From Crocosphaera sp. (GTDB lineage: Bacteria; Cyanobacteriota; Cyanobacteriia; Cyanobacteriales; Microcystaceae), in assembly GCA_030065735.1 (NCBI GenBank), contig JASJDD010000025.1, positions 1 through 32,181 on the forward strand: DNA of 32,181 nucleotides, given 5' to 3'. Positions 1 through 32,181 of the stretch are shown one piece after another. The position numbers were made by a program, and so were the translations under genes. How positions within the stretch are numbered: position 1 is the first letter of the stretch; the number at the start of each line of letters is the position of its first letter. The notes beneath the pieces were generated by a model. The model did no database searches. It worked only from the letters and a program-made list of their open reading frames with translations, and was not told the origin of the DNA.

Positions 1-146
1 ACTCTTTTTCCGTTGCTTGTTTCTGCTAAAATAATACCATTACAAATCACTTTGAGATGTTTATCGGTGTCTTGTAAAATAGCAGGACGAGGATAATCCC
101 AAACAGATTCTTGACCCGGTTGTGGAGGAATAGGAGTTGGTCTCAT
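1..146 (-). CDS. DUF427 domain protein, N-terminal part (cut by window edge)
   Basis: The ATG at 146 opens a reading frame that runs off the left edge. It begins MRPTPIPPQPGQESVWDYPR and continues with an alternating strand pattern (HLKVICNGIILAET). This opening resembles the small cyanobacterial DUF427 proteins, which are soluble beta-rich proteins of about 90-160 residues without a firm biochemical role. Only 48 codons are visible, so the family call rests on the N-terminal pattern. The stop codon lies outside the window. The gene is on the same strand as lipB, about 180 bp downstream of it. Confidence 0.6.
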   Translation of the reverse strand, partial: MRPTPIPPQPGQESVWDYPRPAILQDTDKHLKVICNGIILAETSNGKR

Positions 147-327
147 AAATTAGTTGATACTCAATAAGTGATTCTGATTAATACTATATCACCCCTTTGG
201 TTATGATTTGTTATGATCAAACAAGATTTAGCTAAAAACTACAGTTCAATGCCAACTTATGAACAAGCGATCGCATCAGTCTGTGTCTGTCAATCTTTAT
301 CTGATATGTTGCAGCCGATTCACTTGT

Positions 328-1035
328 TTAGATAGGATATAGTTCATAGTTAATAGTTGATAAAGAAATTGGTATCAGTTCAATGGTAAACACTTGAGCA
401 AATATTTCAATAACTTTTTCTTGTATTTCTTCTAAAGTAATCTCAGGAATAAATTGCTGTAAACTTCCCACAGATTTATCTTGAATACCACAAGGAATAA
501 TGTTTTGAAAACCTTGTAAATCAGAGCAAACATTAATAGAAAAACCGTGCATCGTAATCCAACGTTTCACTTTAATACCAATGGCTGCTACTTTGTAATT
601 ATGAACCCAAACCCCTGTTAATCCTGGTATTCTTTTTCCTGGTAGTTGATAATGGTTTAAAACTTGAATAATCACCTCTTCAAGTTGTCTTAAATACCAG
701 TGTAAATCCTGTTGATAATAACGTAAATTAAGAATAGGATAACCCACTAATTGACCCGGACAATGATAGGTAACTTCTCCCCCTCTTTCTGTGCGATAAA
801 GGGGAATAGGATTCTGTTGGGGGTCAAATTTGATAAACTTAGGATCAGAACCTGTTCCTAAGGTATAAACGGGAGGATGTTCTAATAATAATAAGGTATC
901 GTCTAAGCTAGGATCGTCTAACCGTTGCTTAACTAGCGATCGCTGCATTTCCCAGGCTACTTCGTAAGGAATTATACTTAAATTTCCCAGTAGACACCGT
1001 CTCGGTTCAGATAAAGTTGAAGTTGACATGACCAT
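328..1035 (-). CDS. lipB: lipoyl(octanoyl) transferase LipB
   Basis: Transfers octanoyl from octanoyl-ACP to the lipoyl domains of 2-oxoacid dehydrogenases and the glycine cleavage H protein, the first step of endogenous lipoate synthesis in the cytosol. The family signature [12 protein letters not shown] is at about residues 84-95, the catalytic lysine is in AAIGIKV (about K155), and the acyl-thioester cysteine is in IIPCGI (about C182). Length, about 235 residues, is normal. Two in-frame ATGs (1035 and 1029) are possible starts, with a TTG further upstream at 1041. None has a convincing Shine-Dalgarno sequence, so the start is uncertain by a few codons. The gene slightly overlaps the small membrane protein gene upstream, suggesting co-transcription. 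Confidence 0.95.
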
Positions 1036-1267
1036 TAACAAAGTTTTGAAACAAAATATTTAAGAAATGTGAAGAGATGCAAAGGAAAATAAAAAGAAGA
1101 CAAAGACCTATGTTTAGAACAATACAAAGTGCTAGGCTAAAAGTATACAGAGTTTGTCTTGGAGAAAGGCATTGAAAGAAACGCCACCAAAAACGATTTG
1201 TTTCCACCAATTCTTCCCCTAGCCAACTAAGGAAGCGTTGAAGGTGAAGATTGGGGACTAGGATCAT
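1007..1267 (-). CDS. small hypothetical membrane protein
   Basis: Predicted protein of 86 residues with no function I recognise. The N-terminal half is rich in Trp and Phe ([20 protein letters not shown]) and looks like an amphipathic, membrane-interface segment. Residues about 42-68 form one clear hydrophobic helix. The frame overlaps the first bases of lipB on the same strand, an arrangement typical of a translationally coupled upstream gene. It is not the shadow of a longer gene, because most of it lies in otherwise empty sequence. There is no strong ribosome binding site and the AT-rich tail (NGHVNFNFI) is poorly constrained, so it may be a chance frame. Confidence 0.45.
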
Positions 1268-1561
1268 GAAGAGATGATCAATAAGTAGGGAGAGAAATCA
1301 GAATATTTAAGCTAGTGTTAAGCTCTCGCCCTTCTATCATTAGAATATCTTAATCTGGGGTAAATTAAGGAATCAATCAACCCCCACTAAGATAGTTGAA
1401 AAGAGGTCAAGGAATTTATGAATCAACCAAGATATCCTACTCCATTGTTATTGAATTAATCCGATGATAGGGATTAGTATATCTCACCGAAAAGGATAGG
1501 AATTATCCTCAGTTTTCTCTTTTAATTCTACAACAATGAAACAAGAAATGGAGTATTGAGT
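1268..1561 (+). promoter_or_regulatory. structured leader region upstream of lrtA
   Basis: This gap of about 290 bp is most likely promoter plus long 5' leader of the hibernation factor gene. A possible -10 (TAGAAT, 1341-1346) lies near its start. A short frame at 1418-1459 (MNQPRYPTPLLLN, preceded by AAGGA) could be an upstream peptide. A hairpin follows, with AGGATA (1493-1498) pairing with TATCCT (1504-1509), extended outward by GAAA/TTTC-type pairs. In Synechococcus, lrtA has a long leader linked to light-dependent transcript stability. That this leader does the same is inference. Confidence 0.35.
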
Positions 1562-2161
1562 ATGAAGCTTTTAATTCAAGGCAATAATATTGATGTAACC
1601 GAATCGATCAATGATTACGTCAAAGAAAAACTGGAAAAAGCAGTGAAACATTATCAAACTTTTACCACAAAAGTTGATGTTCACTTATCTGTAGCTAAGA
1701 ATGCTCGTATTACTAATAAGCATAAAGCAGAGGTAACAGTTTATGCCAACGGAACAGTAATTAGGGCGCAAGAGGGTAGTGAAAATCTCTATGCAAGTAT
1801 TGACTTAGTTTCCGATAAAATTGCCCGTCAGCTTCGTAAATATAAAGAGAAAATCAATGATCATAAACCTCAATCGTCTGTGAAAATGCCGGAAGTCTTG
1901 CCAGAAAAAGAAATTGAGGGGGATTTGATCGGCGATCGCAAGGCTGAATTACCCCCAGAAGTGATCAGAATGAAATATTTTGCTATGCCACCGATGTCTA
2001 TTGAAGAGGCAAAACATCAACTAGAATTAGTGGATCATGATTTCTATATGTTTCGCAATGAAGACACGAATGAAATCAATGTCATCTATATGAGAAATCA
2101 TGGTGGTTTTGGTGTCATACAACCCCGTGAACCCAATGAGAATGATAAGACAAGTGCTTAA
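1562..2161 (+). CDS. lrtA: long-form ribosome hibernation promoting factor LrtA/HPF
   Basis: Binds the 30S decoding region when translation slows (darkness, starvation) and, in the long form, dimerises 70S ribosomes into 100S particles. Residues 1-100 form the S30AE/YfiA domain ([23 protein letters not shown], with the later stretch [21 protein letters not shown]). A charged linker follows, and the C-terminal dimerisation domain runs from about residue 140 to the end ([33 protein letters not shown]). The 199-residue length fits cyanobacterial and chloroplast long-form HPF. ATG 1562 is preferred over the TTG at 1556 because GGAG (1550-1553) lies 8 nt upstream of it. A strong terminator follows, so it is probably monocistronic. 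Confidence 0.95.
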
Positions 2162-2202
2162 TTACTTAGAGAATCGCAAGATGATCTAGAGCAAATATTT
2201 TG

Positions 2203-2233
2203 GGGGAATAAATCATTTTATTCCCCTTTTTTT
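2203..2233 (+). terminator. rho-independent terminator of lrtA
   Basis: Perfect 10-bp stem GGGGAATAAA (2203-2212) / TTTATTCCCC (2217-2226) with a TCAT loop, followed by seven T (2227-2233). It lies 42 bp after the lrtA stop. Confidence 0.9.
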
Positions 2234-2298
2234 CTTAGTGTAAGATTTTTTTTCTTTACTTACCACCAATTGGGAAGGAAAGTTCTACTCACTTACAA

Positions 2299-2320
2299 TG
2301 TAACCACAATGCTGGTTACA
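2299..2320. repeat. 7-bp inverted repeat
   Basis: TGTAACC (2299-2305) and GGTTACA (2314-2320) form a perfect stem with an 8-nt loop, in the gap between the lrtA terminator and the first Y-RNA-like gene. No T run follows, so it is not an evident terminator. It could be a protein-binding site or structure at the edge of the Y RNA locus. Confidence 0.4.
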
Positions 2321-2423
2321 GCCAATCAGCATAACTACTGAAAGAGAATTAAGCGATCGCCTCTGTGTAATTATTGCACTACAAAAATAACACAAACAAT
2401 AATAATCGTGTTACAATACTACA

Positions 2424-2536
2424 AGACAAGGCAGGAAGTTCCTTGTTTACCCCTTGCCTAATCAGGCCGAAAAATGAGGATTATCGTTGGTTAAAATGCT
2501 GAAAAGTATTTGCGGGTTCGATACCCGCTCCCGCTG
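2424..2536 (+). ncRNA. Y RNA-like ncRNA, copy 1 (Ro60 partner)
   Basis: A 46-nt core (2441-2486) closely matches the core of the second Y RNA at 2664-2708. It contains a Ro-site-like helix: CTTG (2453-2456), CCT, loop AATC, AGG, bulged C2467, then CGAA. A second short helix (TTTA/TGAG) and the strand ATTATCG follow. The TATCG strand next to the Ro helix also resembles animal Y RNAs. Downstream are a small hairpin (AATGC 2495-2499 / GTATT 2506-2510) and a perfect T arm, GCGGG-TTCGATA-CCCGC (2512-2528), with the T-loop bases needed for tRNA-type modification. The following TCCCGCT has no complementary 5' strand, and no D arm is visible, so the tRNA mimicry looks partial. A possible -10 (TACAAT, 2412-2417) suggests a start near 2424. 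Both ends are approximate. Confidence 0.6.
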
Positions 2537-2576
2537 TATCTTCTAACTCTTAACTACAAAAATTTACACAAGTCCC

Positions 2577-2606
2577 TTGACATTATTTTGTAGCATGTAA
2601 TATAAA
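2577..2606 (+). promoter_or_regulatory. sigma-70-type promoter of Y RNA copy 2
   Basis: Consensus -35 TTGACA (2577-2582) and -10 TATAAA (2601-2606) are spaced by 18 bp. This predicts a start near 2613, about 19 nt before the tRNA-like 5' end at 2632, leaving a short leader that RNase P could remove. Confidence 0.65.
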
Positions 2607-2631
2607 AGTAATATAGAACTATCCAGCATTC

Positions 2632-2749
2632 GGCGAAGTAGCTCAATGGATAGAGCGTTACGTCCTTGTTCATCCCTTGCCCTTTGGGCCGAAGAATGAG
2701 GGTTATCGACTACTACTCGAAAGGTTGCGGGTTCGAGTCCCGCCTTCGC
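2632..2749 (+). ncRNA. YrlA-type Y RNA (tRNA mimic), exon 1; split by group II intron
   Basis: The outer parts fold as a tRNA: acceptor strand GGCGAAG (2632-2638), TA, D arm GCTC-AATGGATA-GAGC, and T arm GCGGG-TTCGAGT-CCCGC (2727-2743). The 3' acceptor strand CTTCGC (2744-2749) is completed by C5261 plus discriminator A5262 after the intron. Where a tRNA has its anticodon arm, this RNA carries a 45-nt Y RNA core (2664-2708). That core has CTTG 2676-2679 / CGAAG 2690-2694, a CCC/GGG stem and bulged C2689, then a TTCAT/ATGAG helix and GGGTTATCG. YrlA RNAs tether Ro60 to effectors such as PNPase and mimic tRNA. Position upstream of rsr supports the call. Removing 47 nt would leave a 73-nt tRNA-Arg-like body with an implausible ACT anticodon, so a decayed tRNA-Arg is the less likely alternative. 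Confidence 0.8.
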
Positions 2750-3384
2750 GTGCGACCTGTTTCTCAATGAAGCCCGAAACCTAGATATAATCAAGGTTAC
2801 AGCGAATTGAGAATTTAGATTAAAGTTCATCCGAACCATGAAATCTAAATAACTTTCTTATTTGTAGGTGACAGTCACCTTACTCAGAATCAATGAGATG
2901 TATATCTCAAAGGGTAACGATATATCCCTCATATTAAGAATAGTAACCTTAATATGAAGCAGGGATAAATGGGAGTAACTTCTAAACACAAAGAAGAATC
3001 CTCTCTAATCAACTGAATATGATTAAGAAATGAACCTTTGAATTAAAACCTCTTTAGGGATAGGTAGCGAAAAGTGTTTGATACGCTGCATTCAAATAGA
3101 TAAAAGACCAAGGTGCATCCAGCGACGGGATGATACACATCGATTCTCATAAAGGTCTAGGGGTAGAGAAGGAATCTAAGTTCAGATAGAACCTGATAAG
3201 AAGGAACAGGGAAACCCTATGTATCCTCTCACCATATTGGTCGATAAGGTGAGTAGCAACAAACTTGAGCGCAAGGTACATAGGAGTAGGAAAGAGTAAA
3301 AAGCTAATGCTTATTTGTAATAAATAAGATATGCTGACGTACTCTGACGTTAATTAGATGAAAAACTAACGATTAGTGGTAAAA

Positions 3385-5178
3385 ATGGAAAAAACGAGTT
3401 TAGAGACTACGGTATCATGGAACACAATCAACTGGGCTAAAATTCAGAGGAAAGTGTTTAAGCTACAAAAGAAGATTTTTCAAGCAGTACGCTCAGGTAA
3501 CAAAGCAAAAGCTCATAAGCTCCAAAAGTTACTATCAAAATCTTACTACGCTAAACTATTAGCGGTAAGAAAGGTAACTCAGGATAATCAAGGTAAGAAA
3601 ACAGCAGGAGTTGATGGAAAGATAATAATCTACCAGAAACAACGGTTAGAACTTGCCAATAATCTGAGTATAAAAGGATACAAAGCTAAACCACTTAGAA
3701 GGGTATGGATTCCCAAACCTGGAAGAGATGAAAAACGCCCATTAGGTATTCCTACCATCCAAGATAGAGCTATGCAAGCGTTAATCAAACTTGCACTTGA
3801 ACCTTACTGGGAAGCACAATTCGAGCCTAACAGCTTCGGATTCAGACCAGGAAGATCAGCGCATGACGCTATAGAATCAATCTTCAATTACACAAGTAAA
3901 AAGGAGAAATATGTTCTAGATGCTGATATAGCTAAGTGTTTTGATAAGATTGACCATCAATATCTATTGAATAAACTGGAATGTCCTCACTTCAGAATCA
4001 TAATCAAACAATGGTTAAAAGCTGGAGTATTGGATAATGGAGTTTTCAACGAAACTGATACTGGCACTCCACAAGGAGGAGTTATATCACCTTTACTTGC
4101 CAACATTGCATTACATGGAATGGAAACCTATCTCAAAGAATGGTTATGGGAAAAGATAGAATATCGAATTCCAAGAACAAGAAAAGGAAAAGATGGAAAC
4201 ACTGTAAAAGCTGGTTTCCACGCAAAGAAACATACAATTGAAGGAATCGGTATCATTAGATATGCAGATGACTTTGTTGTAATCCATGACAACTTGGATG
4301 TAATCATCAAAGCCAAGGAAGCAATCAGTAATTGGTTATCTCCAATTGGTCTAGAAATCAAACCATCCAAAACCAGAATATGTCACACTCTCAATGACAT
4401 AGAAATAGATGGAGAAAAACAAAAAGCTGGCTTCAATTTCTTAGGATTTAACGTTAAACAGTATCCTATTGGAAAACATCATTCCAGTAAGGATACCTGG
4501 GGAAGATTAATAAACCTCAAATTAATTATCTCACCCAGTAAAGAAAAAATCAATGAACACAAAGAGAAACTAAAACAGCTTTTGAAAGCTATGACTAATT
4601 CTCCACAAGTGGGATTGATCAGCAACTTGAATCCAATAATAAGAGGATGGGCTAACTATTATGCCACTGCTTGTAGTGCAAAAACCTATCAAGATTTAGA
4701 TAACTACCTCTGGGAAATCTTAAAAAGATGGGTATATAGAAGGCACAAAAAGAAATACAAAAAAGCGTTTAGAAAGTATTTCAGGAAAGGATCAGTAGGA
4801 AGATGGACATTCCAAACCAATAACGGATTGGAATTAAGATACCACAAACAAACTACGATTAAAAGACATACCAAAATAAAAGGTGAAGCAACCCCCTACG
4901 ACGGTAACTGGATTTATTGGAGTAAAAGAAGAGGGAACTACTTAGAAACACCAACAAGAGTTGCAAAACTCTTAAAGAAACAAAAAGGTAAGTGTAATCT
5001 CTGTGAGCAATACTTTACACCTGATGACCTTGTAGAAATCGATCATATTATCCCCAAATCAAAAGGTGGAAAGGATATATATAAAAATCTACAAGCTCTG
5101 CATCGCCACTGTCATGATGTTAAAAGCAGAAATGACGGTTCCTATGATGTACTAACTGTACCAGTAACAACTGGCTAG
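3385..5178 (+). CDS. ltrA: group II intron-encoded reverse transcriptase/maturase with HNH endonuclease
   Basis: About 597 residues. The reverse transcriptase fingers and palm include the motif RPLGIPTIQDRAMQALI, then SFGFRPGRSAHDAI, the GTPQGGVISPLLANI block and the catalytic YADD near residue 293. The maturase/X domain follows (LNPIIRGWANYY, WKxxRRHKKK-like basic region). The C-terminal HNH domain has zinc ligands CNLC and a CH pair around EIDHIIPKSKGGKDIYKNLQ, from about residue 530. The protein assists splicing of its own intron and reverse-transcribes it during retrohoming, while HNH cuts the second target strand. All catalytic motifs are intact, so it may still be active. ATG 3385 is taken as start; a GTG at 3376 is an alternative. 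The stop is 7 nt before domain V. ltrA is used as the generic family symbol. Confidence 0.95.
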   Translation: MEKTSLETTVSWNTINWAKIQRKVFKLQKKIFQAVRSGNKAKAHKLQKLLSKSYYAKLLAVRKVTQDNQGKKTAGVDGKIIIYQKQRLELANNLSIKGYKAKPLRRVWIPKPGRDEKRPLGIPTIQDRAMQALIKLALEPYWEAQFEPNSFGFRPGRSAHDAIESIFNYTSKKEKYVLDADIAKCFDKIDHQYLLNKLECPHFRIIIKQWLKAGVLDNGVFNETDTGTPQGGVISPLLANIALHGMETYLKEWLWEKIEYRIPRTRKGKDGNTVKAGFHAKKHTIEGIGIIRYADDFVVIHDNLDVIIKAKEAISNWLSPIGLEIKPSKTRICHTLNDIEIDGEKQKAGFNFLGFNVKQYPIGKHHSSKDTWGRLINLKLIISPSKEKINEHKEKLKQLLKAMTNSPQVGLISNLNPIIRGWANYYATACSAKTYQDLDNYLWEILKRWVYRRHKKKYKKAFRKYFRKGSVGRWTFQTNNGLELRYHKQTTIKRHTKIKGEATPYDGNWIYWSKRRGNYLETPTRVAKLLKKQKGKCNLCEQYFTPDDLVEIDHIIPKSKGGKDIYKNLQALHRHCHDVKSRNDGSYDVLTVPVTTG

Positions 5179-5185
5179 TTAATGG

Positions 5186-5219
5186 GAGCCGTGTGAGGTG
5201 AAAGTCTCACGCACGGTTC
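5186..5219 (+). other. group II intron domain V
   Basis: A 34-nt hairpin, GAGCCGTGTGAGG... to ...CGCACGGTTC, with the catalytic AGC triad at 5187-5189 and a GAAA tetraloop. It is the most conserved ribozyme element and fixes the intron's 3' end about 41 nt downstream. Confidence 0.93.
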
Positions 5220-5266
5220 TGAAGAGAGTTGTGTCAGGCGACTGGCACTTCGACTCTAACCATGTC

Positions 5267-5293
5267 TTTTTTTGCCTAAACAGGCCGAGGAGA
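5267..5293 (+). promoter_or_regulatory. Ro-binding-site-like hairpin overlapping the rsr Shine-Dalgarno sequence
   Basis: The rsr leader reads TTTG-CCT-AAAC-AGG-C-CGAGG (5271-5290). The architecture is that of the Ro site in both Y RNAs: CTTG, 3-bp stem, loop, stem, bulged C, CGAA/G. From G5274 to A5288 it matches copy 1 (2456-2470) at 14 of 15 bases. The 3' strand contains the Shine-Dalgarno GAGGAG (5287-5292), which can pair with the T run at 5267-5273. Binding of Ro60 here would be expected to hide the ribosome binding site. The resemblance and pairing are read from the sequence; feedback control is inference. Confidence 0.6.
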
Positions 5294-5299
5294 TGACCG

Positions 5300-6907
5300 A
5301 TGAATTATCAATTTTTTGCCCGTAAACAGAAAGGAACTCCCCAAACTCAACCCATTCGGGGACGAGAAGGAGAAATGATCCAAGGGCGATCCGGTGGTTG
5401 GATGTTTGATGCAGGGTTGTGGAAACTATTACGACGTTGTCTCCTCATTGGAACGGCACAAAGTACCTATTATGCCGAAAAACGTGAACTAACGGACGAT
5501 TTTATTGACGTTTTAAAGCAGGGTGTAGCAACCGATCCCAGTCGGGTTGCCTCGGAAATACTTTACGCCAGCGATGGCCGGGCGATCAATAATAGTGCGC
5601 CATTGTTAGGGTTAGTCTTACTTTCTATGGGTAAGACTCCTGAAGTAAAACAAGCTTTTCGGGAGATTTTCCCTAAAGTTGTCCGTACTGGTAGCCATTT
5701 CTATGAATGGTTAAGTTATACCAAGTCTTTGCGGGGGTTTGGCAAGATCATCCAAGAAGTGGGGACGCAATGGTTATCACGGGAAGATGTGAAAGGGTTA
5801 GCCTATCAACTGTTAAAGTACCAACAACGGTATGGTTTTTCTAACCGAGATGCGTTGCGTTTGTTTCATGTCAAACCCCCCACACAAGAGCATCAACAGC
5901 TATTTAACTGGGTGGTGAAGGGATGGGATGATTATTTGCCCGATGAAATACCGTCTGAAGCGTTAACGCAGATATGGTGGTACGAATGGTTAAAACATCA
6001 CCCCGATCAAACCCATAAAGCGATCGCTAAAGGTCGTTTAACCCACGAAATGGCTGCTCCTGTGGGAAAAATGGACAAAAAAGCCTGGCAACTGCTGTTT
6101 AATGAGATGCCTATCGGTGCCATGTTACGTAACTTAGGATCGTTGACAGATTTGGGGGTATTACGGGCTGATGAAAGCAAAAATCTGGATCGCTTGGAAA
6201 AGGTTCTTAATGATGTTAACCGTCTTAGAAAGGGGCGTATTCATCCCATCGATGTCCTCAAAGCCCTGAAAACCTACCAATCTGGGGGAAAAGTGGGGCG
6301 TAGTAAGAAAACCTGGAAACCAGTTCCTCGTATTGTAGAAATATTAGACAAAGCCGTGGAACTCTCCTTTGATATCGCCCAACCTACCAGAAAGGTGTTT
6401 CTTCACGCGGTGGATATTTCGGGATCGATGTCTTATGGTGTGGTAGACTCGGTTGGGTTAAGTTGTTGTGAAATTGCCACAGCGATGGCGTTGGTGACGG
6501 CTAAAGCAGAGAAAAACTACATGATTCGGGGATTTTCTACAAAATTTATCGATTTGGGAATCTCTCGTCAGGATAGTTTTCAGTCTGCGTTGAAAAAAGC
6601 TAGTAACCAAAACTTCGGGGGAACCGATGCCAGTGTTGCTTATAATTGGGCCATCAAAAACAAATTTAAGGCCGATGTTATCTGTTTTTGGACTGATAGC
6701 GAAAGTTGGGCAGGGTCTAAGCATCCTTCTCAAGCTTTAGCAGAATATCGTCAAAAAGTCAACCCCAAAGTTAAGGCGGTTTATGTTACTTTAGCCCCTT
6801 ATCGGATCACTTTAGTTGATCCCAAAGACCCTTTATCCTGGGATTTAGGGGGGTTTGATCCAGGGACTCCCCGTTTAATCCAAATGTTAGCAACAGACCA
6901 ACTTTGA
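5300..6907 (+). CDS. rsr: Ro60 homologue (TROVE/vWA RNA-binding protein)
   Basis: Ring-shaped RNA-binding protein that holds Y RNAs and misfolded or single-stranded RNA ends. In Deinococcus it is joined to PNPase by a Y RNA for structured RNA decay. The 535 residues fit the family: the HEAT-like TROVE ring covers about residues 15-355 (LTDDFIDVLKQGV, AINNSAPLLGLVLLSMG, YQLLKYQQRYGFSNRDALRL), and a von Willebrand A domain follows with the MIDAS motif DISGSM (372-377), GGTDAS and WTDSES. The start has Shine-Dalgarno GAGGAG 7 nt upstream, lying in a Y-RNA-like hairpin. The two Y RNA genes sit just upstream. Without the intron, the second would end only 37 nt before this ATG. No clear terminator follows; dispersed repeats do. 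Confidence 0.95.
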   Translation: MNYQFFARKQKGTPQTQPIRGREGEMIQGRSGGWMFDAGLWKLLRRCLLIGTAQSTYYAEKRELTDDFIDVLKQGVATDPSRVASEILYASDGRAINNSAPLLGLVLLSMGKTPEVKQAFREIFPKVVRTGSHFYEWLSYTKSLRGFGKIIQEVGTQWLSREDVKGLAYQLLKYQQRYGFSNRDALRLFHVKPPTQEHQQLFNWVVKGWDDYLPDEIPSEALTQIWWYEWLKHHPDQTHKAIAKGRLTHEMAAPVGKMDKKAWQLLFNEMPIGAMLRNLGSLTDLGVLRADESKNLDRLEKVLNDVNRLRKGRIHPIDVLKALKTYQSGGKVGRSKKTWKPVPRIVEILDKAVELSFDIAQPTRKVFLHAVDISGSMSYGVVDSVGLSCCEIATAMALVTAKAEKNYMIRGFSTKFIDLGISRQDSFQSALKKASNQNFGGTDASVAYNWAIKNKFKADVICFWTDSESWAGSKHPSQALAEYRQKVNPKVKAVYVTLAPYRITLVDPKDPLSWDLGGFDPGTPRLIQMLATDQL

Positions 6908-6909
6908 AA

Positions 6910-6980
6910 GAAGTCAGAAGTTCCTCACTACGTTCCGGCGCTATCGCACAGAAGTCAGAAGTCAGAAGTTCCTCACTACG
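6910..6980. repeat. small dispersed repeat, copy A
   Basis: GAAGTCAGAAGTTCCTCACTAC occurs here twice, at 6910-6931 and overlapping 6958-6979, around GCGCTATCGCACAGAAGT (6938-6955). The same two blocks recur at 31218-31263. The copy lies immediately after the rsr stop. Confidence 0.75.
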
Positions 6981-6992
6981 TTAATTTTAGTA

Positions 6993-8717
6993 TTAGCTAG
7001 GGTAAAATTTTACTTTTGAATGATTGCCAGAAAATTTATTTTTTAAAGTCCCAACAATTCCTAACATCATTAACCCTAAAATAAAGCTAGGTTCAGGGGT
7101 TGTCACAGAATAGATAGAAGTGTTACCACTTTCTTCATTCGTTAACACTAATAAAGGTTTATTATTAGGACTATCTTGAGGGGAGATAAATAATAATCCT
7201 TCGGGACTTAAATCTCCTAAAGCTGTGTCATTTTGATAGGCAATAAATTGGGGACTTAACGGATTAGTAATATCATAAACCATAAATCCGCCAATGCGCT
7301 CTAACCCGATAAACCCATAGGTACGATTGCCAATCACTCCCACTGTTACCCCTTCGGGTTCGGGTCCTTTATTATCACTGCGACTATCAAAACTATCAGG
7401 GGTTACATCTCGGTTAGCATTAAAAATATCAGGGAATAAAGCAGCAGTAATTTGCTCCAAATCATCCCCACTATCAAATACTAATTCTCCGTTACTATTC
7501 CAAATAGAAAAAGAACGGGTTCCGAAAGCATAAAGTTCATCAAAATCACCATCCTCATCCGGATCTCCAAGGGTATTAGTAACATTAAGACGGCCTATAT
7601 TTTCATCTTCTTGTAATTCAGCCGCATTAGGAAAAGCTTCTGGATCAAGGATTAAATCTTTAACCCTTGATTCTTCGTTAAAAATAATCCCTTCCTCATC
7701 ATCAGGAGGTGGTAAAACATCGTCATCTGTAGGACGAACACGAGCATCTCCTTCGTTAGCAGTGATATAATAAACTTCGTCTTCCACCTCAAAAGAGGCA
7801 ATCGCATCAGGTTGATACATCCCCAAAATTGGCCAATTTTGGATGTTGATCCTATCATCCCTATCACTCGCATCTAAACCATTGTTGGGTAAACTATGGT
7901 CTTTAAAACCGAGAGGAAGAACATGATTAACCACTGCATTAGCAATATCAACAACAGCAAAGGCGTTATTTTCCTGCAAAGTAACAACAGCAGTTTCTCC
8001 ATCAGGGGAAATGGCGATGTATTCGGGTTCAAAATCTTGAGAAGCTGAAGCATCTATCCCTGAAGCATTGACCCCAAAAATTCTCACACCATTAGCTCTT
8101 AAAGTGGCTTCCTGTCCATTAAATGCGGTAAAACTAGCGGTACTAACGTTGCTTTGGTTTAAACCAGCAATACCACCTGAAAGATCAATAATGCTAATGG
8201 AACCTTCTGGATCAACCGTATACGCTTCATTGGGTTCCCCTTCATTAGCCACTAAGACTTTTGAACCATCTGGGGTAAAGGTTAACATATCGGGTAATGC
8301 CCCAACAGTAACACTATTGAGAGGATTTCCAGTAACATCAAAGAAGGCAACTGTACCTGGATCTGTTATGGTATTAGCTTCAATTGCAGTAGCTACAATG
8401 CCATTTTTTACGGCAACACTATTGACTCCGCCACCAAAAGAAGTTAAGTTGATGGAATTAACTAAGAAGGGGTTTTTCGGATTAGTAATACTGATGATGT
8501 CTATCTGATTATTAGCAGTATTGGTGACAAATAACTGTTGAGTGATGGGGTCATAGCTTGCGATTTCAGCACCAGCTTCTAGTCCAGTTTCAAAACTTCC
8601 GAGACGGGTGATATTTAAAGCATTAGCTGAGGGAACACAAACCCCTAAAAATAAAGTAGCAGGAATTACAGTAAAAGCAAACTGTTTGATGGATTGAGAG
8701 GCTATAGAAACAAGCAT
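6993..8717 (-). CDS. choice-of-anchor I family protein with PEP-CTERM sorting signal
   Basis: Predicted exported beta-propeller-like protein of 574 residues. Residues 1-34 are a signal peptide ending in PSANA. The body resembles the choice-of-anchor I/alkaline-phosphatase-like beta-propeller family, with repeated units such as GSKVLVANEGEPNEAY, ISIIDLSGG and FEPEYIAISPDGETAVVTLQENNA, plus acidic stretches (DPDEDGDFDELYAFGTR). The C-terminus has PEP (in TTPEPS), a hydrophobic helix and a basic tail, the PEP-CTERM signal recognised by exosortase. This predicts sorting to the surface or extracellular matrix. Substrate and activity are unknown. The ATG at 8717 gives a normal signal peptide. It is convergent with rsr and has no clear operon partner. 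Confidence 0.88.
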   Translation of the reverse strand: MLVSIASQSIKQFAFTVIPATLFLGVCVPSANALNITRLGSFETGLEAGAEIASYDPITQQLFVTNTANNQIDIISITNPKNPFLVNSINLTSFGGGVNSVAVKNGIVATAIEANTITDPGTVAFFDVTGNPLNSVTVGALPDMLTFTPDGSKVLVANEGEPNEAYTVDPEGSISIIDLSGGIAGLNQSNVSTASFTAFNGQEATLRANGVRIFGVNASGIDASASQDFEPEYIAISPDGETAVVTLQENNAFAVVDIANAVVNHVLPLGFKDHSLPNNGLDASDRDDRINIQNWPILGMYQPDAIASFEVEDEVYYITANEGDARVRPTDDDVLPPPDDEEGIIFNEESRVKDLILDPEAFPNAAELQEDENIGRLNVTNTLGDPDEDGDFDELYAFGTRSFSIWNSNGELVFDSGDDLEQITAALFPDIFNANRDVTPDSFDSRSDNKGPEPEGVTVGVIGNRTYGFIGLERIGGFMVYDITNPLSPQFIAYQNDTALGDLSPEGLLFISPQDSPNNKPLLVLTNEESGNTSIYSVTTPEPSFILGLMMLGIVGTLKNKFSGNHSKVKFYPS

Positions 8718-8909
8718 ATTCTAGATAATAGATTGTAAAACTACATTGTGAGTATTAAATCATATTAACCTTGAGTTTTTGAAGAAAATTTCTCTAATAC
8801 CTCATTCATCATCCTATCTTAATCAAACCATAACTATTATATGACCAAGATTCATGTTGGTTAAGTAAATCCTAAGCTAAGTTAACTAATAATTTAGATG
8901 TTTACCGTA
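8718..8909. other. intergenic gap without recognised gene
   Basis: An AT-rich gap of 192 bp between the PEP-CTERM gene and the end of the PepSY-type gene. I see no long open frame, RNA or strong hairpin with a T run. The part next to 8717 probably holds the promoter of the PEP-CTERM gene. Confidence 0.4.
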
Positions 8910-9188
8910 TTAGTTACGAGGACGAGTTTGTAACCACATTAGAATCCCTGTTACTCCTAACATTAACAAACCAAAACCATTGAAAAAGGGGTAAATCATT
9001 TCTAAGTTAATGCGTCCAAATTTTCCCCGATGTAATTCTAGTAACCAGATAAAATTATCAGCATTTCCTGTTACCACTGCGATTTGGAATAGGGTTCCTG
9101 TAATAACAGTTAAAAGTAAAGGAAAAATTATCAAAGGTGCAAATTTATAATGCAGTTGACGTAAATAAATTGTATTTATTCGGTTCAT
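8910..9188 (-). CDS. small PepSY-associated membrane protein
   Basis: Predicted inner-membrane protein of 92 residues with two transmembrane segments (about residues 15-36 and 66-86). The opening LRQLHYKFAPLIIFPLLLTVITGTLFQI, the LLELHRGKFG stretch and the C-terminal GVTGILMWLQTR match the first and last helices of PepSY-associated TM proteins, which often accompany iron- or copper-related reductases and receptors. It is much shorter than full PepSY_TM proteins, which have about 350-500 residues, so it is a minimal version of the fold. The start overlaps the stop of the His-rich gene upstream by 4 nt, so the two are translationally coupled. A role in metal handling is inference. Confidence 0.75.
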   Translation of the reverse strand: MNRINTIYLRQLHYKFAPLIIFPLLLTVITGTLFQIAVVTGNADNFIWLLELHRGKFGRINLEMIYPFFNGFGLLMLGVTGILMWLQTRPRN

Positions 9189-9556
9189 AATGATTCTTGT
9201 TGATGTATTTTTTGTTTAATTATTTTTAAGATAATAGGATTGGCAAGCAGCAATAAAAAGATTATTTCTGATGTTTTGGAAATAAAATTATATTGGTTTG
9301 TTTTTGGCAAAGTAACATCAATAATTTGAGTTTCTGTTTGTTGAGATGCTTGAGTTTCAGGAGTTGGAGAAGATTGTATATTTTCTTCAGTGATGTTGCT
9401 CTTTTCAGGTTCTATTTTTGTGCTTTTGGGTTCAGGTTTCCCATGATCATGACCACTATGAGCTAAAATAAGTTTAATAGGTGAAACTAATATCATTAAA
9501 CCAATAATGGTAAGAGTAATGGTTATTTTTTTGCTGGTTAATCGATTCATAAGCAT
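9185..9556 (-). CDS. hypothetical membrane protein with His-rich periplasmic motif
   Basis: Predicted 123-residue protein. An N-terminal hydrophobic segment (residues about 12-32) ends at LILAHSGHDHGKPEP, placing a HxxHxH metal-binding-like cluster just outside the membrane. A low-complexity Pro/Glu/Thr/Gln linker follows, then a second hydrophobic segment (about 97-112) and a short basic tail. I do not recognise a named family. ATG 9556 has AAAGGA about 9 nt upstream. It overlaps the PepSY-type gene by 4 nt, so the pair forms an operon. The His cluster next to the membrane together with a PepSY partner suggests copper, zinc or iron binding, which is inference. Confidence 0.7.
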   Translation of the reverse strand: MLMNRLTSKKITITLTIIGLMILVSPIKLILAHSGHDHGKPEPKSTKIEPEKSNITEENIQSSPTPETQASQQTETQIIDVTLPKTNQYNFISKTSEIIFLLLLANPIILKIIKQKIHQQESL

Positions 9557-9973
9557 TAAAAGTTTTCCTTTGCACTATTTTATCATAAAATTTTTATTTC
9601 AATGTAGTAATGAAGGGAACTATTGAAGTGAAAAAGGAGATACTGCGTCAGGAATAACTGTTGCAAATGAACAACAATATTTAATGGTAATAGGAGATTT
9701 CATAAACCTAGATAAAACTAGACAAACTTCGTTTTTTGAGTTTAACCTTTTAGGGGTTTAACACTGTTATACCAATTCTGCAATGTAAGACTACAGATCA
9801 AGATTATTCCTCCCCCCACACCTCCCACACCTCCCACACTTCCTCATCTGTAGCCAACTTTAAGGAAAATGGTATTAAACCCCTACGGGATGTTTAGTTT
9901 CATGACACAATTCTCAACAGTTATTATCCTGTAATTAACTAAATTAGCTGAAACAATCTAATCTAATACTTCA
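9557..9973. other. intergenic region of about 420 bp
   Basis: No convincing gene. It contains a miniature inverted-repeat element (9751-9885) and a short tandem array of the unit CTCCCACAC at about 9816-9841, inside the element. Confidence 0.5.
9751..9885. repeat. MITE-like element with 11-bp terminal inverted repeats
   Basis: TAGGGGTTTAA (9751-9761) and TTAAACCCCTA (9875-9885) are perfect inverted ends. An inner pair continues them imperfectly: ATACCA near 9770 and TGGTAT at 9870-9875. The 113-bp interior has no open frame and carries the CTCCCACAC tandem repeats. Length and inverted ends fit a non-autonomous miniature transposable element. No target duplication was identified. Confidence 0.5.
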
Positions 9974-11152
9974 TTAATCTCTTTCGGTTACATTCCAAGC
10001 AGCCTTATTGTGATAGAAGAAATCGAAATAAATAGGAAGTTTCCAAAGAATATATTTAGGAATAGAAAATAACATCATGACAGGTATAATATGACGACCA
10101 TATCTGTACCAACTTCCTGCAATTGCTATGAACAAAAGAAATCCCTCTCCTAAAAGTAGCCAAAATGAATAATTTATCCAACCCATGACGAGGCCAATTA
10201 AGGACAGACTTATAGAACTAAACCATAAGATAACAAGAATTGATAGAGGAGGAATAGCTAACTCTAAAGCTAGTGTCAATAATTCTAAACGCTTTTGTTT
10301 GATAGAAGCAATTAGTACACGAGGAACTTGATAAAAAATTTGATATAAATGACCATGTTCCCAACGAGAACGCTGACTTTTTCCATCATCATTTTGCATC
10401 AATCTTCCAATTACTTTTGCTTCAGGACAATAGGAAGGTGAATAATCAAGCATAGCCAAATCCACTGATAACTGCATATCATCCACGGTTTGACCATTAG
10501 CGGTTGAAACTTGCGAAATAATTGACCAAGGAAAAGCCATTCCTGAACCATTTAATAAACAAGGACTATTTAGTTGTTTCAGTCCATAGGAACGAACAAG
10601 ATTTTTAACAACAATAGCAAAGGCAGAAATTCGATCTTTAACGGAACAATCGGCATTTGTTTCCATCAAATAAGTACCTTGTATTGGCCTTTGTTGAATA
10701 TAAGATGATACAACAAGAGAATCAAGAGATTTAGGTTCAAGGATACAATCACTATCTAAAATAACAACAATTTCAGGAGGATTAGCTGCTAAATATTTAA
10801 GTCCATAATCAATAGCATATCCCTTTCCTCGTTGTTGATTATTATATCTTTCTATGACAGTTAATCCCTTTTCTTTAACTATATGTGCAGTATTATCTAT
10901 ACAGTTATCTGCTATAACAATAACCTCGTCATTAGAAGTCAATTGAGGAAGTAAACTATTAAGACATTGAGTAATTACTTTAGCTTCATTATGAGCAGGA
11001 ATTAAAATGGTTGCAGAGGGTCTAATTGATTGCTCAAGATAACGGTTAGATTGAGAAGGAAACAACGTTGCTAAAAATTCAAGCAGTAAAAACCCAATCG
11101 GAATGAATAAAATGAAGGCAAATAACATTAAAGAGTATTCTAAAAAAAACAT
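9974..11152 (-). CDS. membrane-anchored family 2 glycosyltransferase
   Basis: Predicted processive or polymer-type GT2 enzyme of 392 residues. An N-terminal transmembrane helix (about 7-30) precedes the GT-A domain: ATILIPAHNEAKVITQCLNS, then NDEVIVIADNCIDNT, the metal-binding DSD (in VVILDSDCILEP), DDMQL, and a QRSRW motif typical of the cellulose synthase/hyaluronan synthase group. Two or three transmembrane helices follow (about 290-370). It probably transfers sugar from a nucleotide sugar to a cell-surface polysaccharide. Sugar and product are unknown. ATG 11152 opens directly into the first helix. It stands alone between two gaps of over 400 bp. Confidence 0.88.
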   Translation of the reverse strand: MFFLEYSLMLFAFILFIPIGFLLLEFLATLFPSQSNRYLEQSIRPSATILIPAHNEAKVITQCLNSLLPQLTSNDEVIVIADNCIDNTAHIVKEKGLTVIERYNNQQRGKGYAIDYGLKYLAANPPEIVVILDSDCILEPKSLDSLVVSSYIQQRPIQGTYLMETNADCSVKDRISAFAIVVKNLVRSYGLKQLNSPCLLNGSGMAFPWSIISQVSTANGQTVDDMQLSVDLAMLDYSPSYCPEAKVIGRLMQNDDGKSQRSRWEHGHLYQIFYQVPRVLIASIKQKRLELLTLALELAIPPLSILVILWFSSISLSLIGLVMGWINYSFWLLLGEGFLLFIAIAGSWYRYGRHIIPVMMLFSIPKYILWKLPIYFDFFYHNKAAWNVTERD

Positions 11153-11609
11153 AAAATTATACTAGATTCAGTTAAGTGAGCTTGACAAAAGCATACAAAT
11201 GGATTATACATCACTTTTGATTTTATAACCTAAATTTTAGAAATAAATTTTTTTCGTTGTTTATCGCTATAAATTCAAGATAATCAAAGAAATTTGTTAA
11301 TGATTACTATATTTGTTCATAAATCACTTTTTATGGTATGGTCATGAGTTTAAAAAAAGTTAACAATAAGATAAAATCCGAGGTTTATGAGAAGATAGAA
11401 AATAGAAATTCTTAATCTGTTGTTAAACTTGCAAATTAGCCCTATTGAAATGTTATTTCATCAAATATAGCGTTTCTCGGACTCATGAGGTACACCTAAT
11501 ATTTAACTCCCGACTCGGAGACTCGGAGACTCCTAAAACTAGAAAAGTTTGTACCTCACAAGTATGGTAACTGCTATAGTACGTTATTATTTTGACTCCA
11601 AAACCTAAA
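11153..11609. other. intergenic region of about 450 bp with short repeats
   Basis: Divergent promoter region between the glycosyltransferase and prolyl oligopeptidase genes. It has an inverted repeat TGAGGTAC (11486-11493) / GTACCTCA (11551-11558). Between the arms are three direct copies of GACTCGGA-like sequence (about 11512-11530). No gene is seen. Confidence 0.5.
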
Positions 11610-13673
11610 ATGTCACCTAATTTTTCTTATCCAACCACCCCCCAACAAGACGTTACTGATGTTTATCATGGTATAAAAATAAAAGATCCCTATCGTTGGT
11701 TAGAAAACCCTGACTCAGAGGAAACCCAAGCATGGATTATAGCACAAAATAAACTGACTTTTGACTATTTATCCACCATTTCAGCAAGAGAAAAAATAAA
11801 AGAAAGATTAACCAAACTGTGGGATTATGAAAAGTATGGTATTCCTTTTAAAAAATCAGAAAGATACTTTTATTTTAAAAATAATGGCTTACAAAATCAA
11901 AGTGTTTTATATACCCTTAAAAATCTTGAAGATGAACCCATTATCTTGTTAGATCCTAACACATTATCTGAAGATGGAACCGTCGCTTTATCTGGTTTAT
12001 CCATCTCAGAAAATGGCCAATATTTAGCCTACGGTTTATCCACATCAGGATCAGATTGGGTAGAATGGAAAGTAAGAGAAATAGAAACAGGAAAAGACTT
12101 ATCAGATCATCTCAAATGGACTAAGTTTACAGGGACATCTTGGACAAAAGATCATCAAGGTTTCTTCTATAGTCGTTATGATGAACCCGAGGAAAAAACA
12201 AAACTAGAAGACAAAAACTATTATCAAAAACTTTACTATCATCTCTTAGGAAATTCCCAAAATGACGATATTTTAATCTATCAACGTTCTGATGAAAAAG
12301 AATGGGGTTTTAGTGGAAAAGTAACCGAAGACGGACAATATTTAGTGATCAGTGTTTGGAAAGGAACCGATTCTAAAAATCTCGTTTTTTATAAAGATTT
12401 AACCCAAGAAAATTCCCAAGTTATTGAACTTATCAATGAATTTGAAGCAGACTATAGCTTCATTAATAATGAGGGTTCAATGTTTTATTTTCGGACTGAT
12501 TTAAACGCCCCAAAAGGCAAAGTTATTGCTATTAACATTAATAACTCCAATAAAGAAAACTGGCAAGAAATCATCTCGGAAAGTGAAGAAACTTTAGGAG
12601 GGGTTGGTATTTTAAATAATCAATTTGTTTGTGATTATCTTCAAGATGCAAAATCTGCCATCAAAATTTATGATTTACAAGGTAATTTTATCCGAAACGT
12701 AAGCTTACCTGGAATTGGTTCAGCAGGGGGCTTTAACGGTAAAAAAGAAGACACAGAAACCTTTTATTCTTTTACCAGTTTCACCACTCCTACTACGATC
12801 TATCGCTATGACATGATAACAGGAAAAAGTAGCATTTTTCGTCAACCGACTGTAGACTTTAACCCTGATGATTATCAAATAAAACAAGTGTTTTATGAGA
12901 GTAAAGACGGAACCAAAGTTCCTATGTTCATTACCCATAAAAAAGGCTTAAACCTCAATAGAAATCACCCTACTTATCTTTACGGTTATGGTGGTTTTAA
13001 TGTTTCTTTAACTCCCAGTTTCTCCATTAGTAATCTCGTTTGGATGGAAATAGGAGGGGTTTATGCTGTTGCTAACCTAAGAGGAGGTAGAGAATATGGT
13101 GAAACATGGCACCAAGCCGGGATGAAAGATAAGAAACAAAATGTCTTTGATGACTTCATTACTGCTGCTGAATGGTTAATTAAAAATAACTATACTTCCT
13201 CCCAAAAATTAGCCATTGGAGGCGGGAGTAACGGCGGTTTATTAGTGGGTGCTTGTATGACACAGAAACCAAATTTATTTGCTGCTGCATTGCCCGCAGT
13301 GGGAGTTTTGGATATGCTACGTTTTCATCAATTTACAATCGGTTGGGCTTGGTGTCCAGAGTATGGAAGTTCCGAAAACGAAGAAGAATTTAAAACACTT
13401 TTAGCTTATTCTCCTTTACATAATTTAACACCAAATATGGCTTATCCTGCTACGATGATTACCACAGCCGATCACGATGATCGTGTGGTTCCAGCACATA
13501 GTTTTAAGTTTGCAGCAGCCTTACAAAATGCTCATAATGGAGAGAAACCCGTCTTAATTCGTATTGAAACAAAAGCCGGTCACGGTGCAGGAAAACCTAC
13601 CACAAAAGTAATAGAAGAAATTGCTGATAAGTGGGCTTTTTTAGTTGATAATTTAGACATCAATATGGTATAA
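11610..13673 (+). CDS. prolyl oligopeptidase (S9A family serine peptidase)
   Basis: Cleaves short peptides after proline; cytosolic. The 687 residues match the family. The start YPTTPQQDVTDVYHGIKIKDPYRWLE is the classic N-terminal segment, the seven-bladed propeller covers about residues 70-425, and the C-terminal alpha/beta hydrolase carries the triad. The nucleophile is in GGGSNGG (S540), the Asp is in ADHDDRVVP, and the His is in AGHGAGKP near the C-terminus. There is no signal peptide. The ATG at 11610 is preferred to a TTG at 11592; neither has a clear ribosome binding site. The DUF3082 gene follows after 28 bp and has its own likely promoter within the end of this gene. Confidence 0.95.
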   Translation: MSPNFSYPTTPQQDVTDVYHGIKIKDPYRWLENPDSEETQAWIIAQNKLTFDYLSTISAREKIKERLTKLWDYEKYGIPFKKSERYFYFKNNGLQNQSVLYTLKNLEDEPIILLDPNTLSEDGTVALSGLSISENGQYLAYGLSTSGSDWVEWKVREIETGKDLSDHLKWTKFTGTSWTKDHQGFFYSRYDEPEEKTKLEDKNYYQKLYYHLLGNSQNDDILIYQRSDEKEWGFSGKVTEDGQYLVISVWKGTDSKNLVFYKDLTQENSQVIELINEFEADYSFINNEGSMFYFRTDLNAPKGKVIAININNSNKENWQEIISESEETLGGVGILNNQFVCDYLQDAKSAIKIYDLQGNFIRNVSLPGIGSAGGFNGKKEDTETFYSFTSFTTPTTIYRYDMITGKSSIFRQPTVDFNPDDYQIKQVFYESKDGTKVPMFITHKKGLNLNRNHPTYLYGYGGFNVSLTPSFSISNLVWMEIGGVYAVANLRGGREYGETWHQAGMKDKKQNVFDDFITAAEWLIKNNYTSSQKLAIGGGSNGGLLVGACMTQKPNLFAAALPAVGVLDMLRFHQFTIGWAWCPEYGSSENEEEFKTLLAYSPLHNLTPNMAYPATMITTADHDDRVVPAHSFKFAAALQNAHNGEKPVLIRIETKAGHGAGKPTTKVIEEIADKWAFLVDNLDINMV

Positions 13674-13674
13674 T
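13645..13674 (+). promoter_or_regulatory. promoter for the DUF3082 gene
   Basis: TTGATA (13645-13650) and TATAAT (13669-13674) are spaced by 18 bp, overlapping the end of the peptidase gene. The predicted start near 13681 is about 20 nt before the ATG at 13702. Confidence 0.5.
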
Positions 13675-13701
13675 AGGGTTGAGAATACTGGAATTCTTCC
13701 T

Positions 13702-14007
13702 ATGAGTAACCCCTTAGAAAAACCTAACCCTAAAAAGCCAACCCCTGCTAACTGTTTAATGGGAGCAACAATTTCAGGAGCGTTAGGTTATGCACTTTAT
13801 AGTCTAACCGCTTCAATTATCCAAACCTTTGCTAATAAACCCTTGACTTCTTCTAATACTTTAGTGTTAAGAATTGGCTCTTTAGTTAGAACTTTGGTGA
13901 TGGGTGTAGCTTCGTTAGGTACGTTTGTTTTTTTCTTTGTTGCGTTTGGCTTAATTTTACTAGCTATTCAATTATTATTTCAGAAAGAAGAAACAACTAA
14001 AAGCTAA
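13702..14007 (+). CDS. DUF3082 small membrane protein
   Basis: Predicted 101-residue membrane protein of a family found in cyanobacteria and plastids, function unknown. A Pro-rich soluble start (EKPNPKKPTPANCLMGATISGALGYALYSL) leads into a first hydrophobic segment (about 20-42). A second long segment (about 66-92, GVASLGTFVFFFVAFGLILLAIQLLF) is followed by a charged tail. Length and the two-helix plan fit DUF3082. It is convergent with the cytochrome gene, whose stop is 7 bp away. Confidence 0.8.
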   Translation: MSNPLEKPNPKKPTPANCLMGATISGALGYALYSLTASIIQTFANKPLTSSNTLVLRIGSLVRTLVMGVASLGTFVFFFVAFGLILLAIQLLFQKEETTKS

Positions 14008-14014
14008 ATAGCTT

Positions 14015-14362
14015 TCATGGGTTGTGCCAATTATTCTTAGCTTGTTGAAATACATATTGAGATACAACTTTAATTTCATCTTTTGTGAGTCTTTCCTCAT
14101 AAGCTGACATATTATTCTTTCCATAAGTCACTAGATTAACAATTGATTCTACTGTATCAACCTGATTTCTTTTCAAAGCCTTTAATTTTAAATTTTTGCC
14201 CCGTCGAATAATATTTTTACCGTTAGGATGACATCCAGCACAGTGAATGGTAAAAATTTTGGACCCGTCAATAACTTCTTCTGCAAGTGCTGAAGTTGGA
14301 AAAATTATCAACAGCAATACAAAAAATAGTGTAAGTAAAATCGAGTAAGTTTTCAATCTCAT
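14015..14362 (-). CDS. cytochrome c6-like protein, lumenal/periplasmic
   Basis: Predicted class I c-type cytochrome of 115 residues. The N-terminal signal peptide (hydrophobic core LLTLFFVLLLIIF, cleavage after ALA) is followed by a single haem site CAGCH and an axial Met in NNMSAY. The C-terminal helix is KDEIKVVSQYVFQQAKNNW. The mature size of about 85-90 residues fits cytochrome c6. The sequence after the haem site (HPNGKNIIRRGKNLKLKAL) differs from typical PetJ, so it may belong to a c6-like branch (c6B/c6C type) instead of being the photosystem I donor. ATG 14362 is used; a TTG 15 nt upstream would only lengthen the n-region. Confidence 0.85.
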   Translation of the reverse strand: MRLKTYSILLTLFFVLLLIIFPTSALAEEVIDGSKIFTIHCAGCHPNGKNIIRRGKNLKLKALKRNQVDTVESIVNLVTYGKNNMSAYEERLTKDEIKVVSQYVFQQAKNNWHNP

Positions 14363-14503
14363 TGACTCTAATTTCAACAGTAAAATCTTTTGTAAACCCT
14401 ATTCTTATTATTATACCAAATCTATTGAATAGATTGACCCCTTCAACCATCACATTACTCGAAACAAAAAATAGAGGAATAAATTTGCTCATTGAGATAA
14501 GAT

Positions 14504-14533
14504 AGTTGATAATTGATCAATAGATAATCAACT
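14504..14533. promoter_or_regulatory. inverted repeat in the ispH promoter region
   Basis: AGTTGAT (14504-14510) and ATCAACT (14527-14533) flank an inner palindrome TTGATCAA (14513-14520), ending 13 bp before the ispH ATG. It could be an operator or a leader hairpin. No known regulator motif is recognised. Confidence 0.35.
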
Positions 14534-14546
14534 TTACCTCATCATA

Positions 14547-15755
14547 ATGGATACAAAAGCTTTTAAACGTTCTCTACAAAAGTCTGACAACTATCACCGC
14601 AAAGGGTTTGGCCATGAAACTGAAGTCATGGGAACCATGAATACAGAGTATCAAAGTTCTCTTATTCAACAAATTCGTGAAAATAATTATCAATGGCAAG
14701 AAGGAAATGTTAAGATTAAATTGGCAGAGGCTTTTGGCTTTTGTTGGGGAGTTGAAAGGGCTGTTGCGATGGCTTACGAAACTCGTCAACATTTCCCTCA
14801 AGAAAAGATTTGGATAACCAATGAAATTATCCATAACCCCTCAGTTAATCAACGTTTATTAGAGATGAATGTTGGTTTTATTAAAGTGGTTAATGAGAGT
14901 AAAGATTTTTCAGTGGTAGAAGCAGGGGATGTGGTTATTTTACCTGCTTTTGGCGCGAGTGTAACAGAAATGCAGTTATTAAACAATAAAGGTTGCACGA
15001 TTGTTGATACAACTTGTCCATGGGTTTCTAAAGTTTGGAACTCGGTAGAAAAACATAAGAAGAAAGATTATACATCTATTATTCATGGTAAATATCGTCA
15101 TGAAGAAACCGTTGCCACCAGTTCCTTTGCGGGGACTTATTTAGTGGTTTTAAACCTCAAAGAAGCCCAATATGTGTGTGATTATATCATGAATGGGGGC
15201 AAAAAAGAGGAGTTTTTAGATAGGTTTAAAAATGCTCATTCAGAAGGATTTGATCCCGATCAAGATTTAATCCGTTTGGGTATTGCTAATCAAACAACCA
15301 TGTTAAAAAGCGAAACCGAACAAATTGGTAAACTGTTTGAAACAACGCTACTTAAAAAGTATGGGCCAACTGAATTAAATGAGCATTTCATGAGTTTTAA
15401 TACTATCTGTGATGCGACACAAGAACGTCAAGATGCGATGTTAAATTTAGTAGAAGAAGATGTTGATTTAATGGTGGTTATTGGTGGTTTTAATTCTTCT
15501 AATACCACTCATTTACAAGAAATTTCCATTGAAAAAGGAATCCCTTCCTATCATATTGATAGCGAAAAACGTATTTTACCAGGAAATAAGATTGAACATA
15601 AACCCTTAGAAAAAGAGATAGAAACTAAGGAGAATTGGTTACCTGACAGTAAAATTGTGGTTGGTGTAACCTCTGGTGCATCAACTCCTGATAAGGTAGT
15701 AGAAGCAGTTATTGAGCGCATTTTTGAGGAAAAAAATGCTGGTGTTTTAGTGTAA
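14547..15755 (+). CDS. ispH: 4-hydroxy-3-methylbut-2-enyl diphosphate reductase IspH
   Basis: Last step of the MEP pathway: reductive conversion of HMBPP to IPP and DMAPP with a [4Fe-4S] cluster. The 402 residues match the longer cyanobacterial/plant type, with an N-terminal extension [23 protein letters not shown]. The three cluster cysteines are in [18 protein letters not shown] and [10 protein letters not shown]. The HGKYRHEET and SNTTHLQEI stretches hold substrate-binding residues. The electron donor in cyanobacteria is ferredoxin. The gene is divergent from the cytochrome gene and ends just before a large inverted repeat that may act as a transcription stop. Confidence 0.97.
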
Positions 15756-15767
15756 GTTATTCTGTAG

Positions 15768-15826
15768 GGTGGGCAATTTCGACAAGTTAAAGTTTAACTG
15801 ATAAACTATTATAAAAATTGCCCACC
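15768..15826. repeat. 12-bp inverted repeat after ispH
   Basis: GGTGGGCAATTT (15768-15779) pairs perfectly with AAATTGCCCACC (15815-15826), enclosing 35 nt that contain a second inverted repeat (GTTAAA/GTTTAAC). There is no T run. It is either a terminator-like structure for ispH or a miniature dispersed element. The GGTGGG/CCCACC ends resemble the inverted repeat at 29030-29091. Confidence 0.55.
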
Positions 15827-15886
15827 TCAACTTTATTTATCCCTTAATTTATTCTAATGGGAAATTTTGAACTAATGGAGGTTAAT

Positions 15887-16474
15887 ATGTCAGTACAAAT
15901 AGAAAAAAGATACTATACATCCGAAGAATATTTAAGCTTAGAAGAAACAGCAGAATACAAAAATGAATACCGAGATGGAGAAATTATTTCCATGACTGGT
16001 GCTACCACTAATCATAACATCATAGCTGGTAATTTTTATAAACAATTTCCTACCAAAATCAATAATGAAGATTACTGGATTTTTATGAGTGATGTTCGTT
16101 TGTGGATGTCTATGTATCGTATCTATACTTATCCTGATGTAATGATAATTAAAGATAAACCTATTTATGAAGGTAAGGGAACAAATACAGTAACGAATGC
16201 TTCAATTATTGTTGAGGTTTTGTCTAAATCGACAAGAGATTATGATCGAACTGATAAGTTTAGGTTTTATCGTTCTCTTCCCACACTTCAGGAATATATA
16301 TTAATAGAACAATCGGTTTATTATATTGAACAATTTTATAAACAACCTAATGGAGAATGGATTTTTAAAACCTATGAATCTGATGCTGATACTCTCAATT
16401 TTTATTCAGTTTATTTCTCAATTCCATTAACTTACATTTATCAAAGAGTTGATTTTGATTTAAAAGAGGAATAA
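15887..16474 (+). CDS. Uma2 family (DUF820) endonuclease-like protein
   Basis: Predicted 195-residue PD-(D/E)XK-fold protein of the Uma2 family, which is very abundant in cyanobacteria and whose role is unsettled. The typical opening is YYTSEEYLSLEETAEYKNEYRDGEIISMTGAT. The nuclease core has YPDVMIIKDKP and ASIIVEVLSKSTRDYDRTDKFRFYRSLPTLQEYILIEQ, with D and ExxS standing for the D...(E/Q)xK residues. ATG 15887 is preferred because GGAGG (15876-15880) lies 6 nt upstream. In-frame ATGs at 15857 and 15875 are less likely. It is convergent with the frameshifted gene below. Confidence 0.85.
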   Translation: MSVQIEKRYYTSEEYLSLEETAEYKNEYRDGEIISMTGATTNHNIIAGNFYKQFPTKINNEDYWIFMSDVRLWMSMYRIYTYPDVMIIKDKPIYEGKGTNTVTNASIIVEVLSKSTRDYDRTDKFRFYRSLPTLQEYILIEQSVYYIEQFYKQPNGEWIFKTYESDADTLNFYSVYFSIPLTYIYQRVDFDLKEE

Positions 16475-16488
16475 GAATATACAATGTC

Positions 16489-17152
16489 TTACATTTCTCC
16501 ATAAATGTATTCATTTGCGATAGTTTCAAAATCAATTGTCCATAACTTAATATAATCATCCATAAAGTCTAATTTTTTACCAGAACAGTCTAAACGAAAC
16601 CCAGGAATCCAAAAATAACTTTGTATTTTTAAGTCACTATATTGATCTTTATTATTTTCTAACTGTTTTTGGATTAAATATTCATATCTTTCTCCATATA
16701 AAAATAATTCAATGTAGAAACTTATAAGATTGACTATAATCTAATATTTCTGATTTACTGGTTCGATAAACTAAACTGAGTATTTTGGGTTCATTATACT
16801 TTGCTAAAATTGTATCAATACTGGTTAGTTTAGAATAAAATATGTTTTCTTCTGCTTCATTTTCTATAATATCTGAACCTGACTTATTATTAATGATTCC
16901 ATCTCTATCTGATTTAGTGAGTTTAGAGTTTTCATCTAGATATCCTTTTTCTAGACAAATAGTTTTAAATTTATAAAAGATACGATAAAACAAGAAAAAT
17001 AGTTTTCTTTTCTCATCAAAATTTTCTATTTCTTCTAGTTTATCCTCGAAACCTTTGGGTAAATAAAAATAAAGTTGATTATCCTTTTTTTCTATCCCCA
17101 CAAAGGAATATTTATTATCGACAGTTAATTTTAGTTGATTGAAATTAATCAT
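16489..17152 (-). pseudogene. unknown gene split by a one-base frameshift
   Basis: ATG 17152 starts a frame of 147 residues that stops at 16709. In another frame, 77 further codons continue at once (FYIELFLYGERYEYLIQKQL to IANEYIYGEM, stop at 16489). Reading SYK then FYIEL requires loss of one T from the TTT at 16718-16720, so the intact gene would encode about 221 residues. The N-terminal part has a strand-rich start (FSFVGIEKKDNQLYFYLPKG-like) and a helical segment with FYRIFYKFKTICLEKG. The whole is acidic and AT-rich. I do not recognise it with confidence; the opening loosely recalls subunits of McrBC/LlaJI-type restriction systems. A sequencing error would make it intact. Confidence 0.55.
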
Positions 17153-17228
17153 TTTTAGATTCTATAATTAATTCTATCAATGTCCTAATCATAATACCTA
17201 GTGTTATATTACAGTTTTCCAGACTGTG

Positions 17229-17546
17229 TTACGTTATAATTGTTTGAGTTAATATAAGTCTAGCAAAAATACACCCTAAAACCGCAATCAAAAGGATAAT
17301 ACCAGTCTCTAAATCATCAAACAAATAGATTAGTTTATAAAAACAACATAAGATTATAATTAATCTCAGGATAAAACTACCTATCATTAAACGATAAGGA
17401 TGACTGGTATTAGGAAGCTTTTTCAACGTTAACCAAAGTCCCCCAAAGTATCCTAAACCAATAGCAAAACCTACAACAAATATCAATATCATTGTCCCTA
17501 AAGATGAGAACACATTAACAGGTAAGAGATTATCAGAAATAGACAT
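17229..17546 (-). CDS. atpR: N-ATPase accessory membrane subunit AtpR (inverted)
   Basis: Predicted 105-residue membrane protein with three hydrophobic segments. The signature GLGYFGGLWLTLKKLP, GSFILRLIIILCCFY and a C-terminal FARLILTQ with conserved Arg residues match the AtpR/F1F0 subunit 2 family, which is found only in Na+-type N-ATPase operons and is thought to help c-ring assembly. ATG 17546 has GGAG 6 nt upstream; an ATG at 17558 is the alternative. Normally atpR is co-directional and directly upstream of atpB (order D-C-Q-R-B-E-F-A-G). Here it is on the opposite strand, with its start 280 bp from atpB, so the operon has been broken by inversion. Confidence 0.82.
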   Translation of the reverse strand: MSISDNLLPVNVFSSLGTMILIFVVGFAIGLGYFGGLWLTLKKLPNTSHPYRLMIGSFILRLIIILCCFYKLIYLFDDLETGIILLIAVLGCIFARLILTQTIIT

Positions 17547-17600
17547 GATTAACTCCATTAACTTTTGTCCACCAGATAATATAACATTCTGTTAAAGATT

Positions 17601-17628
17601 GTAGGGGTCAACGGCCGTTGACCCCTAC
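17601..17628. repeat. 28-bp perfect palindrome between atpR and atpB
   Basis: GTAGGGGTCAACGG (17601-17614) is followed directly by its reverse complement, CCGTTGACCCCTAC (17615-17628). It lies in the divergent promoter region, 55 bp upstream of the atpR start. Such GGGGTCAACGGCCGTTGACCCC elements recur in cyanobacterial genomes as dispersed palindromes (from memory). A role as operator or inversion hotspot is speculative. Confidence 0.75.
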
Positions 17629-17708
17629 TGTAATAATCATTTATTTAAAAAATAGGACTATAATAAAACTGTCAAGATACAATATAGGCATCATACCTAA
17701 CTAATTTG

Positions 17709-17714
17709 TATAAT
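17709..17714 (+). promoter_or_regulatory. possible -10 element of the atpB cluster
   Basis: TATAAT at 17709-17714, preceded by TTG, lies 112 bp before the atpB ATG. No good -35 is at the right distance. A second TATAAT is at 17660-17665. Either could drive atpBE. Confidence 0.3.
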
Positions 17715-17825
17715 ATCACACAGTGGTTAGTCTCATGCAAATGGATCAATAAATTGTACTTGTCGAGGTAATTGATGAATTATCTCTAGAAAAAAATTAT
17801 AGAATAGAGAGGAAAATAATCACCA

Positions 17826-18521
17826 ATGATCTTAACACCTGATGAAATTGTTTTTTGGCAGTGGGGAATTATTTCGATTAATGCTACTCTCGTTTTTACC
17901 TGGTTAATCATGATTTTATTAGTTATTTTTTCTTGGTTAGTCACCCGTAATCTTTCTAGTTCCCATCGTTTGTCAAAACAACAGAATATTTTAGAAGTTA
18001 TTGTGATGGGAATTAATAAACAAATTGAAGAAATTAGTCAACAAAAACCAGAACCTTATTTACCTTTTGTGGGTACATTATTTATTTTTATTGCTGTTTC
18101 TAACTTACTCACTATTATTCCAGGATATCAACCCCCAACAGGTTCACTATCAACAACAGCAGCTTTAGCAATTTGTGTATTTTTTGCTATTCCCTTCTAT
18201 GGGATTTCTCAGCAAGGATTTTTCAATTACTTTAAAAAATATTATCTTTCCCCTACTCCCATGATGTTACCTTTTAATATTATTGGTCGCTTTTCCAATA
18301 CGTTATCCTTAGCTGTACGTTTATTTGGTAATGTCATGAGTGGTACAATGATAGCAGGAATCCTATTATCCGTTGCCCCTTTATTTTTTCCTATCATTAT
18401 GCAAGCAATGGGTTTATTAACAGGATTGATTCAAGCTTATATTTTTGCTATCTTAGCAATGGTATTCATCGCAGCAGCTACCCAACAACAAGAAACAAAA
18501 GGAGAAGAAAAAAATGGATAA
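17826..18521 (+). CDS. atpB: N-ATPase subunit a
   Basis: Ion-channel subunit of the membrane sector; it provides the half-channels next to the c ring. The 231 residues form about six helices. The essential arginine is in SLAVRLFGNVMSG (R165), and the last helix has the usual QAYIFAILAMVFIAAA. The short N-terminus (TPDEIVFWQWGIISINATL) and the close link to an N-type c subunit put it in the N-ATPase group, separate from the photosynthetic H+-ATP synthase. It overlaps atpE by 8 nt. A weak GAGAGGAAA precedes the start by about 10 nt. Confidence 0.93.
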   Translation: MILTPDEIVFWQWGIISINATLVFTWLIMILLVIFSWLVTRNLSSSHRLSKQQNILEVIVMGINKQIEEISQQKPEPYLPFVGTLFIFIAVSNLLTIIPGYQPPTGSLSTTAALAICVFFAIPFYGISQQGFFNYFKKYYLSPTPMMLPFNIIGRFSNTLSLAVRLFGNVMSGTMIAGILLSVAPLFFPIIMQAMGLLTGLIQAYIFAILAMVFIAAATQQQETKGEEKNG

Positions 18522-18783
18522 TATTGGATTAATTGGAACTGCTTCTATTGTGGTATCAGGACTTACTATTGCTATTGGTTCCATTGGACCAGCATTAGGG
18601 GAAGGAAGGGCGGTAGCACAAGCTTTATCAGCCTTAGCACAACAACCGGATGAAGCTAACACGATTATTCGTACTTTATTTGTTGGTATGGCTTTGGTTG
18701 AATCAACGGCAATTTATTGTTTTGTTGTCACTTTAATTCTCATATTTGCTAATCCTTTTTGGAACTATGTTATTACAAATTAA
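18514..18783 (+). CDS. atpE: N-ATPase subunit c with Na+-binding signature
   Basis: Rotor-ring proteolipid of 89 residues, a two-helix hairpin. Helix 2 has the ion-binding carboxylate and Na+ ligands ES-T--Y (E63, S64, T65, Y68; VESTAIY). Helix 1 has GPALGEG with an additional carboxylate E30, as in N-ATPase c subunits, where Glu replaces the Gln32 of the Ilyobacter ring. This predicts Na+ coupling. A strong Shine-Dalgarno AAAGGAG lies 8 nt before ATG 18514. In complete operons atpF follows directly; here two unrelated genes intervene. Confidence 0.95.
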   Translation: MDNIGLIGTASIVVSGLTIAIGSIGPALGEGRAVAQALSALAQQPDEANTIIRTLFVGMALVESTAIYCFVVTLILIFANPFWNYVITN

Positions 18784-18871
18784 TGAAGTTAAAATTTTTT
18801 TAAAATGACTAATTAATCAAAATAATTGTTTTTATAATTCTTCATAAAAATGGATAAAAAAAACGTACATC

Positions 18872-19336
18872 ATGGAAGAAAAAATGTCTAAATTTGAAGA
18901 ACTTTGTCAGGTTTATGCTTTAGCCAAACAAAAGACTCAGATAAATCACGAAGCTTGTCAGAAGTTTGTTGAGAAGTTCATTGCTGCCATGAGTGATTAT
19001 TTTCAAGCCCCTATAAAAATGCAAAAAGAAAGTTTTGATGAATGTGGACTAATGCACTTTGAAACAGTTTTAATCCTCTATGAAAACCCTAATGATCAAG
19101 AAAATTCGTTTTCAGAAATGATCGTAATTTCCTGGTCATTAGAGAACATTTTAGATAACTATATCTTAACCCTTTATCCTTGGATGAACGAGTATAAACT
19201 TTTCGAGAACGAGTTCAACAAATTTGAGGAAATTTATCAATTTGTTTTTGAAGTAATCAAAGAAACCTATCAAAGTCCCATAACTTGGTCTCAGAAAGAA
19301 AAAAACACCGTAAGACATCTAGGCTGGTTAGACTAA
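18872..19336 (+). CDS. hypothetical protein inserted in the atp cluster
   Basis: Predicted soluble, acidic protein of 154 residues, not recognised. It looks mostly helical at the N-terminus (KFEELCQVYALAKQKTQINHEACQKFVEKFIAAM), then has strand-like central segments (MHFETVLILYENP, EMIVISWSLENI) and a helical C-terminus. ATG 18872 is used; ATG 18884 has GGAAG just upstream and is equally plausible. It sits 88 bp after atpE and 14 bp before the TVP38-type gene, on the same strand, so the two probably travel together and are transcribed with the ATPase genes. Function unknown. Confidence 0.7.
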   Translation: MEEKMSKFEELCQVYALAKQKTQINHEACQKFVEKFIAAMSDYFQAPIKMQKESFDECGLMHFETVLILYENPNDQENSFSEMIVISWSLENILDNYILTLYPWMNEYKLFENEFNKFEEIYQFVFEVIKETYQSPITWSQKEKNTVRHLGWLD

Positions 19337-19350
19337 GGAGAGCCATAGTT

Positions 19351-19986
19351 ATGAGCAAAATTCTGCGTTTTTTGGCTATCTTTGCCCTCATAATTTTAAT
19401 TATTGGAGTCGTCAACCACTATGGAGTCAGACAGTTACGAACACAAGTAGAAGCGTTAGGAACATGGGTTCCTTTGGGCATTTTTCTTTTACGCTTCACC
19501 AGCGTTGTTATTCCAGCTTTGCCAGGAACAGCCTATTCTGTCTTATCTGGGGGACTATTAGGCTTTACTCAGGGTCTTTTGGTTATCTGTCTAGCTGACT
19601 TACTCTCCTGTTCCCTGAGTTTCTCCCTATCAAGACGTTATGGTCGTAATTTAGTACAGCGACTGGTGGGACCGAAATTTATTAACAAAATTGATAGCTT
19701 TAGTCAGCGTCATTTAGAGCATAACTTTTTCCTTTTGACTGGTTTCTTAATGACAGGCTTTTTTGATTTTGTTTGTTATGGTGTGGGACTGACCAAAGCT
19801 CCTTGGCGTAAGTTTGTCCCTGCTTTGGTTATCAGTATTGCTATTTCTAACCCACCCATTGTTGCTTTAGGAGCGGGACTGTTAGAAGGGGGAAAATTAT
19901 TATTAGGTTTGGCTTTAATTGGTGTTTTTGCTCTAGCTATTATTACCAGTTTAGTGCAGCGTAGTTCATCAAACATAAAACAATAA
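19351..19986 (+). CDS. TVP38/TMEM64 (DedA-like, VTT domain) membrane protein
   Basis: Predicted inner-membrane protein of 211 residues with about five hydrophobic segments. The VTT/SNARE-associated core is visible: IPALPGTAYSVLSGGLLGFTQG, then SLSFSLSRRYGRNLVQRLVG and a later hydrophobic block (FVPALVISIAISNPPIVALGAGLLEGG). The family includes lipid scramblases and DedA-type transporters; the substrate here is unknown. ATG 19351 has AAGGAG 10 nt upstream, so an earlier in-frame start at 19285 is rejected. The stop is 13 bp before atpF, so translation of atpF probably depends on the same transcript. It is not a known N-ATPase component. Confidence 0.85.
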   Translation: MSKILRFLAIFALIILIIGVVNHYGVRQLRTQVEALGTWVPLGIFLLRFTSVVIPALPGTAYSVLSGGLLGFTQGLLVICLADLLSCSLSFSLSRRYGRNLVQRLVGPKFINKIDSFSQRHLEHNFFLLTGFLMTGFFDFVCYGVGLTKAPWRKFVPALVISIAISNPPIVALGAGLLEGGKLLLGLALIGVFALAIITSLVQRSSSNIKQ

Positions 19987-19999
19987 TCTGAGGAAAATT

Positions 20000-20773
20000 A
20001 TGTTAATTGACCCCTTTACAACGTTTGCCCAAATTCTGAACTTTGTTATCCTTATTTTCTTGCTAAAAAAGTTTTTATACAAACCAATTCTTAATTCAAT
20101 GGAACAGCGAGAAAAAAATATTATGAATCGCTTAGAAGAAGCAGAAGAAACAAGAGAAGCAGCCCAGAAAGAAGCCGAATATTATCGTCAAAAACAACAA
20201 GAATGGGAAGAACATAAACAAGAAAGAATTGAACAAATAAAAGGAGAAAGTGAACAACAAAAACAGGACTTAATGATGAGAGCAAAAATAGAGATCGAAA
20301 CGCTGCGTCAGCAATGGTATGAACAATTACAACGGGAAAAACAAAACTTTTTAGACACATTGAGACAAAAAGCAAATCAACAAATTATGAAATTAGCTAG
20401 ACAAGCATTACAAAACTTAGCTGATGCTGATTTGCAACAACAAATGATTAATAAATTCATTCAGGGTTTACCCCAACTTGCCTACCATCAACTTATGAAA
20501 GATAATAGCTTAAAAAATGAAAAACACGAATCCTTTATTATTCGCTCAACCTTTCCCATTTCAGAATCCCAACAACAAAAATTGGCCCAGGCATTAAAAC
20601 AACAATTTAATCAGGATATTAAAATTAGTTTTGAAATTAATGATGACTCTATTTGCGGTATTGAACTATTAAATCATGGTTATAAAATTCCCTGGAACTT
20701 AGACTATTATCTCGACGAACTCGAAAGTAAAATGTCTCAATCTTTAGAAGGAGAAAATAATGTCACAAGATAA
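20000..20773 (+). CDS. atpF: N-ATPase subunit b with delta-like C-terminal domain
   Basis: Stator subunit of 257 residues, longer than the usual b subunit. One N-terminal transmembrane helix ([21 protein letters not shown], about 9-29) is followed by a long charged coiled coil (about 35-160, rich in E, K, Q). A delta-like domain follows from about 170 ([21 protein letters not shown] and [19 protein letters not shown]). In N-ATPases this fusion-like length replaces a separate delta (atpH) gene, which is indeed absent here. Shine-Dalgarno GAGGA lies 7-8 nt before the ATG. The end overlaps atpA by 14 nt, indicating coupling. Confidence 0.92.
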
Positions 20774-22277
20774 TCAATATTTGCAAGGAATATTAGACCA
20801 TTTTTTTGATATTTCTGACCAAGTTTTAAGCGATCATAAACCCCAATTAACCCCCCAAGAAATCGGAACCATTACTTATTTAGGAAGTGGGATCGCCCGT
20901 GTCAGAGGACTGCCCAACGTCAAATCAGAAGAAGTAGTAACATTAGGGCAAAATAACTTAGGAATGGTCTTTAACCTTGATCCTCAAGAAGTTGGCGTTA
21001 TTCTTTTAGATGCTGATGAAGACTTGACCGCAGGATGTGAAGTTTATCCCACCGGACGAGTGATGGATGTTCCCGTTGGAGAAGGGTTATTAGGACGAGT
21101 GGTTGACGGTATGGGACGACCCTTAGATAATCAAGGGGCGATCGCTTCTACAAAGCGTTTTCCTATCGAACGAGAGGCCCCTGCTATTATGGATCGGTCT
21201 CCCGTTACTGTTCCCCTACAAACCGGCATCAAAGTGATTGACGCATTGATCCCCATCGGACGAGGCCAACGGGAATTAATTTTAGGCGATCGCCAAACCG
21301 GAAAAACAGCGATCGCCCTCGATACTATTTTGAACCAAAAAGAAACAGGGGTGATCTCCATTTATTGCGCCATTGGACAACGGAGTTCTGCCGTTGCTAA
21401 ACTGATCAACGAGTTACGCACCTATGGGGTCATGGATAACTGTATTGTAGTGGTGGCCCCAGGAGAAAGTCCGCCAGGGTTGCAATACATCACCCCTTAT
21501 GCTGCAACGTCTATGGGGGAATATTTCATGGAACAAGGGCGCGATGTTCTCATTATCTACGACGATCTCATCCAACACGCCCGCGCTTATCGAGAGTTAT
21601 CCTTATTGTTGCGTCGTCCCCCAGGTAGAGAAGCGTTCCCTGGAGACATCTTTTATATCCATTCCCGTCTGCTAGAACGGTCTACCCGTCTTCGTGAGGA
21701 CTTAGGAGGGGGATCTTTGACAGCTTTACCTATCGTGGAAACCGAGGCACAAAACATCTCTGCATACATCCCCACTAACTTAGTATCCATCACCGATGGA
21801 CAAATCTATTTAACCCCTGATCTCTTTCAAAAAGGCATTTTACCCGCAGTGGATGTGGGTCGTTCCGTGTCCCGTGTCGGGGGAAAAACCCAGTTAAAAG
21901 CCTATCGTTCCGTTGCTGGGGACTTGAGACTATCTTATTCCCAGTTTGAAGAATTAGAAAGCTTTTCTCGCTTTGCTACACGGTTAGATGCTGCCACCCG
22001 TCAAACCTTAGAACGGGGTCGTCGTGTCAGGGAAGTTCTTAAACAACCCCAATATCAACCTATTCCCGTTGCTGAACAAATCGCTGTGTTATTAGCCGTC
22101 AGTCAAGGGGTTTTTGATGAGTTACCTTTGGATAAAATAGCTGAAGGGCAAACTATTATTAGACAAAATGTAGTGAAAAAATTACCCAAATTATGTGAAA
22201 AAATTGAACAGGGAGAAGGATTAACTGAAAGCGATCTAAATGCTTTATTAAAGATTTTAAGAGCAGAAATATTCTAA
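20760..22277 (+). CDS. atpA: N-ATPase subunit alpha
   Basis: Non-catalytic nucleotide-binding subunit of the F1 head, 505 residues. The P loop GDRQTGKTA is at residues 176-184, and the family signature is visible near [14 protein letters not shown]. The ATG at 20760 has AAGGAG 7 nt upstream, within atpF. Normally atpG (gamma) would follow; instead the next gene is convergent and unrelated, only 28 bp away. The catalytic beta subunit (atpD) is also absent from the window. No terminator is visible in the short gap. Confidence 0.96.
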
Positions 22278-22305
22278 TCAAGGTTTCTCTTGGATTCAGC
22301 AAACT

Positions 22306-25300
22306 TTAACTATGGAATTTTTGACGCAAACTACCTTGATTTTTTTGAGATTTTTCGTAGTGTTGTAACCATTCATGACCTTTGTCTAATAACTCTTCAG
22401 GAGTTAATACTTTTAATTTAATGTTACTGAGATCCCAAATTTTGATAGTTTTGTCATTACTAGCAGAAGCAATGAATTGACCATTAGGACTAAACATGGC
22501 ACTGTTAACCCAATCGCTATGACCTTCTAACGTCCTCAGTAAAGTTCCATCTATACTCCAGATTTTGAGAGTTTTATCGGCACTAGCTGAAATTAAGAAC
22601 TGACCATCAGGACTAAATCCTACATCATAGACCTTAGAGTTATGTTTTGCTAGGGTATTTAAACATTTCCCATTGCTCAGATTCCAGAGTTTGATGGTAT
22701 TATCATTACTTGCAGAGGCCAACATTTTGCTATCAGGATTAAAAGCAACGCCATTAATCCAGTCTTGATGACCTTCTGGATGATCATTTTGCTCATAACT
22801 TCCAATGGTTCGGATTAATTTGCCATTTAAGTCCCAATGTTTAATTGTATTATCTGCGCTAGCAGAAGCAAGGGTTTGACCATCAGGACTAAACGCTACC
22901 CCCCATACTTTATCTGTATGTTGGTTATTCATCTGTTCGCCACAAGTAACGACTAATTTTCCCGTATCACCATTCCACAGTTTAACACTACGATCACCAC
23001 TACCAGAGGCTATATAATTGCCATTAGGACTGAAACGAACAGTATGAACAGTACCTGTGTGTTCTTCAAGGATTTGAGGAGACTCTTGATTAAGATTCCA
23101 CAACTTTATCCTATTATCTCCACCACCTGAAACCAGCTTTTGACCATCAGGACTAAAACTAACTTCCCAAACCCAATTTGGTTGGTTCTTTTGATCGGTA
23201 TCAAGAATACACTTGGTTTCTTTCCAAATGTTGTCAGTTTCACGACTCCATAAACGAATAGTGCCATCCCAACCCCCAGAAGCAAGGGTGTTACCATCAC
23301 GACTGAAACAAATACTATGAATCTTCCCTCCATGTCCTTTGAGGTTTTGGGGCAAAATAAAGTCTAGTTTCCTCAGTTTAATGGTATTGTCATCACTTGC
23401 AGACGCAAGAATTTTGCCATTGGGACTAAATTCCACATATCTTACCCAGTCTCGGTGTCCTCTAAAGGTTTTCAGCAAGTCCCCTTCAAGACTCCAAAGT
23501 TTGACCGTATTATCATTGCCTCCTGATGCTAATACCTGATCATCTTCTCTGAAGGATACACTATTCACTTGTTCTTTATGATTGAGATTCAGGTATGGTT
23601 TAACTTTATTCTCCTTGATCTCCCAAAGTTGGATAGTTCCATCTTCACTTGCTGAAGCTAAATATTCTCCTGAATGGCTAAATCTGACGCTTTTAATTGG
23701 CCTTTGTTGTTCTGCTAGAGTTTCTTTACACTTCTTTGTATTAATGTCCCAAAGTTTAATGGTATTGTCTTTCTCTCCTGATCCTGAAGCTAAGGTTTGA
23801 TTATCAGGACTGAAATCGATGGTGTAAACTTTATCGTCATGGCCTTTAAGGTTTGCAAAATGTTTAATAGTTAAATCTTGATACTTTTCACTCCAGTTTA
23901 GCTGCCAAAGCTTGATCAGGCGATCGCCTCCTGCTGATGCCAGCATTTTACCGTCAGAACTGAAACAAACATCCCAAACCCAATCATCATGACTAAGGGT
24001 ATCCTTTTTCCATTCCTCACAAGTGAATTCTTGTTTCGTAGAATTCCAAGAAATAAGCCAAACTTTAATGGTTTGATCCGCACTGGCTGAGGCTAACAGC
24101 TTACCATCTGGACTAATTTTAACGCTATTTACAGCATCCTGATGTCCTTTAACATTTTTTACGAACTCGTCATTTTCCACATCCCAGATTTCAATGGTTT
24201 TATCCCAACTTGCAGAAGCCAGAAATCTTCCATCAGGGGTAAAACTACCCTTACGACTAAAATTTACGCTATAAACATCACTCTGATGTTCCTCAAAGTG
24301 GTTATATTCTTCTAAACCATAGATAATATCTTTGATGGTTTTTTCTGTTTCTTGTTGGACTTCTAAGGGTAAATTTTTAAGGGTTTTTAACTTTTCGCTT
24401 GACTCAAGACTTGCTTGTAAAGCTTTGAGTTGATCATGTTCTGCAAAAGATTTTTGAGCCGTTAGGTTAAGTTGCTTAATCTCTTTAATAGCAAGTTCTT
24501 GTAAAACATCGCTTCTTTTTCTATCTAAATTAGACGCTAATTGATGGTATTTTTGACGAAATCTTTTCTGAATAATTTGGGTTAAATGATCAGGAGCTAA
24601 TTGATAAGTAAAACACCTATGATCACTGAAAAATGATGGCTTTTGAACCAATCCCGATTCTGTTGAAATAGCCAAAACTACATCTAGTTGTTGTTCAGTT
24701 GATTCTAATTCTGATAATTCTAATTTATCTTTTAACTCGTCATAGGTTTGTTTAGGACGAATATTATTGGAATCAGTTAGACAATAAAGAACGACTTCAG
24801 CAATCACTTGATTTTCTATTCCACAGTCTTTAGTGATTTCTTCCAAATATTGATCAAGTAATATTTTTTTCGGTTTTTTTTCGTTAACCCCTTGTGTTAG
24901 TTTTTCATAGTCTTGTAAAGTTGTAATTTTATTATTTTCTAACTGCGTTCCTACCATTTGTAGTTCAATGGGGATAACTTTTCCTTCTGGAGTCGCCAAA
25001 TCATTAACCAGTCTGTCAAGAAGTGACTCCTCTAAGAGATAAGTATTTTGCGTTAATTCCAGAATATCTGCCTTAGCTTCATCTAACTCCAAATAACCGA
25101 TATAGTAAAGATTATTTTTGTCCAAAATATTGTTGTTAATGATGTCGAAATTAGCTAAACGACTCAAATTTAGTAAATAATAGAGGTAATCTTCTCTCAC
25201 AGACAAAATAATTTTGACAAAAGGAATGGTAAGAGATTCTTGAATAAAGTTAGCAAATTCCTGACTATAATTAGCAAGTTTTGGACGATTAATGGGGTTT

Positions 25301-27315
25301 TGTAAACTAAAGCATAGTTCTTCTAAATTATCAAAAATTAAAACCGTAAGAATATTATCATTATTATTTTTACGTAGTTGCTCAAGAATTTTCTTGATTT
25401 TATTAATTGATGAGTCACTTGCCACAACTTGAAAATCATCAATTTCTTTTTTAAGATAGTTTCCTATGTCATCAAACCAATTAGGATACTGTGAGATTAA
25501 AATAGGCAAAACTGGCCGAGGATAAATGTTTTTTATTTGTTTTAAAACAGGAATTAATTTCGCTCGAAAGAGGGAACTTTTACCGACTCCCGATCCTCCA
25601 TAAACTACAATCAGTTTATGTTGGGTACTAGTAATACAAGTAATTAACTGGTTCATTTTGTTTGATCTGTCACTTTGCCCAATTACACTCGTCTCAACAG
25701 TTTCTGGTTTAAGGGGAAGTAAAAAAGGATTATTTATAATATGCTTTGTTGGTAAAGGAATTAGACCAATAAAAGCACGAAAACCAAATTGTTGTTCAAT
25801 TTTTCTTTGTTTTTGTTTAACTGAAAAAGCAGTCTTATGTTCTCCTTTTTGATAGTAAATTTTCTGTAATTCTTCCAAAATACTGATATAAAGTTCTGGA
25901 TCATAGTCAGGTTTTGTTTCTTTTTTTGCTTTTTCTAAGTGTTGGATAGCTTCTGAACTCTCTTGTAATTGATATTCTGCTTTAGCTAAAGGTAATAAAT
26001 ACCAACCCTGATGATAATGTTGTGTCCATTCTAACCAACCTTGAGGAAAATCATCTGGAGGATTTTGTAAAATTTCTGTTACACTATTATAAGCCTCTTC
26101 AGCTAATGATTTAGCTTGCTTCCAGTTCTTATTTTGATAAAACGCAACTTCAGCTAAAAAACCATTAATGCGTGCTAGTCTCAAATCATTATGATACTTT
26201 TTATGAAGTTGTTTTGCTCGTTGACCTATTGTTTTTAATTGCTCCCAATCATGAACTCTTTTCAGTGCTTCTGCTTCAGCATTGATGAATCTCGCTTCTA
26301 ACGCTTGATCACCGGTTTCTCTAAAGAGTTTGACACATTCTTGCCAATAATTTTTTACTTTTATGAAAGCTTTATCTCGCTCAATTCGATAAGACATTCC
26401 ATATCCCCACCACCATAATCCTAAACAGTAAAGAACACAAGCTTGATATTTAAAATTATCAGTTTTTCTGTATAATTCTAAACTTTCTTCGTACTGTTTT
26501 CGACAAAATTTATTGACTGATATGTCTTCATCACAATACCGTAAAGACATTATATTACTACCTGATAAGTTATTAAGACTATAACCTAGTAAAAACTCTA
26601 GATTAGCTTTCAACTCATCATTTAAGGTAACTCCACACTTTTCTAAGTCTTGTTTAGCGAAGTTTAATTCAGAAAATGTTAGCCAATCATTATTTTGATT
26701 AGACAACTCATTATTTTGATTAGACAACATTGTTTCTTGAAGTATTTTGACCCCAAATATTCCTGCTCCAAATTTTATAACCATGCGGAATATTTGTTCC
26801 GCATGGGAATTAATTAAATGAGTAACTTCATCAGTTGATATGTCAATTTCGATAGGAACTGACACTGGACTAGCAAAATCTGGGGATAATCTTACCAGTT
26901 TTGATAACATATCATCTGTTAACCACAAAACCAGAGGACATGAAAATTCATGAGATATTTTTTCTCGGTCTTGTTTAGTGGATCTCAGTACCTGATCAAC
27001 ATCACTAACCGACTCCATACCAAACACCATTAAAGCTGATGGTTGGTCATCTTTCAATTCTTCTTTTATCCCTTGATAAAGGGTTTTCGTCTCTTTATCC
27101 AAAACAATTGGGTGAATAGCCAAAGAAGAATCAATAGTCTTTAATTGCTGTAGGATAGTTGTCCATAAACTCAGATAATTGAACTTGACAAGAATTGTGG
27201 AATATTCTTGAGCTTGAACAGCTAATTTAATAGCTCTAATTAATTTATCTAAACCATCAATACTAGGATAATTACTCTTTTCTTGAGGCAGATTAGTAAT
27301 TAAATTGCTATTCAT
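22306..27315 (-). CDS. giant STAND-type ATPase with TPR-like region and 14 WD40 repeats
   Basis: Predicted cytosolic sensor/scaffold of 1669 residues. Residues about 1-190 resemble a degenerate P-loop-like domain seen in large cyanobacterial ATPases (SALMVFGMESV, CPLVLWLTDDMLSKLVRLSPDF). Residues about 230-520 are helical and TPR-like. A STAND/AAA ATPase follows: Walker A GGSGVGKSS near 572-580 and Walker B LIFDNLEEL near 655, with a winged-helix-like region after it. From about 1008 to 1640 I count 14 WD40 repeats (such as GHSDWVNSAMFSPNGQFIASASNDKT), enough for two seven-bladed propellers. Shine-Dalgarno GGGAGA is 7 nt before ATG 27315. It lies 63 bp after the ORC/KAP-like ATPase and is surely co-transcribed with it. 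STAND proteins with repeat sensors often act in signalling or defence; the ligand here is unknown. Confidence 0.9.
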   Translation of the reverse strand: MNSNLITNLPQEKSNYPSIDGLDKLIRAIKLAVQAQEYSTILVKFNYLSLWTTILQQLKTIDSSLAIHPIVLDKETKTLYQGIKEELKDDQPSALMVFGMESVSDVDQVLRSTKQDREKISHEFSCPLVLWLTDDMLSKLVRLSPDFASPVSVPIEIDISTDEVTHLINSHAEQIFRMVIKFGAGIFGVKILQETMLSNQNNELSNQNNDWLTFSELNFAKQDLEKCGVTLNDELKANLEFLLGYSLNNLSGSNIMSLRYCDEDISVNKFCRKQYEESLELYRKTDNFKYQACVLYCLGLWWWGYGMSYRIERDKAFIKVKNYWQECVKLFRETGDQALEARFINAEAEALKRVHDWEQLKTIGQRAKQLHKKYHNDLRLARINGFLAEVAFYQNKNWKQAKSLAEEAYNSVTEILQNPPDDFPQGWLEWTQHYHQGWYLLPLAKAEYQLQESSEAIQHLEKAKKETKPDYDPELYISILEELQKIYYQKGEHKTAFSVKQKQRKIEQQFGFRAFIGLIPLPTKHIINNPFLLPLKPETVETSVIGQSDRSNKMNQLITCITSTQHKLIVVYGGSGVGKSSLFRAKLIPVLKQIKNIYPRPVLPILISQYPNWFDDIGNYLKKEIDDFQVVASDSSINKIKKILEQLRKNNNDNILTVLIFDNLEELCFSLQNPINRPKLANYSQEFANFIQESLTIPFVKIILSVREDYLYYLLNLSRLANFDIINNNILDKNNLYYIGYLELDEAKADILELTQNTYLLEESLLDRLVNDLATPEGKVIPIELQMVGTQLENNKITTLQDYEKLTQGVNEKKPKKILLDQYLEEITKDCGIENQVIAEVVLYCLTDSNNIRPKQTYDELKDKLELSELESTEQQLDVVLAISTESGLVQKPSFFSDHRCFTYQLAPDHLTQIIQKRFRQKYHQLASNLDRKRSDVLQELAIKEIKQLNLTAQKSFAEHDQLKALQASLESSEKLKTLKNLPLEVQQETEKTIKDIIYGLEEYNHFEEHQSDVYSVNFSRKGSFTPDGRFLASASWDKTIEIWDVENDEFVKNVKGHQDAVNSVKISPDGKLLASASADQTIKVWLISWNSTKQEFTCEEWKKDTLSHDDWVWDVCFSSDGKMLASAGGDRLIKLWQLNWSEKYQDLTIKHFANLKGHDDKVYTIDFSPDNQTLASGSGEKDNTIKLWDINTKKCKETLAEQQRPIKSVRFSHSGEYLASASEDGTIQLWEIKENKVKPYLNLNHKEQVNSVSFREDDQVLASGGNDNTVKLWSLEGDLLKTFRGHRDWVRYVEFSPNGKILASASDDNTIKLRKLDFILPQNLKGHGGKIHSICFSRDGNTLASGGWDGTIRLWSRETDNIWKETKCILDTDQKNQPNWVWEVSFSPDGQKLVSGGGDNRIKLWNLNQESPQILEEHTGTVHTVRFSPNGNYIASGSGDRSVKLWNGDTGKLVVTCGEQMNNQHTDKVWGVAFSPDGQTLASASADNTIKHWDLNGKLIRTIGSYEQNDHPEGHQDWINGVAFNPDSKMLASASNDNTIKLWNLSNGKCLNTLAKHNSKVYDVGFSPDGQFLISASADKTLKIWSIDGTLLRTLEGHSDWVNSAMFSPNGQFIASASNDKTIKIWDLSNIKLKVLTPEELLDKGHEWLQHYEKSQKNQGSLRQKFHS
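26670..26735. repeat. 21-bp in-frame tandem duplication in the STAND gene
   Basis: The unit CATTATTTTGATTAGACAAC occurs twice in tandem (about 26687-26728), giving the protein duplication NELSNQNN/DWLTF-type (LSNQNNELSNQNND). It keeps frame and lies in the TPR-like linker region. Confidence 0.6.
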
Positions 27316-27378
27316 AATAAATTCTCCCTAAAATCTTCTATTGATATGATCAGATTGAAGCTGACTATGTATCAATTT

Positions 27379-28677
27379 CTAAGCTTCTAACAAAGGATTA
27401 ACATCAAACCATTGACTTTGTTGATCCTCATATTCAAAGACAAACAAACTAGATAACAGAGTTGTATATTTATCTTCACCTCTAACTAATTTACTGTTTT
27501 TAACCTCCTCCAATAATTTCCACTCATTAGAAGTAATTGCTCGTTTTAACATATCTCTTTGTCTCCGAATAACATCATTGAGACATTGAATAGAAATCGG
27601 GGTATCTTCTTGTTGTAAACAGCTAAAAAGAAGGACTAATAAATTACGAATATGACCACCACTTATTAAGCATAGTTTTTTTAAAGTTTCAGGTTTATCA
27701 AATATTTCCGTAATACAATCAAGACGTTTTTGTTGTTCTATATCTGGAAAAGCTCTTGCTAATACCATCTGTTGTAATAAATCGATTCCCTGTTCAAATG
27801 GTTTTCCATCACGGGTTCGGACTTGCACCATTGGTAAAACTTTTACATTTTTCCCAAAACGACTTTCCAATGCTTGTAATTGATTAGCAAATGTTAAGAT
27901 TAAAGGAATTGAATAAATAACGTGACATTTAAGTCTCCTTAACTGTTCACCTCTGTCTACAAATAAATATTCTGGTTGAATTTTATTATTGGGTTTGAGC
28001 GTGTTATCTATTCTATCTAAGTTATCAATAATTACGACCAGCCCGTTTTTTCCTTGAGTTCTTAATTGAGCAATCGCCGGCTCAATAATATCCTGATTGA
28101 TTGACTCTATCAGATTAGGGGTTCTTGGCTCTAAAATGGCTCTTAATTTATCACGTTCATTAAAACTTCCTTTCAGTTGAGTAGTAATTGTGACAAGTCC
28201 TATAGAAAAGTCAATACCAGTTAAATTTAATCTTGGTACACTTTGCTGAATTTGTCCAAATAATTGTTGAAAAAAACTAGGTTGAAAGGTAATATCTAGT
28301 TCTTTTAAGCTCTCAACAACATGACGGGCAATACTTAACAAAATATCACTAATATCCACATCTCCAATATCAATATCCTCAGTAGCTTCAAAATAAACTA
28401 CATGAAATTCTTTTTTTTCTAAGAGAGTTTTAAGACGTAATAATTCGGTCGTTTTTCCATTACCAATATGACCAGTAAATAATTGAAAAGTAGGCTCATT
28501 AGGCGACAAACGATTGATAGTTCTTGCCATATTTTCAATTCTCTTAGCACCCCGAACGGAAGAGAAATCAATATAGTATTCTCGGTCTTCAGGATTTTGG
28601 AGATTTAGAGTTTTTATGGGGTTACAAGCTCTATAAAATCTTAGCAGATCCAATGAACAATTATTTAGGGCAACCAT
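27379..28677 (-). CDS. ORC/KAP-like P-loop ATPase, partner of the STAND protein
   Basis: Predicted cytosolic ATPase of 432 residues. Walker A is GHIGNGKTT (residues 69-77) in FQLFTGHIGNGKTTELLRLK, and Walker B is VVIIDNLDRI near residues 215-224. The following segment (VIYSIPLILTFANQLQALESRFG) fits a sensor region, and the C-terminus looks like a small winged-helix domain (RDMLKRAITSNEWKLLEEVKNSKLV). Overall it resembles ORC/Cdc6- and KAP-like ATPases common in cyanobacteria beside TPR, CHAT or WD40 genes. Shine-Dalgarno GGGAGA lies 9 nt before ATG 28677. It is the first gene of a two-gene operon with the giant STAND ATPase. A regulatory or conflict role is inferred from that pairing. Confidence 0.85.
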   Translation of the reverse strand: MVALNNCSLDLLRFYRACNPIKTLNLQNPEDREYYIDFSSVRGAKRIENMARTINRLSPNEPTFQLFTGHIGNGKTTELLRLKTLLEKKEFHVVYFEATEDIDIGDVDISDILLSIARHVVESLKELDITFQPSFFQQLFGQIQQSVPRLNLTGIDFSIGLVTITTQLKGSFNERDKLRAILEPRTPNLIESINQDIIEPAIAQLRTQGKNGLVVIIDNLDRIDNTLKPNNKIQPEYLFVDRGEQLRRLKCHVIYSIPLILTFANQLQALESRFGKNVKVLPMVQVRTRDGKPFEQGIDLLQQMVLARAFPDIEQQKRLDCITEIFDKPETLKKLCLISGGHIRNLLVLLFSCLQQEDTPISIQCLNDVIRRQRDMLKRAITSNEWKLLEEVKNSKLVRGEDKYTTLLSSLFVFEYEDQQSQWFDVNPLLEA

Positions 28678-29150
28678 AATAAATTTTTCTCCCTACAAAT
28701 CCCATCTCTCTAGTCAGTTATTCACGCCTGACTAGATAACGATGGATTGCATTTATTAACAAGGTTTCTATCAAGACCTCTACTATTTAGGGTAAGTCAA
28801 CTTTAATCAGAATGGCCTCATTGATTACAAAAATAAACAAATTTTATTTATTGGAAAAAATCTTTAAAAAAAGGATATTTTGTTGATTTTAGACGATATT
28901 TAGCTATCAATTATCAATTTTCTGAGAATAAAATAAAATTTCAATATATTTAGCCTTGCTTCCAAAGCAACACAAGGCGGTTAATTGAATTAATGGGGCA
29001 ACTTTTTTCTCTGCTAATTGAACTACAATGGTGGGTTCCGACGCATTGTTATATTCCTGTGATAATGTGAATTATAGCCGTCTAACCCACCCTACACCTA
29101 ACTCTATCTAAACCTATAATTATTATTAGGCGACGTGCAGTTACATTAAG
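28678..29150. other. divergent intergenic region of about 470 bp
   Basis: Promoter region between the ATPase operon and the nuclease-like gene. An inverted repeat GGTGGGTT (29030-29037) / AACCCACC (29084-29091) encloses 46 nt and looks like a small cyanobacterial repeat element. The rest is AT-rich, with no gene or RNA recognised. Confidence 0.5.
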
Positions 29151-29948
29151 ATGACGAATTCTGATGACATTAAAATTTTAATTAGAGAACAATTACCGAG
29201 TATTCTGGCCGAAGATGCGAGTATTCGGGATTTCATTTTGCGAACCGTCTCAGAGTATTATTCCCCAAAACAAGAGACAGATCAGAAGTTTGAGGAATTT
29301 AAAGAACGAGTTGATCGCATTTTAGCAGAATTACAGCAAGATAGGGAAGAACAAGCTCAGAAATGGGCTGAAAATAACCATCGTTTAGATGAATTTATCC
29401 ATGAACAGGCCCAGAAATGGGAGGAGAATAACCGTCAATGGGAGGAAAATAACCGTCAATGGCAGCAACAAAACCAAAAATGGTGGGAACAAAATCGAAA
29501 AAATCAAGAAACTCTAGAGGAAATTAAACAAATGAATCGTAAATATAATAGCACGATTGGGGCTTTAGGTTCTCGGTGGGGACTCTTTTCGGAAGCGAGT
29601 TTCCGTAATGCTTTAGCAGGTATTTTAGAAAAATCTTTCGGGGTTGAAGTTGTTAATATTAATGATTATGATGCTGATGGTATGGTTTTTGGACGACCAG
29701 ATCAAGTAGAAGTCGATGTCATCATTAAAAATGGGTTAGTGATTGTTTGTGAAATTAAATCTTCTATGAGTAAAGGCGATATGTATATTTTTAGCCGTAA
29801 AGCAGAATTTTATCAACAAAAATATCAGCGAAACGTAAACCGAAAAATTGTTATTTCACCAATGGTTGACCCCAAAGCTTTACCCGTTGCAGAAACTTTA
29901 GGCATTGAAGTTTATAGTTATGTTGATAGTGTATCGTTAGAAAATTAA
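29151..29948 (+). CDS. DUF3782-type PD-(D/E)XK nuclease-like protein with coiled coil
   Basis: Predicted cytosolic protein of 265 residues. Residues 1-45 are helical. Residues about 45-130 form a coiled coil with internal repeats of the units QKWEENN and RQWEENN, rich in Trp, Gln and Asn. The C-terminal domain (about 140-265) has the nuclease-like motif order of PD-(D/E)XK enzymes: an Asp in PDQVEVDVII and EIKSS in VIVCEIKSS. This arrangement matches DUF3782 proteins, common in cyanobacteria and without established function. No strong ribosome binding site precedes ATG 29151. It is divergent from the STAND operon; a functional link is possible but unproven. Confidence 0.8.
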   Translation: MTNSDDIKILIREQLPSILAEDASIRDFILRTVSEYYSPKQETDQKFEEFKERVDRILAELQQDREEQAQKWAENNHRLDEFIHEQAQKWEENNRQWEENNRQWQQQNQKWWEQNRKNQETLEEIKQMNRKYNSTIGALGSRWGLFSEASFRNALAGILEKSFGVEVVNINDYDADGMVFGRPDQVEVDVIIKNGLVIVCEIKSSMSKGDMYIFSRKAEFYQQKYQRNVNRKIVISPMVDPKALPVAETLGIEVYSYVDSVSLEN

Positions 29949-30022
29949 TCACCCCTAATTACAACTAAAGATTTCAAGCTCAAAAAATTCTAATTTTAGT
30001 GGTCACTGATGACTGATGAGTG

Positions 30023-31186
30023 TTAACTATTTCTCACTTCTTTCCACAGATTAATATATTGTTGTTCAACTTGCTTTGATAAAGGTTCTAAAAATTCACA
30101 TTTATCAAAAATAGCTGACTCAATAAATAATAAAGGATTATTAATGATATCGGGAGCAAGTTCTTTTTTGTCTATGGTATTAATCACAGGAGAAGCAGCA
30201 TCAGCAAACAAAGAAATGAGATTTACTGCTTGAGGTTGCCAACAAAAATTAAGCCATTGCTTAGCAGTTTGGGATAATTCCGTTTGTCCTTCTTTTGCTT
30301 TTGGTTTCACCCAAACATCTGACCAAATAGCAGTCCCAGAAGAAGGAACCACCGCTTTAATATTACGGTTTCTAGCTATCAAAGGAATAATCTCATTAGA
30401 CCATCCCACACTCACCCAAACATCCCCAACTAATAGAGATTGTAAATAATGTTGAGAACTGTAATATTTGACTTGTTTATTTAGGGCTAAAAGTTCTGTT
30501 TTTAACTGAGGAACTTGGTTTAAATTTTTAGTATTGTAAGATTGTCCTAACTTTTTCAACGTCAACCCGATTACTTCTCTGGGTTGGTCTACCAGTGAAA
30601 TGCGATCGCTCAATCGTTCATCCCATAAATCCGACCAGTCTTGGGGTTGCCAGTCCAGTTTATCAGACCGATAGGCCATTAAGGTGGTTCCCCAACGATA
30701 AGGCGCACCCCAGATTAACCCATTTTCTTGTAAATTTCCTTGTTTATCCCGTTTGACTAATCTTTGCCAACGAAAGGGTAAGGTTTCCCACTGTTTAATC
30801 TCGGTCATATTTAGGGGTTCAATTAACTCTTTTTCGATGGCCTCAGTTAACCAAACATCCCCTAAGGTAACAAAATCACTGAGAGAAGGAGGAGGAGGAT
30901 TAATAACAGGAATCTTCGGTAAATTTTGCAATAAACCCTTTTTTTTCTCGTCTTTATTTTGCCAAGTTTCTAGCAGAGAAAAGAGTTCCTTTAATTGTCC
31001 TTGAGGTTTAAAATCAAGAGAGGCTTCTGAAGAGACTTGTTGACGAAAAGCCTTGAGGACTTGAGGGGGAATAGAACCTTGTAACAATAATATCCGTAAA
31101 TCAGGCTTAGAACTAGCACAGCTTGATAACAGATTCCCTAATGCCAAAATGCTTGTAGTGGTGATGAAAGAACGACGGGTAAGCAT
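30023..31186 (-). CDS. extracellular solute-binding lipoprotein (polyamine-binding PotD-like)
   Basis: Predicted periplasmic lipoprotein of 387 residues. The N-terminus has twin arginines (LTRRSFITTTSILALGN) and a lipobox LSSC at about residues 20-23, so it may go through Tat and be lipid-anchored. The remainder has the bilobal solute-binding plan (VTLGDVWLTEAIEKELIEPLN, GLIWGAPYRWGTTLMAYRSDKL, WSDLWDERLSDRISLVDQPREVIGL). These stretches resemble spermidine/putrescine-binding proteins of ABC importers. No permease or ATPase genes are adjacent, so the transporter partner is elsewhere. Ligand not proven. Confidence 0.82.
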   Translation of the reverse strand: MLTRRSFITTTSILALGNLLSSCASSKPDLRILLLQGSIPPQVLKAFRQQVSSEASLDFKPQGQLKELFSLLETWQNKDEKKKGLLQNLPKIPVINPPPPSLSDFVTLGDVWLTEAIEKELIEPLNMTEIKQWETLPFRWQRLVKRDKQGNLQENGLIWGAPYRWGTTLMAYRSDKLDWQPQDWSDLWDERLSDRISLVDQPREVIGLTLKKLGQSYNTKNLNQVPQLKTELLALNKQVKYYSSQHYLQSLLVGDVWVSVGWSNEIIPLIARNRNIKAVVPSSGTAIWSDVWVKPKAKEGQTELSQTAKQWLNFCWQPQAVNLISLFADAASPVINTIDKKELAPDIINNPLLFIESAIFDKCEFLEPLSKQVEQQYINLWKEVRNS

Positions 31187-31217
31187 AAAATTTACGGTAT
31201 CAAGGGTTACGGTTCAT

Positions 31218-31263
31218 GAAGTCAGAAGTTCCTCACTACTACCATGCGCTATCGCACAGAAGT
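31218..31263. repeat. small dispersed repeat, copy B
   Basis: The blocks GAAGTCAGAAGTTCCTCACTAC (31218-31239) and GCGCTATCGCACAGAAGT (31246-31263) are the same as those at 6910-6980, with a 6-nt spacer here as there. Confidence 0.75.
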
Positions 31264-31266
31264 TAA

Positions 31267-31326
31267 AATTAATGGGAGATTGTAACTCGCCATTAATTGT
31301 AAACCGCTAGAATAAATCTGTAGCGG
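31267..31326. repeat. two adjacent inverted repeats downstream of the RHH gene
   Basis: AATTAATGG (31267-31275) pairs with CCATTAATT (31290-31298), and CCGCTA (31304-31309) pairs with TAGCGG (31321-31326). Placed between the minus-strand RHH gene and the lipoprotein gene, they could end the RHH transcript, although no T run is present. Confidence 0.45.
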
Positions 31327-31345
31327 GGGTCACGGAACCCAATTT

Positions 31346-31495
31346 CTACGACGGCTTTTTTAGATGGTGCTTGAGTCCCCGAACAAACTCCCTAATCAGT
31401 TCGCTTTGCTGCCGTCCTTCTTGTTCACAATACCTGTCCAAAATTTCTTTTTCTTGTTCGGTTAGCCTTAAACTAATTTGAATCTTTCTGTTCAT
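31346..31495 (-). CDS. small ribbon-helix-helix DNA-binding protein
   Basis: A frame of 49 codons from ATG 31495: MNRKIQISLRLTEQEKEILD, then RYCEQEGRQQSELIREFVRG and a basic tail LKHHLKKPS. The opening beta strand with alternating residues (KIQISLRLT), followed by two helices separated by GRQQSE, is the CopG/Arc/MetJ ribbon-helix-helix pattern. It is probably a dimeric repressor or an antitoxin-like regulator. No toxin gene is adjacent, and the target is unknown; small free-standing RHH proteins are common in cyanobacteria. The Shine-Dalgarno region is weak. Confidence 0.75.
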   Translation of the reverse strand: MNRKIQISLRLTEQEKEILDRYCEQEGRQQSELIREFVRGLKHHLKKPS

Positions 31496-31528
31496 TTTAT
31501 ATATCTTAGTCCTATACTAATAGTGATG

Positions 31529-32181
31529 TCAACGATTTAGCTTATTAGGAATCCCTTGACAACCGCCTGGAATAGTTTGACGACTTTTTTCTCCACTCCA
31601 AGCGCATAAATAATAATGTTGTTCTGGGGTCAAATTTTTCACTTGGGCTAAGTTACAATTTTCAATAACAACCCCTGTATAAGCACCGGTACTGTAATCA
31701 GGACGATGATTTCTTGAGCGAGGACTAGCCGTTTCGGCTGAACCGTAGAATAAACGAGTGCTTTTGAGGTCGGCCCCTTGGAGATTGGCATCGTAGAGGA
31801 CGGTACGAGATAAGTTGGCTTTAACTAGATCACAACCACTTAAGTTAGCCCGAACCAGATTAGCTTCACTTAAATCTGTCCAGCGTAAATCTTGATTAGA
31901 TAAATTAGCACCGGCTAACATCACCCCTAAACTAATGACTCGTACACCATAAGCTCGATCTTCAGCATAACCGCCAATCCCGTCTAACATGGGTCTTCCG
32001 AGACGACTATCCCGCATTAATGGGGTTAATAGTCGTGATTGAGAGAGAAAGCGTAAAATTTTGGCTTTTCCTATCCCATCAACACTACTGAGAATGGCGG
32101 CGGTTCTTCCTTCAGCAATGGAACGTTCTTGGGGCCAATCTTCTAACATTCCTTCTCCGTCTAAGACTAAATCGGAAATGC
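31529..32181 (-). CDS. pentapeptide-repeat protein, C-terminal part (cut by window edge)
   Basis: The frame is open to the right edge (ISDLVLDGEG precedes the internal Met at 32149), so the true start is probably outside the window. The visible 217 residues have a helical region (GRTAAILSSVDGIGKAKILRFLSQS), then about eight pentapeptide units of the A(N/D)LXX type (GANLSNQDLRWTDLSEANL, VRANLSGCDLVKANLS, YDANLQGADL) that would form a right-handed quadrilateral helix. A Cys-containing C-terminal segment follows (LTPEQHYYLCAWSGEKSR). Such proteins are very common in cyanobacteria; no specific function can be given. Confidence 0.8.
   Translation of the reverse strand, partial: ISDLVLDGEGMLEDWPQERSIAEGRTAAILSSVDGIGKAKILRFLSQSRLLTPLMRDSRLGRPMLDGIGGYAEDRAYGVRVISLGVMLAGANLSNQDLRWTDLSEANLVRANLSGCDLVKANLSRTVLYDANLQGADLKSTRLFYGSAETASPRSRNHRPDYSTGAYTGVVIENCNLAQVKNLTPEQHYYLCAWSGEKSRQTIPGGCQGIPNKLNR

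What the first reader, a model, noticed from the sequence alone, without database searches (positions are those of the whole stretch)
5267..5299. The rsr leader mimics the Y RNA Ro-binding hairpin and buries its Shine-Dalgarno
Bases 5274-5288 match Y RNA copy 1 (2456-2470) at 14 of 15 positions and keep the bulged C. The 3' strand of the hairpin is also the Shine-Dalgarno GAGGAG, and a T run at 5267-5273 can pair with it. A protein that binds Y RNAs through this element could bind its own mRNA and block translation, with free Y RNA relieving the block. I know of no described autoregulation of this type for Ro60.
Basis: partly seen in the sequence, partly recalled or inferred. Interest (0 to 1): 0.85.

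Follow-up and report, generated by a model that had tools for sequence, protein, structure and literature searches.

The report
Y RNA mimic in Ro60 leader
The short RNA stretch just before the start of a cyanobacterial Ro60 gene carries a copy of the docking site that Ro60 uses on its partner Y RNAs, is kept across cyanobacteria and recurs in some phages, and so looks like a switch by which Ro60 could turn down its own production.

Summary
Window 5274-5288 matches Y RNA copy 1 at 14 of 15 positions; no other + strand place reaches 12. In an alignment of 106 leaders not selected by motif, most core columns are about as conserved as the start codon. A model built from leaders alone finds, at E <= 0.004 in 572 kb, 72 leaders and about 69 Y RNAs among 142 matches. 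After the stem, leaders use three of eight allowed dinucleotides; the same three make up 326 of 329 Y RNA hits. Two deep phage lineages carry the element before their own Ro genes; 17 of 19 phage clusters do not.

Two corrections. Burial of the Shine-Dalgarno by the U run is not conserved; occlusion by bound Ro60 fits better. The window's leader is the 3' exon of a group II intron that splits Y RNA 2.

Ro60 binding and repression are inferred, not shown. Most likely a target-mimic translational operator: a new variant of a known kind, not met in the papers I could search.

The parts
5266..5299 (+). rsr leader element (stretch modelled as R1)
   Evidence: Alignment A1 of 70 selected leaders, this one included; R1 finds it as the best match in the held 4.49-Mb genome (79.7% complete), E 1.3e-6, next best 0.0153
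5274..5288 (+). Y RNA-like Ro-binding core GCCTAAACAGGCCGA
   Evidence: 14 of 15 to Y RNA copy 1; core in 99 of 109 leaders, the window's own among them
5267..5273 (+). U run; the two Us next to the core are near-invariant, the rest is lineage-specific
5287..5292 (+). Shine-Dalgarno GAGGAG, sharing two bases with the core
5300..6907 (+). rsr, Ro60 orthologue (TROVE and Ro60 vWA domains)
   Evidence: Pfam PF25045 and PF05731; PDB 2nvo, 1yvp, 9nen
2440..2490 (+). Ro-binding region of Y RNA copy 1 (core 2456-2470)
   Evidence: fold; R1 finds 2454-2477 with 14.7 bits, not significant at genome scale (E 1.53)
2632..2749 (+). Y RNA copy 2, tRNA-like with the Y domain in place of the anticodon arm; its last acceptor-stem base lies beyond the intron at 5261
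   Evidence: fold of the joined RNA: 7-bp acceptor stem, D arm, Y domain, T arm; relatives without the intron
2750..5260 (+). group II intron between the last two bases of the Y RNA 2 acceptor stem
   Evidence: RF00029 at 5184-5260; GTGCG start; absent in L002, L003, L004, L086
3376..5178 (+). intron-encoded reverse transcriptase / maturase with HNH domain
   Evidence: Pfam RVT_1, RVT_N, GIIM, HNH

Best explanation
The rsr leader carries a minimal copy of the Ro60-binding site of Y RNAs, placed so that its 3' strand runs into the Shine-Dalgarno. Free Ro60 (Rsr) binds it through the surface that normally holds Y RNA and blocks ribosome entry, so that Ro60 is made only while Y RNA is in excess to hold it. 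Shown: the element, its conservation, its place, its likeness to Y RNAs, its recurrence in phages. Inferred: that Ro60 binds it, that binding represses translation, and that Y RNA relieves the repression.
For: Core in 99 of 109 distinct cyanobacterial upstreams (a first, slightly different pattern gave 98 of 109). Two of the 99 are doubtful: L124 fits only in a forced register and L094 lies at -52. TTG lies at -28 in 67 of 102 hits and at -35 to -22 in 101 of 102. In an alignment of 106 leaders not selected by motif, core columns are T 1.00, T 0.97, G 0.94, C 0.97, C 0.98, then G 0.97, G 0.99, C 0.86, C 0.61, G 0.93, against mostly 0.4-0.8 outside and 0.96-1.00 for the start codon (of three rows left out, L126 and L120 lack the core and L039 has it). 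A further stem pair next to the loop can be formed in 100 of 102 leader hits and 329 of 347 Y RNA hits, against 556 of 1609 background hits of the same scan; in leaders it changes at least 19 times on a quick rsr tree, with 27 two-sided changes among 70 leaders that had been chosen to have the pair (cells with two-sided change 30 against 11.0 in shuffles, 0 of 500; number of pairs with such a change not above shuffles, 321 of 500). R1, built from leaders alone: 142 matches at E <= 0.004 in 79 of the 80 loci (572 kb): 72 leaders, 62 Y RNAs by rule, 8 others, of which 6 read as Y RNAs and one as a degenerate one by eye. It also finds a Y RNA of Picosynechococcus PCC 7002, a species not in the model (L130, E 1.6e-5 for 57 kb). 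Of 13 loci with no Y-like tail in the last 240 nt, 10 keep the core, the window (because of its intron) among them. Phages: 7 of 16 named non-cyanobacterial loci scanned have a leader hairpin of this type, all 7 being the Streptomyces phages, with 0.08 expected per leader; the general motif is in 26 of 47 phage leaders against 121 of 3206 background windows.
Against: No binding or expression data. 10 of 109 cyanobacterial leaders lack the core; several of these show divergent hairpins by eye, but L097 and L120 have none next to the start and L126 (37% identical protein) lacks it. 17 of 19 phage Ro clusters lack the motif, and the Bosea leader shows none. GGACG in leaders does not follow the Y RNAs of the same genome: 4 of 7 such leaders have only CC-type Y RNAs in the scan. 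R1 does not separate window Y copy 1 from chance at genome scale (E 1.53). In 59 relatives R1 also gives weak matches in 10 genomes without an rsr match, best E 2.4e-4. Part of the invariance in A1 is by selection on the pattern, and leaders are related by descent.
Confidence: 0.65

Rival explanations
1. Ro60 does bind the leader, but for another purpose: to bring PNPase to its own mRNA and shorten its life, to load newly made Ro60 near Y RNA, or to activate rather than repress.
For: All sequence evidence for binding applies equally. In Deinococcus, Y RNA tethers Rsr to PNPase (PMC4726728, PMC8058203, passages).
Against: The closeness to the start codon, constant in most cyanobacterial leaders, is what occlusion needs and what decay does not. 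The leader lacks the tRNA-like part of a Y RNA.
Confidence: 0.15
2. A plain RNA-only switch, such as a fourU-like thermometer: the U run masks the Shine-Dalgarno and no protein is involved.
For: The U run pairs with the Shine-Dalgarno in the minimum-energy folds of the window and of Nostoc L048, the latter better than 195 of 200 shuffles.
Against: The outer pairs are broken in 21, 10 and 11 of 70 leaders. 18 leaders without a U run have no better partner than shuffled upstreams (116 of 400 as good) or swapped ones (224 of 400); in 50 U-run leaders shuffled upstreams pair as well (200 of 200). The Kenrey phage leader leaves its Shine-Dalgarno unpaired. Conservation falls on the sequence-specific core instead.
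Confidence: 0.1
3. A by-product of the neighbouring Y RNAs: the remnant of a Y RNA, or a signal for ending or trimming the upstream Y RNA transcript.
For: In many loci printed the last Y RNA ends directly before the leader.
Against: The T run precedes the hairpin, so it is no intrinsic terminator of the usual kind. The spacing is to the start codon. 10 of 13 loci without a Y-like tail in the last 240 nt keep the core. In phage NootNoot the upstream neighbour is a protein gene ending 17 nt before the Ro start. In L097 the element precedes a small ORF that lies before rsr.
Confidence: 0.07

Closest known systems
Ro60-binding site of Y RNAs
   Same: UUG-CC / GG-N-CG(A) core; mostly the same dinucleotides after the stem
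   Different: Lies in an mRNA leader over the Shine-Dalgarno, without the tRNA-like domain
Autoregulatory leaders of ribosomal proteins and of thrS (recalled, no call)
   Same: A leader copy of the protein's normal RNA target next to the ribosome binding site
   Different: The copied target is a regulatory noncoding RNA that itself imitates tRNA; binding untested
fourU RNA thermometers (recalled, no call)
   Same: A U run can pair with the Shine-Dalgarno in many cyanobacterial leaders
   Different: That pairing is not conserved; the sequence-specific core is

Membership tests
Y RNA Ro60-binding site | helix with an extra (bulged) base, GG-N-CG(A) opposite UUG-CC | tested here: met
   bulged C named as the main Ro60 binding site in PMC4030889 and GGUCCGA in PMC11277228 (passages)
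Y RNA Ro60-binding site | bound by Ro60 | not testable with these tools
   needs gel shift or footprinting
Bacterial Y RNA with tRNA-like domain (YrlA type) | tRNA-like domain with D and T arms | tested here: not met
   the leader is a hairpin only; Y copy 2 in the same window has the domain
Target-mimic translational operator | lies over the ribosome binding site of the gene of the binding protein | tested here: met
Target-mimic translational operator | resembles the protein's cognate RNA beyond chance | tested here: met
Target-mimic translational operator | protein represses its own translation through it | not testable with these tools
   no expression data
fourU thermometer | conserved U run pairing with the Shine-Dalgarno | tested here: not met

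The most novel reading that the evidence does not exclude
Cyanobacterial and phage Ro60 genes carry a Y RNA decoy site as a translational operator, so that Y RNAs act as anti-repressors which set Ro60 synthesis to match their own amount: a noncoding RNA controlling its protein partner through a copy of itself in the mRNA. The arrangement was kept across most rsr-bearing cyanobacteria sampled and recurs in at least two distant phage lineages.
Probability: 0.5. Interest if true: 0.85.

Novelty: new variant of a known kind. Interest (0 to 1): 0.78.

Why it matters
Ro60 and Y RNAs are known from bacteria to humans, where Ro60 is a major autoantigen, yet I met no account of how bacteria balance the two in the papers I could search. 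This gives a concrete, testable regulator, a natural set of about 70 distinct operator sequences that may show what Ro60 recognises, and a mark for finding Y-type sites in other mRNAs. It also suggests that some phages regulate their own Ro60 in the same way.

Tried and rejected
Burial of the Shine-Dalgarno by pairing was tested and dropped as a conserved feature. Co-variation of the leader's GGACG variant with the Y RNAs of the same genome: no support, too few independent pairs. A wider regulon in the own genome: R1 matches beyond the leader start at E 0.0153; the ORFs around five of them were printed, their distance to start codons was not computed, and none was pursued. My first Y RNA and background classification was contaminated by Y RNAs and reversed loci and was replaced. 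The Y scan asks for UUG and so leaves out the second Y form (UUA); its list of loci without a near Y RNA overstates their number, and one search used a broader rule. Ro60 in IMG/VR with the window protein as query: no close relative. Other bacterial phyla were hardly sampled: only one Bosea and one Rhizobium plasmid (the Rhizobium start is uncertain) were read; hits in Nonomuraea, Pseudomonas, Methylosinus and others were not fetched, and Deinococcus and enterobacteria were not reached. Of the deep relatives in the phylum, L126 was scored and lacks the element; L127, L128 and L129 were printed but not scored. Rfam has no family matching the leader. Paper searches listed no paper whose title or shown abstract deals with Ro60 or Rsr leader autoregulation (not all papers that matched were listed, e.g. 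25 of 67). Key papers on bacterial Y RNAs, Chen 2014 and the 2018 and 2020 reviews, are not held and remain unread.

Full report
What is there. The window comes from a cyanobacterium whose closest rsr relatives are Crocosphaera. rsr (5300-6907) encodes a Ro60 orthologue (Pfam Ro60 vWA and TROVE; solved relatives 2nvo, 1yvp, 9nen). Upstream lie two Y RNAs (cores at 2456-2470 and about 2677-2692). The second is a full tRNA mimic once a 2511-base group II intron (2750-5260) is removed: the joined RNA folds into a 7-bp acceptor stem, a D arm, a Y domain in place of the anticodon arm, and a T arm. The intron sits between the last two bases of the acceptor stem; in L002, L003, L004 and L086 the Y RNA runs straight into the rsr leader.

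Observation. 14 of 15 positions match; nothing else on the + strand of the window reaches 12 of 15, and the best on the - strand is 11 of 15. The Shine-Dalgarno GAGGAG (5287-5292) shares two bases with the core.

Conservation. rsr loci came from 59 relatives (17 with a match), from GTDB contigs (116 relatives found, best 80 kept), from 386 genomes of the phylum (41 with a match, loci for the best 30 rows), and from six further regions. Of 130 sources (129 loci and the window), 127 gave a match to the rsr protein; three (L015, L016, L128) were dropped for lack of a usable start and three (L017, L127, L129) gave no match; after merging identical upstreams 109 remained. A core of TTG, two pyrimidines, a loop, two pairing purines, any base, C or T, then G was found in the last 60 nt of 99 of 109, with TTG at -28 in 67 of 102 hits. 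Two of the 99 are doubtful: L124, whose fit is forced, and L094, at -52. An alignment of 106 leaders, not selected by motif (left out: L126 and L120, which lack the core, and L039, which has it), gives the core frequencies of 0.93-1.00 except for the bulge and its neighbour (0.86 and 0.61), against 0.96-1.00 for the start codon and mostly 0.4-0.8 elsewhere.

Pairing. A further stem pair beside the loop can be formed in 100 of 102 leader hits, 329 of 347 Y RNA hits and 556 of 1609 background hits of the same scan. In 70 leaders chosen to have it, it is C-G 37, U-A 25, U-G 6, A-U 1, G-U 1. Against shuffles, cells changed on both sides are in excess (30 against 11.0, 0 of 500), the number of pairs with such a change is not (2 against 1.7, 321 of 500); the two central C-G pairs hardly vary and say nothing. 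On a quick rsr tree of 106 proteins, branch support ignored, this pair changed at least 19 times and the two bases after the stem at least 23 times among CC, CT, AC and loss.

Likeness to Y RNAs. Leaders: CC 54, CT 39, AC 7. Y RNA hits: CC 245, AC 65, CT 16, TC 2, AT 1. Background hits use all eight combinations. The second Y form, with UUA, is outside this count. R1, built from leaders only, gave 142 matches at E <= 0.004 in 79 of the 80 loci (572 kb): 72 leaders, 62 Y RNAs by rule and 8 others, of which 6 read as Y RNAs by eye, one (L052) as a degenerate one, and one (L097) as a leader in front of a small ORF; all lie on the rsr strand. Among the 300 rows shown up to E 10 the first minus-strand match comes at E 0.76. 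Many of these leaders trained the model; the Y RNAs did not. In the own genome R1 gives the leader E 1.3e-6, next best 0.0153, and Y copy 1 only E 1.53. In 59 relatives 24 genomes match at E <= 0.01; the nine best of 35 rows are rsr leaders, 13 of the 17 rsr genomes give their leader, and 10 genomes without an rsr match give weak rows, best E 2.4e-4.

Independence from the neighbouring Y RNA. Of 108 loci with at least 240 nt upstream, 13 show no Y-like tail between -240 and -25, and 10 of these keep the core.

Phages. The Ro genes of seven Streptomyces phages (Kenrey, TunaTartare, Naboo, NootNoot, BoomerJR, Samisti12, Coruscant) have a GCC or UCC hairpin ending in GGGCCGA, GGGCCGG or GGGUCGA shortly before the start; the nine other loci of that scan (phages of Mycobacterium, Gordonia, Agrobacterium and Microbacterium, and a Bosea plasmid) have none in the last 45 nt. 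A stricter general motif, scored alike on both sets, was found in 26 of 47 phage leaders against 121 of 3206 background windows (1.8% of shuffles), and in 85 of 109 cyanobacterial leaders against 240 of 10092 windows (3.0% of shuffles); it misses some visible hairpins, Samisti12 (as L192) and Coruscant among them. Among 54 phage proteins in 19 clusters at 60% identity, 2 clusters carry it (23 of 27 and 5 of 5 members) and 17 do not; at least two leaders occur twice in the larger cluster (L133 and L167, L145 and L189). L190 and L191 were left out there for a short reading frame; L191's leader has the motif. L223 has a similar hairpin that the rule misses. FuzzBuster has a Y-like stretch in its leader.

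Mechanism. In Deinococcus, Y RNA is reported to sequester Rsr and so inhibit its part in 23S rRNA maturation, and the bulged cytosine is named as the primary Ro60 site (PMC4030889, passages). A leader with the same site would compete for the same surface. In the usual spacing the core spans about -28 to -13, so bound Ro60 would sit against the Shine-Dalgarno (inference).

Known or new. Leaders that copy the target of the encoded RNA-binding protein are a known kind (ribosomal proteins, thrS; recalled). One that copies a Y RNA was not met in eight paper searches (listings only, some capped), and Rfam has no matching family. The main bacterial Y RNA papers are not held, so novelty is provisional.

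Noticed in passing
window 2632-2749, 2750-5260, 5261: A group II intron with its maturase interrupts the acceptor stem of a tRNA-like Y RNA, so splicing would be needed for the intact Y RNA and for a continuous transcript into rsr; absent in the four close loci compared (L002, L003, L004, L086).
   Followed up: partly
L097 (Lyngbya aestuarii), from -238 relative to the rsr start: The leader element stands before a 59-codon ORF (ATG at -207) that precedes rsr, as if the element had stayed with the first cistron of an operon.
   Followed up: partly
L062, L121, L122, L124, L125, L130: Some Y RNAs use a second form, UUA(Y)CC / GG(G)UCG, with A-U in place of G-C; in several of these lineages the leader has diverged too, with UCCC / GGGACGG.
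   Followed up: partly
cyanobacterial rsr loci (50 of 109): Y RNA-like hairpins also lie downstream of rsr.
   Followed up: no
L011, L016, L017, L018: In some genomes of the window's genus rsr carries an internal stop or is found only as a fragment, suggesting decay of the gene, though contig ends were not excluded.
   Followed up: no
window 22306-27315 (-): A 1669-residue protein with many WD40 repeats.
   Followed up: no
L146 (Microbacterium phage FuzzBuster), about 60 nt before the Ro gene: A Y RNA-like hairpin with its tail lies within the Ro gene leader.
   Followed up: no
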